This document shows, in pieces, positions 1 to 64,000 of a stretch of 64,000 nucleotides of DNA (the first letter of the stretch is position 1; each line of letters starts with the position of its first letter). Source of the stretch: Crossaster papposus. Taxonomy: Eukaryota; Echinodermata; Asteroidea; Velatida; Solasteridae. The DNA lies in contig JBAIAA010000409.1 of NCBI GenBank assembly GCA_037893245.1, positions 859,001 to 923,000 of the forward strand, read 5' to 3'. The notes below the pieces were generated by a model. That model did no database searches. It saw only the letters and a list, made by a program, of their open reading frames with translations, and had not been told where the DNA came from. Made by a program: the position numbers and the translations under genes.

Positions 1-414
1 TACATCTTTATAGATCTATAATCCCCCCCCCCCCAACAAAAATGAGAGCAATGCTAATGTATATACAGTGTATTACTATTTAGTATAGTATCTTGAATAT
101 ATAATAGTATTTGTTTTAAATCGTTGTTGATAGTTATGTACTCGTCATTCTAGTTTTTCTGAACTTTTTGTTTACATGCACAAGTCTATTTAATTTGCTT
201 AGTGGTGTATTCCTTTCTCCATGATGGTAAATTTATTTGTATTAAGTACATTTTTTTGGTATTTAATTAATCATTTTACTGTTAATATTTCTACATTTTT
301 AAGTGATGCGCCTAGGAGCATGATTTATTTTATGGACGGGCGCTATATAAATCTTAACTTATTATTATTAATAATGGGAGTCGATCGTTGCTTCCTATCT
401 CTTTAGGTATCATA
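1..414. other. AT-rich sequence without recognised feature
   Basis: No gene or repeat family was recognised here. A run of 12 C lies at 23-34. The 61-codon plus-strand frame at 221-406 is short, AT-rich and without recognisable motifs, so it is not called a gene. Confidence 0.5.
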
Positions 415-1017
415 AGGCCCAGTCACACCGGATCGTACGATTTCTGGATCGTGCGATTGGTGCGATTTGGCAGAGATACGACCAATCGCCAATGTTTGCG
501 ACGATCTCCGCATAGCGGTCGTATGCTGTGATTGCTCTTAGGACTGGTACGTACGATTGGTGTCACGCTTGGTCGTGCGATCACAAGCGATTGGAGAAGT
601 TTGATTGCAAAATCAGTCGTAGGTAATCGTGCGACTAGTCCCAGATACCCACGATTGATCGTACGAGCAATCGTGTATACCTGCGACCACTCGCACGATC
701 AGTCGTGTATACCTACAACCAGTTGCACGACTAATCGTGCGACTGTGGGACCCGCGATCATTAACGACTGGTGGTGCGAGCATGCACGACTGGTGGTACG
801 ACCATATAAGACCTGTCTGCAACCTCTTACGATTTGGAATCGCAGGTCAGAAGTTTTGAACATGACCATCGACCTTGCTGCGACTGATTTTGCTGTTGCG
901 ATGACCCACGACCTCTGCGACCAGTCGCACGCTCTTTGTACGATTTGCCCGCGATTGCAACATTTTTCGGTCGCAGCTAGGTCGTAACCTGGTCGCAAGC
1001 CCGGTGTGACTGGGCCT
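415..1017. mobile_element. Palindromic MITE, family A (Harbinger-like target site)
   Basis: The ends are a perfect 17-bp inverted repeat (AGGCCCAGTCACACCGG at the left, its complement at the right). The flanking trinucleotides are ATA (412-414) and TTA (1018-1020), a near match to the TWA duplications of PIF/Harbinger elements; one base would have to have mutated. The interior is filled with many direct and inverted copies of a short motif around TCGTGCGA/TCGCACGA. It encodes no transposase; the open frames on both strands inside it are by-products of the repeat. The superfamily assignment is inference. Confidence 0.8.
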
Positions 1018-1039
1018 TTAGTCTCAGCATAAACAAAGG

Positions 1040-1156
1040 GTCCACGATTGACCTACCGTCGACGATTAAAAAATCGTGTACCCAACCTATGGGAGGCCTT
1101 CCTAAAAAGTACAAACAAACGAGGGGCAATAGGGAGTCCACGATTGCCGGTGTTTA
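1040..1156 (-). repeat. Interspersed repeat with copy at 27.6 kb
   Basis: Reversed, this stretch aligns with 27594-27745: both hold TAAACACC followed by a CAATCGTGGAC block, TTGTTTGTACT, and a CCTCCATAGG-like block. The other copy has a 13-bp terminal inverted repeat; this one is less regular. Probably a small MITE. Confidence 0.6.
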
Positions 1157-1206
1157 CATAATCGGTGTGTGTAGGGACGTCCAGCAAACCCAATGTTAAC
1201 ACATTC

Positions 1207-1434
1207 GTGACACGATCAAGCGGAATGAGTCGGATTTCGGCCCCGGTCAAAAAATGAGTTTTCATGTGGTTTTAAAAAGGGCATCTGTACGTTTAAAAAA
1301 CTGAGAACCCCATGTTGAAACGATGTTTTGTTGTCGAGTTATGTACATTTGTTTATATCAACGAAGAACACAGTTCTGATTAAAACATTTTTGGGATTCC
1401 CCGACATCCGCCTCATTCCGCTTGATCGTGTCAC
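1207..1434. repeat. Inverted repeat, 29-bp arms
   Basis: Arms 1207-1235 and 1406-1434 are reverse complements over 29 bases with one mismatch (core CATTCCGCTTGATCGTGTCAC-like, containing CGCTTGATCGTG). About 170 bases lie between them. Either a small foldback element or the ends of a larger degraded MITE. Confidence 0.6.
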
Positions 1435-1546
1435 ATTTACGCCAACACATGATTTGACATTACCTCATAATATACCGTGTAAGTATCGCCAGTTCACGTT
1501 TACTTTTCTGCGAGTGTCTTGGTACCAAACACTGACTAGTCTAGTC

Positions 1547-1860
1547 CACTGACCTCTATACATGGACAGATCATCATTGTTTCATTTTGAAGTCGGCATG
1601 CGGAGAAGTGCAACATGGCGGACCCACGACGTGACTCTGTGAGCCAATGAAATGTCCAGGTGTTGGTACGATACGTATTACGTAATGTTTATAAATACAA
1701 AATGTACAGAATAAATCCGCTGACCTCCACACCTGGACATTTCATTGGCTCACAGCAGTGACGTCGCGGGTCCGCCATGTTGCACTTCCAGTTCGCGCCG
1801 ACTTCAAGTGTTAGCGCAGCAGAATATGGACAATGGTCCGTCCAGGTGTAGAGGTCAGTG
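1547..1860. mobile_element. hAT-like palindromic MITE with 8-bp target duplication
   Basis: A 314-bp palindrome that starts CACTGACCTC and ends with GAGGTCAGTG. It is flanked by a perfect 8-bp direct repeat GTCTAGTC (1539-1546 and 1861-1868). Eight-base duplications with a CTAG-like centre are typical of hAT transposons. A second, inner pair of arms (about 1609-1664 and 1729-1788) holds CATTTCATTGGCTCACAG on one side and its complement on the other. There is no coding sequence, so the element is non-autonomous. Confidence 0.85.
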
Positions 1861-2221
1861 GTCTAGTCACATAACTCCAGTGTTTAAATTTACCCAAATG
1901 TTATCTGCGTACAGGCCCGTACGCAGGATTTTTTATGGGGGGTGCGAATTTGTACTGATGGGACCAAAAATAAAACCAAAACTTTTCTGGCCAGTACGGT
2001 TATTTTTACATCAAAATACCATTATTTACCCCGGAAAATGTGGACCTTTTGGTAATTTGGGGGGCGAATTTGTACTGATGGGACCAAAAATGGGACAACA
2101 TTTTTTCGTGTGCCTGCAGTACAGTTATTTATACATCAAAATACCATTATTTATCCAGAAAATGTGGACCTTTTAGTAATTTTTTGTTTTTGGGGGGGGG
2201 GGGGGGGGGGGGTGCGTACAC

Positions 2222-5200
2222 AAGATTCCATGCACATTTAGATCAATAAATTCATCCACATTTACTTCCGCGTCAGTTTATCGGGCCGTATTTTTCCCTC
2301 GTACAAAATCCACCAAAACCACAAAGTAGAAATAGAAAAGAAAAAAAAAGTAAAGAAAAAAACATACAGAGGGTTCGATCCCACAACCTTTGGACTAGGA
2401 GACTGGTACACTATCCCTCAGAGTATATGGCTAACTTAATTCAATTAACTCCGTCTGATATCTACACACTACCAGAGTCATGAAAAGCTGCCATGTATAC
2501 ACAAAATTCCATACACATTTAGGTCTATAAATTCATCCACAATTACTTTCGCGTCAGTTTTTTTGATCTTTATTTTCCCTTCGTACAAAATCCACCAAAA
2601 CCACCAAGTAGAAATGGAAAAGAAAAAAAAAGTAAAGAAAAAAACATACGGATGATTCGAACCCACAACCTTTGGACAAGGAGGCTGGTACATTATCCAT
2701 CAGAGTACCGCATATCGTTAACTTAATCCAATGAACTCCGTCTGATATCTACACACTACCAGATTCATTAAAAGTTGCCAATTGTAAAACTATTTACAAC
2801 CGAGTTACAGTGATGCACAACGTATGCAACAAGATTTAACAACCGAACACAAAACTCCATACACATTTAGGTCCATAAATTCATCCACATTTACTTCCGC
2901 GTCAGTTTATTGGGCCGTATTTTTCCCTCGTACAAAATCCACAAAAAACACAAAGTAGAAATGGAAAAGAAAAAGAAAGTAAAGAAAAAATACGGAGGGT
3001 TCGAACCCACAACCTTTGGATTAGGAGACTGGTACATTATCCCTCAGAGTACAGCATGTCGTTAGCTTAATCCAATGAACTCCGTCTGATATCTACACAC
3101 TACCAGAGTCATGAAAAGCTGCCGTATATACAAACAATTCCATTCACATTTAGCTCCATAAAATCATCCACATTACTTCCGCGTCAGTTTATCGGGCCGT
3201 ATTTTTCCCTCGTACAAAATCCACCAAAACTACAAAGTAGAAATAGAAAAGAAAAAAAAAGTAAAGAAAAAAACATACAGAGGGTTCGAACCCACAACCT
3301 TTGGACAAGGAGGCTGGTACATTATCCATCAGAGTACCGCATATCGTTAACTTAATCTAATGAACTCCGTCTGATATCTACACACTACCAGATTCATTAA
3401 AAGTTGCCAATTGTAAAACTATTTACAACCGAGTTACAGTGATGCACAACGTATGCAACAAGATTTAACAACCGAACACAAAACTCCATACACATTTAGG
3501 TCCATAAATTCATCCACATTTACTTCCGCGTCAGTTTATTGGGCCGTAATTTTCCCTCGTACAAAATCCACCAAAACCACAAAGTAGAAATGGAAAAGAA
3601 AAAAAAAGTAAAGAAAAAACACGGAGGGTTCGAACCCACAACCTTTAGACTAGGAGACTGGTACATTATCCCTCAGAGTACAGCATGTCGTTAACTTAAT
3701 CCAATGAACTCCGTCTGATATCTACACACTATACCAGAGTCGTGAAAAACTGCCGTATATACACACAATTTCATTCACATTTAGGTCCATAAATTTATCC
3801 ACAATTACTTTCGCGTCAGTTTATTGATCTTTATTTTCCCTTCGTACAAAATCCACCAAAACCACCAAGTAGAAATGGAAAAGAAAAAAAAAGGAAAGAA
3901 AAAAACATACGGAGAATTCGAACCCACAACCTTTGGACAAGGAGGCTGGTACATTATCCATCAGAGTACCGCATATCGTTAACTTAATCTAATGAACTCC
4001 GTCTGATATCTACACACTACTAGATTCATTACAAGTTGTCGAATTTATTGTACAGTACAACCATTTTACAATTCTGCACACCCTATATGCAACTAGAACA
4101 ATTATACACAAAATTCCATCGGCACATTTAGATCAATAAATTCATCCACATTTACTTCCGCGTCAGTTTATCGGGCCGTATTTTTCCCTCGTACAAAATC
4201 CACCAAAACCACAAAGTAGAAATAGAAAAGAAAAAAAAAGTAAAGAAAAAAACATACAGAGGGTTCGATCCCACAACCTTTGGACTAGGAGACTGGTACA
4301 CTATCCCTCAGAGTATATGGCTAACTTAATTCAATTAACTCCGTCTGATATCTACACACTACCAGAGTCATGAAAAGCTGCCATGTATACACAAAATTCC
4401 ATACACATTTAGGTCTATAAATTCATCCACAATTACTTTCGCGTCAGTTTTTTTGATCTTTATTTTCCCTTCGTACAAAATCCACCAAAACCACCAAGTA
4501 GAAATGGAAAAGAAAAAAAAAGTAAAGAAAAAAACATACGGATGATTCGAACCCACAACCTTTGGACAAGGAGGCTGGTACATTATCCATCAGAGTACCG
4601 CATATCGTTAACTTAATCCAATGAACTCCGTCTGATATCTACACACTACCAGATTCATTAAAAGTTGCCAATTGTAAAACTATTTACAACCGAGTTACAG
4701 TGATGCACAACGTATGCAACAAGATTTAACAACCGAACACAAAACTCCATACACATTTAGGTCCATAAATTCATCCACATTTACTTTCGCGTCAGTTTAT
4801 TGGGCCGTATTTTTCCCTCGTACAAAATCCACAAAAAACACAAAGTAGAAATGGAAAAGAAAAAGAAAGTAAAGAAAAAATACGGAGGGTTCGAACCCAC
4901 AACCTTTGGATTAGGAGACTGGTACATTATCCCTCAGAGTACAGCATGTCGTTAGCTTAATCCAATGAACTCCGTCTGATATCTACACACTACCAGAGTC
5001 ATGAAAAGCTGCCGTATATACAAACAATTCCATTCACATTTAGCTCCATAAAATCATCCACATTACTTCCGCGTCAGTTTATCGGGCCGTATTTTTCCCT
5101 CGTACAAAATCCACCAAAACTACAAAGTAGAAATAGAAAAGAAAAAAAAAGTAAAGAAAAAAACATACAGAGGGTTCGAACCCACAACCTTTGGACAAGG

Positions 5201-7673
5201 AGGCTGGTACATTATCCATCAGAGTACCGCATATCGTTAACTTAATCTAATGAACTCCGTCTGATATCTACACACTACCAGATTCATTAAAAGTTGCCAA
5301 TTGTAAAACTATTTACAACCGAGTTACAGTGATGCACAACGTATGCAACAAGATTTAACAACCGAACACAAAACTCCATACACATTTAGGTCCATAAATT
5401 CATCCACATTTACTTCCGCGTCAGTTTATTGGGCCGTAATTTTCCCTCGTACAAAATCCACCAAAACCACAAAGTAGAAATGGAAAAGAAAAAAAAAGTA
5501 AAGAAAAAACACGGAGGGTTCGAACCCACAACCTTTAGACTAGGAGACTGGTACATTATCCCTCAGAGTACAGCATGTCGTTAACTTAATCCAATGAACT
5601 CCGTCTGATATCTACACACTATACCAGAGTCGTGAAAAACTGCCGTATATACACACAATTTCATTCACATTTAGGTCCATAAATTTATCCACAATTACTT
5701 TCGCGTCAGTTTATTGATCTTTATTTTCCCTTCGTACAAAATCCACCAAAACCACCAAGTAGAAATGGAAAAGAAAAAAAAAGGAAAGAAAAAAACATAC
5801 GGAGAATTCGAACCCACAACCTTTGGACAAGGAGGCTGGTACATTATCCATCAGAGTACCGCATATCGTTAACTTAATCTAATGAACTCCGTCTGATATC
5901 TACACACTACTAGATTCATTACAAGTTGTCGAATTTATTGTACAGTACAACCATTTTACAATTCTGCACACCCTATATGCAACTAGAACAATTATACACA
6001 AAATTCCATCGGCACATTTAGATCAATAAATTCATCCACATTTACTTCCGCGTCAGTTTATCGGGCCGTATTTTTCCCTCGTACAAAATCCACCAAAACC
6101 ACAAAGTAGAATTGGAAAAGAAAAAAAAAGTAAAAAAAAAAATCACACAGAGGGTTCGAACCCACAACCTTTGGACTAGGAGACCGGTACACTATCACTC
6201 AGAGTACAACATATGGCTAACTTAATTCAATTAACTCCGTCTGATATCTACACACTACCAGAGTCATGAAAAGCTGCCGTGTATACACAAAATTCCATAC
6301 ACATTTAGGTCTATAAATTCATCCACAATTACTTTCGCGTCAGTTTATTGATCTTTATTTTTTCTTCGTACAAAATCCACCAAAACCACCAAGTAGAAAT
6401 GGAAAAGAGAAAAAAAGTTAAGAAAAAATACGGATGGTTCGAACCCACAACCTTTGGACTAGGAGACTGGTACATTATCCCTCAGAGTACAGCATGTCGT
6501 TAACTTAATCCAATGAACTCCGTCTGATATCTACACACTATACCAGAGTCGTGAAAAACTGCCGTATATACACACAATTTCATTCACATTTAGGTCCATA
6601 AATTTATCCACAATTACTTTGGCGTCAGTTTATTGATCTTTATTTTCCCTTCGTACAAAATCCACCAAAACCACCAAGTAGAAATGGAAAAGAAAAAAAA
6701 AGTAAAGAAAAAAACATACGGAGGATTCGAACCTACAACCTTCGGACAAGGAGGCTGGTACATTATCCATCAGAGTACCGCATATCGTTAACTTAATCTA
6801 ATGAACTCCGTCTGATATCTACACACTACCAGATTCATTAAAAGTTGCCAATTGTAAAACTATTTACAACCGAGTTACAGTGATGCACAACGTATGCAAC
6901 AAGATTTAACAACCGAACACAAAACTCCATACACATTTAGGTCCATAAATTCATCCACATTTACTTCCGCGTCAGTTTATTGGGCCGTATTTTTCCCTCG
7001 TACAAAATCCACCAAAACCACAAAGTAGAAATGGAAAAGAAAAAAAAAGTAAAGAAAAAATACGGAGGGTTCGAACCCACAACCTTTGGACTAGGAGACT
7101 GGTACATTATCCCTCAGAGTACAGCATGTCGTTAACTTAATCCAATGAACTCCGTCTGATATCTACACACTATACCAGAGTCGTGAAAAACTGCCGTATA
7201 TACACACAATTTCATTCACATTTAGGTCCATAAATTTATCCACATTTACTTCCGCGTCAGTTTATCGGGCCGTATTTTTCCCTTCGTACAAAATCCACCA
7301 AAACCACAAAGTAGAAATGGAAAAGAAAAAAAAGTAAAGAAAAAAACATACAGAGGGTTCGAACCCACAACCTTTGGACTAGGAGACTGGTACACTATCC
7401 CTCAGAGTACAGCCAATCGCTAACTTATTTCAATGAACTCCGTCTGATATATACACACTACCAGAGTCATGAAAAGCTGCCGTATACACAAAATTCCATA
7501 CACATTTAGGTCTATAAATTCATCCACAATTACTTTCGCGTCAGTTTATTGGGCTTTATTTTCCCTTCGTACAAAATCCACCAAAACCACAAAGTAGAAA
7601 TGGAAAAGAAAAAAAAAGGAAAGAAAAAAAACATACGGAGGATTCGAACACACAACCTTTGGACAAGGAGGCT
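2222..7673 (-). repeat. Tandem array of 18 tRNA-like monomers, higher-order 630/1890 bp
   Basis: Eighteen monomers can be counted by their shared GCGTCAGTTT block and their TTCGAACCC block. Short (about 278 bp) and long (about 352 bp) monomers alternate, the long ones carrying about 74 extra bases that end in CAACAAGATTTAACAACCG. A short plus a long monomer makes a 630-bp dimer, and three dimers make an 1890-bp block seen at 2281, 4171 and 6061 (same TCGGGCCGTA anchor). The first two blocks are almost identical, while the third diverges. On the minus strand each monomer holds a tRNA-like module with A-box-like and B-box sequences, followed by T-runs. The 71-codon minus-strand frames at 2478-2693 and 4368-4583 are by-products. 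Confidence 0.9.
7060..7128 (-). promoter_or_regulatory. Representative tRNA-like Pol III internal promoter of the array
   Basis: Read on the minus strand, TACTCTGAGGG (complement of 7111-7121) resembles an A box, and GGTTCGAACCC (complement of 7067-7077) matches the B-box consensus. Their starts are 44 bases apart, the spacing of a tRNA gene. The region between resembles an arginine tRNA (TCTCCTAGTCCAAAGG then TTGTGGG), but anticodon and T stems do not pair well, so this is a decayed tRNA-derived promoter and not a tRNA gene. T-rich runs just downstream could stop Pol III. The same module recurs in nearly every monomer. Confidence 0.6.
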
Positions 7674-7979
7674 CAGGCCCGTACGCAGGATTGTTTTATG
7701 GGGGGGTGCGAATTTGTACTGATGGGACCAAAAATGAAACCAACATTTTCTGGCCAGTATCGTTATTTTTACATCAAAAAATACTATTTACCCCGGAAAA
7801 TGTGGACCTTTTGGTAATTTGGGGGGCGAATTTGTACTGATAGGACCAAAAATGGGACAACATTTTTTCGTGTGCCTGCAGTACAGTTATTTATACATCA
7901 AAATACCATTATTTATCCAGAAAATGTGGACCTTTTAGAAATTTGGGGGGGGGGGGGGGGGTGCGTACGCACCCGTCGC

Positions 7980-8010
<31 letters not shown>

Positions 8011-8033
8011 ATCCCCCCCTGCGTACGGGCCTG
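7674..8033. repeat. Second left arm plus right terminus of the composite unit
   Basis: Nearly the same sequence as 1912-2221: CAGGCCCGTACGCAGG, then GGGGGTGCGAATTTGTACTG, then two similar sub-blocks about 120 bp apart. It continues into a G-run (about 7946-7962), a short palindrome around TGCGTACGCA, a C-run of 30 bases (7981-8010), and the right inverted repeat. The G-run and C-run are complementary and would form the stem of a hairpin. Confidence 0.8.
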
Positions 8034-8289
8034 GCGTAATCGATTGAACGGAAGTTGAGATCAACAAATGTAATTTTATAATAGTCATAGTTCGCAGTAT
8101 TTTCAATATGTTGGATAAGTGGGATGTTTTTTTCTATTATTAATACCCATTTATTGCCTATTGGGTGGGCCCAGGCGACAAAGCGCAGTATTCAAGCGAG
8201 CAGTTTCAGGAAAAAATATATCTGGGTCCACCATTTGACTATGCATTATTTTTATCATGGGCGGGGCACTGTTGCTTGTTGATGGCCAG
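8034..8289. other. Unassigned sequence
   Basis: No gene or repeat family was recognised between the composite unit and the next transposon. Confidence 0.4.
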
Positions 8290-9497
8290 GGGCCGGTTGC
8301 ACCAACGGTCTTAAGTGCTGTACTAAAGTTACGAACGAAAACGGGTTGAACCATCGATGTCTTACGACATGTACTAACTTCCTTGCCGTACGCATTCTGA
8401 CTTAGGTGTGGTGTAAGACAATTTCCGTGCAACCAAAAGAAATTTCAAAACAACTGTTGCACCATCACAACTTACGCATTAGTAGGACATGGATTTACAA
8501 TATAAAATTACGTCTAGTGGGGAGGTGACTTAAATAGGGTAGCCATTCGCGGAAATATGTTCGGGTTGAAGTATGGTGTCATTTTTAGTGTCAAATATTG
8601 AAAACAATACTTCTGCATGTATTGTGACACCATTCGCTTGTGAAAACAAATGTTTATGAAAACAATTTGCGTTTGTTGTTCAAAATTAAACATTTGCGAA
8701 GGACCATGATATACCTAGCATCACATTAGACAAGTTTTCTTACAATACTCACAAAAATACAACAATTGTATACAAATAAATGCAAACTGAACAAAAACGT
8801 AGGGTCGACACGGAAAACGCACTATATGTGAGTCAAAAGGAAAGTGACCGAATTTGAAAGATATTTGGCTCACGCCAATATCTTTATATTGTTTTTACGG
8901 GGATAAGATACATTTTATTGACTTGCAAATGAAAACACACAAAAATCGCCATTAATATTTTAAGGGGAAAAGTATTCACTTGTTCCTCATTCTTAACACA
9001 AAATCTGACAGTGCAAATAAAGTTTTCAGTCTTAATTTTAATTATTAAAATCTCATTTGCATTTATATTATAATAGTACTAATAATAGTATTCCATGAAC
9101 AGCTATCAAAATGGGTTATTTTATTAAAATATGCATAACTTCTAATAGCATGGATCAATTTTGGTAATTCTTTTTTTCTTCAAATGAGTAAGAAAACATG
9201 CTCTCTATTGACATGCTTGATTGGTGTATCCAATTTGATTGCCTTAAAAATAATAATAAAATACTTTATTAAAAACATGCTGTGTACAGTTGTTATCTAT
9301 TTTGGGATTTTGACTTGCGTCGGTCCCAATACAGTTAAAATTATACACTAGTATACACGTCCTACGACGTGTGGTAAAAAATGCATTTTAGGATATTGCA
9401 TTTTGATGCAACCGCAGTTACGACATGCATTTGGGCTGTCCTAAATTCCTTATCTTACGACAAACACGTATAGGACATGTTTGGTGCAACCGGGTCC
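8290..9497. mobile_element. Non-autonomous DNA transposon with GGTTGCACCAA termini
   Basis: The left end GGGCCGGTTGCACCAA is matched at the right end (9481-9497) by the complement TTGGTGCAACCGGGTCC, one mismatch in the outer bases. Subterminal copies of related motifs (TTACGACATG, TGCACCATC, TGCAACC) recur near both ends. The 1.2 kb interior is AT-rich and without a transposase frame. A target duplication could not be recognised. Superfamily undetermined. Confidence 0.7.
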
Positions 9498-9616
9498 ATT
9501 TTAGTGACTATTTATTTCGTGTGAGGAGCACTATTATTTTTTTGTAAAGGCCCGTTTTACATCTTGAGAGAAGCACAATGAAACAACTCAAGGTTCAATC
9601 GGGTTGTTATTGGGTA

Positions 9617-10546
9617 TATACGATGTGCCCTCCGACGTCACGTGTTTACATCTGTATTAAAATGTGCCCACGCAGTATGCGCACACATCGTGGTTTATAC
9701 CCCCGTCACACCGGACTGGCGTCCTTACTGCGTTCCTACGGCGACCCAGGACGCGGTAGGGACGCCATGGACGCCGCGGGGTCGTGGTGAGAACGCAGAA
9801 GGACGCCGTGGGGACCCCAAGGACGCCGAAGGTCGCAGAGCGACGGCGTTTACTTCGGACATGTTCAAAGTAAACGCCGAGGTTTGGCGTCCTGGCTCAG
9901 GACGCGGTGGGATCGCCCTGGGGTCGCCATGGTCGCCGTAGCAACGCAGTAGGAACTCGAATGACGCTCTAGGGACGCAGTATGGACGTGGTAGGGTCGC
10001 CGTGGAGACGCGAATAAATGGATCGTGGACCCCGCGGCGACCTTACTGCGTCCTTACCACGTCTATGGGGTTCTTACCACGACCCCACCACGTCTATGGA
10101 CGCGGTAAGGTCGTGGTAGAAACGCCAAAAACGCCGTGAGGTCGCCGATGATCGCCGTAGGGACGCCGTGCAAACTCAATAGAAACGCCAAGGACGCGGT
10201 AAGGTCGTGGTGAGAACGCCGTAGGGACGCCGAGTAGACGTACAGATCGCGGAGCACAGGACCCCGGTGTGACGGGTGACCGAAATCTTGATATTTTAAA
10301 GAAAAAGGATTGGGGTTCTCACGGCGACCATCGACGTCCTCCATTTTAGGACGCAGTAAGGACGCCAGTCCGGTGTGACGGGGGTATTACATAAAATGGT
10401 ATTAAAGAGTGACGTCGCAGGTCAGATCGCCTTTGAATTATGTGACCTCTAATGTCATCTCTTAACCAAATGTATGTATAACATGATGCGTGCGCATACT
10501 GCCGGGCACATTTGAATACAGATGTAAACAGAGGGGAAATCGTCTA
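9617..10546. mobile_element. TA-target MITE family T, interrupted copy
   Basis: The termini TATACGATGTGCCC and its near complement flank this copy, with TA on both sides (9615-9616, 10547-10548). Intact relatives lie at 37097-37333 and 53096-53715. This copy is split by the family B insertion at 9698-10386. Removing the insertion and one TTA gives a continuous match, in opposite orientation, to the 37 kb copy. The TA target suggests a Tc1/mariner-like element, by inference. Confidence 0.8.
9698..10386. mobile_element. MITE family B, Harbinger-like, nested
   Basis: The inverted termini match over about 36 bases, beginning TACCCCCGTCACACCGGACT. The element is flanked by TTA on both sides (9695-9697, 10387-10389), the TWA target of PIF/Harbinger transposons. 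The interior is GC-rich and saturated with variants of GGACGCCGT and GGTCGCGGT in both orientations. It sits inside the TA-target MITE at 9617-10546. The open frames inside on both strands are repeat by-products. Confidence 0.88.
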
Positions 10547-10658
10547 TATGCGGGATGTGATTTGATTTGATTTTGTTTGAATACATCAATGTAGTTGTTA
10601 TATTTCCTTTTCCCTCGTATAAATACATTATGTTATGTTAATTATGATTAGGTTAATT

Positions 10659-10940
10659 CCTCCAAATAGGCACTTGGGGAGAACAATTAGCGTAAGTTTT
10701 TAGGTAATAAGGAGACAGTGGCACTTAGGGAGACATTTCAGTGTCTCCCTAAGTGACTAGCTACCCTAAAAAAAAAAGATATTTGGGAGTTATTTTTGCT
10801 CTATAGAACGACAGATTTTGGTCTAAATAGCATAAATCTCGAAAATATTAGAGAAAAAGGGTTAGGGAAAACAAGTTAGGACTTTTTAAAAGTTTGTGTA
10901 CATCTCTATGGGATTGTCTCCCCAAGTGCCTTTTTGGAGG
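10659..10940. mobile_element. MITE with CCTCCAAATAGGCACTT termini
   Basis: The ends CCTCCAAATAGGCACTTGGG and CCCAAGTGCCTTTTTGGAGG are inverted repeats. Internally, a second palindrome around GTGGCACTTAGGGAGACA is present. A second copy in opposite orientation lies at 49436-49710. No coding capacity, and no clear target duplication. Confidence 0.8.
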
Positions 10941-10984
10941 TCATGCTTTAATAAAATTAATAGCGCTTTCCATTGTATCAATGC

Positions 10985-11215
10985 TCTAAAAGCAATTTAC
11001 AATTATTAATTATTATGGCTATGGGTCACGCGGCAGCCGATATCGGCGCTCAATAGGCCTCGACTCTCACACACTCCTGTGTGGAGAGAGACAATTGTAT
11101 TCAACTGTCTTGCCCAAAGGAGCACACACCATGTTCTTGGTAGGGTTCGAACCCACGCACCATCGCGCATGAGACGAACACCGTAACCACTGGGCCATGA
11201 CATTCTAAACAGAAC
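10985..11215 (-). mobile_element. tRNA-derived SINE
   Basis: On the minus strand, an A box TGGCCCAGTGG (complement of 11187-11197) and a B box GGTTCGAACCC (complement of 11143-11153) are 44 bases apart, as in a tRNA gene. The downstream body includes CTCCTTTGGGCAAGACA, resembling the conserved central block of widespread metazoan SINEs. The 3' end runs into an AT-rich ATTATTAATTATT tail. Single copy in the window, so exact limits are uncertain. Confidence 0.8.
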
Positions 11216-12164
11216 CATGGCATTCGTTTGTTTTCGTTTGGTTGATAACCCTCACGATTGACGTTGATTATCCATGCACAAACATTATGCTATTATGAAC
11301 TGACGTCAACACTGCCTTGGTGTCTAATGAGGGCTCAGACACAACCTTACAATCGTTACATCGTTATCAACCAACTATGCCATATAATCACCGTATACAA
11401 GGCCCTTCCGTGTCTAAGCTTACTAGCAGCTAAAGACTATCCAACGGAAACACTGTTGTGACCTCTTTTATTTGTAAACACATTAACAAATTACAATGAA
11501 AGCGACATATTTTGAAATTTATTTACACAAAGATATTGTAACGTGCATTTTATGCTCGGAAAGAAATTCTGTTCTTGAGGTGAGGTCTAATTGATATGAC
11601 CGAGAATTTCCCATAGTCAATCATGGAACAACAAGTGCATGCAACGTGTTTGCAAACTTCACTTTAATAATGGCCGTAGTAGAATCGACTTCTCACCAAT
11701 TCTGTCAGATTTGAAAATTCAAGGTGATAATTAGTGTGTCGTGTGCGTTGGTGCATCTTGTGCCCTTGTGTAAGCTCAATTTCAAAATGAAATATCTTGA
11801 AGTGAGGTCTCCTTGATATGACTCAGAACTCATTGCCGATCCGATGGATTGCCATAAAAATGAACAAACCACAAGCTCTTGAGAAACGCTACGCGAAAAA
11901 CCAATTACTCGCGCTCTTTATTTGTCCAGGACACAGTGTCATGCACTTGAATACGCGTGCCTCACTTAAAAACTCCTTTTCTTTTTTCTTATGCTGTCTT
12001 GTAATACAATACAAAGTCAATCACATCGTAGGAAGATCTGTAAAAAGAACCAAGCTTATCTCCCTACCCACCCACATACCGCGCCAGCTATGATGAGTAT
12101 ATATGCAGCTTTGCGCTATTTCGTTTATGCGGGTGTATGGCGTGCATGGTTGACATTTACTCAA
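11216..12164. other. Unassigned sequence
   Basis: No recognised gene. Two loosely similar blocks, GAGGTCTAATTGATATGACC (about 11583) and a GAGGTCTCCTTGATATGACT-like block (about 11803), suggest a degraded duplicated repeat. The short open frames here have no recognisable motif. Confidence 0.35.
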
Positions 12165-12746
12165 AATAGAGACATTTCGGACGTTCAAAGTTTAATTCCT
12201 GTAATATCTCCAATATTATTAGAGATAATAATATAGATATCCCTATTAACAATAGAGATATCTCTATTTCTAGTTTATAGAGAGATATCTCTATTAAAAA
12301 TAAAAATACCTCTATTAAAAATAGAGATGTATTATCTATTATTAATATAGATATCTCTATTAACATAGAGATATCTCTATGGGAAATGGAGATATCTCTA
12401 TTATAAATAGAGATAGATATTTCTAGATATCTCTATTTCTAGTTTAATAAAGAAATCTCTGTTAGAAACATAGATATCTCTATTAAAAATAGAGATATCT
12501 CTATTATTTATAGAGATAGGCCTATCTCTATTTCTAGTTTAATAGAGATTAGATATCTCTATTAACAATAGAGATATCTCTATTGGAAATAGAGATATCT
12601 CTATTAGAAATAGAGATAGATATTTCTATTAGAAATAGAGATATCTCTATTTCTAGTTTAATAGAGATATCCCCATTAGAAACAGAGATATCTCTATTAA
12701 AAATAGAGATATCTCTATTATTAATAGAGATATCTATATTTAAGAT
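12165..12746. repeat. Array of palindrome TAGAGATATCTCTA
   Basis: About 580 bases made of the self-complementary word TAGAGATATCTCTA joined by short AT linkers (TTAAAAA, TTATTAA, TTTCTAGTTT), with point variants. Each word can fold on itself, and every sub-region is complementary to every other. Shorter stretches of the same palindrome are found at 39485-39558, 39950-40130 and 47255-47352. The 64- and 69-codon open frames in this array are by-products of the repeat. Confidence 0.92.
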
Positions 12747-13575
12747 TAATTGTCAACTATGCACGCCATACGTATGAGCTAAAAGTGTATTTGCTTCATG
12801 TTGCCATGACATTAGATGTTGTTTGCACCGGTCTCTAAAATTGCCGCGGGCACACCTCGGGTAGTGGAGAGAAAATACGGAGCACGAAAAGTGTGTGGTG
12901 GGTGTTTCTGTTAATACACGGCGGACAATTCAATTATTAAAGTGTGCAAAGTTTAGGGGGGAAATACAGACCCAGTAAACACAGGAAGTGCAACCCGCTG
13001 TAAACAACAAAATCATATCAACGTATCCAATAATTCGATCACATTATGCCGAAACTGATGTTGATATCAAGGAGATTTTATTAATGTCTCTATGTTTTTG
13101 CTATAAAGTGAACAGTCTTTATTCATCGTTATAGAGTTTGGGGTGGGAGATGACAACCTTCACGCGGTGCACCCCGTTTCCACTAATGTCGTCAAACCGA
13201 TGTATGCAGTAACAAGTTAAGCTGCTCATCATACGAAAGAAGAAGAAGTTATAGAGTTTTATACCCAAGATTAATTTCTGATTAATTAGAAAAGACAACA
13301 AAATGACAAATTTGAAGTTCGTAAAGAACAGAGCATACAATCATGCAACACAATTTCAAATCTTTATTGCAAATTGATAAAACAAAACTGTTTTAAAAAA
13401 CTCCTTGACTTCAAATGCGATTATCTCGGGACGAGCTTTTTGCAGAAAAAGAAGTTTTTGTCACTTCGTGAAAACATCGACGAATCGAAGAGTATAACCA
13501 GGGGGTGGTCACATGAATTGTATACTGCAATACTGAACTTCAGCCGAGAGATTTGATTTGATCCGCAACTTTGGT
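12747..13575. other. Unassigned sequence
   Basis: No recognised gene or repeat family. TCACTTCGTGAAAAC at about 13462 also occurs several times in the palindromic element at 52565-52917. Confidence 0.35.
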
Positions 13576-13830
13576 TCTGAAATTCTAATAGGCCTGCGTC
13601 AAACGTATTGCCTTCTGTCGTGTCAAATGTAATTACTTTGAAAATATCCCATTATACTACAGTAGCGCGACAGTAGCATGACGTTTGACGCAAACCGTTT
13701 ATTTATAAAACTGAAAACTTCGGTTCTGAAATTCTAATAGGCCTGCGTCAAACGTAGTGCTCCTGTCGTGTCAAATGTAATTACTTTGAAAATATCCCAT
13801 TAAATATAGTAGCGCGACAGTGGCTTGACG
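13576..13830. repeat. Tandem duplication, about 150-bp unit, palindromic
   Basis: Two consecutive copies begin GAAATTCTAATAGGCCTGCG and share TCGTGTCAAATGTAATTACT and GTAGCGCGACAGT. Each holds GCGTCAAACGT at its left and an inverted counterpart (ACGTTTGACGC, weaker in copy two) at its right, so the unit resembles a MITE that duplicated in tandem. A third, weaker GCGTCAAACGT lies at about 13911. Confidence 0.7.
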
Positions 13831-14160
13831 CAAATCATTTATTGAAACTCGACTCTGCCGTGCTGTACACGACAGACTCTGCCATGCAGCACGACTGTGG
13901 CACGGCGTGGCGTCAAACGTCGTGCCAGCGTCGTGTCGAATTAAAATGAATCCTCACTTGGGCTTGGCGTAGTTGGAACGCGCATGCGGAAGAACCAATT
14001 CGAGGAATAAAACTGCAAACAAACGTTTTCTATGCGTGCTGATGCAGATCACAAGGACAGAACCACGTTTTTCTTGTTTACTCATCCTGCCAAGAATGCA
14101 AATAGTGAGAACGCCTGAAGAAATAGAACCATAAAGAGAACAGTGCATGGCTCCAGCTCT

Positions 14161-14407
14161 GGGGTCAATTTTATAGAGCTGTTAAGCACAAAGATTAGCT
14201 TAGCATGAACACTCTTCCTTGTCAAAAACAGGGTTACAAACCAAATGTTTAGGTAACATATATTGTTCTGACTTATATTCAGTTGGTTTTTGCTTAGCAT
14301 AAACTGAAATGCACATGGAGTTTTGGCTGGCAACCCGTTATTTTTTTAGCAAGACTTTTTAGTGCTAAGCAAATTTTTGTGCTTAACAGCTCTATAAAAA
14401 TGGCCCC
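14161..14407. mobile_element. MITE family J, copy 1 (GGGGCCAATTTCATAGAGCTG)
   Basis: Terminal inverted repeats of about 30 bases: GGGGTCAATTTTATAGAGCT at the left, complement near ATAAAAATGGCCCC at the right. Internally rich in GCTTAGCA/TGCTAAGC in both orientations. Copies 2 and 3 lie at 41671-41914 and 57681-57922. Non-coding. Confidence 0.85.
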
Positions 14408-14612
14408 TGAATGTATTTTTGGGTGTTTTCCACATACTGGGCTTCGAAAATGAGACATACCATCCACATTTCGTGGTCATTTTTATTCTGATAACCTTCT
14501 GAGTAATTGTTTTCAAAAAAACTAAAAATAACCACTAACTGTTTCAATAACTACGTTCATTTTTGGGTCATTTTGAACACGAACTAAGTGGTGAAATTAA
14601 TTTCTTGCTTTT

Positions 14613-14847
14613 CACCAAAAAAACCAGATTGGTTGAAAACAACAAAATGATTGGTAGATATGTGTCTAACCAATGCATTGGTAAATTTTAACCAAAATAT
14701 TGGTTATTTTGACAATTTGTTTCTGTTAAAATGACCAATATCATTGGTTATTTTGACAACTATTTTGGTTTAAATTTAGCAATTTCATTGGTTGGACACA
14801 TTATCTACCAATTAGTTGGTTATTTTAACCACTCTGTTTTTAGGGTG
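14613..14847. mobile_element. Short member of the CACTCTAAAAACAG / ATTGGTT family
   Basis: Starts CACCAAAAAAACCAGATTGG and ends TCTGTTTTTAGGGTG, a degenerate version of the terminal inverted repeat of the 35437-36854 element. The interior has several inverted ATTGGTT/AACCAAT words, including TGGTAGATATGTG and its counterpart ACACATTATCTACCA. Non-coding. Confidence 0.65.
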
Positions 14848-14976
14848 TTTCTCGGCATCCATGATTGTAAAACTTCGGGCAGGTCAGTTAAACGATATTT
14901 ACTATGAAAAAACAAACCCCCAAACCGCCCATTCCTGAAAATTCAAGCAATTATGGTGTATCCTACCTTTAACCTT
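14848..14976. mobile_element. Right half of TTAA-family F element (copy F1)
   Basis: From CTCGGCATCCATGATTGTAA through AATTATGGTGTATCCTACCT this matches the right half of the intact F copies at 28650-28993 and 46214-46557. The left half is absent, perhaps replaced with the preceding ATTGGTT element. Two further GGTGTATCCTAT fragments follow at about 15021-15050. Confidence 0.7.
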
Positions 14977-15640
14977 TCTTCAGAAATAAATTCGAACAAT
15001 AATACAGAACCCAACTTTGGTGTATCCTATATAATGGTGTATCCTATATCCTATCCTAAATAGCCGGGAAAACCTATAATATTGCAAACTAAACGTGAGT
15101 TTTTGACCCAGAGAGTGCAAGGGGATGCTATCATTGTGGTATTGCAAGGTACACGTATTTCAAGTGTCTAAAAGTATACGACTGTTGCGTGGGTGGTAAT
15201 ATTGATGAGCGGGGGATGAGACTCGTGCTGACTACAGACAAAACAACCGTGACGCTGACTTATTGATCGCCTGCTACTTCGAAAGCCGCATACTTACGAG
15301 AAAATGAGGTTCTTGTTACCTTGGCTACTAGAAATCGAAGCACAGGTGTCGTTTCGTTCTTTAGCAGATCGATTGGTCTAATTTAAACAGTTGTTGAGGT
15401 TAAGGTAATATCCACGGTGTTGAGGTATTCTTATTGGCTACTGTCGTGTCCACACATATCGTAATTAAAAGTTGAAACGAGTAAAAGTATACATTAACAC
15501 AGGAAAAACGTGTATGTATTAAACACGGTTGTTTCTTGTTGTATTACTGCCGCCATTTCCAATGGCGGAGGTTAGGTGGTAGACGTTCCTGTCTGTATGT
15601 CGGGCTGTATAGGGCGGACTGTTTGTTACACACAAAACAA
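14977..15640. other. Unassigned sequence
   Basis: No gene recognised. Small AT-rich duplications of GTGTATCCTAT are at the left side. Confidence 0.35.
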
Positions 15641-15677
15641 ATTGTGTGTCACTTGACAACTTTTTTGACAATTTTCA

Positions 15678-16110
15678 TGAGTCATATTAAAATTGACTCA
15701 AATATGAAACAATATACGTCGCATAAAACTCACTGCAATTTACTTACTGAGTCAATGTCATGAATTGTCATAGGAACCCTGTAGTATACACTATACCTTA
15801 GAGCTTGTTTTATTTACTCTTGTGTTTTATTTTGTTTTTAAATTGAATTGAATGCTAGAATGAATTGAGTTGAATAAAAGAATGGTTGACTCGGTTAAAA
15901 GACATTCGGTTAGTCACAAGCCTCGTCTGTATTGCATTCTGAGTAATTTGACTCAATTGAAATATGGCAATGTGTCACTCCACGGACAATATGGTGACTC
16001 AGTTACATGCAACAAAGTGAGTCAATATACCTACATATTAATCCAGCCAGAGTCACGAGACTCATCTAAAGTCCAACAGTGTGTCACTACACGGACAAAT
16101 CAATGACTCA
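15678..16110. promoter_or_regulatory. Cluster of seven AP-1-type heptamers
   Basis: Perfect TGASTCA words at 15678, 15694, 15748, 15949, 15995, 16018 and 16104, in a stretch that also has several near misses (TGACTCG, GAGTCAC, GAGACTCAT). TGASTCA is the binding site of bZIP factors of the Jun/Fos and CREB families. The repeated neighbours (GTGTCACT.CACGGACAA twice) suggest a degraded transposon as the source. Whether any factor binds is unknown. Confidence 0.45.
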
Positions 16111-16130
16111 CCTAAATGAGTCTTTTGACG

Positions 16131-16780
16131 CATCATTTATTATCTATAGGCTGTTGGGGTTTGTTTGTGTTTTTTGTTTGTTGGGGTGTTTGTTTGTCTG
16201 TTACTATTAGCAGGATTACAGAAAAACAAAAGAGAGAGATTTTAACGAAACTTGGTGGATAGCTATATGGGTCAAAGATGATTCCATTACATTTTCAGAT
16301 TGATGTGGATCCAGATCAGGAATCTGGATCCCTTTGAATCAGATGGCAACTCAACGTTTCGGGCAGCGTGCCCTGCCCGTAGTACTTTGAGCGTTTGATG
16401 GCAATGTCTTATTGCTTTTTCGCCATGCAAACCTTCAATTCTCATCATGCACAGGTTGGTGTATCGGTACTGTAAACATGCACAGCTGCTGCACGCACGA
16501 AACCACATAGAGTACGTACACCTGTACATGAGCACTTGAACTCACAGCTTTGTAAATACCTCCAATCATGGGCCCCTATTGTTCGTCTTTTGTTTGTATT
16601 TTAACATGTTTGTTCGGAAGACATATATGTTTTGTACACAAATCTTAACAGCGGACGTTGTCAATAGTGAACAATTATTGTTCAGCGTAAATATCCACAC
16701 TGTGGCTATGTATATAACGCATGTCGATCACGCATGCATTCGCAAAATAGTCCTGCAGATTACAACAATAATATTGCATT
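16131..16780. other. Degraded interspersed repeat and unassigned sequence
   Basis: The stretch 16200-16330 (GATTTTAACGAAACTTGGTG, then ATGGGTCAA, then GGATCCAGATCAGGAATCTG) resembles a widespread invertebrate repeat. It was assigned from memory of such sequences and not from a second copy in the window. The rest has no recognised feature. Confidence 0.35.
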
Positions 16781-16789
16781 TAGTGATAC

Positions 16790-17190
16790 AAGCTCCAAAA
16801 TTGGCACACATGCTCATTTTGGGTCACTTTATACAAAAACCCCGTTAGCCAAATTAAAATCCAAGATGGCCGCCATTTTTGAAGATGGCCGCCAATGAAG
16901 GCCAAATATCACCGAAATATTGATGTACGGATGGATAGAATGGCAATACAAGCACAAAACTTGGCATTTAACATCTGTTTGGTCTCCCTGTTGTTGGCAT
17001 ATCCAAAACAGTATATTAGGCACTTGAACATTTAAGATGGCCGCCATTTTCCAAAATGGTCGCCACTGAATGGCTAGTAGTAGTGTTACCAAGGATCAAA
17101 CAGTAATACAAGGACCAAAATGGGCATTTAATCTCCATTTGAATCCAATATTATGCTAAAATTGTCAACCACTTGGTCATTCAAGATGGC
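16790..17190 (-). repeat. YY1-motif repeat, copy 1
   Basis: Carries AAGATGGCCGCC at 16863, 16883 and 17035, plus weaker AAGATGGC copies. The flank ACCCCGTTAGCCAAATTAAA is found reversed at 20205-20226 in copy 2, so the two are members of one family in opposite orientation. AAGATGGCNGCC matches the binding consensus of the zinc-finger factor YY1. The shared open frame around this motif on each copy is a by-product. Confidence 0.65.
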
Positions 17191-18259
17191 TATCATTTTT
17201 AAAGAAGTTAGATTTATAGTTCGCTTTTTTGTCCACGACGAAGTCACAGCTATTTTTTTATGAATAATGTCAACAGTTGAATACGGATGAAATTTAATGT
17301 CAATTTTTCACTATGTTAGCACAAATATCTAAATTCAATCATGGAATCGTTTGAACAATTACATGTTATGGTCAAAAAAGCGCATTTGGGACTATTGTAA
17401 ATACCACAATTTAACATCGACTATTGTCAAAACAAATTTTCTCACTTCTGATTGGTCAGTTGCTGTAGGTACATTTCCTACATTATGAATAACCAATAGA
17501 TTGGTTAATACCTTGGTTACAAGCTCAACCAATATGACTGGTTGAAGGACAACCAACATTGGTTATGAATGACCAATATATTGTATTATAGCAATTCCAG
17601 AAAAATGTCCAATTCCAAATATTACTGTTATTACCCTGTTGAAACCGACATTTTAGCGAGTTATAACAGGGTAATAAGAGGTAATGGGTAACATTTTACC
17701 GAGTTAATAACATGGAAATGCCGGAAATGCCGGAAATGCCAAAAATATTGTTACATTCTCCTTGGTAATATTTGGTAAATAGGGTAATATCATGGGGTAA
17801 TATCAGGTGGTAATAAAACGGCAATGCCAGGAATATTAGTTACATTCTCCCTGGTAATATTGGGTAAAAGGGGTAATATCGGGTGACCTGAATTTACATG
17901 TTGACCCCAAGTGGGCATGATAAACTTTGGTGAAACATTTGTGTCACTTGTTCTACATGAACGTTATGTTTTGCGTAATAGCGATACGTTTAGGGTGTTT
18001 TCGTAGAGATAATTGTGTAATATTTATTTACTCCAAGTCTCAAAGAAACAAATTTGCTAAAAAAGCCAACACACAAATAAATTAACAAAAAAATTGTTGC
18101 AAACTGTGATTATAGACGGCGGTGATATTGGGCACATATATAGCGTTTAAGTACATGCTAAGATTGTAGCAGTGGCAAGCTCAGAAGAGTCATTGATGTT
18201 TATATGTGTATATATTGTAGTATTGTTCCGGTAGTATCGTAATATTATTATTAACCAAT

Positions 18260-19021
18260 ATTCATAAATACCTGGGACAGTTTAGGCATTCCTATTGGTC
18301 GAGAGCCCGTCACGTGGCCGGTTTTAAACGGACGATAAAGACATGGCTAGAAGTGTTTAAAACCAGTTGGCAACAAAAGTAGCCCCTGCACATGGACAAC
18401 TCAATGGACATCCTTCTCCGGGCACTTCACTGCTGCGCAGACCATTGTTCTTATCTATTTTGAACCATTCGGGTGCAAAATCCTGTTTTCCTCCAAATAT
18501 GACGAATTTAAGAAAAAAAGTCTTCCACTTTTTAAAAAAATTCCATAAGTCGTGCACAAACGCGGTCGCGTCACGTTCGTTCTTTTCCCTTTGAAAAAAA
18601 CACGCGCGCGTACACCATTTAGACGCGGAGGCCTATCCAGTCTATATAATGGAGATCAATGGTAAATACGCTTTATTGCATGTATTGTGACGTAGAGCGA
18701 CAGAGGCGGAAACATGTCATTTGACAGTGGCCCGTGAACATGGATAGGGGAAAACACACAGAATGGCGAAACACCGAAATTTACTTGCGACAATTTGCCG
18801 TGATTTTCGGGGCTTTTGGGGCTGAATTTTACAAAAAAGGTATTTATGAATGGGAATAAATGTGTATTCGGTCGGTATTAATCACTCTGTTTAATACCGC
18901 TTGGAGTTTGGGTGCTGATAATTACCCTCGCCTTCGGCTCGGGTAATTATCAGCACCCAGACTCCAAGCGGTATTAAACAGAGTGGTTAAAACCTCCCGA
19001 ACACACATTTATTCCCTTATA
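18260..19021 (+). mobile_element. Family H hairpin element, copy 1
   Basis: Starts ATTCATAAATACCTGGGACA, followed by CCTATTGGTCGAGAGCCCGT and CACGTGGCC (CCAAT box and E-box words), and ends with a long hairpin then ACACATTTATTCCCTTATA. A 10-bp direct repeat ATTAACCAAT flanks it (18250-18259 and 19022-19031), compatible with a target duplication. A second copy lies at about 43270-43790. No coding sequence. Confidence 0.75.
18874..18994. repeat. Long near-perfect hairpin, 54-nt arms
   Basis: Arms 18874-18927 and 18941-18994 are complementary with only a few mismatches; the 13-nt loop is TCGCCTTCGGCTC. The arms start GGTATTAATCACTCTG and end GATAATTACCC. The same hairpin occurs at 43640-43760. 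Confidence 0.9.
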
Positions 19022-19844
19022 ATTAACCAATTATATCGGGTAGTAATAACAGTACAATGCCAGAAATATCGGTAACATTCTCCCTGGTACTATTGGGTAA
19101 TATCGGGTAATATCGGGTAATAACGATGCAATGCCAGAAATAACGGTAAATAACGATTACATTTCTGGTAATATTGGGTATTAAAAATAATAGGTAAAGG
19201 GTGAAATATCGGGTGGTAATAACAATGCAATGTCGGAAATAACAGTTACATTCTCCCTGTTAATATCGGGTAAATGGGGTAATATCGGGTGGTAATAACA
19301 ATGCAATGCCGGAAATATCGGTAACATTCTCCCTGGTAACAGGGGGTAATATCGGGTGGTAATAACAGGGAAATATTGGTCTACTATTTCCCCGTTATTA
19401 CCCATTAATTACTCGTTACAGCCCAGGTAATGTCGGTATGTTACCCAGTAATAACGAGCGTTATTACTCGTTACAACCCGTGTAATATCGGGTAAAATGC
19501 CCAGTGGGTTGGTTGCAAGCTCAACCAATATAACTAGTTGGAGGATAACCAATACATTGGTTATGAATAACAAATAGATTGGTTAATACCTTGGTTACAA
19601 GCTCAACCAGGACTGATGAGATTGATTTGATCTATGCATGGATGTTAAAACACAGACTGTAAGCATCAAAGGCACGCTAAGTATGCATTCAAATGTTCAG
19701 TAACGCAAATACAAAATAAAGAGTTAATCTTGGAAAGCAATTACAACAGTAATAGTAAGAATCTCAAGTCAGGTCGCAATTCTTGTAACCATTTTCTTCT
19801 TTACTGACACCCGCTATTGTTATAAATTGGTATTGTACGTACGT

Positions 19845-20300
19845 GTTGGCAGCCATTTTGAAAAATGGCGGCCATCTTTGATTTCCAGTGATTTATGATT
19901 TGTTAATTATAAATGACCAACGAGAGGTAAATTGCAGCTTTATTGTATGACCATTTGGTTTCTATTGTAAAATAACCAATGTATGTCATTCAATAAAAGC
20001 AATCTTGGAAAACATGGCCGCCATCTTGAAAAAATGGCCGCCATCTTGAATGTTTAAGTTGATTCTATTTTTGAAAATGATAAGGGGTACATTTGGTGGA
20101 TAGTTGCAACTGTTGGTGCTTGTATGACCAATTAATCCAATTTAACATTAAGTGTTACCATTTAGTGGCGGCCATCTTGAAAAAAATGGCCGCCATATTG
20201 GATTTTAATTTGGCTAACGGGGTTTTTGTGTACAGTGACCCCAAAAGAGTAGTTATGCCAATGTTGGTGCTTGTATCATCAAATGCAATATTGTGGTGAA
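19845..20300 (+). repeat. YY1-motif repeat, copy 2
   Basis: Holds GCCGCCATCTTGAA twice (about 20007 and 20037), GCGGCCATCTTG (about 20166), and reversed AATGGCGGCCATC (about 19864). It continues into GGCTAACGGGGTTTTTGTGT, the inverted match of copy 1. See 16790-17190. Confidence 0.65.
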
Positions 20301-21247
20301 AAAGGTTATTAATCTGCAGGACTAAAAGCTCATGGGTATACTAGACCCCCTGCGAATTAGAAGCGGGACGCTCCTCGTTCCAAAGTTAAAATTAATTAAT
20401 TATTAATCACCGTGGGCCAATTTATTTGTTCGATGTCTCATTGGAAAGCTCGTAACTAATACAACGCTAGAACACTATCAATTCAATTTGAACATCTATT
20501 CTTTTCTCTTTTTTTCTTTTTTTTTTAATTTTCGGTCTGCCCACACAATTGTATCGGTTACCTCAAAAAATGTGTTTGTTTTTATTTAATACTAATGGTA
20601 CACTCCGAATATGCACATCATTGCAAACTTTGTCACGTAAGCCATTATCGCCTAATCAAAACATATAATTGTTTATTTTCGCTTATTTTATAACTGCGAC
20701 TCCCGCTTTTAATGAAAAAAAACCTGACGTGGCAAAATCCATGGGGTAAACCTTATGACGACTCGTGTTTAACATTGGCATGGCATTTATATTTACACTG
20801 ATTTAATGAGTGATGTGATACGAGCTTAAAATAATATCATACATTACGAAATTCACGCTACGAACAGCACAAAAGGTATAGGCTAGCTGCGACGATTTTA
20901 AATATTTCCAGAATTACCCACACAAAGCGAATGCAGTTGTGTTTTGTGTGAAGTCTCCCCTGCAGGCAGGAGCTGTGCAACAACTGCCATCGCCATGCAC
21001 TTAAGGTGACGCTTTTATTGCTATTTTCGCCTTTATGAATAGTTGGTTATACCCCAGACAGCAAGATGGTGATAGCAGGTACATCATTACGAGTATAATC
21101 CTGTTATTACTAAAGTAAGAGATATGCGGCTGTTGATAGCACTTGGTTGTAAATCAAGACGTTCGACCTCACCTTCTGACATTTACACACCTCCTGCGTA
21201 TATGACAGGACGGACGAAATTCAATTATTGGGTATGGCCACCATTCA

Positions 21248-22250
21248 GCTGGTGTCTTCGTCTCGTGTCTCTTACTGCTTCTCTCTCTGCCTATCTTAAC
21301 GCCTCTCTGACTGCCTTTCTCACTGCCTCTCCTACTGCCTCTCTTACTGCCTTTTTCACTGCCTCTCTCACTGCCTCTCCGACTGCCTCTCTTACTGCCT
21401 TTCTTACTGCCTCTATGACTGCCTTTCTGACTGCCTCATTGGCTGCCTCTCTGACTGCCTCTCTGGCTGATACTCTTACTGCCTCTCTCATTGCCTCTCT
21501 TACTGCCTCCCTGACTGCCTCCCTGACTGCCTCTCATACTGCCTTTCTTACCGCCTCTCTCACCGCCTCTATGACTGCCTCTCTGACTGCCTCATTGGCT
21601 GCCTCTCTGACTGCCTCTCTGGCTTATACTCTTACTGCCTCTCTCATTGCCTCTCTTACTGCCTCCCTGACTGCCTCCCTGACTGCCTCTCATACTGCCT
21701 CTATTACTGCCTCTCTTACTGCCTTTCTTACTGCCTCTCTCACCGCCTCTATGACTGCCTCTCTGACTGCCTCATTGGCTGCCTCTCTGACTGCCTCTCT
21801 GGCTTATACTTTTACTGCCTCTCTCATTGCCTCTCTTACTGCCTCCCTGACTGCCTCCCTAACTGCCTCTCATACTGCCTCTATTACTGCCTCTCTTACT
21901 GCCTCTCTCACTGCCTCTATGACTGCCTCTTTCACTGCCTCTCTCATTGCCTCTCTGACTGCCTCTCTCATTGCCTCTCTGACTGCCTCTCTCATTGCCT
22001 CTTTTACTGCCTCTCTCATTGCCTCTCTCATTGCCTCTCTTATTGCCTCTCTCACTGCCTCTCTTACTGTCTCTTACTGCCCCTCTCACTGCCTCTATGA
22101 CTGCCTCTCTCACTGCCTCACTTACTGCCTCTCTCACTGCCTCCCTCACTGCCTCTCTGGCTGGCTCTCTGACTGCCCCACTTACTGCCTCTCTCATTGC
22201 CTCTCTCATAGCCTCTCTCACTGCCTCTCTCACTGCCTATCCGACTGCCC
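21248..22250 (+). repeat. 12-bp minisatellite CTGCCTCTCTNA, 1 kb
   Basis: About 80 units of CTGCCTCTCT(G/C/T)A, organised in longer imperfect repeats. Since the unit is a multiple of three and lacks stops, it is open on several frames: plus strand in a 460-codon frame (21124-22506) of Leu-Thr-Ala-Ser tetrapeptides, and minus strand as Arg-Glu-Ala-Val repeats. Openness on both strands, and interruption by ordinary repeat sequence at both ends, argue against a protein. Confidence 0.85.
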
Positions 22251-23285
22251 AACTTGTTACAGTGTTGATTTCTGTATCTTTTATAACTGTCTTGTTTGTT
22301 CAGTCATCCAAGGCAATGGCACAAGGAACCTTATATCATTGGACGAAGAACACTCTAACCTTTTCCACAGACATTTGTCTTTTCTGAAATATTCGGTAGT
22401 TTTGCAACAAAATGAATTTGAAAATAGGTATACTTTTTGTGGTCAAAAGGTTTCGATTTTCAAAAGTCAAATTTATTTGTTCGATATCTCATTGGTAAGC
22501 TCATAAATAATACAATGCTGGAACATTATCAATTCAATTTGAACATCTATTTGTTTAGGGTGCCACACCTAAAAAGCATGAACACACCAACTTTAACAAT
22601 TGTATCAATTACCTCAACAACTATGTTCGTTTTTATTTAATACTAATGGTACACTCCGAATATGCACATCATTGTAAACTTGGTCACGTAAGCCATTATC
22701 GCCTAATCAAAACGTATATAATTTATTTTCGCTTATTTTATAACTGTGACTCCTGCTTTTACTTTTAAAAAAACCTTACGTGGCAAGATCCATAGGGTAA
22801 ACCTTATAACGACTCGTGTTTAACATTGGCATGATATTTATTCAATTACCTCAACAACTATGTTCGTTTTTATTTAATACTAATGGTACACTCCGAATAT
22901 GCACATCATTGTAAACTTGGTCACGTAAGCCATTATCGCCTAATCAAAACGTATATAATTTATTTTCGCTTATTTTATAACTGTGACTCCTGCTTTTACT
23001 TTTAAAAAAACCTTACGTGGCAAGATCCATAGGGTAAACCTTATAACGACTCGTGTTTAACATTGGCATGATATTTATATTTAAACTGATTTAATGAGTG
23101 ATGTGATACGAGCTTAAAATAATATCATACATTACGAAAATCACCTACGAACAGCACAAAAGCTATATGCTAGCTGCGACGATTTTAATTATTTTCTTTG
23201 AATTACCCACACAAAGCGAATTCAGTTGTGTTTTGTGTGAAGTTGTTCCCCTGCAGGCAGGAGCTGTGCAACAACTGCCGTCGCC

Positions 23286-25340
23286 ATGCACTTAAGGTGA
23301 CACTTTTGTGGCTACTTTTGCCTTTAGTAATAGTTGGTCATACTCCAGACAGCAAGATGATGATAGCAGGTACATCATTACGAGTGACGTAGGAAAAGAA
23401 CGTCGTAAAGGAACAACGTGAAATTAAACTATGATCTCTCTTGAGAATAATCATGTTATTACTAAAGGAAGAGATATGCGGCTGTTGATGGCACTTGGTT
23501 GTAAATCAAGACGTTCGACCTCATCTTCTGACATTTACACACCTCTTGTGTATATGACAGGACGGACGAAATTCATTTATTTGGTATAGCCACCATTCAT
23601 GTTAATGCATATACATGTAGCTGGTGTATTCGTCTCGTGTCTGTTACTGCTTCTCTCTCTGCCTATCTTAACGCCTCTCTGACTGCCTTTCTCACTGCCT
23701 CTCCTACTGCCTCTCTTACTGCCTTTTTCACTGCCTCTCTCGCTGCCTCTCCGACTGCCTCTCTTACTGCCTTTCTTACTGCCTCTATGACTGCCTCTCT
23801 GAATGCCTCATTGGCTGCCTCTCTGACTGCCTCTCTGGCTTATACTCTTACTGCCTCTCTCATTGCCTCTCTTACTGCCTCCCTGACTGCCTCCCTGACT
23901 GCCTCTCATACTGCCTCTATTACTGCCTCTCTTACTGCCTTTCTTACTGCCTCTCTCACCGCCTTATTGTATGCACTTAAGGTGACACTTTTGTGGCTAC
24001 TTTTGCCTTTAGTAATAGTTGGTCATACTCCAGACAGCAAGATGATGATAGCAGGTACATCATTACGAGTGACGTAGGAAAAGAACGTCGTAAAGGAACA
24101 ACGGGAAATTAAACTCTGATCTCTCTTGAGAATAATCATGTTATTACTAAAGGAAGAGATATGCGGCTGTTGATGGCACTTGGTTGTAAATCAAGACGTT
24201 CGACCTCATCTTCTGACATTTACACACCTCCTGTGTATATGACAGGACGGACGAAATTCATTTATTTGGTATAGCCACCATTCATGTTAATGCATATACA
24301 TGTAGCTGGTGTATTCGTCTCGTGTCTGTTACTGCTTCTCTCTCTGCCTATCTTAACGCCTCTCTGACTGCCTTTCTCACTGCCTCTCCTACTGCCTCTC
24401 TTACTGCCTTTTTCACTGCCTCTCTCGCTGCCTCTCCGACTGCCTCTCTTACTGCCTTTCTTACTGCCTCTATGACTGCCTCTCTGAATGCCTCATTGGC
24501 TGCCTCTCTGACTGCCTCTCTGGCTTATACTCTTACTGCCTCTCTCATTGCCTCTCTTACTGCCTCCCTGACTGCCTCCCTGACTGCCTCTCATACTGCC
24601 TCTATTACTGCCTCTCTTACTGCCTTTCTTACTGCCTCTCTCACCGCCTTATTGTATGCACTTAAGGTGACACTTTTGTGGCTACTTTTGCCTTTAGTAA
24701 TAGTTGGTCATACTCCAGACAGCAAGATGATGATAGCAGGTACATCATTACGAGTGACGTAGGAAAAGAACGTCGTAAAGGAACAACGGGAAATTAAACT
24801 CTGATCTCTCTTGAGAATAATCATGTTATTACTAAAGGAAGAGATATGCGGCTGTTGATGGCACTTGGTTGTAAATCAAGACGTTCGACCTCATCTTCTG
24901 ACATTTACACACCTCCTGTGTATATGACAGGACGGACGAAATTCATTTATTTGGTATAGCCACCATTCATGTTAATGCATATACATGTAGCTGGTGTATT
25001 CGTCTCGTGTCTGTTACTGCTTCTCACACTGCCTTTCTTAACGCCTATCCGACTGCCTCTCTTACTGCCTCTCTGGCTGCCTGTCTTACTGCCTCTCTGG
25101 CTGCCTCTCTCGCTGCCTCTCTGACTGCCCCTCTTACTGCCTCTCCCAACGCCTCTCTGACTGCCTCTCTGACTGCCTCTCTCACCTCCTCTCTCACTCC
25201 CTTATTGGCTGCCTCTCTGACTGCCTCTCTGGCTGCCTCTCTCACTTCCTCTCTCGCTGCCTCTCTCACTGCCTCATTGGCTGCCTCTCTGGCTGCCTCT
25301 CTCACTGCCTCTCTTACTGCCTCTCCCCTATCTCTCTGAC
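23286..25340 (+). repeat. 685-bp tandem triplication containing the minisatellite
   Basis: The anchor ATGCACTTAAGGTGACACTT occurs at 23286, 23971 and 24656, exactly 685 bases apart. Units 1 and 2 are almost identical, including a frame of 146 codons in each. Unit 3 is identical up to the minisatellite (about 25007) and then carries a different minisatellite variant with more CTGGCTGCCTCT words. Recent unequal exchange is the simplest explanation. Confidence 0.92.
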
Positions 25341-25552
25341 TGCCCAACTTGTCACAGTGCTGGTTTCTGTATCGTTCATAACTGTCTTGTTTGTTCAGTC
25401 ATTCATGGCAATGGCACAATGGACAATATACCATTGGACAGAGGACATTCTAACCTTTCCACAGATATTTGTCTTTTCTGAAATATTCGGTAGTTTTGCA
25501 ATAATATGAATTTAAAAATAGGTATACTTTTTGTGGTCAAAAGGTTTCGAGA

Positions 25553-26160
25553 AGTTGTTTCTCAATTAATTGCAAATGTAAACATTCCGAACCCGAGCCG
25601 AGTATTTGACCAAATCCGAAAATAAAATGTGTTCGTCTCAATCGGTTTAAAAAACCCCAATTTTTTTCCGTTTTACTTCTAAAATGGTTCATTTTTGTAC
25701 GTGCAGTATCCATGCCTTTATTTCCGACGTCCTTTTGCGAACATACGTAATCATCTATGAACTTATCAAGCACTACAGGGCAGAAAACTGTCTATTATGT
25801 TCGTAGTGCCCTTGGTGAAATTATGACTTGAGACAGACAATTTTCCCGTCAAATGGAGAATTGTGAAACAAAATTAGAAAGTCATTAACTTTTACAGTAC
25901 ATTTCATATTAAGAATAGTACAATCTAAAAGACAAAACAAAATTTGTCCTATGACGCTCAAAAATGTGTTCCCACCCACTGTCTTCTGTTGTAATCGCAA
26001 GTTGTCTTGAATCCTAACCATTATATAAGAAATCGAAGCACTCACTATAGACAAAGTAATCTGTACCCCATAGAAAGCATTTTTTTTTTAATGTTGTTTG
26101 CGTATTTGTAATAGTTTGACGTTTGGATATGGTGGTCCTGGAGGGACTTCACAAATCGTG
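25553..26160. other. Unassigned sequence
   Basis: No recognised gene or repeat family. The 77- and 78-codon minus-strand frames have no recognisable domain. Confidence 0.35.
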
Positions 26161-26165
26161 AATAT

Positions 26166-26286
26166 TGACGTCATAATTGACTTGCCCTAAAGTCGTGAAT
26201 ATTGACGTCATTTTGACGTCAATATTCAGGTCCAATTTCACAGCTTTCCCCCAAAGTCGTGAAGATTGACGTCAATAATGACGTCA
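26166..26286. promoter_or_regulatory. Cluster of five perfect CRE octamers
   Basis: TGACGTCA occurs at 26166, 26203, 26214, 26267 and 26279, five times in 121 bases. Two pairs have start-to-start spacing of 11 and 12 bases. The words lie in a repeated context, (A)GTCGTGAATATTGACGTCA, three times. TGACGTCA is the palindromic site of CREB/ATF bZIP factors. A degraded relative with one perfect octamer is at 40677-40910. Function is not shown by sequence alone. Confidence 0.6.
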
Positions 26287-26799
26287 AATTTCACGATCCG
26301 TCACAAATTTTGAAGCGATTCTTTCTTGCACGAATATAGAATGCTAAAGCTATGCTTTGTGCATAATGTGCATTAACTTTCGTCAAACAAATATACTATA
26401 TATTTATCAAAATTAAAGCTTGTGATAAGAAAAAGACAATAACCGAAACAGTAATGAAAAACAAGCTTGTATACAAAAAAATATATATATTGCTTAACAG
26501 TTTGCAATGTATTCAGTGTAGTCCCGATCGAGGGATAATAGTTTGTTCAGCCATCCTGCACTCAATGCACGCTGCCGCATAGTAGTCTCCCGGGAAACAT
26601 TCGCCTACAAGTCACGTATAAACATTGGTATGAGCGACTGTTTCCTGTTTAGCCAATGAAATGTCTATAGATTCGTATTTGAAAACAGATCTGACACGTT
26701 CATTTTTGACTCAAAATATCAAAAACAGCCGTCTGTTGTCATGGAAAAGTAAGAGGCTGAGAACTTTCAATGTTACGTTTTAAGTGTGGGCAAAAAAAA

Positions 26800-27010
26800 A
26801 AAACACTTTAAGCTACCATTGGGACAAGTCGCTCAATTAGGGCATAACAGGGTGAATACCCAGTCAATACTGCGTGATAACGGACCGGGCTTGGGGGATG
26901 ACAGATGGTAATGGACTAAGCCGAATTTTGTAATTGCTCCAATTTGTTAAAGGTCGAGTCTCGACCAATCAGAAGCTATCAACTCTCCTAGGTATTTATT
27001 AATATATACT
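26800..27010 (-). repeat. Family H relative, minus strand
   Basis: Read in reverse, TTAATAAATACCTAGGAGAG and GATTGGTCGAGACTCGACC match the start of the element near 47706. Next to it is CTGCGTGATAACGGACCGGG, similar to the hairpin arm at 44211. Limits are uncertain. Confidence 0.5.
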
Positions 27011-27318
27011 AACACGGCGCTGTGTATATGTCGTATTTTATGATATGACTACAATTGATTTTATCGCCAGTACGATCTCGTAATTTCGTTGAAAATTAAT
27101 AGTTTTTTTTATTAAATCGCCCACTCGGAACGAAATCGAAAAACCAATAAATGGGATTCGCTAATAAAAGGAAATATCGCTCACTTGTTTTAAAAATAAA
27201 ATTAAACAAAAATCGGACCGAGAACAAGAAACTGTATGAAACCTTTGAAATGGAATATACATTCTGTCTTTTTCAACACTTTCTTTCATTATACCCTAAC
27301 CAATCTTACCTCTAAACC

Positions 27319-27584
27319 CAGAGACACAGAGACACAGAGACACAGAGACACAGAGACACAGAGACACAGAGACACAGAGACACAGAGACACAGAGACACA
27401 GAGACACAGAGACACAGAGACACAGAGACACAGAGACACAGAGACACAGAGACACAGAGACACAGAGACACAGAGACACAGAGACACAGAGACACAGAGA
27501 CACAGAGACACAGAGACACAGAGACACAGAGACACAGAGACACAGAGACACAGAGACACAGAGACACAGAGACACAGAGACACA
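27319..27584. repeat. Microsatellite (GAGACACA)n
   Basis: About 33 perfect copies of an 8-bp unit over 266 bases with no visible interruptions. Open in several frames on both strands for that reason (for example an Arg-Asp-Thr-Glu-Thr-Gln-Arg-His repeat); not a gene. The perfection suggests recent expansion, or assembly of a true long tract. Confidence 0.97.
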
Positions 27585-27593
27585 TGTAGGTTG

Positions 27594-27745
27594 GTAAACA
27601 CCGCCAATCGTGGACGGGGCATTTTGGGACCGTCTTCCCTTCTTTTGTTTGTACTCTAACGTTTTCGGATGACCTCCATAGGATTTGTACGTTTTGTCAA
27701 TCGCGGACGTACCCAATTCTTTTGTCTGACGACCACGATTGGCGG
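27594..27745 (+). repeat. Small MITE-like repeat, copy of 1040-1156
   Basis: The outer words CCGCCAATCGTGG (27601-27613) and CCACGATTGGCGG (27733-27745) are a perfect 13-bp inverted repeat. The interior shares TTTGTTTGTACT and CCTCCATAGG-like words with the other copy in reverse orientation. Confidence 0.65.
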
Positions 27746-28261
27746 TCAATACATACGCAGAGACACTCACACATGCACATAGGTTTGCCCCTATAATGTT
27801 AGATGTCTGTATCATTAACCACATCAGTTTCATATTTTAATATTCGTTGTGTAACCCGAATCCAAAATCATTATCTTTCGTTAACATGACACACGATACA
27901 GGGCCTCTAGTCAACCTTGATCAGATCCAGACATCCTGTCACGAATCGTCGTAATATGATTCAATATATTATAATACAGCCTGGGCTTAAATCGTATACA
28001 AAGGTTTACAAAGCAGCAGTGGCAGTTGCAAGTACAGAAAAGATCAACATTCTCTTTGCACACGATGCAACATGACAATGAGTAATTAATACAGAACAAC
28101 AATTTGGATCCGGTCATCAAGCAACAATGATGCAATCGAGTTCAATCAAAGTAGCGTGCACTGTGTCTGGCTTTTCCGCAAATGCGATTTCTTAGCATAT
28201 ACAACATTTCCAACTTCTTCCATTGCTTTGAAATGTACTCATAAAACCCAGTTTAATATAG
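27746..28261. other. Unassigned sequence
   Basis: No recognised feature. A 74-codon minus-strand frame (27911-28135) is cysteine-rich but has no regular spacing, homologue or neighbour that would support a gene. Confidence 0.35.
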
Positions 28262-29530
28262 GATTTCTCGGTCAATTTCGGCAAATGTGTTCAATTTAAT
28301 CACAGCGTCATTCAGTTTCGCGCAAATTTGAATGCTGCTCCAAATCCAGATTCAATTTCATTTTCTGAATACGCAAAAAATAGTCTTGCGTCGCGCAATT
28401 TAAACAAAGGAACCGTCCAAATTAGGAATCAATGCACTTATCAAACAGCAATTCATTTTGCTAAAGAATTTGAATGTCAAACAAATGTGAATGTCTCTAA
28501 ACGAAACCAAACGCCTTAAAAGTAAATTATAACAAAACAATAATTGGCACTATGATCAAAATCGCTTGAATACGTACATTCAAAAACGAATTTAAATGCT
28601 TTTCTTACGAACTTGATCGAGAAAACTATAAATAAGCGACACACATTAAAGGTAGGATACACCATTTGCAGATTTTTAAAAAAAGTACTACCGAATTATT
28701 AAGAGATATCTTACTCATCTGAAAGTAAATGATGATTCTAGGCATCCAGCAAAATGATTGCGCTAGATATCCTGTAATTATTCTGAAAAATTGAATAAAA
28801 AAAACCCACACAAATAACATAAGAATAACTGCTCGACGTCGGTTAAAAACAAACGCTGTTTTTCGTGCTTTTCTCGCCATCCACGATTGTAAAACTTCGG
28901 ATAGGTCAGTTAAACGATATTTACTATAAAATACAACCCCCAAATCCACCCATTCGTGACATTTCAAGCAATTTATAATGGTGTATCCTACCTTTAAATC
29001 TCAACACAGCACACAGGTAAATATCAAGCAACACACACACAATAAATCTGCTATGTGTTCTGTTCACAACAAACACTAAAATGTTGTCTTCAAAAAGATG
29101 TTGATCCTGATATTGTGCATTGTATGGTAATAATTTCACTGCATGTCAAATGTAAGTTCTCAATATCAAACACGTGTCAGGTTAAGCTAATTTTGCTTGT
29201 GTAGCTACTAGCTAATATAGGTTAGTATCAGTACAACCACAAAACGACAGATTATTTTCTTGATCAAGTTCGTAAGAAAAGTACTGCAATTATTGTTTCT
29301 TTAAGCGATTTGGTTCAACGTGACTCTTAATCACTTTCAGAGCGTTCAGTTTCGTTTTAGAGACATTGAAATTCGTTTGCATTGAAATTCGTTTGCAAAT
29401 TGTAATGCTGTTATGACGTATTTTTTGCGAACTCAGAAAACGAAATTGAATGACGATTTAGAGCAACATTAAAATTGGTTCAAAACCGAATGACGCGGGG
29501 ATTAAATTTGCCAAAATTGACAGAGAAAAC
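28262..29530. mobile_element. Foldback element with long inverted arms, F2 nested in its loop
   Basis: The left arm (about 28262-28620) and the right arm (about 29262-29530) are imperfect reverse complements for about 270-360 bases; shared words include GTCAATTT.GGCAAAT, GCGTCATTC, CGCAAAAAATA and TTTTCTTACGAACTTGATC. The outer ends are TTTCTCGGTCAATTTCGG and the complement of CCAAAATTGACAGAGAAAA. The F element at 28650-28993 inserted between the arms. Confidence 0.75.
28650..28993. mobile_element. TTAA-family F element, intact copy F2
   Basis: 344 bp with inverted ends AGGTAGGATACACCATT / AATGGTGTATCCTACCT, flanked by TTAA at 28646-28649 and 28994-28997. TTAA targets are used by piggyBac and Kolobok transposons; the AGG terminus suits Kolobok better, by inference. 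The 113-codon minus-strand frame over it is a by-product. Other copies: 14848-14976 (half), 35059-36859 (split), 46214-46557 (intact), 54856-56972 (split). Confidence 0.9.
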
Positions 29531-30012
29531 ACACGAATAATATCGATAACTGTTTTAGTTGAGGGGTTAATACTAGTGGCTTCAACTAAACGTTTCAGGC
29601 ACTTATGTTTAAATGTTCAAATTCGGCGGCAGCCATTTTATGCGGTGACAGCAGGCTCGCGCGTGACGCGCTCAGGTAGTACGCACGCACTGTGGGCTTC
29701 TTCCATGCAATAGAGTTGACAAGATGCGCGCGCGCGTCGTCTGTTAGAACGCGTGCGGCGAGCACGTGTGCGTGAAACCACCACAGTTTTTGCTTCTAAT
29801 TTTGTCGTGCGAAATCTGTAGAAAATCGTAAAAGCACAGAGCCATGATTAGTAACTGCTTTTCAAATACTGAATTTGGAGTGGGACGTAATTTGTCCTTG
29901 TTCAGAAAGCGAACTTCATCTCATCCATACTCAATTTAAATATATTGTGTCACGGGTGACATCTGGATAGGATATACAATTTTGCTCGCTGTGACATACA
30001 GGTACATGCACC
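29531..30012. other. Unassigned sequence, CpG-rich patch
   Basis: No gene recognised. 29650-29770 is locally rich in CG and GCGC (GCTCGCGCGTGACGCGCTCA, GATGCGCGCGCGCGTCG), unlike the AT-rich surroundings. Confidence 0.35.
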
Positions 30013-30429
30013 TTGACCTGCTCCTACGAAAACGGCGTAAAGTCGCGCTATGCTATATTGAGTTATGATTGAAAATAGCCGATTTGACAGTAAGGAGTCG
30101 TTTTCGGATTTTGTCATGATACAATTCCCACATAATTATGTTTTCTTTCGAACTAACAAGCCTTTTTTGCAAAAGATTAGCAGAACAATAATTTGAGTTA
30201 ACTGAGCGTATACCCAAGAAGTAAAATGTAGCGAAATTAATTATTAACTATTCTTAATGTGATGTGTGCAATGACCGCTGGTTTTGCTCAATATTAGACA
30301 GTTTTAAAATGCCCTATACCCAATAAATTATATATCATTTTAAAGCTAAGAATTCAAGGAATGTGGAAATACAAATGTCTCAAAATATCAAAATGTCAAC
30401 TTTACTCTGATTTCGTGGGAGCAGGTCAC
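30013..30429. mobile_element. MITE-like element with GACCTGCTCC termini
   Basis: TTGACCTGCTCCTACGAAAA (from 30013) and ATTTCGTGGGAGCAGGTCA (to 30429) are inverted repeats with two mismatches. The interior is AT-rich and non-coding. No clear target duplication. Confidence 0.6.
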
Positions 30430-31014
30430 ATAACTAGAGCCCAAATCTCTGTACAACCCGGAATAAGACTTGTTTGAAATCACTTACTCATTTCGCCACT
30501 ATTCTCATCCAAACCTGGTCAGCAAGCAATGAAAATATTTTTCTAATTTCCCAAAATCCTGCTTGCTTCAGCACCTTTACAATCTCAAAATACGACACAG
30601 CGTGGCTCTGTCAGATTACTGCCCAACCAAATCCCTAGGAATAACCCAGCAGATTATCAGCTATAAGTTCGGTCGACCCGTGTCTATTCTGGTTGGGCCA
30701 GGGAAATTGACGGACTCCAGCCTCCAAAGAGACCGCGAGGTGATATAAAACATGCAAAATGTCTCGTGTGATTTGACGTGACATTTGCTTGGCATAATCA
30801 TTGTGTTACGAGCAGCTATAGTGCAATGACATACGAAAGCAAAAAATTGAAAAGTGCGCGCGCAACGAATGTTTTATACAATTTTGTTTTGATTTATAAA
30901 TTAAATGGCCCGACTTCATTTAAACAAAAACTAAATGGGAGAATGTACTTAATTCTCTCTAACTCTCTTTTCTAAGAACTGTGAAATTTAAAACTATATA
31001 ATGTTGTATGTATA
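30430..31014. other. Unassigned sequence
   Basis: No recognised gene or repeat family; short open frames without recognisable motifs. Confidence 0.35.
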
Positions 31015-31111
31015 GGAGAATACAAGTGTGGATTCGTAATTACGAATTCACGAGGCGCGAAGCGCCGAGTGGATTCTTAAATACGAATCCACACTTGCGA
31101 GTGTATTCTCT
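31015..31111. repeat. Imperfect hairpin with GAATCCACACTT arms
   Basis: AGTGTGGATTCGTAATTACG on the left and its imperfect complement on the right (AATACGAATCCACACTTGCG) surround a GC-rich centre GAGGCGCGAAGCGCCGAG. Two more ATACGAATCCACACTTTT words lie at 33328 and 33368, beyond the retrotransposon, so the hairpin may be one end of a larger interrupted element. Confidence 0.65.
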
Positions 31112-31261
31112 GACTTAAACTATTGCGTCAACTGTCATCCAGTTCAGTGGACATGAAAAAGCATGCATTCTGGTATGGTGGCCATGTATTGGATGCCTAA
31201 TTTGTATACCCAGCACGATATGTGGCAGAGGGGTACCCCCCTCTTATCTCTATACCTTATA

Positions 31262-33080
31262 CATTGATCCGTCAGATCATGAATCCGTTGCTAACGTCAT
31301 AAATAATCACCTGGCGAGTTTCTCACAAGTACACGAGCCCCTCAATCTTGACAATTTGCCAGCTTACTTACCATCACGTGAGCCACCTCCTCAGGTCCAT
31401 CCCTGGGAAGTTTACAATGAATTAAAGAGAATGTCCGTTAGTAAATCTGGAGGACCCGATAATTTGCCAGCCAAATTGCTCATAGAATTTGCGTATGAGC
31501 TTAGTACACCAGTTACTGAAATAATCAATGCATCGTTTTTTCAATGTAGCGTTCCGGTTCAGTGGAAACAAGCCGACATTGTTCCCATACCGAAACAACT
31601 CCCGCCTACTTTATATAAACTTAGGCCCATCTCTTTGACTCCATTACTGGCAAAAATTGCTGAAGGTTTTATTTGTAAATGGATCATGAACTCTATCCAA
31701 CCCAATGTCGATAAAAGGCAATATGGCAATCAGAAAGGAATCTCCACTACCCATTGCCTGGTTGATGTTTATCATAACCTAGTCTCTGGTGCTTGTGTTC
31801 CAAATAATGTTAGTACCCTTGTGCTCACAGATTTTACTAAAGCCTTTGATTTGGTAAACCATGAAATTGCTGTTGACAAACTGTTGGAGTTGGGTGTATC
31901 GCCTGCTATTGTGCAATGGATTGTTAGTTTCCTAACTGATCGTCAACAAAGGGTTAGGTATAAACAAACATTTTCTGATTGGCATACTCTTTCTGGGGGT
32001 GTGCCCCAAGGTACTAAACTCGGACCTGTTGTATTCCTTGCCTATATTAATAACGCCGTTGACTGTACTCAGAATAAATGCTGGAAATATGTAGATGATC
32101 TCACTCTTAGCGAAAATAGACACATTACTGGTGTAAGCCGGATACAGGCAGATTTAAACAATCTCAATGACTGGGCATTGGCAAACAAAATCCAATTGAA
32201 CCCGTCTAAATGTAACACCATGCAGGTGTACTGTGGGAAAAAAGATCTTCCCTTCGTTCAATATTCCATTTCTAATGTTCATCTTCAACAGGTTCCCAGT
32301 GTGAAGTTGTTAGGTGTTACATTGCAAAACAACTTAAAATGGGATGCCCATGTCATGGAGATTGTTAAAAAAGCCAACATGAAACTTTTCATGCTTAGGA
32401 AACTCAAAATGACAGGGTTAACTGACAAAGAGCTTGTGACCGTGTATAAAGGTTATATTAGGCCTGTTATAGAATATGCTGCCCCATTGTGGCACTCGGG
32501 CATCACCACAACTCTTTCTAACCGACTGGAATCAGTACAAAGAAGAGTGTGCCACATTATATTGGGTCAAAAATATACTGGATATAAACAAGCTTTGACC
32601 AGTTTTGGTTTGGAACCCTTGGACATGCGCAGAACCTCCCTTTGTAACAAATTTGCAATGAAATCCTTTAACTCAAGCAAATTCAATGAGTGGTTTGTGA
32701 AATCTAAAAGCACCCATACTATGAATCTCCGGTCCAAACGATTACTTCATGTTCCATCTTGTAAAACAACCCGTTTTTATAATAGCCCAGTCCCATATCT
32801 CAACAGACTTGTTAATAGCGTACTCAGTTTACTCCCACCAGCCCAATGAAATTACCTGTTCTTTTTAGCATAGTATATGTATTGTTTTTCTGTACAATTT
32901 TTTTGATATGTATACTATATTTTTTGTACTTACAATTTTCTTTGTTTTTACCGCTTACTCTTTGTGATTTTAACCTCATCTAATTTTTTATTGAAATTTG
33001 TATGTAAACTGACTTGTAATTCAGCCTGTGGGCTGCTATAAGCAGTGTTTTAATAAACCACAAATAATAATAATAATAAT
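31262..33080 (+). mobile_element. 5'-truncated non-LTR retrotransposon (CR1/L2-like)
   Basis: The element contains only the RT half of the usual endonuclease-RT ORF, then a 3' untranslated region with an AATAAA signal (33052) and a tail of AAT repeats (33062-33080). Truncation at the 5' end and a simple-repeat 3' tail are typical products of target-primed reverse transcription. It lies in the loop of a foldback element. A target duplication was not certain. Confidence 0.85.
31263..32849 (+). CDS. Reverse transcriptase, 5'-truncated ORF of a non-LTR retrotransposon
   Basis: The protein would make cDNA from the element's RNA at a nicked chromosomal target. The open frame starts at the truncation point (about codon Ile-Asp-Pro-Ser-Asp, 31263) and has no natural start; a TTG at 31356 or any internal ATG is not meaningful. 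RT palm blocks are present in order: SKSGGPDNLPAKLL, QWKQADIVPIPK, LRPISLTPLLAKIAEGF, the first catalytic Asp in VLTDFTKAFDLVNHE, GGVPQGTKLGP, and the YVDD box in CWKYVDDLTL, followed by LNPSKCNTMQV, VKLLGVTL, the thumb region with YIRPVIEYAAPLWH, and a C-terminal extension. The N-terminal APE-type endonuclease is missing. No stop or frameshift interrupts it over about 528 codons, so the insertion is probably young, though dead on arrival. The YVDD and GGVPQGT motifs place it in the jockey/CR1/L2 supergroup; the exact clade is not settled. Confidence 0.85.
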   Translation: MDPSDHESVANVINNHLASFSQVHEPLNLDNLPAYLPSREPPPQVHPWEVYNELKRMSVSKSGGPDNLPAKLLIEFAYELSTPVTEIINASFFQCSVPVQWKQADIVPIPKQLPPTLYKLRPISLTPLLAKIAEGFICKWIMNSIQPNVDKRQYGNQKGISTTHCLVDVYHNLVSGACVPNNVSTLVLTDFTKAFDLVNHEIAVDKLLELGVSPAIVQWIVSFLTDRQQRVRYKQTFSDWHTLSGGVPQGTKLGPVVFLAYINNAVDCTQNKCWKYVDDLTLSENRHITGVSRIQADLNNLNDWALANKIQLNPSKCNTMQVYCGKKDLPFVQYSISNVHLQQVPSVKLLGVTLQNNLKWDAHVMEIVKKANMKLFMLRKLKMTGLTDKELVTVYKGYIRPVIEYAAPLWHSGITTTLSNRLESVQRRVCHIILGQKYTGYKQALTSFGLEPLDMRRTSLCNKFAMKSFNSSKFNEWFVKSKSTHTMNLRSKRLLHVPSCKTTRFYNSPVPYLNRLVNSVLSLLPPAQ

Positions 33081-33423
33081 ACACACTCAACACTATTGTA
33101 ACCTAACCCATCCCCCCTTGAAACCTAAAAGGAATTCCTGAGATTCCGGGAACACAATGGTCAACACAAAAGAGGGGGGTTTTCTCTGCCACATATCGTG
33201 CTTCATATGCTAATTTGCATGCAGGGTTTCTGGAGGATCTTACGTAATCAAGCTTTGGGTTAGTGTTGAGATGAAAACCGCGAATTCCTAACTTTACTTG
33301 TTGTCCAAAGCGTAGGTTTGTAGATACGAATCCACACTTTTTGTTCAAAACGGTCGATTCGTAGATACGAATCCACACTTTTAACAATGGAGTGACGTCA
33401 TAACAATGGTTTAAACCTATATA

Positions 33424-34740
33424 CACTGCAAAAAAATGGGCAAACATTACCCAAAGATGATCGAATTATCTTTATTTCCCAACGGCATTGAGCAGCGATG
33501 TTTACTATATACTTTGTGCACAATATTTTTACTCAACAATTAGTTTTTGTGCAATTAGCCATCTACTAGTCCAAGATATTTACCACTTATTAAGGGAATA
33601 TTTTACTCAACAATTGGTTACTGTGCCGTTGTTGCCTCTTCACGGTTTTTTGCATTACAATTAATTTGCATACATTTATAGGTAAATATATTTATGCAGA
33701 TTCGTTTAGAATCTACATCAAATTCAACCGTTTCCACATTCAAAAATATGTACGATTCTATTGGAACTATAGATTTGGATACCACATTAAAACGGATGAT
33801 ACCAGTACCGTTATATAGGATTGACGCGGACCGACTGGGGTTATTTTTTGATACGAGTAACCAGGGCCGATATTCATAAAAACCTGCTAACTTAGCAGCC
33901 AACTAGGCCTTAGCAGTCCTCTAAATCTGTAGTTTACTGCTCCGTGGTTACCAACTAATTTTGTATTTATAAAATCTTGCTAAGAATGTTACCAGCTGGT
34001 TGACAGCTAGATATTTTTAAGCACGCAGCTATAGGACATCAGCCAAGTTGCCAGCCAGATCAACTATAATGTTAGCATTTAACTTAGCAACCAACTAAGC
34101 TTAGCAGGTTTTATGAATATCGGCCCTGATTACCTATCTACCTCTGGTTAACCCCTCGAGTGACATTAACAAGGCGAATCAGCATACACATTATTGTGAC
34201 GAATGTATACAATGCACGTCTAGGTTCTATGTCACGCACCAGACATACACATAAATCCAAGCTTTGAAAAAAAAGACGCCGTGTGAGGGGTAGAAAATGA
34301 AGGGCTGGAAATTGGTTATGCCCATAAGTGCCGATGCAGACGTTAATGTAATAATTTAACCAACAGACATGGTATGTTATCTATAACTACACATGTTTTG
34401 TTACCAACCTCTGGTGAATTCAATTTGCCTCCCAAAACAAAAATTGAAGTTGGGTATTTTTCATCAAGTTTACCATAACAGTTGAACAACTACATACATG
34501 TATCAAATTTACTGTTGGTTAAAGTTGTATTGTCCATTTTTTCGTTTTGTAAAACTCCCAATAAGAAGTAAAAATGTATCTTAACTTTTAAAGACATGAC
34601 CTAATATAGTACCCAATTATAACGTTTTTTTACCCAACATTGGTCAGCTTTCATTTGCCCATCTCAAGTTTGGTAATTTTTAACCAATTTTACCAACAGT
34701 TATATAGCCACATCCATAGCCATAGGCACTGTTTGCAGTG
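33424..34740. mobile_element. TA-target non-autonomous element with CACTGCAAA ends
   Basis: The ends are CACTGCAAA and TTTGCAGTG, flanked by TA on both sides (33422-33423, 34741-34742), suggestive of a Tc1/mariner-like transposon. The interior has scattered TTACCCAA/TTGGGTA words near both ends. A D-family MITE (33862-34128) is nested in it. The terminal match is short (9 bp), so this is moderate. Confidence 0.6.
33862..34128. mobile_element. MITE family D, copy 1 (short)
   Basis: 267 bp with inverted ends CAGGGCCGATATTCATAAAA and TTATGAATATCGGCCCTG. The interior is rich in CTTAGCAGCCAACTA and related TTAGCA/GCTAAG words. Copies 2 and 3 are at 51792-52160 and 53870-54681. Confidence 0.88.
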
Positions 34741-35058
34741 TATATTTTTTATAGGATTCCTAGTGTCCAGTGTAAGGCATAAACCTCAGATTCCATTGTC
34801 TAAATAAGCAATCACATCTTGCTGGCTTGTGAAGATCATTGCCGCATAATTGTGAAACACCTAACATGCTCCTTTTTTATGTCTAAATAATTTACTTGTA
34901 TCAGCAATGTTCAAATCTATACAATATTCACGCCAGCTCGAAGTTGGATTGGGATTCGGGAAAAAGCTGCGATCAACTTTGAAACGCCAAATATTATAAT
35001 AAACTTGCAATTGTTCAGTATTTCGAGATTGAAATCCGATTTCTACGTTTAACTTTAA
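34741..35058. other. Unassigned sequence
   Basis: No gene or repeat family recognised. Confidence 0.35.
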
Positions 35059-36859
35059 AGGTAGGATACACCATTGGTAATTGCCTAAAATATCAAGAAT
35101 GGGTGGATTTGGGGGGTTGTATTTTATAGTGAATATCGTTTAACTGACATGTCCGAAGTTTTACAATCATGGATGCTTATAAAAGCAACAAAAACGGCGT
35201 TCGTTTTCAACCGGCGGCGGGCAGTGGTTCTTATGTTGTTCTTGTTTTTGTCGCGATCGCCGTCTGGCGATCGTTATTTTTTTCTTTTTTATTCGATTTT
35301 TCGGAACAATTACAGGATATCTAGCTCAATCATTTTTTCTGGATGCTAAAAAATCATTATTTACTTTCAAATAAGTAGGATATATCTTAATAATTCGGTA
35401 GTAACAATTTAAGATGTCTGCAAATGGTGTATCCTACACTCTAAAAACAGATTGGTTGAAAATAACCAATATATTGGTCGATTTCAACCAATCCAGTTGG
35501 TAGATATGTGGATAACCAAAATATTGGTTAAAATAACCAATATGACATTGGTTACCTATTTAACCAATCCATATTGGTTATAAAACCAACCAATGCAATG
35601 TTGGTTAATTTAACCAATCCACAATGGTAGGACTCCAACCAATTTGTATTGGTTACCACGTAACCAATCCATATTGGTTATAGCACTAACCAATACATAA
35701 TGGTAGGGCTGCAACCAATTCATATTGGTTAACACGCAACCAATTGCATTTGTTATAACAAATGCAAAAATACATTATTGGTTAATTCAACCAATTTATA
35801 ATGGTTAGGCTACAACCAATACTATTGGTTGTTTTTATGTATTGGTTCCTACGTGGACAAATTACGTAATTAAATAATACCAATGGAATTAACTTATTAC
35901 ACACTGCAAATACACATAAATACAATAATAACCTATTACCTACTGAACACTTACTACACACTTAGCTACTGCCGTTGTTAGTTTTATAGTTCGCTTTTTT
36001 TGTCCACGACGAAGTCACAGCTAGTTTTTTATGAATAATGTCAAAATTTGAATACAAAGGAAATGTAATGTGAATTTTTCACTATGTTTGTACAAAAATC
36101 TAAATTCAATCATGGAATCGTTTGAATAATTACATATTAAGGCCAAAAAAGTGCATTTTGGAATAAAATACTACAATTTAACATCGACTATTGTCAAAAC
36201 AAATGTTCTCACTTCTGATTGGTCAGTTGCTGTATACAAGCTCAACCAATATGACTGGTTGAAGGCCAACCAATCTATTGGTTATGAATAACCAATAGAT
36301 TGGTTAATACCTTGGTTTCAAGCTCAACCAATATGACTGGTTGAAGGACAACCAACATATTGGTTATTAATGACCAATAGATTGGTTGATATATAGTTGC
36401 AAGCTCAACCAATATAACTGGTTGAAGGACAACCAATATATTGGTTATGAATAACCAATAGATTGGTTAATACAATTGGTTACAAGCTCAACCAATATGA
36501 CTGGTTGAAGGACAACCAACATATTGGTTATGAATAACCAATAGATTGGTTAATACCTTGGTTACAAGCTCAACCAATATGACTGGTTGAAGGACAACCA
36601 ACATATTGGTTATGAATAACCAATATATTGGTTAATACCTTGGTTACAAGCTCAACCAATATGACTGGTTGAAGGACAACCAATATATTGGTTATAAATG
36701 ACCAATAGATTGGTTGATACCGTCAACCAATATGACTGGTTGACGGACAACCAACGCATTGGTTACGCTTTAACCAACACATTGGTTAAAAACAACCAAT
36801 ATGGGGTCAACCAATTAGATTGGTTGGTCTTTTAACCAATCTGTTTTTAGAGTGTACCT
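35059..36859. mobile_element. TTAA-family F element, copy F3, split
   Basis: Begins AGGTAGGATACACCATTGG after TTAA (35055-35058). It runs, in opposite orientation to F2, to GGTGTATCCTA at 35436, is interrupted by the element 35437-36854, and finishes CCT at 36859 followed by TTAA (36860-36863). Internal words AATGGGTGGATTTGGGGGGT and GTTTAACTGACATGTCCGAA match F2. Confidence 0.9.
35437..36854. mobile_element. Full-length ATTGGTT element, TA target, nested in F3
   Basis: Ends CACTCTAAAAACAGATTGGT and its complement (to 36854). TA on both sides (35435-35436, 36855-36856) is a duplication of the TA within the terminal GTATCCTACCT of F3. The 1.4 kb interior is saturated with ATTGGTT/AACCAAT; the long period is about 80 bases, such as CTCAACCAATATGACTGGTT, ATTGGTTATGAATAACCAAT. 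A unique core (35980-36235) is shared with 17207-17475. No transposase is encoded. Confidence 0.9.
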
Positions 36860-37096
36860 TTAAAGATGTAGGCCTACTGTCATTAACGGCCATTTGGTGG
36901 CTTTTGAATATAAGTACAATTAAAATGTTATTAAAATAATTGCACCATAATCCTATAATAGCCCATTATTATGATTGCTTTGATCACATGATTGTTGAAA
37001 ACAATTGGTCAATAACTACCCACACCCTATACACATTGTATAAATGCTTTGATTAGTTTTTATTGAAGTCACATTAATCGACATTAGGGTGAACTA

Positions 37097-37333
37097 TAGA
37101 CGATGTGCCTCTGTTTACATCTGTATTCAAATGTGCCCGTCAATATGCGCACGCATCATGTTTTACATACATTTGGTTAAGAGATGACATCAGAGGTCAC
37201 ATAATTCAAAGGCGATCTGACCTGCGACGTCACTCTTTAAACAAATTTTATGTAAAGCATGATGGGTGCGCATCACTGCCGGGCACATTTGAATACAGAT
37301 GTAAACACGTGACGTCAGAGGGCACATCGTCTA
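37097..37333. mobile_element. TA-target MITE family T, intact copy
   Basis: 237 bp, ends TAGACGATGTGCC and GGCACATCGTCTA, flanked by TA (37095-37096, 37334-37335). Internal inverted words include ACATCTGTATTCAAATGTGC and its complement, and CATCATG / CATGATG. This uninterrupted copy is the reference for the split copies at 9617-10546 and 53096-53715. The 86-codon frame over it is a by-product. Confidence 0.9.
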
Positions 37334-37441
37334 TAGTACCAGACTATGCAGAATACCTTAAATAAAAATCGTGTGGCAAAATGCACCCACCCACCATCAA
37401 AACATGTAACTTTGTTTGATCAAACATTAAATACTTCATTA

Positions 37442-37738
37442 CTTCTCAATGTTATGATATCGTTATTTCGCTCCAGTTCACTGACATTTTTAAGAACATT
37501 ATAATTATACAAGCACTTGGCTTCAATCGTTTATTGGGAAGTGGGTTGTATGATGTTAGGCCGTTTAATTACATCGTGCCTCTCAATGTTATCAATGTTA
37601 CTTCTCAATGTTATGATATCGTTATTTCGCTCCAGTTCACTGACATTTTTAAGAATATTATAAGTATACAAGCACTTGGCTTCAATCGTTTATTGGAAAG
37701 TGGATTGTATGATGTTAGGCCGTTTAATTACATCGTGC
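37442..37738. repeat. Tandem duplication, 159-bp period
   Basis: CTTCTCAATGTTATGATATC occurs at 37442 and 37601; the two units share nearly every base through GGCCGTTTAATTACATCGTG. A few substitutions differ between units. Confidence 0.92.
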
Positions 37739-37744
37739 ATACAT

Positions 37745-38002
37745 AATGTGACCGTCCACGACAAAAGGGCTGTAAAGTAGGCATCTTCACGTTTTAAGAT
37801 ATTTAGAGAAATGAAATCTACAAGAAATAAGCTTTAAAATGAGTATTACAAGACATAGTTGGTATTTATGGTTAGCTACACAACAAGTAACACTGAATAT
37901 GAAAATTCTTAGTTTGTTATTGTTTTTCACATATTTTAATGGTCTTTTTCTCAAAATAAGCTCTGGCGACTTTACAGCCCTTTTGTCGTGCATGGTCACT
38001 AT
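37745..38002. mobile_element. MITE with TGTGACC...ACAAAAGGGCTG ends
   Basis: The left CACGACAAAAGGGCTGTAAA (about 37757) is matched by TTTACAGCCCTTTTGTCGTG at the right, inside GTGACC/GGTCAC outer words. About 258 bp, AT-rich and non-coding. Confidence 0.78.
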
Positions 38003-39484
38003 ATCTGCGTTCATCCATTATGGCCCGTGCAATTGGACTTGGTACATATACACAAGAATTAACGTCTCACCTTTATGCGCAGGATGACCAGCTAACCAAC
38101 AGATGCCGCTCTGAAATAATGCTATATCCTCCATAGTGAATATCGTATCTGTTTACATCCAAAACAGATTTTGGACACAGTGTATCCTCCGATGAAGCTA
38201 CGTGGAGCGCAGAGTGAGAATTATTTCAAAAGCCACTCGGCCCAGCAGGTTTTGAAATGTCAAACGGACGGCAGCTTGCATTATAGCAGCCAATTTCATT
38301 TCCCGGTTGGCGTACACTATGGTCTATACCGTGATCGAGGCGAGCGTATTATCCAAAGCCGTGGAAGAAAATAACTCGAGTCCGTTTACGCGTACTTCAA
38401 TTCAACGGCTGTTTGGCTTCCTCTACGGCATATTAATGTTTAGTCTGGAAATTGTTTTGGATTTCCGCGGATTAATAGTGTGTCTTTGTCTGCATTCGTA
38501 TATATGAACAACACACACAATCCACCAAGGAAAGTACACGGGAGTCGAAAGGTTGACCGCCGCCATACAAATATTTCCCATACTTTACTGATTGTTTCAA
38601 AATTGCTTAAACGGCATACAAGCGTCATTATAGGTCACTAGATAACAATAGTGCTGAAGTACTAGTTAGGGTTATTGTTTTAATCATGACAATGTTCGGT
38701 TGCGGTGTTTTTTATTTGTTTGTTTTATTCTTAATCACAATATAAGTGTTGCGATAAACATTTTCATAAACATGTATAATGTTCGGTAGTCATACAGCTG
38801 GAACATTATCGATTTATCTATTTGGCAATGTGTTTTTGGTTAGTCATGGGAGACCGCCGTTTTAGTTACATTAAGCGCGTAAAATATTTGCACTTAATTA
38901 TAAGAAAATGTCTTTAAAAAATTCATAATCTTCAAAAAAATATAATTATCATTAGACCATTTCCAATTTTAAATACAAACACAATGTCCACACTGACAAA
39001 ATTAATCATTCCCCAAAATATCCACAATTATTTAATGTTCAATATAATTTGTTTTTACATTTATTCACGTTCATTTAGTCTCACGTTTGGATTAAATTAT
39101 ACATTGTATAGTTTTTCCTCACACATCTGTATACATTCTAGCGTAAGATGGGAAACTCCTTTAGATAGTAAAACCAAACGCAATCAGCTTTAAACTAGGA
39201 TCGTGACCTACATAACAAGTTTAGTACCGTGATATTTACATGTGCCCGTTTCTGCGACAACGGACGCGACATAAATAAATGGAATGTACATGTAGATCTT
39301 GGATCCAAATGCGTCACTGTGCAGTGCATGGTGCCGTTTTGGCATGGGAATGTCGGTGGAATATTTTGTTCAGGAGTTTGTAATGTATTTTGTATACATT
39401 AATTGAAGAAAAAAGTGTGTGATGACCTGTTGGTTACTCCGCAGATGGTCCATGACAATAGATTAGTATGGCGTGCATATTTGA
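38003..39484. other. Unassigned sequence, 1.5 kb
   Basis: No recognised gene, RNA gene or repeat family with a second copy in the window. Several short open frames of 60-70 codons overlap on both strands and lack recognisable domains. If a host exon without familiar motifs exists, this is one place it could hide. Confidence 0.35.
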
Positions 39485-40130
39485 CATAAATAGAGATATC
39501 TCTATTAATAGTACTTTAATAGAGATATCTCTATTTTTAATAGAGATATCTCTATTAAAGGGATCGTATACGTTTGGTAATTGGAACCCACTGTTTATTT
39601 CAATCCTATATAGTTATAAATATATACCATAAAACTAACCTGTACAAATTTCATTTCAAAAGGTGGTAGCGATTTTGAGATATTGCCAAAATTCTGGAGC
39701 GGTTATGTCCACGCAGGAAGAATAATCTGCATTGGAATACACAGTCTGAGAAACGTCACTGCAGTAACGCTTCTCAGATTCAATTTGTTTGTGATAAAAA
39801 GTGATATCTTTTTCCATAACCGCAGTACTTCGAAGTGAAAAGTTTCTAAAAATGCATTATACTATCCAAAGCTGCTGTACTTCTTACCAAGTAAGTTTTT
39901 ATTGCCATTAATTTTTGGAGTAATTACCAAACGTATACGATCCCTTTAAACTAGAAATAGTGATATATCTATTTTTTATTAGAGATATCTCTATTGTTAA
40001 TAATAATAGAGATATCTTTATAGAGATATCTCTATTATTAATATTAGAGATATCGTTTCTAAAGGAATTAAATGTTAACTTTGTACGTCCAAAATAAAGA
40101 TATCTCTATTATTAATAGAGATATCTCTAT
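39485..40130. repeat. TAGAGATATCTCTA palindromes split by a TTAA element
   Basis: AGAGATATCTCTATT words at 39490-39558 and 39950-40130 flank the element at 39559-39945, which used a TTAA within the linker of the array. Same palindrome family as 12165-12746. Confidence 0.85.
39559..39945. mobile_element. TTAA-family K element, copy 1
   Basis: 387 bp, ends AGGGATCGTATACGTTTGGT and ACCAAACGTATACGATCCCT (perfect complement), flanked by TTAA (39555-39558, 39946-39949). Internal shared words: AGGTGGTAGCGATTTTGAGA, AATCTGCATTGGAATACACA, CTTACCAAGTAAGTTTTTAT. Copies 2 and 3 are at 53232-53618 and 59323-59715. Kolobok- or piggyBac-like by target; non-coding. Confidence 0.93.
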
Positions 40131-40676
40131 TTTGTAATAAATATGGGTCCAATGTCAACGTTTCCGTCCGATTTCACCACTTGTTCGTTCCATTTCAATC
40201 CATTTGGAGAGTCGCGTACAGTTGGACAAATCCGTTTCGTTTCATTTTGTTTTCGTGCAAGAAAATATAATTTCTTTTGTTGGTTTTGATTTCGCCAGAG
40301 TATATTGGCGAACTTGCATGACGAGAAAATAACTTTTGCGGTAGAATTAGGAGTCAATTTAATTTAGCACTTCGTATTGGCGATATGAACGTTTAGTTTG
40401 ATTCAAACAAATTTATTTGATTCGCTACATTCATATTGAAGTTGACATTGTTAACACAATCTTGTTCCGTGGTACGGGAACCACACACGTGTTGAGCGAT
40501 AGTTAATATGGGGATCGCCAAGACACTGTGTGGGCAGCAGAATGTTCTTTCTTTTACAAGGGTCAGTTTGCAGGAGAACGTTCCTGGAAATGCAGGGATA
40601 TGAAATACACTTGGTGGCGCTATTGCAGAAGTTATTGCCGTATGTGAGGCGTTTATTTTTCAATAAAGAGACATCG
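40131..40676. other. Unassigned sequence
   Basis: No gene or repeat family recognised. Short frames on both strands without motifs. Confidence 0.35.
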
Positions 40677-40910
40677 CAAATCGTGAATATTGATGTCAAT
40701 ATTCGCGACAAAAATCACGACTTACCCAAAACCTTCAATATTTGCGTCAAGACATTCACGTTTTGCCCCCCCCCCCCCCCCCACCCACCCCCCCCCCCCC
40801 CCCCCCCCCCCCCCCACCCACCCACCCCCCCCCCCCCCCCCCCCACCCCTGTCGCAATTATTGACGTCAATATTTGCGTTAAAATAATAAAATATTTACG
40901 TCAATAAAAA
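40677..40910. repeat. CRE-type repeat relic split by C-tracts
   Basis: AATCGTGAATATTGATGTCA at the left and ATTGACGTCAATATTTGCG (one perfect TGACGTCA at 40862) at the right resemble the 26.2 kb CRE cluster. Between them (40767-40847) is a run of almost only C with CCCACCC interruptions. The proline-rich frame over it is a by-product. Confidence 0.6.
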
Positions 40911-41670
40911 TGTAAGTCTCGCTCTTCGGTTCACAGTCAGGGTGCAGCATTCGAAAAAGTGTTTTCTTTTATTTTTCTACGTATAACTCTCGGTAAAATG
41001 AATATTCATGATATGTGATACCACATTTCAAAACTCATTTTCCTGATAATGTGCCTTTAAAATAGCGTTTTGATTCTAAAGTAAAGTAGAACAAGGGTTA
41101 GCCTTGTTGTCAAATGAGATTTCAAGATTAAATATGAACTATTTCAAGAAATATAAGGGTAGAAACATTGCTGTTACGTACGTGTTTTAATTAAGTCAAG
41201 GAAAACTACCTGAATATGAGCGGTATGCTATTGTTTGTATTCATCCGAGATTGAATAGGTCATTGTTACAGTATAATTCAAGATCATGTATAGCAGACAG
41301 TGTTGTAAATTATTTTTGTGACTTGAGTCGAGTCATCTTTAGGAAGTGATTTGAATCGAGTCGAGTCGAGTCTCCGTGTGATTGAGTTAATTCGAGTCAG
41401 TGATATTTGAACACCGAATTGAAGAAGGAACGCACCAGTTTATTATGATTAAAAAAACGTAGTAGACGGCACTGAATTTAGTCAATTGACTAAAAGCAAA
41501 TAGTCATGCACGCTGTCTTGTTTGACTAAGTAATAGTATGTCATTCGTGGGTTATTTTTACAAATTATAATTAGTCATGAAAAAGACGGGGTATATAAAA
41601 TCCAGTACGTTGCCGCATGGAATTCAGCTAGGTTGACAGAAATTTACAACAATTATTGAGGTAAGAACCA
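40911..41670. other. Unassigned sequence with GAGTC cluster
   Basis: No gene recognised. 41325-41400 holds repeated GAGTCGAGTC words (TTGAGTCGAGTCATC, AATCGAGTCGAGTCGAGTC). Confidence 0.4.
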
Positions 41671-41914
41671 GGGGCCAATTTCACGGAGCTGCTAAGCACA
41701 AAAATTTGCTTAGCACAAAAAAGTCTTGCTCATTAAAAACAAGTTATCAGCCAAAAACCTACGTTTTTTTCGTGCTAAGCAAAAAAACCATCTGATTATC
41801 AATCAAAAACAATAAAGATCACGTGAAAATTTAATCTGTAACTTTGTTTTTATCAAGGACAAATTTTCATGCTTAGCAAATTGTTGTGCTTAGCAGCTCC
41901 GTGAAATTGGCCCC
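41671..41914. mobile_element. MITE family J, copy 2
   Basis: Ends GGGGCCAATTTCACGGAGCT and its complement AGCTCCGTGAAATTGGCCCC, near-perfect. Interior matches copies at 14161-14407 and 57681-57922, including the inner TTGCTTAGCA/TGCTAAGC words. Confidence 0.92.
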
Positions 41915-41939
41915 TGATTGGTAATGGGTGTCCACATAT

Positions 41940-42150
41940 CACAGTGCTAATTTCAGTACCTTTCCTAACTGTCTGTTGTTTGTTCAGTCATTCATGGCAA
42001 TGACATAACAAACCTTATAACATTGGACAGAGGGCATTCTACCCTTTCAACAGACATTTGTATTTTCAGAAACATTCAGTATATAGTTTTGCAATAATAT
42101 GAATATTTAAAATGGGTATACTTTTTATGTTGACACCCTGTATATATAGT
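41940..42150 (+). repeat. Copy of the terminal block of the 20-25 kb composite repeat
   Basis: TCACAGTGCT, GTTTGTTCAGTCATTCATGG, CATTGGACAGAGG, and GGTATACTTTTTATG match 25355-25540 and 22262-22440 with scattered differences. Here the block ends at GTTGACACCCTGTATA, which may be the true element end. Confidence 0.7.
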
Positions 42151-43215
42151 GCAAATGCTACGGTAACCTATACCAAACACCAATATCGTGATTTAGCTTT
42201 ATATTTACCATTTCCTATGAAGTCACAGTTTCTCATGTATTATTTAAAGGTTTGAATAAAAATGAAGATTTGCGATTAGTCACAATAGGCCTAAGTTTGC
42301 AAGAAATCTGAATGTTAACGTAGAATTGTTTGACTTATTACACATTATGATCAAGAACGTGCGTTTTGGACCAAACACCACAATTTAACATTTAACATTT
42401 AACAAACCTGAAAAGAAAAGAACAATGTATTTTTTGTCTTTGCAGATTTTTTTTCTAAAACAGATGGTTAAAAAAAAATTAAAATAAAAAGGTGTACATG
42501 ATTGTGTCAACCAATCGGATTGGTTGGGCACAGAGCTATCAATGTTTCAACAGATATTTCAACCAATCTGTCATCGTTGGAAATGTCAAAATTATATCGT
42601 TTTAAATCCCTAATTTCTCACGTATAGTTTGCAAGTTTTCAGGTTTAAAATAGTAAAACCATAATGCACAATAATATTTATTTAGCGCTTCCCACGCAAA
42701 AGCAGAATTTCTGTAGTTATAGTATTACATTCCACAGTGCATGCCGCCTGCCAACGAGGTATCGTTTTCGAAGCAAAATTGGCCGAAGGGAAAAAGAAAA
42801 CTGGAACCCAAAACCCAAAACAGCGACGTAATTGGGATGTACCAAAAAAGGGGACACCGAAGGCGAGTGATTAGTGTTTTTGTCCAATTCAATTTACAAT
42901 ATCGGGCACCGTTTGGGGGAACGGGAGAGAGGGGGGGGGGGGGGGGGGGAGGGGGAGGGGGATGGGGGGGGGGGGGGGGGGGGGCTTACACCAATACCCA
43001 TCTTGCGTTTAGAAATGTAGTGGAAGGCCATGTTTTTACCAATTACACTGGAGGGATTACCTGTAAGGGCTCTTAAATATCTACCTCACGAAACATGTTC
43101 AGTGGTATCATCGAATTAGTACAATCATCGAATGCTGCCTCCAAAACTGTAAACAACCTCTTTACAATGTCTTCAACTGTTTACGCATACAGTACTCGCG
43201 GTGCATCGAAAGGTG
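42151..43215. other. Unassigned sequence with G-tracts
   Basis: No gene recognised. 42931-42984 is nearly pure G (several runs of 9-20 G), capable of G-quadruplex structure. The 111-codon frame over it is a by-product of the glycine-coding run. Confidence 0.4.
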
Positions 43216-43796
43216 ATCTTTATTTAATAAATACCTGATTGGTCAAGACTCGATCACGCGGAGGGCATTATTTTGTATTCATAAATACCTGGGACAGTTT
43301 AGGCATTCCTATTGGTCGAGAGCCCGTCACGTGGCCGGTATTAAACGGACAATAAAGACATGGATGGACGTTTTTTAAACCAGCTGGCAACAAAGCGATG
43401 TCGCATTATTTCACTTTATTTCCAACCGTACATCATCTCCAATAGTAAGAGCGGGTAATGTTGGGCGCGTACAGCTCGACACCCTGGGAACGAAGTTGCC
43501 AATGGCAGTAATAGTCTGGTTCATAGTAAACGCTTTATTGCATGTATTGTGTAGAGCGACAGAGGCGGATTTTCAGGGTTTTTTTGGCAGAATTTTACAA
43601 AAAAAGTATTTATGAATGGGAATAAATGTGTGTTCGGTCGGTATTAATCACTCTGTTTAATACCGCTTGGAGTCTGGGTGCTGATAATTACCCTCGCCTT
43701 CGACTCGGGTAATTATCAGCACCCAGACTCCAAGCGGTATTAAACAGAGTGATTAAAACCTCTCGAACACACATTTATTCCCTTAGTAATGTCCCG
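43216..43796 (+). mobile_element. Family H hairpin element, copy 2
   Basis: From TATTCATAAATACCTGGGAC (about 43268) the sequence follows copy 1 through CTATTGGTCGAGAGCCCGTC, CACGTGGCCGG, AATGGGAATAAATGTGTGTT, and the long hairpin to ACACATTTATTCCCTTA. It differs from copy 1 by an internal deletion/replacement (about 43385-43520). A fragment of a related start, AATAAATACCTGATTGGTCA, precedes it at 43225. Confidence 0.8.
43640..43760. repeat. Long near-perfect hairpin, 54-nt arms
   Basis: Arms 43640-43693 and 43707-43760 are complementary at 53 of 54 positions; the 13-nt loop is TCGCCTTCGACTC. The compensated identity of the arms within this copy and to 18874-18994 is high. Confidence 0.93.
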
Positions 43797-43811
43797 GCTT
43801 TGTTTCCTGAA

Positions 43812-44330
43812 CCAGCATTAATAAATACCTAATCAAGCATCATGTGAGCCAATGATTGGCCGAATACACAACAGTCCTACGGTAACTTGTAACAAGGACG
43901 CGTCAAGTCTTGATACTGCGCGCTATAAACGTACGCATAGAACGTTTGTATCTATACGCGCGGCGTCTGTTAATGCTAGCGCGTTGCTATGCACGGTGGG
44001 CATTAGTAGTCAGATAGTCTGGTCTTAAAGTATGGGTAATAATAACAACACATATTGAAGAGACAGGGTACCATGCTTAAGCTAAAATATGGCCCCTGAA
44101 CATGAAAACAAAACACTGGAAATATCGCCGAAAGAAATATTACGAAATTTAGAGCATTTTCACAATTTTTCTCGTTAAAAAAGTATTTATTAAAGGGAAT
44201 AACAGTGCGAGGACCCGGTTATTACTGCGTAATAATGACCGGGTTGGGGGTTGAAGGCGAGGTCCATCACCAGCGGTCATCCCCCAACCCGGTCATTATC
44301 ACGCAGTAATGACCGGGTCCTTGCTAGTTA
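43812..44330 (+). mobile_element. Hairpin-ended element, family H2, copy 1
   Basis: Matches 47818-48305 over about 400 bases: GCCAATGATTGGCCGAAT, ACGGTAACTTGTAACAAGGA, ATACTGCGCGCTATAAA, TTTGTATCTATACGCGCGGC, GCTAGCGCGTTGCTAT, AAACACTGGAAATATCGCCG. Starts with a CATTAATAAATACCTAAT word and ends, after AAGTATTTATTAAAGGG, with the 44211-44320 hairpin. The organisation parallels family H. Confidence 0.75.
44211..44320. repeat. Hairpin, 40-nt arms, 38 of 40 paired
   Basis: Left arm 44211-44250 (GGACCCGGTTATTACTGCGT...) and right arm 44281-44320 are complementary at 38 of 40 positions with a 30-nt loop. One arm of the same hairpin occurs at about 48249-48292. Confidence 0.92.
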
Positions 44331-45033
44331 CATAACCAGCGGTCATCAGCAGCGAGCACGGCTGGAAATGCGTGGGTGTGCTTCTCGGTACCATCGGCTT
44401 GAACTCAGATCGAGTTTCGTAAAAATAATCCCGCGCCTCGGCTCGGTGATGTTACATTTAATCCCGGTGCGAACTGGTTAAAAGCCAAACCAAAGCACTG
44501 TTAAAAAGATAATTAACACGCAAAACTCAAAAACAAACAAGTTAAGTATATTAAAACGACTGTAACAGTAACGATAACATGAATCCCCAAAACGCAACTG
44601 CATCAATTAGCCAAATAAAAAAATCTACATGTAGTGTAGATTTAGAGACCCGGCATACGTACATTGTACGAGAATGCTAACCATAACATGTAGAGCTAGC
44701 TCGACTGTCGTACAATTCCTAAGTATTATCTAAATTGAAGAATCAATCAAGATGTTCACTTGCAATGCGCAGTTTATGAACACAGTCGGTCTGGAGTAGT
44801 TGACAAACGTTTACTCATCTCGACATGCATCATTTCCCTACCGTCCCGGGCGCATACACTGAAGCACCCAAGGCATGAGCAAGATTGGATTTGCCAGCCC
44901 GGCTGTCGGAACCTTTACATCCACTGATGTCTCGCCGCAGAGTGAAGCTAGACCATGCAAATATAATTAATTTATTACCTATACTCTGTAGATTAACCAC
45001 ACAACAGCGGCGACAGGAACATCCGTATTTGTT
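44331..45033. other. Unassigned sequence
   Basis: No gene recognised. 44625-44690 has small palindromes (TCTACATGTAGTGTAGA, CGTACATTGTACG). An 81-codon minus-strand frame at 44830-45075 has no recognisable domain. Confidence 0.35.
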
Positions 45034-45160
45034 GAACATAGGTGAGGTATTTGGTTGACGGAGACGTTTGATCAAAAACGTACAAGTGGTTTTATTTTAT
45101 TTATAAATACCTGAGACAGTTTCGCTATATTGCTGTTGGTCGCGCGGGAGCCCGACACGT
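45034..45160 (+). repeat. Direct repeat with family H start, copy 1
   Basis: TGTTGAACATAGGTGAGGTA, TTTGGTTGACGGAGACGTTT, then TTTATAAATACCTGAGACAG and CACGTGG. The same order is found at 46052-46175, about 1018 bases downstream. Confidence 0.8.
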
Positions 45161-46051
45161 GGGGCCAAAAGTTATTCATAAACGGTGATCACCGGATTAT
45201 TTTAGTCACGTACAATTGTACGGTGGCTAAAACAGAGAAGTGCACGTGTGGAAAAACTCCTAAGATCATCGCAATTCAGTAAGGAAATAACCGGCTGTTT
45301 TTCCAGCCGTGTACAAGTTCCTGCTTAGCCGATGTTTAGTGGTCTAGCCGTAGATCATTCTATTCACAGCGGATTATGTAATATGTTGAATAAAAGGGCA
45401 TATCTATCTTCGAAAACACGAATATCGCTGTGCTCTGCTGATCAACTCAGTTGACACTTACAGGCTTCATTCATACAGTTTAGCAATAGACTGTAGCCGG
45501 AGACGGATCCAAAGCCAGGGTTTGGGAAAGGGCCTTGGTCTGTTTGTAACGGAGGCTCTGATTGGGCGCATGATTTGTTTGCGCTAAAATCCACGGATCT
45601 TGCCGTATGTCCGCAGGGCTTTGACCGCTATTAGAAAGCGCGTAAACGCGCTGCGTGGCTCAGGATGATAAAAGGTAGGAAAACGGTTCTTCTTGTGCTA
45701 TTTCAATAATACGCAGCAGATCCATGGCCATACGTCTGTCCCACAAGCAAAATGGTAACTTGTACACGAGATAAACAAGCCCCTTGGGACGTTTAACCTT
45801 TCCTTTGTTATTTAGACACATGTCACTAACCATGTACGTTTGGTAAACAGCAGCTGATCTATAAGCACTCTTTGTGAATTCGGGCCTAGATTTGTACGTT
45901 CGATTATCAACTGTTTATACACAGTTTAGCCTAGTTAATCGTGATCAAGGGAAAATCACCGTTTATGAATTTGGCCCGTAATGTTTAAACAGCATAAAAC
46001 AAAACCAGCCAGTTTTAAACGCCTTTTCACCGAAAAAGCGTTTACATTTTG
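45161..46051. other. Unassigned sequence
   Basis: No gene recognised. 46004-46051 (CAGCCAGTTTTAAACGCC, CGAAAAAGCGTTTACATTTT) is the uninterrupted version of the F4 insertion site. Confidence 0.4.
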
Positions 46052-46175
46052 TTAAACATAGGTGAGGTATTTGGTTGACGGAGACGTTTGATTAAAAACA
46101 TACAAGAAGTTTTATTTTATTTATAAATACCTGAGACAGTTTCGCTATAATGCTATTGGTCGAGACTCGAGAGTA
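46052..46175 (+). repeat. Direct repeat with family H start, copy 2
   Basis: Same sequence as 45034-45160 with a few changes; here CCTGAGACAGTTTCGCTATA is followed by ATGCTATTGGTCGAGACTCG. Confidence 0.8.
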
Positions 46176-46213
46176 TGTTTAAAAAGCCTCAAACATAACC
46201 CAGCCAGTTTTAA

Positions 46214-46557
46214 AGGTAGGATACATCATTTGCACATATCGAAAATATTTACTACCGAATTATAAAGAAATATCTTACTCATTTGAAAGTAAATAATGAT
46301 TCTAGGCATCGAGCAAAATGATTGTGCTAGATAGGCCTATCCTGTAATTATTCCGAAAATATAATTTTATAAAGACAATTTCGCAAAAAACCAAAAATAA
46401 TAACTGCTCTACGCCGGTTAAAAAGAAAACGCTGTTTTTGAAAACCATGATTGTAAAACTTCGGACAAGTCAGTTAAACAGTCTTTACTGTAAAATATAA
46501 CTCCCAAATCCACCCATTCATGATAATTCAAGCAATTACCAATGGCATATCCTACCT
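46214..46557. mobile_element. TTAA-family F element, intact copy F4, with empty-site paralogue
   Basis: 344 bp, ends AGGTAGGATACATCATTTGC and GCATATCCTACCT (a few changes), flanked by TTAA at 46210-46213 and 46558-46561. Left flank CAGCCAGTT plus right flank ACGC.TTTTCACCGAAAAAG equals the uninterrupted sequence at 46004-46040, where a single TTAA is present. Confidence 0.95.
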
Positions 46558-46852
46558 TTAAACGCTTTTTCACCGAAAAAGAGTTTACATTTTGACTCCT
46601 AATAAGTCGAGTGGTTGACATGAAACCTCCCACAGCATGCGTACAACCGATGGGTTCGTGTCCCAATTACAGTATCACGCGTCTATCGCGCGTCTATCAT
46701 GCGCGCGTATATACCCATATAAGGGCACGTCCTCAAAACGCGAGGTTACTGTTGAACAAATTCGTTGGAAATTGCAAAATATTTGACTTGTTTTGACTTT
46801 TTGACCGAAATATAATTATATGTGGGAATTAAACACATAGTTATCCGGTTTT

Positions 46853-46975
46853 AAACAAGTACTTTTAAAACCGGCTCATGCATGGCCTGAAAACCCTCGC
46901 CTTCGGGTCTGGAATTAACGCATCCAGGCCTATGACTATGAGCTGGTTTTAAACATACATGTTTAAAACCGGCCA
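46853..46975. repeat. Foldback hairpin with CTCGCCTTCGGGTC loop
   Basis: GGTTTTAAACAAGTACTTTT, AAACCGGCTCAT, GGCCTG on the left are matched by CAGGCC, ATGAGCTGGTTTTAAA, GTTTAAAACCGG on the right. The loop CCCTCGCCTTCGGGTC resembles the loop of the family H hairpins. Confidence 0.7.
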
Positions 46976-47254
46976 ATCACAAACCTTAGTACCACTTTGA
47001 CTAAAACATATTTGTTTTGCTATTTTCAAAGCAATGCAAAAGTTATTCACTTTTAAGTAAAGTCAACGTACATATTGCAAATTATTTGCAGCCCACAACA
47101 CTTCAGGCATAGGTCTATCAGCTGGTTGTAAACAGTACGTTTCTGTTGAGCAACGCAAAAATGGCTCATTGAAAAAATCTGTGAGAAAAGATTGCTCACC
47201 ACAGATTATACGACTGCAGAATATCCTAAATATTGGCCCATCTGGTAAATGAAT

Positions 47255-47352
47255 CAGAGATATCTCTAATTAACGGCATATCTCTAAATAATTAAAGATA
47301 TATCTAATTCATTTAGAGATATCTCTAATTCATTTAGAGATATCTCTAAATA
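47255..47352. repeat. TAGAGATATCTCTA-type palindromes
   Basis: About six AGAGATATCTCTAA words with AATTCATTT linkers. Same core word as 12165-12746 with a different linker. Confidence 0.8.
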
Positions 47353-47439
47353 ACTCTAAAATATCGTTGCGTATATGGGCTCGTCATAGACGAATCATGT
47401 GGGTCTACACTGTAAAAAAGTTGGCTAAAAAAGTAGGTT

Positions 47440-47640
47440 ACATCCATTCGACAAATAATTATATACCCAGTACGATATGAGACCGAGCGACTCTCTTTGA
47501 TCGTCCCCATACCCTCATACGTATACACTCTAGGCCATTAACGCGCCCCTCTTAAAAACCTGAAAGGAATTCCTAAGAAACCACAACAATCCGCAAGCAC
47601 AATGTCCTCCGTCTCATATATCGCTTCATATGAATCATTA
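47440..47640. mobile_element. Uninterrupted relative of the 31-33 kb foldback element
   Basis: ATATACCCAGTACGATATGA, GTCCCCATACCCTCATACGT, ACCTGAAAGGAATTCCTAAG, and GTCTCATATATCGCTTCATA match the two arms around the retrotransposon 31262-33080. It serves as an empty-site reference for that insertion. Confidence 0.65.
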
Positions 47641-47705
47641 ATACAAAATGTTGGGTGTTTTTGAGAATTTACCAATAATTATGTACCGTGTCTTCGGGTG
47701 ATTTG

Positions 47706-48305
47706 GTATTAATAAATACATAGGAGAGTTGCTGGCCTGATTGGTCGAGACTCGATCACGTGGAGTGGATTATCAGGTAGTAACATCATGGCTTTCAAGA
47801 AGAAGCGAATAAATGTTCCCTGAACCAGCATTAATCAAGCATCATGTAAGCCAATGATTGGCCGAATGCAACAGTTCTACGGTAACTTGTAACAAGGACG
47901 CGTCGAATCTTGATACTGCGCGCTATAAATGTACGCGTAGAACGTTTGTATCTATACGCGCGGCATTTTTCAAAATGCGTGTGTCGTCTGTTAACGCTAG
48001 CGCGTTGCTATGTACGGTGGGCATCAGTGGTCAGCTAGTGTGGTTTCAAAGTATGGGTTATAATAACAACACATATTAAAGAGACAGGATACCATGCATA
48101 AGCTAAAACATGGCCCCTAAACATGAACACAAAACGCTGGAAATATCGCCGAAAAAAAGTCACGAAATTTGGAGCATTTTCACCATTTTTCTCGTTAAAA
48201 AGGTATTTATTAAAGGTAAAGGTAATGCTCGATCCATTACCAGCGGTCACCCCCCAACCCGGTCATTACCACGCAGTAATAGCCGGGTCCTCGCACTGTT
48301 ATTAC
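47706..48305 (+). mobile_element. Hairpin-ended element, family H2, copy 2
   Basis: 47706-47790 is a family H start (TTAATAAATACATAGGAGAG, GATTGGTCGAGACTCGATCA, CGTGG). From 47818 the sequence follows 43812-44330 to GGTATTTATTAAAGG and one arm of the hairpin (CCCCCAACCCGGTCATTACC). Copy 2 lacks the second arm, has a small deletion at its start, and has an insertion of TTTTTCAAAATGCGTG near 47966. Confidence 0.75.
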
Positions 48306-48600
48306 CTAATTAATTTATTGGGTAAAGTGACACTAGTTGATGGGTTATCTGTACCACGTCCCTGGGTGACTTTATATTAATTTATTGGGTAAAGTGACAC
48401 TAGTGATAGGTTATCTGTACCACCGCCCTGGGTGACTTTATATTAATTTATTGGGTAAAGTGACACCAGTGATGGGTTATCTGTACCACGTCACTGGGTG
48501 ATTATATATTTTTTATTTGGTAAAGTGGATTACTCAGTAGTGATGGTTATTGATACCATGTCGTTGGGTGATTTTATAAATTGTATTATTAGGTAAAAGC
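48305..48600. repeat. Minisatellite, about 67-bp unit
   Basis: Four to five units of ATTTATTGGGTAAAGTGACA, then TGATGGGTTATCTGTACCAC and CTGGGTGACTTTAT, decaying to the right. A further degenerate unit is at 49310-49390, beyond the inserted family C element. Confidence 0.88.
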
Positions 48601-48766
48601 GGATTACTCCATATGAAGCAAGAATTGAGACGGCGGGAACCCTCCTCCTTTGTGGTGGTCATTGTGCTTGCGGAATGTGGTGGTTTTTTCAGGAAATCTT
48701 TTGAGGTTTTTTAGGGGGTGCGTTAGGTAACAATAGTCTAGAGAGTGTACAGGTACGGGGGACTAA

Positions 48767-49245
48767 AGCCGTGTTCGCACTGGATAAACATTTTGGGTAA
48801 TTTGACCATGACGCCGGGTAAAATTCCGATGGGTTGATCTTCCCACCGTCCGCACTTGGATTTAATTGACGCGGGTAGAATTGCCGAGACGATGGGTAAA
48901 CTAACCGAGCTGGCTCCAAAACAACAAAGAGGGCGCCCTGCGTGACCTATGACCGCGACTTGACGACCGGATCGTCTGTTCCCGACGCTAGCTCTCAACA
49001 TTATTTTCTATAATGGGTGATGAAAGATTTAACCGAGACGTCGCGTCCGCACTGGATTTTCTGGCTCGGTTAAATCTTGCTGGTCAATCTTCCTGGGCAC
49101 CTTTGGCTCGGTTAAACTACCCACGCGGCGTGGGTAAGTTACCTGTGAGAAAAGTTACCCAGGCTGTTCGCACTGGACTTGAAATGGGTAATTTACCCAT
49201 TGGCTCGGTTAGTTTGCCCAAATTAAGTCCAGTGCGAACAGGGCT
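48767..49245. mobile_element. MITE family C, Harbinger-like
   Basis: 479 bp. Ends AGCCGTGTTCGCACTGGA and TCCAGTGCGAACAGGGCT (one mismatch), flanked by TAA on both sides (48764-48766, 49246-49248), a TWA target. The interior repeats GGGTAAATT, GGCTCGGTTAAA, CCGCACTGGAT and complements many times. The 189-codon plus-strand frame starting inside and running past its right end is a by-product. Confidence 0.9.
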
Positions 49246-49435
49246 TAATTTAAAGGTCTCGTATCGTGCTGGGTATAGATTACCTAGTATCGATAAGCAA
49301 TATGTACTGTGTCGTTGGGTGATTAAAAAAATTGTAATTGGTAAAGTTCATTACCGTAGTGATGGGCTATCTGTTTTATGTCGGTTGGTTTTATTTTTAT
49401 ATTTGTATGCGTGCTCAACACGCGTTATTACCATA

Positions 49436-49710
49436 CCTCCAAATGGGCACTTTGGGAGACAATCCCATAGAGTCGTGCACAATCTTTATTGTAACCTAAC
49501 CCGTTTTTACCTGGAGCTTTTTCCACGAAATTTCATATTTATGCTATTTAGACCCAAATCTGTCTTCTCCGAGCAAAAATAACTCCCAAATATCGTTTTG
49601 TGGGGTAGCTAGACACTTAGGGAGACACTGAAATGTCTCCCTAAGTGCCACTGTCTCCCAAGTGAATCAAAACTATCGCTAATTTGTCTCCCAAAGTGCC
49701 TATTTGGAAG
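49436..49710. mobile_element. Second copy of the CCTCCAAATAGGCACTT MITE
   Basis: Ends CCTCCAAATGGGCACTTTGG and CCAAAGTGCCTATTTGGAAG. The interior, reversed, matches 10659-10940 (TTAGGGAGACACTGAAATGT, ATAACTCCCAAATATC, CTATAGAG-type words). Confidence 0.85.
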
Positions 49711-50785
49711 AATTATAATGTAAATGTACGTATTCGTTATTATAATGTAAATGGACGTTGAACAAATGAGGACAATTATAGTCCACTACTATTGACATGC
49801 GTGTACAAAACATATAAATCTTCTCAACAAAGTTAACATACAAACAAAAAAGGGGAAATAATGTGTTCACACTAGGAAGTATTAACAGGGTTTTTCATTT
49901 AGCGGCCCATCTACTGGTTTCCCATAGCTTTTATGGCATCACAATAATAACAAAATACTGAAAAGAAACATCGTGTGAGATTTGGATGGCCTCCCTAAAC
50001 CAATTACATGTACAAAGAAACACCCAAAAGGAACAGAATAGGGGATTAGGGTGAACATAAAGGACGGGGCCTATTGGACAAGTTAAACTTACCATACAGG
50101 ATTGGGAGCGGTTCGAAGTTATGTCGTGTGATGGCGCACCGTTACAGCATGCTTGATCTCTAGCGTCTTGAACCAAGACTACATAAGATATTCGACACTG
50201 TATGTGCCTATTATTATTTCGCGTTCCATTTGATTACAAATGACTTCAGGGTTAAAGGAAGAAATCTGATCATCAATTCCGACTTTCTCTCTTAAGAAAT
50301 ACCAACCCTGTTTCATAGCATACAATGTCCGCAGGGGACCATTAATATTTCTGAAGTTGAAACAATCTGGCAGAGGTCAGTGGGGTCGGGGTTAACATTA
50401 ATGGTCTTGCTGACAACAAGAAGAAGCACAGTCATGTATTACACGTCGCTCACCTTTAACCTCTGTTACTCTGTTTTGGCGGTGACAACACTCATACACG
50501 AATTTCATCAGCCATATTTGTTTCCTGCAGAAATCATCAGCGTTTTCAGGAAGAGACGAATTTGGCCAAAATCTTTTTTTTTTTTATTCGTTTTTTTAAA
50601 GCTTAATTCGATAGCAAATCGAAGTGGATAGCATAGCAATGAACACCCTGGTGAGGTTAGATTTGTCAAAATCAGTTTAAATCGTTGAGATCACGAAAAT
50701 CAAATGGGGGGAAATGCCAGGAATTGGAATTTGTGTTTTCACGAACTGCCGGTATTGTGTGTATACGCATGCGCTGTGTAGAAAA
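49711..50785. other. Unassigned sequence, 1.1 kb
   Basis: No gene, RNA gene or repeat family recognised; short frames on both strands without motifs. Confidence 0.35.
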
Positions 50786-51156
50786 TTGTTGGAAATTGCC
50801 CATTTGCGTGTGGAATTTGAATAATATCTGGTACACTGACTTGTTCATATAGCTTGGCACAGTTTACATTTAAATTATCCAGACCAAAGACACTGTTGCT
50901 ATCTCACGTGATTCGGGGCACGCTATACCCCCGGCTCTGGAATGGTCTGGTGTCTGTGTACCATTCTCAATCATTGTGAACAATGTATTGGTGCTAAGCG
51001 TCTCTAACGTAACTATGCAAGAGCTTGCCCTGAATCACGTGATATAGCAACAGTGTATTTGGTCTGAATAATTTAAAGTCAAACTGTGCCAAGCTGTGTG
51101 AACAAGTCAGTGTACCAGATATTATTTAAATTCCACACGCAAATGGTCAATTGGAA
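50786..51156. repeat. Foldback element with 130-base near-perfect arms
   Basis: Left arm (about 50786-50917) and right arm (about 51032-51156) are reverse complements with few differences: shared words ATTTGCGTGTGGAATTT, CTGGTACACTGACTTGTTCA, AGCTTGGCACAGTTT, CACTGTTGCTATCTCACGTG. The spacer is about 115 bases. A transcript would form a long double-stranded RNA. Non-coding. Confidence 0.92.
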
Positions 51157-51163
51157 TTTAGGA

Positions 51164-51791
51164 GCCAATTCCATAAAAGCATTCTAAGCCTATTGGTTGC
51201 TAACTTCCTTTCTATCTCTAGTTACTTGCTAAATATATTCCATAAAACCATTATACGCTTAGCAAGGTTCCTAGTTGCTTGCTAAAATTATAATATGTTT
51301 GGGGTATGTCTAAATCCTTAGCACCATTCTAAGTCACTTTCAATCTTTCATCTTTTGGGAATTTGTATTGACATCCTTATGCGCAGAGTCAAGGACAGAT
51401 TTTCCTGAGTCGAGTAATTATAAGGCTTCTTTTATCTTTTTTTATTTGAAACACTCTCTGAATTAGCCATTTCTGAAACATGTGCTTAGGCCGATACAAA
51501 TGTACATACCCTAAATAGGGTACAGAGGAATACATTGACAATACAACCCACAGCATGACCTGATTTGACCTCTTTCCCTATTGTTAACTCAAACTGACCA
51601 TGTACTTTGGCGATTATGCAAACCCAACGCCATTCTAGCAAGCTGTAAGCAAGCAACTAGTAAGAATGTTTCATAGAATGGTGTTATGGAATGCGATTTA
51701 GTTGATTGCTAGCAAGCAACCAACTAGGCATTTGGAATCTTGCTAAAACCTAGTAATATACTAAGTTAGAATGCTTTTATGGAATTGGGCC
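51164..51791. mobile_element. MITE family E (CCAATTCCATAAAAGCATTCTAAG)
   Basis: Ends GCCAATTCCATAAAAGCATT and AATGCTTTTATGGAATTGGG. Near both ends, TTGCTAGC/TTGCTAAG words recur. Family D copy 2 abuts it directly at the right. No target duplication could be read because of the junction. Confidence 0.8.
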
Positions 51792-52160
51792 CAGGGCCGA
51801 TATTCATAAAAACCTGCTAACTTAGCAGCCAACTAGGCCTTAGCAGTGCTGAATCCGTCGTTTGCTGCTCCGTGGTTACCAACTAATTTTGTATTCATAA
51901 AACCTTGCTAAGAATGTTACCAGCTAGTAGTTGACAGCTAGATATTTTAAGCACGCAGCTTGGACATCAGGCAGGTTGCCAGCTAGTGACTTAGATACAC
52001 CCCAGATCAACTCTCAATGTTAGCAGTTAACTTAGCAACCAACTAAGCTTAGCAAAGTTTTATGAATATCACTTAGCTTCCAACTAGGCTTAGCTGTCAA
52101 CTAGAGAGGCCGTTTTAGCAGCCAACTAGGATTAGCAGGCTTTTATGAATATCGGCCCTG
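51792..52160. mobile_element. MITE family D, copy 2 (369 bp)
   Basis: Perfect inverted ends CAGGGCCGATATTCATAAAA / TTTTATGAATATCGGCCCTG. Has about 100 bases more than copy 1, including a second ATGAATATCACTTAGCTTCC module near the right end that copy 1 lacks. Confidence 0.92.
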
Positions 52161-52564
52161 GATCTTGTTCATGCATGGCTGAAAATCAATTAAATTTGTA
52201 ATGAAGGTTTGCAATACGCCGTTCAAACCTAATGGTGGCTGAATAACAGACAAATAATCACCTGTTCAGATTTCGCAGGAGACAAGAAATATTCAAATAG
52301 TGTTTTGACTCACCTGTAGATGTCGCATACACACAAAACACCTTCTCCTTCTCGTAGTCCAAAGTTATAGAAACTTGGCTCGCGTCACATATCTTAACAG
52401 GAATTCACCAGCATATGTTTCATCGGTACATTTTCTCCGATACATTTTACATGGTATTTCACCTACTGTATATATCCGATAAATAATCACCAATGTATGG
52501 TTGGCAGTTCTGTTATTGGTTTGTACAATTATGCGGGTATTTTGATGCAGCAGACTATACTATA
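52161..52564. other. Unassigned sequence
   Basis: No gene or repeat family recognised. Confidence 0.35.
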
Positions 52565-52917
52565 GCGTCACCACGAAGTAACACTAATGTCATGGCTGAA
52601 TCGCACCCCTTTCTGGCGTTTTCACGAAGTAACGCAAAGCCCATAGCTAATACACACGGATAGCGTCACTTCGTGAAAACTCGATATGCGGGGCCATTTT
52701 TGGCGTTTTCACGAAGTAACACAAAGCCCATAGCTAATACACGCGGATAGCGTCACTTCGTGAAAACTCGTAAACGGCGTATCTGATTTGTGAGTTTTCA
52801 CGAAGTGACGCTATCCGCGTGTATTACTTTTAGCTATGGGCTTTGCGTTACTTCGTGAAAACGCCAGAAAGGGGTCGCGCGTATCACGTGACATTAGTGT
52901 TACTTCGTGGTGACGGT
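52565..52917. repeat. Palindromic element with triple TCACTTCGTGAAAAC motif
   Basis: Outer arms CACCACGAAGTAACACTAAT (about 52569) and ATTAGTGTTACTTCGTGGTG. Inside, GTTTTCACGAAGTAAC.CAAAG, CCCATAGCTAATACAC.CGG and ATAGCGTCACTTCGTGAAAA occur twice directly and once inverted. The whole region is one large imperfect palindrome centred near 52775, prone to cruciform formation. Confidence 0.88.
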
Positions 52918-53095
52918 GACGCAATGTGTAGACGTTGACAATGACTGACATACAGTACAACATACAGTTTCTTGTGTTGTACGGCATGTCATTGCATGTA
53001 TACCGTATGTTATACAATATTTTCATTTCGGTTATTTTGCAATAAATTTGCGTATTTTGTTGCAGATTATTATAACAGCTGTTTATGCCGGTGTG

Positions 53096-53715
53096 TAGAC
53101 CATGTTTACATCTGTATTCAAATATACCCGGCAATATGCGCACGCATTATGTTTTAGATAAATTTGGTTAAGAGATGACATCAGAGGTCACATAATTCAA
53201 AGGCAATCTGACCTGCGACGTCACTCTTTAAAGGGATATTTGGTAATTACTCCAAAAATGAATGGCAATAAAAACTTACTTGGTAAGAAGTACAGCAGCT
53301 TTGGATAGTATAATGCATTTTTAGAAACTGTTCACTTCGAAGTACTGCGGTTAGGCCCTATAGGAAAAAGATATCACTTTTTATCCCCCAAAATGGGAAT
53401 CTGAGAAGCGTTACTGCAGTGACGTTTCTCAGAGTGTGTATTCCAATGCAGATTATTCTTCCTGCGTGGACATAACCGCTCCAGATTTTCGGCAATATCT
53501 CAAAATCGCTACCACCTTTTGAAATGAATTTTTACAGGTTAGTTTTATGGTATATATCTATAACTATTATAGGATTGAAACAAACAGTGGGTTCCAATTA
53601 CCAAACGTATACGATCCTTTAAGCAAATTGTATGTAAAACACGATGTGTGCGCATCACTGGCGGGCACATTTTGAATACAGATGTAAACACGTGACGTCG
53701 GAGGGCACATCGTCG
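53096..53715. mobile_element. TA-target MITE family T, copy split by K2
   Basis: TAGACCATG at the left and GGCACATCGTCGTA at the right (both slightly degenerate). The interior matches 37097-37333 through GCGACGTCACTCTTTAA, then the K element, then resumes with GCAAATTGTATGTAAAACAC. The left end has lost about 20 bases compared with the right. Confidence 0.88.
53232..53618. mobile_element. TTAA-family K element, copy 2, nested
   Basis: Ends AGGGATATTTGGTAATTACT (degenerate) and ACCAAACGTATACGATCCT, flanked by TTAA (53228-53231, 53619-53622). Inserted into the CTCTTTAAAC site of the family T MITE, which is intact at about 37228 (CACTCTTTAAACAAAT). Confidence 0.93.
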
Positions 53716-53869
53716 TAAACAATGTAATTTTGTTCGAGTTGAATTTACACACAAATACTGGTGTGTCTGTCGCTACCAAGTAATCACGGTGGAGTTGTCA
53801 TGACAACGTGAGTGTTAAAGCTTGGCGCGTGATCATGCTGTCTAAATAATGTCCACTGAAAAATCATCT

Positions 53870-54681
53870 GGACCGATACTATAATAAAAGCCTGCTAACT
53901 TAGCAGCCAACTAGGCCTTAGCTGCCTGCTAAATCCGTAGTCTGCTGCTCCGTGGTTACCAACTAATTTTGTATTCACAAAACCTTGCTAAGAATGTTAC
54001 CAGCTAGTTGGCAGCTATATATATTTAAGCACGCAGCTAGGACATTAGGCAGTTCCTCAAACAAACAAGAACCGGAAAATGTGAATTTACATGTCAATAG
54101 GATATGGTGATGTTTTGGATGGGTCAAATGACTTTTAGAAACAGCAGTAAATCTGATACATGAGGCCTATAATATGTGCATTGAAATCTACACAAGCATG
54201 GCGATGTGGAATGTAAACATGGTAAAGGGAAGAAACGTAAAGCCAATTATAGTGAGGAAAACAACTTCTTTATAGCGGAAAGGTTTGATGAATTGAAAGA
54301 CGTTCTTGAGAGTAAGCACAGAGATGTCAACACCAATCGCCAGAAGAACGATGCTTGGGAATCTTCACCCAGCATATAGGGCTAGATTTCCCACAACCAA
54401 TAGAACATCGGGAAACCTAAAAAAATAGGCTCTCAAAAACTCAAATCTGAATCCAAGAACCATGTTATACAATGTAAAATATCCCGTAACAAATTATTTA
54501 GTGGCCAACTAGTGACTTAGAGACACCCCAGATCAAATCTAACGTTAGCAGCCAACTTAGCAATTAACTAAGCTTAGCAAAGTGTTATGAATATCACTTA
54601 GCTTCCAATTAGGCTTATAGCTGCCAACTATATAGGGCCATTTTAGGCTCAGCATGCAGGCTTTGGTGAATATCGGCCCGG
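53870..54681. mobile_element. MITE family D, copy 3 (long, carries Myb/SANT fragment)
   Basis: Left end GACCGATACTATAATAAAAG is degenerate; the right end is GAATATCGGCCCG. Left and right parts follow copy 2 closely (CTTAGCAGCCAACTAGGCCT, AACCTTGCTAAGAATGTTAC, GTGACTTAGAGACACCCCAG). Between ATTAGGCAG (54048) and GTGGCCAACTAG (about 54500), about 450 bases are present that copies 1 and 2 lack. These include the protein-coding fragment at 54221-54379. Either this is a less-deleted derivative of the family's autonomous parent, or an independent insertion. Confidence 0.75.
54221..54379 (+). pseudogene. Myb/SANT-like DNA-binding domain fragment (Harbinger-associated type)
   Basis: The frame from GGT at 54221 reads Gly-Lys-Gly-Lys-Lys-Arg, then KANYSEENNFFIAERFDELK, then DVLESKHRDVNTNRQKNDAW, then Glu-Ser and soon a stop (54377-54379). 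The pattern of a basic start, (Y/F)(S/T)EEE-like, a Leu/Val helix, then the N-x-x-K-N-x-A-W motif is characteristic of the Myb/SANT-like DNA-binding domains of PIF/Harbinger accessory proteins and related vertebrate MSANTD proteins. These domains bind transposon ends and recruit the DDE nuclease. Only the first two helices are left; an in-frame ATG is missing, and the rest of the domain is lost. It lies in the extra segment of family D copy 3, which suggests that family D descends from a Harbinger transposon. A host gene fragment is the alternative. Confidence 0.7.
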
Positions 54682-55266
54682 TTCTCATGTGCCTAAATGT
54701 TTCACATAATCCTGTAATTTGAACTTTTAGGAGTATTAAAATGATACAACATAAATTGTTGGTGGCCAGAAATAACTTCATTTATGGCTGGTTCAGGTAT
54801 ATCTGACTACTTTGTTTAGCGATTCTCGTGAATTCGTTCTTTATCCTGTTATTAAAGGTAGTATATATTATTTGCAGATATCGAAAATATTTACTACCGA
54901 ATTATTAAGAAATATCTTACTCATTTGAAAGTAAATAATGATTCTAGGCATCCAGCAAAATGGTTGCGCTAGATATCCTGTAATTATTCCGAAAAATATA
55001 ATTTTATAAAGAAAAATTCGCGATCGCCGTACGGCGATCGCGAAAAAACGATCAACTGCCCAAGAACTGCCCAACGCCGGTTAAAAAAACAAACGCTGTT
55101 GTTCGTGCTTTTCTCGGCATCCATGATTGTAAAACTCCGGACAGGTCAGTTAAACAATATTTACTACTAGGCGGTCACCCGGGGTTTGTCGGTTCTCGGG
55201 TTTGTAGCTACTTCCCTGGATGGATGGGGATTGTGGATACATGTTGACCGAGTTTAAGCACGATCC

Positions 55267-56839
55267 GACCAACTTCAAAAAGGTGACCCCTAGATGACCT
55301 TTGACCTCGTACGCTCTAGCGAATGCAAACTGGTTCTTGCGGGGACCGAGCCGGACCCACCCACCGAGTTTGAACGCCGCACGACCCCGGGAAGGGGACG
55401 AAAAAGCGCGACCAACTTCAAAAAGGTGACCCCTAGATGACCTTTGACCTCGTACGCTCTAGCGAATGCAAACTGGTTCTTGCGGGGACCGAGCCGGACC
55501 CACCCACCGAGTTTGAACGCCGCACGACCCCGGGAAGGGGACGAAAAAGCGCGACCAACTTCAAAAAGGTGACCCCTAGATGACCTTTGACCTCGTACGC
55601 TCTAGCGAATGCAAACTGGTTCTTGCGGGGACCGAGCCGGACCCACCCACCGAGTTTGAACGCCGCACGACCCCGGGAAGGGGACGAAAAAGCGCGACCA
55701 ACTTCAAAAAGGTGACCCCTAGATGACCTTTGACCTCGTACGCTCTAGCGAATGCAAACTGGTTCTTGCGGGGACCGAGCCGGACCCACCCACCGAGTTT
55801 GAACGCCGCACGACCCCGGGAAGGGGACGAAAAAGCGCGACCAACTTCAAAAAGGTGACCCCTAGATGACCTTTGACCTCGTACGCTCTAGCGAATGCAA
55901 ACTGGTTCTTGCGGGGACCGAGCCGGACCCACCCACCGAGTTTGAACGCCGCACGACCCCGGGAAGGGGACGAAAAAGCGCGACCAACTTCAAAAAGGTG
56001 ACCCCTAGATGACCTTTGACCTCGTACGCTCTAGCGAATGCAAACTGGTTCTTGCGGGGACCGAGCCGGACCCACCCACCGAGTTTGAACGCCGCACGAC
56101 CCCGGGAAGGGGACGAAAAAGCGCGACCAACTTCAAAAAAGTGACCCCTAGATGACCTTTGACCTCGTACGCTCTAGCGAATGCAAACTGGTTCTTGCGG
56201 GGACCGAGCCGGACCCACCCACCGAGTTTGAACGCCGCACGACCCCGGGAAGGGGACGAAAAAGCGCGACCAACTTCAAAAAGGTGACCCCTAGATGACC
56301 TTTGACCTCGTACGCTCTAGCGAATGCAAACTGGTTCTTGCGGGGACCGAGCCGGACCCACCCACCGAGTTTGAACGCCGCACGACCCCGGGAAGGGGAC
56401 GAAAAAGCGCGACCAACTTCAAAAAGGTGACCCCTAGATGACCTTTGACCTCGTACGCTCTAGCGAATGCAAACTGGTTCTTGCGGGGACCGAGCCGGAC
56501 CCACCCACCGAGTTTGAACGCCGCACGACCCCGGGAAGGGGACGAAAAAGCGCGACCAACTTCAAAAAGGTGACCCCTAGATGACCTTTGACCTCGTACG
56601 CTCCAGCGAATGCAAACTGGTTCTTGCGGGGACCGAGCCGGACCCACCCACCGAGTTTGAACGCCGCACGACCCCGGGAAGGGGACGAAAAAGCGCGCAC
56701 AGACTTCAAAAAGGTGACCCCTAGATGACCTTTGACCTCGCACGCCCTAGCGAATGCAAACTGGTTCTTGCGGGGACCGAGCCGGACCCACCCACCGAGT
56801 TTGAACGCCGCACGACCCCGGGAAGGGGACGAAAAAGCG
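55267..56839 (+). repeat. Eleven tandem 143-bp units
   Basis: GACCAACTTCAAAAAGGTGA recurs every 143 bases from 55267 (55410, 55553 ... 56554), the eleventh unit starting with CACAGACTTCAAAAAGG. Units are almost identical, with differences concentrated in the last two. As 143 is not a multiple of three and the unit has few stops, long minus-strand frames (136 and 150 codons) cross several units in shifting phase; they are not genes. Confidence 0.97.
55284..55307 (-). promoter_or_regulatory. DR5 plus DR1 nuclear-receptor half-sites, repeated in each unit
   Basis: On the minus strand each 143-bp unit reads AGGTCA-A-AGGTCA (a perfect DR1), and its second half-site continues as AGGTCA-TCTAG-GGGTCA (a DR5). 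DR1 is bound by RXR homodimers, PPAR/RXR, HNF4 and COUP-TF-type receptors, and DR5 by RAR/RXR. The coordinates are for the first unit; the same three half-sites recur in all 11 units at 143-base steps. Binding is inferred from the motif only. Confidence 0.6.
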
Positions 56840-57212
56840 CGCACAGACAGACAGACACACAGACAGACAGAGAGTAGCGTATTATTATATAGATCAAAAA
56901 CACCCCCCCCCCCAAAAAAAAAATCTACCCATTAATGATAATTCAAGCAATTACCAATGGTGTATCATACCTTTAAAACAGGCCACGTATGTACATGTTT
57001 AGCCAAAGTGAACAATTTCGAAGGAGGATATAAATATAAATGTCACGATGCAGTCACGTTCCTGGAACTAACTACATTCTGGAAAAAGACTATACGGTTA
57101 TAATATTAGGTATTACTGTAGAGTCACGATTCGTTTGACGGATGCGTTTTGGGTAAAACCCTGTTGTCTCATGCAAGAGAAGTTGAATAATGATTCATCG
57201 AAAAACAACTGT

Positions 57213-57390
57213 CACACTGCAAAAACTGTGTTTAGCGAGTAAACACTTTTCTAAATACTTGCTATCAGTTTGTAAACACGTTGTTTAGCCAGTGAACATG
57301 GATGTTTAGGAATTAGACACACTGTACTTAGCTTCTAAACATGTTTACAAACTGAATGTTTACTCGCTAAACACAGTTTTTAGCGGGTAT
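57213..57390. mobile_element. Small palindromic MITE, GTTTAGCGAGTAAACA arms
   Basis: Left CACTGCAAAAACTGTGTTTA GCGAGTAAACA and right TGTTTACTCGCTAAACACAG, TTTTTAGCGGGT. Interior repeats of TTTAGC and GTAAACA. About 180 bp and non-coding. Confidence 0.8.
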
Positions 57391-57680
57391 ACTTTTGTAT
57401 GGTAGTGATAAATTCTGACTAGTGACTGGGGCATCGATGCCAATCAGGAAATAAGCTGCTAGGCCCGAATCAATGTTCTTGAACATGCGACGACAGGTGC
57501 TATATGCAAGAATCAACACTCGTTTTTTGTATTTTGACGTAATGTAAACAATTGTAAACCAACATTCGTTGTTGTAATTTGATGAAGAAAGTGTACGTTA
57601 TATAATCTCGTATGTTATGCTATAAGGAACATAGGGTCTTTGCCCCGATTAACCTATTGCAAGCCCAGCGCGAGAGAACT

Positions 57681-57922
57681 GGGCCCAATTTCATAGAGCT
57701 GCTAAGCAAAACAATTTGCTTAGCACAAAAAGTCTTGCTCATTAAAAACAGGTTACTAGCCAAAATTATACATGTTTTTCATGCTAAGCAAGAAAACAGC
57801 TGATTATCAATCCAGAACAATAAAGATCAGGTAAAAATTGGGTCTGTAACCTTGTTTTTGCCAAGGACAAATTGTCATGCTAAGCAAATTGTTGTGCTTA
57901 GCAGCTCTATGAAATTGGCCCC
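57681..57922. mobile_element. MITE family J, copy 3
   Basis: Ends GGGCCCAATTTCATAGAGCT and AGCTCTATGAAATTGGCCCC. Interior matches copy 2 closely (TTGCTTAGCACAAAAAGTCT, ATCAATCCAGAACAATAAAG). Confidence 0.92.
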
Positions 57923-58414
57923 TGAATGCATTGCATGCAAACCAGGAACTGTAAATTTGCCCCTACGTGTATAAATCTTAGAATGTATGTATGTGCTTGT
58001 TTCCTTTTGCGATCGAGGATCGAAACACAAAATAAAACAAAGGGAACAAAAGATCATCGAAGGACGGTTTCTTTGTCCTCGATCGCCAGGATAAGCGCTA
58101 AGCAATGGGGTTAGGTTTCAGTAAAGGAATAAAGGAAAACACAATAGGGGATCCTCGGTCGTAATGGCAATTCACGAACTATAGCGTTTGTTTAAGGTGT
58201 AAATGGGGGACACATGCCTGGCGACACGAAGGTGAATTGGGGGTTAGGGTTAGAATCGAGGACGTCCTCGATTGAGATTCGTGTACAAAACCAATGAGAG
58301 CCGTCGGAAAAAGTTAGATTACAAACCAAGGAAATTATCGAGAGGAACAAAAGAAACTCCTCGATTTACACCATGACGTTTACACATACCATTTACACCA
58401 TGACATGTACTTAC
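57923..58414. other. Unassigned sequence
   Basis: No repeat family recognised. TCGAGGA/TCCTCGA words recur (GAATCGAGGACGTCCTCGATT palindrome at about 58253). If the minus-strand exon at 58415-58754 is real, this would be intron. Confidence 0.35.
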
Positions 58415-58754
58415 TTTTATATGCACTTGTCACTGTGTAGTCAAGGCTCTCACACCGACCTTCCGATAGTGATGAGTGCAGACGATCGTGTCTTATAATC
58501 GGTGTGCACCGCCGCTCACAGGTGCTATCAGACCGGGACGCCACGCGAACCGCACGACCCTGCACTAGCTTTAGCACACGGGATACAATCTGCTTGCACG
58601 GTGTACTAGTACTACTACTTTTCACCTTTTCAGTACTTTGAGATACGATTCCCGGATCATCAGTAGATGCCGCAGTACTGGTCCCTCTACTACGGGGGTA
58701 GTGTGATTTCTGTGAAGCGGGGAGGGACGGTGTTCTTTGAATTACTGGTTTCAT
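58415..58754 (-). CDS. Candidate coding exon of an unidentified host gene
   Basis: An ATG at 58754 (minus) opens a 113-codon stretch ending at a strong splice-donor sequence GTAAGT (complement of 58409-58414), before the frame's own stop at 58380. The predicted protein is basic and rich in Ser, Thr and Arg (for example STSTPCKQIVSRVLKLVQG and CERRCTPIIRHDRL), with no signal peptide, membrane segment or recognised domain. Unlike most frames in this window it does not lie in a recognised repeat and uses a varied set of codons. Against it: no homologue is known to me, no second exon was found, and a 124-codon frame can arise by chance. A non-coding stretch is a real alternative. Confidence 0.3.
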
Positions 58755-59322
58755 GGTGCTGGTGCATCCAAAATCCTGTCCGTGTTTACCTTGTGCTGCA
58801 AGAACCTCGATTGCAACCGTCTATTGTATAATAGCCTATAGTACATGCCTTGGGATGTCATCAGCCTATTTTTGTTATTACGAGCGATACCACCGAAAGT
58901 TACCACTGACAGTTATTCCACACTATTCTCTGGTTTCGTTCAGGTGTTTCTCGGCCGACTTCACAAGTGACATTTGGTGACCATTTCACCCCAAACTATG
59001 TACCCCACGGGCTGGGGTCTAAGAACAAAAACGTACGTCGCATGAGGTCGTGGCGTCACCCTGCAGGGCTGCTCCACGCTATAATAATAATATAAACTGA
59101 TTAGTTGTCACGGTTTCTTCTATATAACGTTGTGTGTTTGACACATGATCACGAACATTTCCCTCGAATAGCAGCAACGGACAAATGCACGCCGACCAGC
59201 AAGTAGCATAGACCCAGCAAAACTGTTGATATTTGATGGTATAGTGTCGTGTAGATCACAAATAATAACTGTCAGATTTAGAGTATTATGGGATACGTCG
59301 TAATTAATTACAGGATTATTAA
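58755..59322. other. Unassigned sequence
   Basis: No repeat family recognised. If the exon 58415-58754 is real, this would hold its upstream region; no clear core promoter was identified. Confidence 0.3.
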
Positions 59323-59715
59323 AGGGATCGTATACGTTTGGTAATTACTCTCAAAATTAATGGCAATAAAAACTTACTTGGTAAGAAGTACAGCAGCTTT
59401 GGATAGTATAGGCCTAATGCATTTTTAGAAACTTTTCACTTCGAAGTACTGAGGTTATTGAAAAAGATATCACCTTTTATCCCAACAAAATTGAATCTGG
59501 GAAGCGTTACTGCAGTGACGTTTCTCAGAGTGTGTATTCCAATGCAGATTATTTTTCCTGCGTGGACAAAACCGCTCCAGAATTTCGGCAATATCTAAAA
59601 ATCGCTACCACCTTTTGAAATGAATTTTGTACAGGTTAGTTTTATGGTATATATCTATAACTATATAGGATTGAAACAAACAGTGGGTTCCAATTACCAA
59701 ACGTATACGATCCCT
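59323..59715. mobile_element. TTAA-family K element, copy 3
   Basis: 393 bp, ends AGGGATCGTATACGTTTGGT and ACCAAACGTATACGATCCCT, flanked by TTAA (59319-59322, 59716-59719). Same order of internal words as the copies at 39559 and 53232; it is in the same orientation as 53232. Confidence 0.95.
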
Positions 59716-60899
59716 TTAAAGCCTAGATCGTTATGCGCTGCAAGATAGGTAGGAACGTCAGTATTTTCCATTTTACACGTATATAACTCAGTGATGCTAT
59801 TTCGCCTTGACTCATGTCAATGCCTTACGCGCAAAGCAACTTCCTGTTTACTCTTACAAAATCCGGTAACTTTGTGGTATTCATCGACTACAATACTTTC
59901 AATAATGCTGCATTCCTTCTGTGTTTTATGGCACGATATATTGTTTGTATTTAGTTTCTTCGGGTTCGGGCGTTTTGCGAGCCCAAGGCTGAAGGCATAC
60001 GAAACCCATGAGCCATGTCGTTCTGTTGTAAGCCCGCTATTTAGTGCGCAAATTAAATATTTGTACACGATTCTATACCATGGCATTTAACAAAAACACT
60101 TGCCCGCACCCACAGCATAAAATGCGCCTGGCTGAAACACACGAGGCCAGCAGTGGCTTAGAAAACCTTTCTTGTTTGGTATAATACAAAAAGTCAATTT
60201 GTGATAAACATAATGACAATTCTTGTTCATGTACATGTAGATATCATGGACTATGGGCCAGCGGATTTTTGTAATCCACTTTTCAAAATCGAATTTTATA
60301 TTTAAAAAACAAATGTATTGATTGATTGATTGATTTGTTTTTATTACTTTTTTAAAAACATATTTATTAATTTATTTATTATTATATATTTTGTTATTTT
60401 AGTTTTTCTTTTCTTTTTTCTACTTTCAATCACTTATCCTGATAATTGGAATTGGTTTCGCGAGAAAACTAAGCCCGAGCAAAAAAAACCATACCACCGC
60501 CCATACTGGGCGCTGCATGGGTAGGTCTGATGCACTTTGAGCTCTGATTGGATAGATTTTGTGTGACCTGTGAACTGGAGGTCATCAGTTCCGCGGCTCA
60601 GCTGCGCTGCATACAATTTGAAAGGTCATGGTACGCTTCCCAGAATACCGTGCATTTTCTGCACAGAATTAGTTGAATTAAATTAAATTAAAAATGGTTT
60701 TAAAAAAAATCGCAGCCTCCAGGCTGAATTGCATGATTTGTACAAAAATATTAAAGCAACAGTTAACATTAACATTCACATCAATAGAGATACACACACA
60801 AATGAACTATAGCACCAACATGTTAAAACAGGACTGAATTATTAAAATAAAGTGAAAGTGCAGATAAAAACTGAATACGCTCTATAAATAAATACGCTG
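59716..60899. other. Unassigned sequence, AT-rich patch
   Basis: No gene recognised. 60300-60420 is strongly T-rich with GATTGATTGATTGAT. Overlapping 89- and 99-codon frames on opposite strands at 59791-60090 lack motifs. Confidence 0.35.
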
Positions 60900-61930
60900 T
60901 ATAGGCCGCCTATACACTGCTCCTTTGGTAGACCTCCGGACCAGACATCGACAGCATAGTCCACGACCGGCCTGGTGAATGTCGTGTAGATAGTGACAAG
61001 GTCACTCGATGGAAGTGTATAATGTTTTAAACGCCGTAAGACGGCTGTTGGCGCGTTTAATCATGGACGCGATATGCGTATTCCATTTTATATTTTTTTG
61101 TTAACGGACGCACGAAGGGGCTTCATCGGGAGGCGTTTTATGTTGGGGGGTAAATAACTGTGTAGGGGGAGGGGGACACAACTCATTTTATCACGGTCTG
61201 AACAGATGGATAGAAGTTCCCTGGATACACAAACGATTTAAACAATCTGGCAATTTACACATTTGTTTTGAAGGACAACCATGTAAACATTGAAATCAGT
61301 ATTGCCCTGCAATACAAGCACATTTCGATTTATCTGCACAACTCAATGGCTTTTGGGAAAAACCATTATTTTGAAGGGTTAGTCTGCCCCCTGGATTACC
61401 TCTTGGGTTAGAAATGTTTTTCCAGTATAATGAGCAGGGTCTAGTGATAGATGGAAAAAAATCAGCTCCATTGACTGAATATTGTTTTTTTAATTAACCA
61501 AAATAGTTTTTTGGTCCACCTGGTGGAGGCTCTTCGCTTCCCGCAGGGTATTAAAGATCCCAAGCAACTTAACAGTGTTAGATTGTTGAATGACGGTATC
61601 GTTTAATTCTAGAATACATGGACCAAGATAATTTTTCACAAATGTCCATTGTAGCGCACTTGTTGAAATTAAGACGCATGTTGTTCCCAATAGACCATTC
61701 CGCGAGTGACCCAAGGGCATCAGGAAACGTTGAACGAGCTGACGCAGGGCAAGTTTCCACCACTGTCAAGACGTCCACGTATAGTTGAAGATCGTCTAAT
61801 TCTAGAATACATGAACCAAGAAAAATTTTCACAAATGTCCATGAAAAAAGACTATTTGGTCCACGTGGTCGAATGCTTTAGAAAGGTCAGTATGGAGGAT
61901 CGTCAAGGAGGTACCACGTTTGTCTGCTAA
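60900..61930 (-). pseudogene. Broken reverse transcriptase of a non-LTR retrotransposon
   Basis: Pieces of an RT appear in order on the minus strand. RT block A is at 61930-61860 (TSLTILHTDLSKAFDHVD, holding the catalytic Asp). Then comes a YVDD-type region at about 61800-61690, where the box reads Tyr-Val-Asp-Val (second Asp lost), followed by WSIGNNMRLNFNKCATM. A VKLLGI block follows at about 61590. The segment 61130-61490 is unrelated and probably inserted. The thumb piece lies at 61096-60900 (WNTHIASMIKRANSRLTAF, then after a frameshift LVTIYTTFTRPVVDYAVDVW). Multiple frame changes, a duplicated CTAGAATACATG segment (61610/61802), a lost palm segment between blocks A and C, and a lost catalytic residue show that it is dead. 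It belongs to a different lineage from the ORFs at 31 kb and 62 kb. Confidence 0.75.
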
Positions 61931-62231
61931 GCTAATTTAGTTATCTTAAAGCTCATACATTTGTCTTCATGTTACTTGATGTCGCGCCGTAAGGTTGCAC
62001 TCAACACATTCGCTTCTTAAATCACTTATTTTCTCGTTATATTCGAGTGATTTTATTTCAATGGACTGATCAGCGGTTTACTAGACCAACCAGGATCTAC
62101 TGGACTAAGTTGGTTGTGTTTCAAACAGACAGCGAGTAACTTTATTCCCGTTTTTCGGAATTCGACTTTTCGTTTTTACACTACATTTGCTATTCCCTGT
62201 GTGGAAATCCGTCCGTCCATTGCACATACAG
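61931..62231 (+). other. Probable 5' leader of the retrotransposon at 62232
   Basis: No repeat limits are visible, but the endonuclease-RT ORF starts at 62232, so its untranslated leader and possible internal promoter must lie in or before this stretch. No first ORF (ORF1) was recognised here. Confidence 0.4.
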
Positions 62232-64000
62232 ATGGCTGGTTCCAGACTATGTACCATCCTATTGTGGCTACTACTTCTATTGTTGAGTGCCGACATTGTC
62301 CTGAAGTACAATGCAAGTGATCTAAATGACTTTAATAAGGACAACACCAGACTGCCACCTACCACTTATCACCGACTCAGAGAGCTTGGTATTTGTGCTG
62401 TCAAGCCAACACGGAGGGGCCACAGGTCTTGGGCTAAACAACAAAAGAAACCTATCTTAGTCTTGGCTCTCCGTCATGAATCCAGAAAAACAACTAACTG
62501 TGGACAAACCTGTGCAAATCCAGGAAACTTGATTGCCATATCCCAGCACCAAACTAAAACCACTTCATGGAGTAACTTTGCACTCTGGAACTCTCGTTCA
62601 CTAAAACGCAAGACGGCTTCAATCACTGACATCATTATTTCTCAAGGTATTGACATCTGTGCAATTACTGAAACCTGGCTATGTGAAGATCATCGTGACA
62701 ACCGTGCCCTTGCTGATCTCAATAATACATTACCTGACTTTCAGATCTTTCAAAGACCTCGATTAAACAGAGATGGTGGGGGTGTGCTTGTCTGCCTAAA
62801 AAAGAGTTTTCATGTGTCTCAAAACGAAACTAAAACATTTGACTCGTTTGAGTACATGGACTTGTCTATTACTGCCAGTTCAAACGCACCTCTCCGACTG
62901 TTTGTGATATATAGACCGCAGAGATTATTGTATAAGACCCCAACAGCTACAAGATTTATGCAGGAATTTTCCATCTTGCTGGAACTCATAATTTCCGATG
63001 CCAGCCATGTCTTGATTGCGGGTGATTTCAACTTCCATGTGGACAACACGTCTGATAGAGATGCATCAATTTTTAACGATCTGCTTGATTCTGTTGGATT
63101 GAAGCAACATGTATCCACTCCAACACACCGTGATGGCCACACTTTGGATCTCCTACTGTCAAGGTCTTCAGATGATTTTATTTCCCAAGTATCAACATCT
63201 CATCATCTACCCTCTGATCACGCGGCTGTGACCTGCCAGGTAAATATTGGTCGTCCTGGTGCAGTGAAAGTTAATGTCGCGATGCGTAACTTCCGTGACA
63301 TCGATATCAACAATTTTCGAAATGATATTCTAATCTCTCCGATTTACACCCATTCGTCTTCCGATCTGGACTCCTTCGTCGCTCAGTATGATCTCACCCT
63401 CAGAAATCTGCTTGACTTGCATGTGCCTCTGATAAAGCGTACTGTAAGAGCTCGCCCAAATGCACCTTGGTTCGGCCCTGCTATCCAGTCTGCCAAACAA
63501 GAGTTACGTCGTCACGAGCGGCGTTGGAAATCATCCAAACTAGAATTTCACAAGCAAATTCTTAGAGATCAGTCAAATTGCTACAATCAGCTGGTTGTAA
63601 CAACCAAAACAGCCTTCCACAAAGAAGAACTTGAACATTGTAATTCAAAGCGTCTTTTTCAAGTAGTGGGTAGGATGAGCATGCCTGCATCACCCAAATC
63701 ACTCCCATCGAGTTCGTCGTCTGATGAGCCGTTAGCCTATCGTTTCGCTAACTTGTTCACCTCAAAAGTCACCACCTTGAGAAATGACCTCGACAACTCA
63801 GCTCCATCTCCCTCTAGCCTGGTGCAGGATGAGCAATGCAATACTGCAACTCTTGGTTGTTTTGAAGTTCTTTCGCTCGACGAAGTCAAGAAATTGATAA
63901 TGGGCCCCAAGTCTAAGTCTTGCAGGCTTGATCCAATCCCAACCTGGTTGTTGAAAAGTTGCTTGGATGAACTTGCACCAACCATCACTGACATCATCAA
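62232..64000 (+). CDS. Endonuclease-reverse transcriptase of a CR1/L2-like retrotransposon (partial, runs off window)
   Basis: The ATG at 62232 opens 589 uninterrupted codons to the window end. Residues 1-20 are a hydrophobic leucine stretch (MAGSRLCTILLWLLLLLLSA) followed by Asp-Ile-Val-Leu. This resembles the 2A/signal-type N-termini known from CR1-clade elements of sea urchin and amphioxus, but the terminal Asn-Pro-Gly/Pro of 2A peptides is absent. From about residue 130 an APE-type endonuclease follows: LWNSRSLKRK, ITETWL, RDGGGVLV, VIYRPQ, IAGDFNFHVD, THRDGHTLDLLL, and the catalytic SDHAAV. The endonuclease nicks the chromosomal target, and the RT copies the element RNA there. After a linker (APWFGPAIQSAKQELRRHER) the RT begins with SLDEVKKLIMGPKSKSC, RLDPIPTWLLKSCLDEL; the palm with its catalytic aspartates lies beyond 64000. 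The stretch seen has no frameshift or stop, so the copy may be young or active. An older minus-strand RT relic lies just upstream. Confidence 0.9.
   Translation, partial: MAGSRLCTILLWLLLLLLSADIVLKYNASDLNDFNKDNTRLPPTTYHRLRELGICAVKPTRRGHRSWAKQQKKPILVLALRHESRKTTNCGQTCANPGNLIAISQHQTKTTSWSNFALWNSRSLKRKTASITDIIISQGIDICAITETWLCEDHRDNRALADLNNTLPDFQIFQRPRLNRDGGGVLVCLKKSFHVSQNETKTFDSFEYMDLSITASSNAPLRLFVIYRPQRLLYKTPTATRFMQEFSILLELIISDASHVLIAGDFNFHVDNTSDRDASIFNDLLDSVGLKQHVSTPTHRDGHTLDLLLSRSSDDFISQVSTSHHLPSDHAAVTCQVNIGRPGAVKVNVAMRNFRDIDINNFRNDILISPIYTHSSSDLDSFVAQYDLTLRNLLDLHVPLIKRTVRARPNAPWFGPAIQSAKQELRRHERRWKSSKLEFHKQILRDQSNCYNQLVVTTKTAFHKEELEHCNSKRLFQVVGRMSMPASPKSLPSSSSSDEPLAYRFANLFTSKVTTLRNDLDNSAPSPSSLVQDEQCNTATLGCFEVLSLDEVKKLIMGPKSKSCRLDPIPTWLLKSCLDELAPTITDII

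Follow-up and report, generated by a model that had tools for sequence, protein, structure and literature searches.

The tandem array at the centre of this analysis forms the central part of an insertion of 1,727 bp that interrupts one copy of a MITE-like repeat and is absent from the four other copies of that repeat in the window (the whole 64-kb stretch of DNA that was analysed). The insertion is probably a non-autonomous Helitron lodged in an older MITE-like element and carrying an expanded satellite core, and the nuclear-receptor half-sites within this core are most likely passenger sequence with the potential to bind nuclear receptors. According to this reading, a non-autonomous Helitron would have inserted by rolling-circle transposition between A and T of the older element without target-site duplication, the 143-bp core unit would later have expanded to eleven near-identical copies by tandem duplication and recombination, and the DR1/DR5 half-sites, as part of the unit, would have been multiplied along with it.

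The insertion and its host element

The insertion occupies positions 55167-56893, with a one-base ambiguity in the placement of its boundaries, and the element reads on the minus strand, as do the parts listed here. In this direction it consists of a TC start, a (CTGT)n microsatellite, eleven units, a 105-bp right flank and a CTAG end, and it opens with TCTATATAATAATACGC. The 5' terminus TCTATATAATAATA (56880-56893), which starts with TC, is the sole exact copy of this string in the window. It is followed by the (CTGT)n microsatellite (56843-56870, or to 56871 in the Tandem Repeats Finder output; element positions 24-51), one unit of which reads GTGT, and by the central array (55272-56841; 11 x 143 bp), with a GC content of 0.589 and a CpG observed/expected ratio of 1.14 (0.90 for the window). 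The right flank extends from the array to the 3' end (55167-55271) and includes the 3' terminus GGGTGACCGCCTAG (55167-55180), which ends in CTAG and is followed by a host T. The insert is GC-rich within an AT-rich region.

The host element extends from 54851 to 56977 on the plus strand, its ends being degenerate and approximate since they were placed by motif. Related copies that do not contain the insert are located at 28646-28997 (BLAST match 28694-28998), 46209-46562 (BLAST match 46258-46562), 35054-35445 on the minus strand (BLAST match 35395-35054) and, as a partial copy, 14831-14972; the family in the window thus comprises five copies, one of them partial and one split by the insertion. 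The host flanks share 75-88% (left) and 84-91% (right) identity with these four copies by BLAST, and the left and right host parts, which are 1.75 kb apart in the split copy, lie only 15-23 bases apart in the empty ones. Excision of 55167-56893 restores TTTACTA|T as it occurs in the empty copies and leaves no target duplication. Once joined, the flanks can be aligned across the excision point with each of the four empty copies, which read TTTACTAT, TTTACTGT, TTCACTAT and TTTACTAT at the insertion site (ACTA|T in three of them and ACTG|T in one); immediately to the right of the junction a single host base differs, and the C/A run there exceeds that of the empty copies by 11-12 bases. The three longer copies, the ones tested, each possess terminal inverted repeats (15-23 bp, TTAAAGGTAGGATACACCATT type), which identify the host as a MITE-like element; in the split copy itself BLAST found none. 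The split copy also contains an internal perfect palindrome, TTCGCGATCGCCGTACGGCGATCGCGAA, and a related palindrome is present in the 35 kb copy.

A 5' TC, a 3' CTRR and A/T neighbours are described as marks of Helitrons (PMC4344730), and Helitron insertion is reported to proceed without target duplication (PMC7492417). The insertion has all of these features, and the probability of finding TC and CTAG ends together with A and T neighbours is about 1e-4, as calculated from the window's own frequencies with two boundary placements allowed. Helitrons typically have a stem-loop shortly before the 3' end, and the candidate in the present element (ACCCG/CGGGT, a 5-bp stem and a 15-nt loop, ending 10 nt before the terminus) is weak: depending on which of six lengths between 30 and 60 nt is taken, 18-70% of 300 shuffles fold equally well or better. 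As to subterminal inverted repeats, no inverted match longer than 6 nt exists between the flanks, a length equalled by 311 of 2000 shuffles, in a comparison of the 23-nt left flank with the 105-nt right flank that considered exact matches and could miss diverged repeats. Helitron families are multi-copy, with an autonomous Rep/helicase partner; within the 64-kb window, neither the unit nor the right flank nor either terminus recurs outside this insertion, the best BLAST match of the right flank elsewhere in the window being 14 bp long and not significant (E 0.23).

The preliminary description placed the array in a retroposon-like insertion. That it lies in an insertion resembling a mobile element is borne out; the retroposon part of the claim is not, given the Helitron-type ends and the missing target-site duplication. 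In the retroposon case the insert would be a SINE or the tail of a LINE, with an ACAG tail and a multiplied 3' region, and both the ACAG run that follows the array on the plus strand, which resembles a simple-repeat tail, and the GC-rich composition of the insert in its AT-rich surroundings would suit it. The run, however, ends 22-23 nt before the insert's end, target-site duplication is absent at the mapped boundaries, and an exact-word comparison of the wider flanks (10 nt or more) yielded just two shared words, an 11-mer and a separate 10-mer, neither of them at the junctions. Patterns for the A- and B-boxes were unmatched on both strands over 55160-55559, where the only trace of a B-box is its 5-base core GGTTC, present three times on the plus strand, and neither Rfam nor a tRNA search matched. 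As this alternative would also turn the combination of TC, CTAG and A|T into a coincidence of about 1e-4, it is very improbable and was rejected. An affiliation with the Helentron/HINE branch (pearl, DINE-1, Cg_HINE) instead of the canonical Helitrons is unlikely as well, although the order of parts (a 4-bp microsatellite in the left flank, satellite-like repeats in the centre and then a short right flank) is that described for Cg_HINE (PMC7492417). HINEs are also reported to cause no target duplication and to prefer T-rich sites (PMC4067079), and on the host minus strand GTGTTTTTGA stands just before the insert, with a T run two bases away. Against this affiliation, T nucleotides are said to flank HINE insertions (PMC4067079) while the site here is A|T, their subterminal inverted repeats measure 11-15 bp (PMC4067079, PMC7492417) while the best inverted match here has 6 nt, and the ends of the present element are TC and CTAG.

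Two further origins were considered for the array and discarded. No counterpart of a structural RNA turned up among tRNAs or in Rfam, searched at gathering score across the window and with E values up to 10 across 55150-55570. A coding array was suggested by overlapping minus-strand open frames of 102-165 aa, which overlap because 143 is not divisible by 3; each of the six frames holds 10 to 26 stops over 55200-56950, and the minus-strand frames 56434-56931 and 55150-55458 gave no Pfam match above cut-off (the former gave two matches below it, E 0.03-0.05). A search of phages and pattern scans of viral contigs and prokaryote genome contigs revealed no relatives, a result that says little because an animal transposon is not expected there.

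The window contains several other repeats. Pfam was run on 19 distinct ORFs drawn from overlapping lists of 31 and 69, and no host gene was recognised among them; the only matches above cut-off were to LINE proteins, namely a reverse transcriptase with an ALKBH8_N match (E 4e-5) in the ORF at 31119-32849 (+) and an Exo_endo_phos endonuclease in the ORF at 62109-63998 (+), which runs off the window. These LINE frames and the window's CpG observed/expected ratio of 0.90, which speaks against a vertebrate, suggest an invertebrate animal source. Short tandem repeats of the palindrome ATAGAGATATCTCTAT occur at 12226-12741, 39515-39556 and 39975-40141 and, in looser form, at 47278-47365, and a dispersed palindromic repeat of the ACCAATATATTGGT type at 14691-14793, 35521-35745 and 36235-36754 (both groups related by eye), the latter type including an 82-bp tandem array of 5.9 copies. 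Several arrays with a 12-bp unit of the TCTCTCACTGCC type lie within 21268-25344; the blocks at 23640-23964 and 24325-24649 have equal Tandem Repeats Finder scores, and identical translations come from the ORFs that cover them (23532-24077 and 24217-24762). The 8-mer CAGAGACA forms a perfect array at 27319-27584 (33.2 copies, 100% matches). At 22605-23078 a 237-bp segment is perfectly duplicated in tandem, which suggests either that the event is very recent or that it is an artefact of assembly. Dense nested inverted repeats on CGTTTTCACGAAGTAACGC at 52565-52915, up to 46 nt long with 100% complementarity, give this segment the appearance of a foldback element.

Repeat units and growth of the array

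Tandem Repeats Finder reports the array at 55266-56841 with a period of 143, 11.0 copies and 99% matches. When unit starts are anchored on ACTTCAAAAA[AG]GTGACC, eleven units are obtained, starting at 55272, 55415 and so on to 56703; nine of the ten spacings are 143 and the remaining one is 144. Taking unit 2 as the reference, units 1, 3-6, 8 and 9 are identical to it, unit 7 carries a single change, and so does unit 10, whose 3' junction is also altered, and unit 11 has two changes and the same altered junction as unit 10. Units 1-9 thus differ by a single base in total, and the array as a whole contains four substitutions outside the junctions.

The junctions from unit 1 to unit 10 consist of GCGCG joined to ACCAACTTC, and at the border between the right flank and unit 1 the sequence reads CCG and then ACCAACTTC. 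The junction between units 10 and 11 is of another kind (GCGCGCACAGA-CTTC) and repeats the start of the ACAG run located beyond unit 11. Two different joins, each with about two shared bases, suggest that tandem duplication took place twice, after which repeated slippage or unequal exchange involving the first type of join would have produced units 1-9. The near identity of these units, set against the 75-81% identity between the left flank of the split host copy and the three longer copies, fits a recent growth of the array in an old host.

Regarding the source of the unit, it is doubtful that part of it derives from the 3' terminus of the element, in which case the GGGTCA half-site would be a relic of a transposon end. 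Each unit contains an inverted GGTGACC(-)CCTAG that includes this half-site and matches the terminal 13 nt at 12 identical bases with one gap, a score reached by 4 of 3000 resamplings; this length was, however, chosen after the match had been seen, and the score is reached by 7, 72, 293 and 523 of 3000 resamplings when the terminal segment is lengthened to 14, 20, 30 and 40 nt, respectively. The BLAST E value of the match is 0.38. The inverted GGTGACC-CCTAG could reflect how the unit arose, or it could have no significance.

Receptor-like half-sites within the array

The string TGACCCCTAGATGACCTTTGACCT was found eleven times, once in each unit, and reads AGGTCA-A-AGGTCA-TCTAG-GGGTCA on the minus strand. 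Scored as RGKTCA direct repeats, the units each contain a DR1 and a DR5 that have the middle half-site in common (11/11), and all 33 half-sites of the array lie on the minus strand, none on the plus strand, so that they read AGGTCA on the element's own reading strand. The order and spacing of DR1 and DR5 claimed for every 143-bp unit by the preliminary description were therefore recovered throughout, with one unit spacing of 144, and its counts of 33 half-sites and an eleven-fold array were reproduced. The triple half-site blocks are 24 bp long; the first is located at 55284-55307, blocks 2-6 start at 55427, 55570, 55713, 55856 and 55999, and blocks 7-11 at 56142, 56285, 56428, 56571 and 56715 (all minus strand). 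Elsewhere in the window, RGKTCA occurs 99 times outside the array (1.59 per kb), and DR0-DR8 pairs occur twice in the 62.3 kb outside the insertion (a DR1 at 60564 and a DR4 at 51556).

The geometry within a unit is not due to chance. When the unit was resampled with a first-order Markov chain, 126 of 100,000 simulated units contained a DR1, 146 a DR5 and only 1 the two sharing a half-site, in either order, a figure to be read in the knowledge that the geometry was selected after being seen. Since the eleven copies are one amplified sequence, they represent one rare event and not thirty-three. None of the four substitutions outside the junctions falls in the 18 half-site positions, an outcome expected in 58% of cases if they were placed at random.

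Because the array is an internal repeat of a Helitron-like element inserted in an older transposon, the half-sites are most likely passengers. That the array acts as a receptor platform (for RXR heterodimers, HNF4 or COUP-TF), be it an enhancer, a silencer or a decoy, is improbable from the sequence features at hand. Such a role would agree with the match of the sites to the RGKTCA DR1 and DR5 consensus, with the rarity of the shared-site geometry (1 of 100,000 resampled units) and with the binding of RAR to the primate Alu-DR2 (PMC1785376) and of HNF4alpha to primate Alu (PMC3252374). It is opposed by the sharing of the middle half-site between DR1 and DR5, which allows one of two dimers per unit at a time, and by the failure to recognise a host gene among the 19 ORFs run through Pfam. 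The "very strong" potential platform of the preliminary description is accordingly overstated, as the array could hold at most 11 dimers and not 22. The decoy function that was also proposed is unlikely for a single locus: at the background density of two DR pairs per 62.3 kb, a genome of hundreds of Mb, as in animals, would contain thousands of them. For HNF4alpha, about 225,000 dimers per hepatocyte nucleus have been estimated, a pool that 7,000-46,000 accessible Alu sites are argued to affect little, while sinks could matter if site accessibility rises or receptor falls (PMC3252374).

A more elaborate and highly improbable function is that of a three-site switch pivoting on one RXR at the shared middle half-site. 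On DR1, RXR-RAR is reported to bind with RAR 5' and RXR 3' and to repress, and on DR5 to bind with the opposite polarity and to activate (PMC11376212). Both arrangements would put RXR on the middle half-site, which makes a switch conceivable in which RAR would choose between a repressing and an activating partner half-site. If this were true, retinoid modules tunable by copy number would be spread through a genome by a Helitron whose array varies in repeat number. A Helitron with a satellite core could multiply a ready-made transcription-factor motif, as duplication of the unit turns it into an array, and transposition could carry the array elsewhere. Other copies, if they exist, would offer a natural experiment on whether arrays of this kind attract receptors or merely look like their sites. 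Interest in the array remains modest unless the family is numerous and the half-sites are conserved.

Comparison with known elements

Half-sites carried and multiplied by a transposable element, as in the present case, have been reported for the Alu-DR2 sites of RAR and the HNF4alpha sites of Alu (PMC1785376, PMC3252374), and the idea of repeat-borne sites as receptor sinks has already been published (PMC3252374). Alu elements, however, are retroposons dispersed in vast numbers for which receptor binding was measured, whereas here one Helitron-like insert carries a tandem array of putative sites. The cNRE (complex Nuclear Receptor Element) is similar to the present unit in combining three nuclear-receptor hexads close together as one module; it is, in contrast, a single 32-bp promoter module with tested function, and its authors exclude a transposable-element origin (PMC10995137). 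Among the literature matches listed, no title or abstract opening pairs a Helitron satellite with receptor sites, and neither motif string occurs.

With respect to the structure of the element, Helitron-superfamily elements of the Helentron type from oyster are reported to contain central tandem satellite-like repeats and 4-bp microsatellites (PMC7492417). Cg_HINE, pearl and DINE-1 share with the insertion a microsatellite and a central satellite-like array between flanks, the central repeat being about 160 bp long in pearl as compared with 143 bp here and the arrays of pearl reaching up to six repeats as compared with eleven; they differ in their T-rich targets and subterminal repeats, as opposed to A|T and TC...CTAG (PMC7492417, PMC4067079, PMC5139131). 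The Hel-2 Helitrons of Lepidoptera have a 5' TC, a 3' CTAG and A/T flanks, as does the present element, together with a variable (CTGT)n in the 5' part, downstream of the 5' subterminal inverted repeat, which is matched by the (CTGT)n at element positions 24-51 (PMC4344730). The 3' hairpin and the subterminal inverted repeats are not convincing here by comparison with Hel-2, and the likeness to Hel-2, for which a 250-bp consensus has been published, is one of described features; the available portion of the Hel-2 description names no 143-bp receptor-like array (PMC4344730). As it stands, the insertion is one more instance, clearly delimited, of a kind of element already known.
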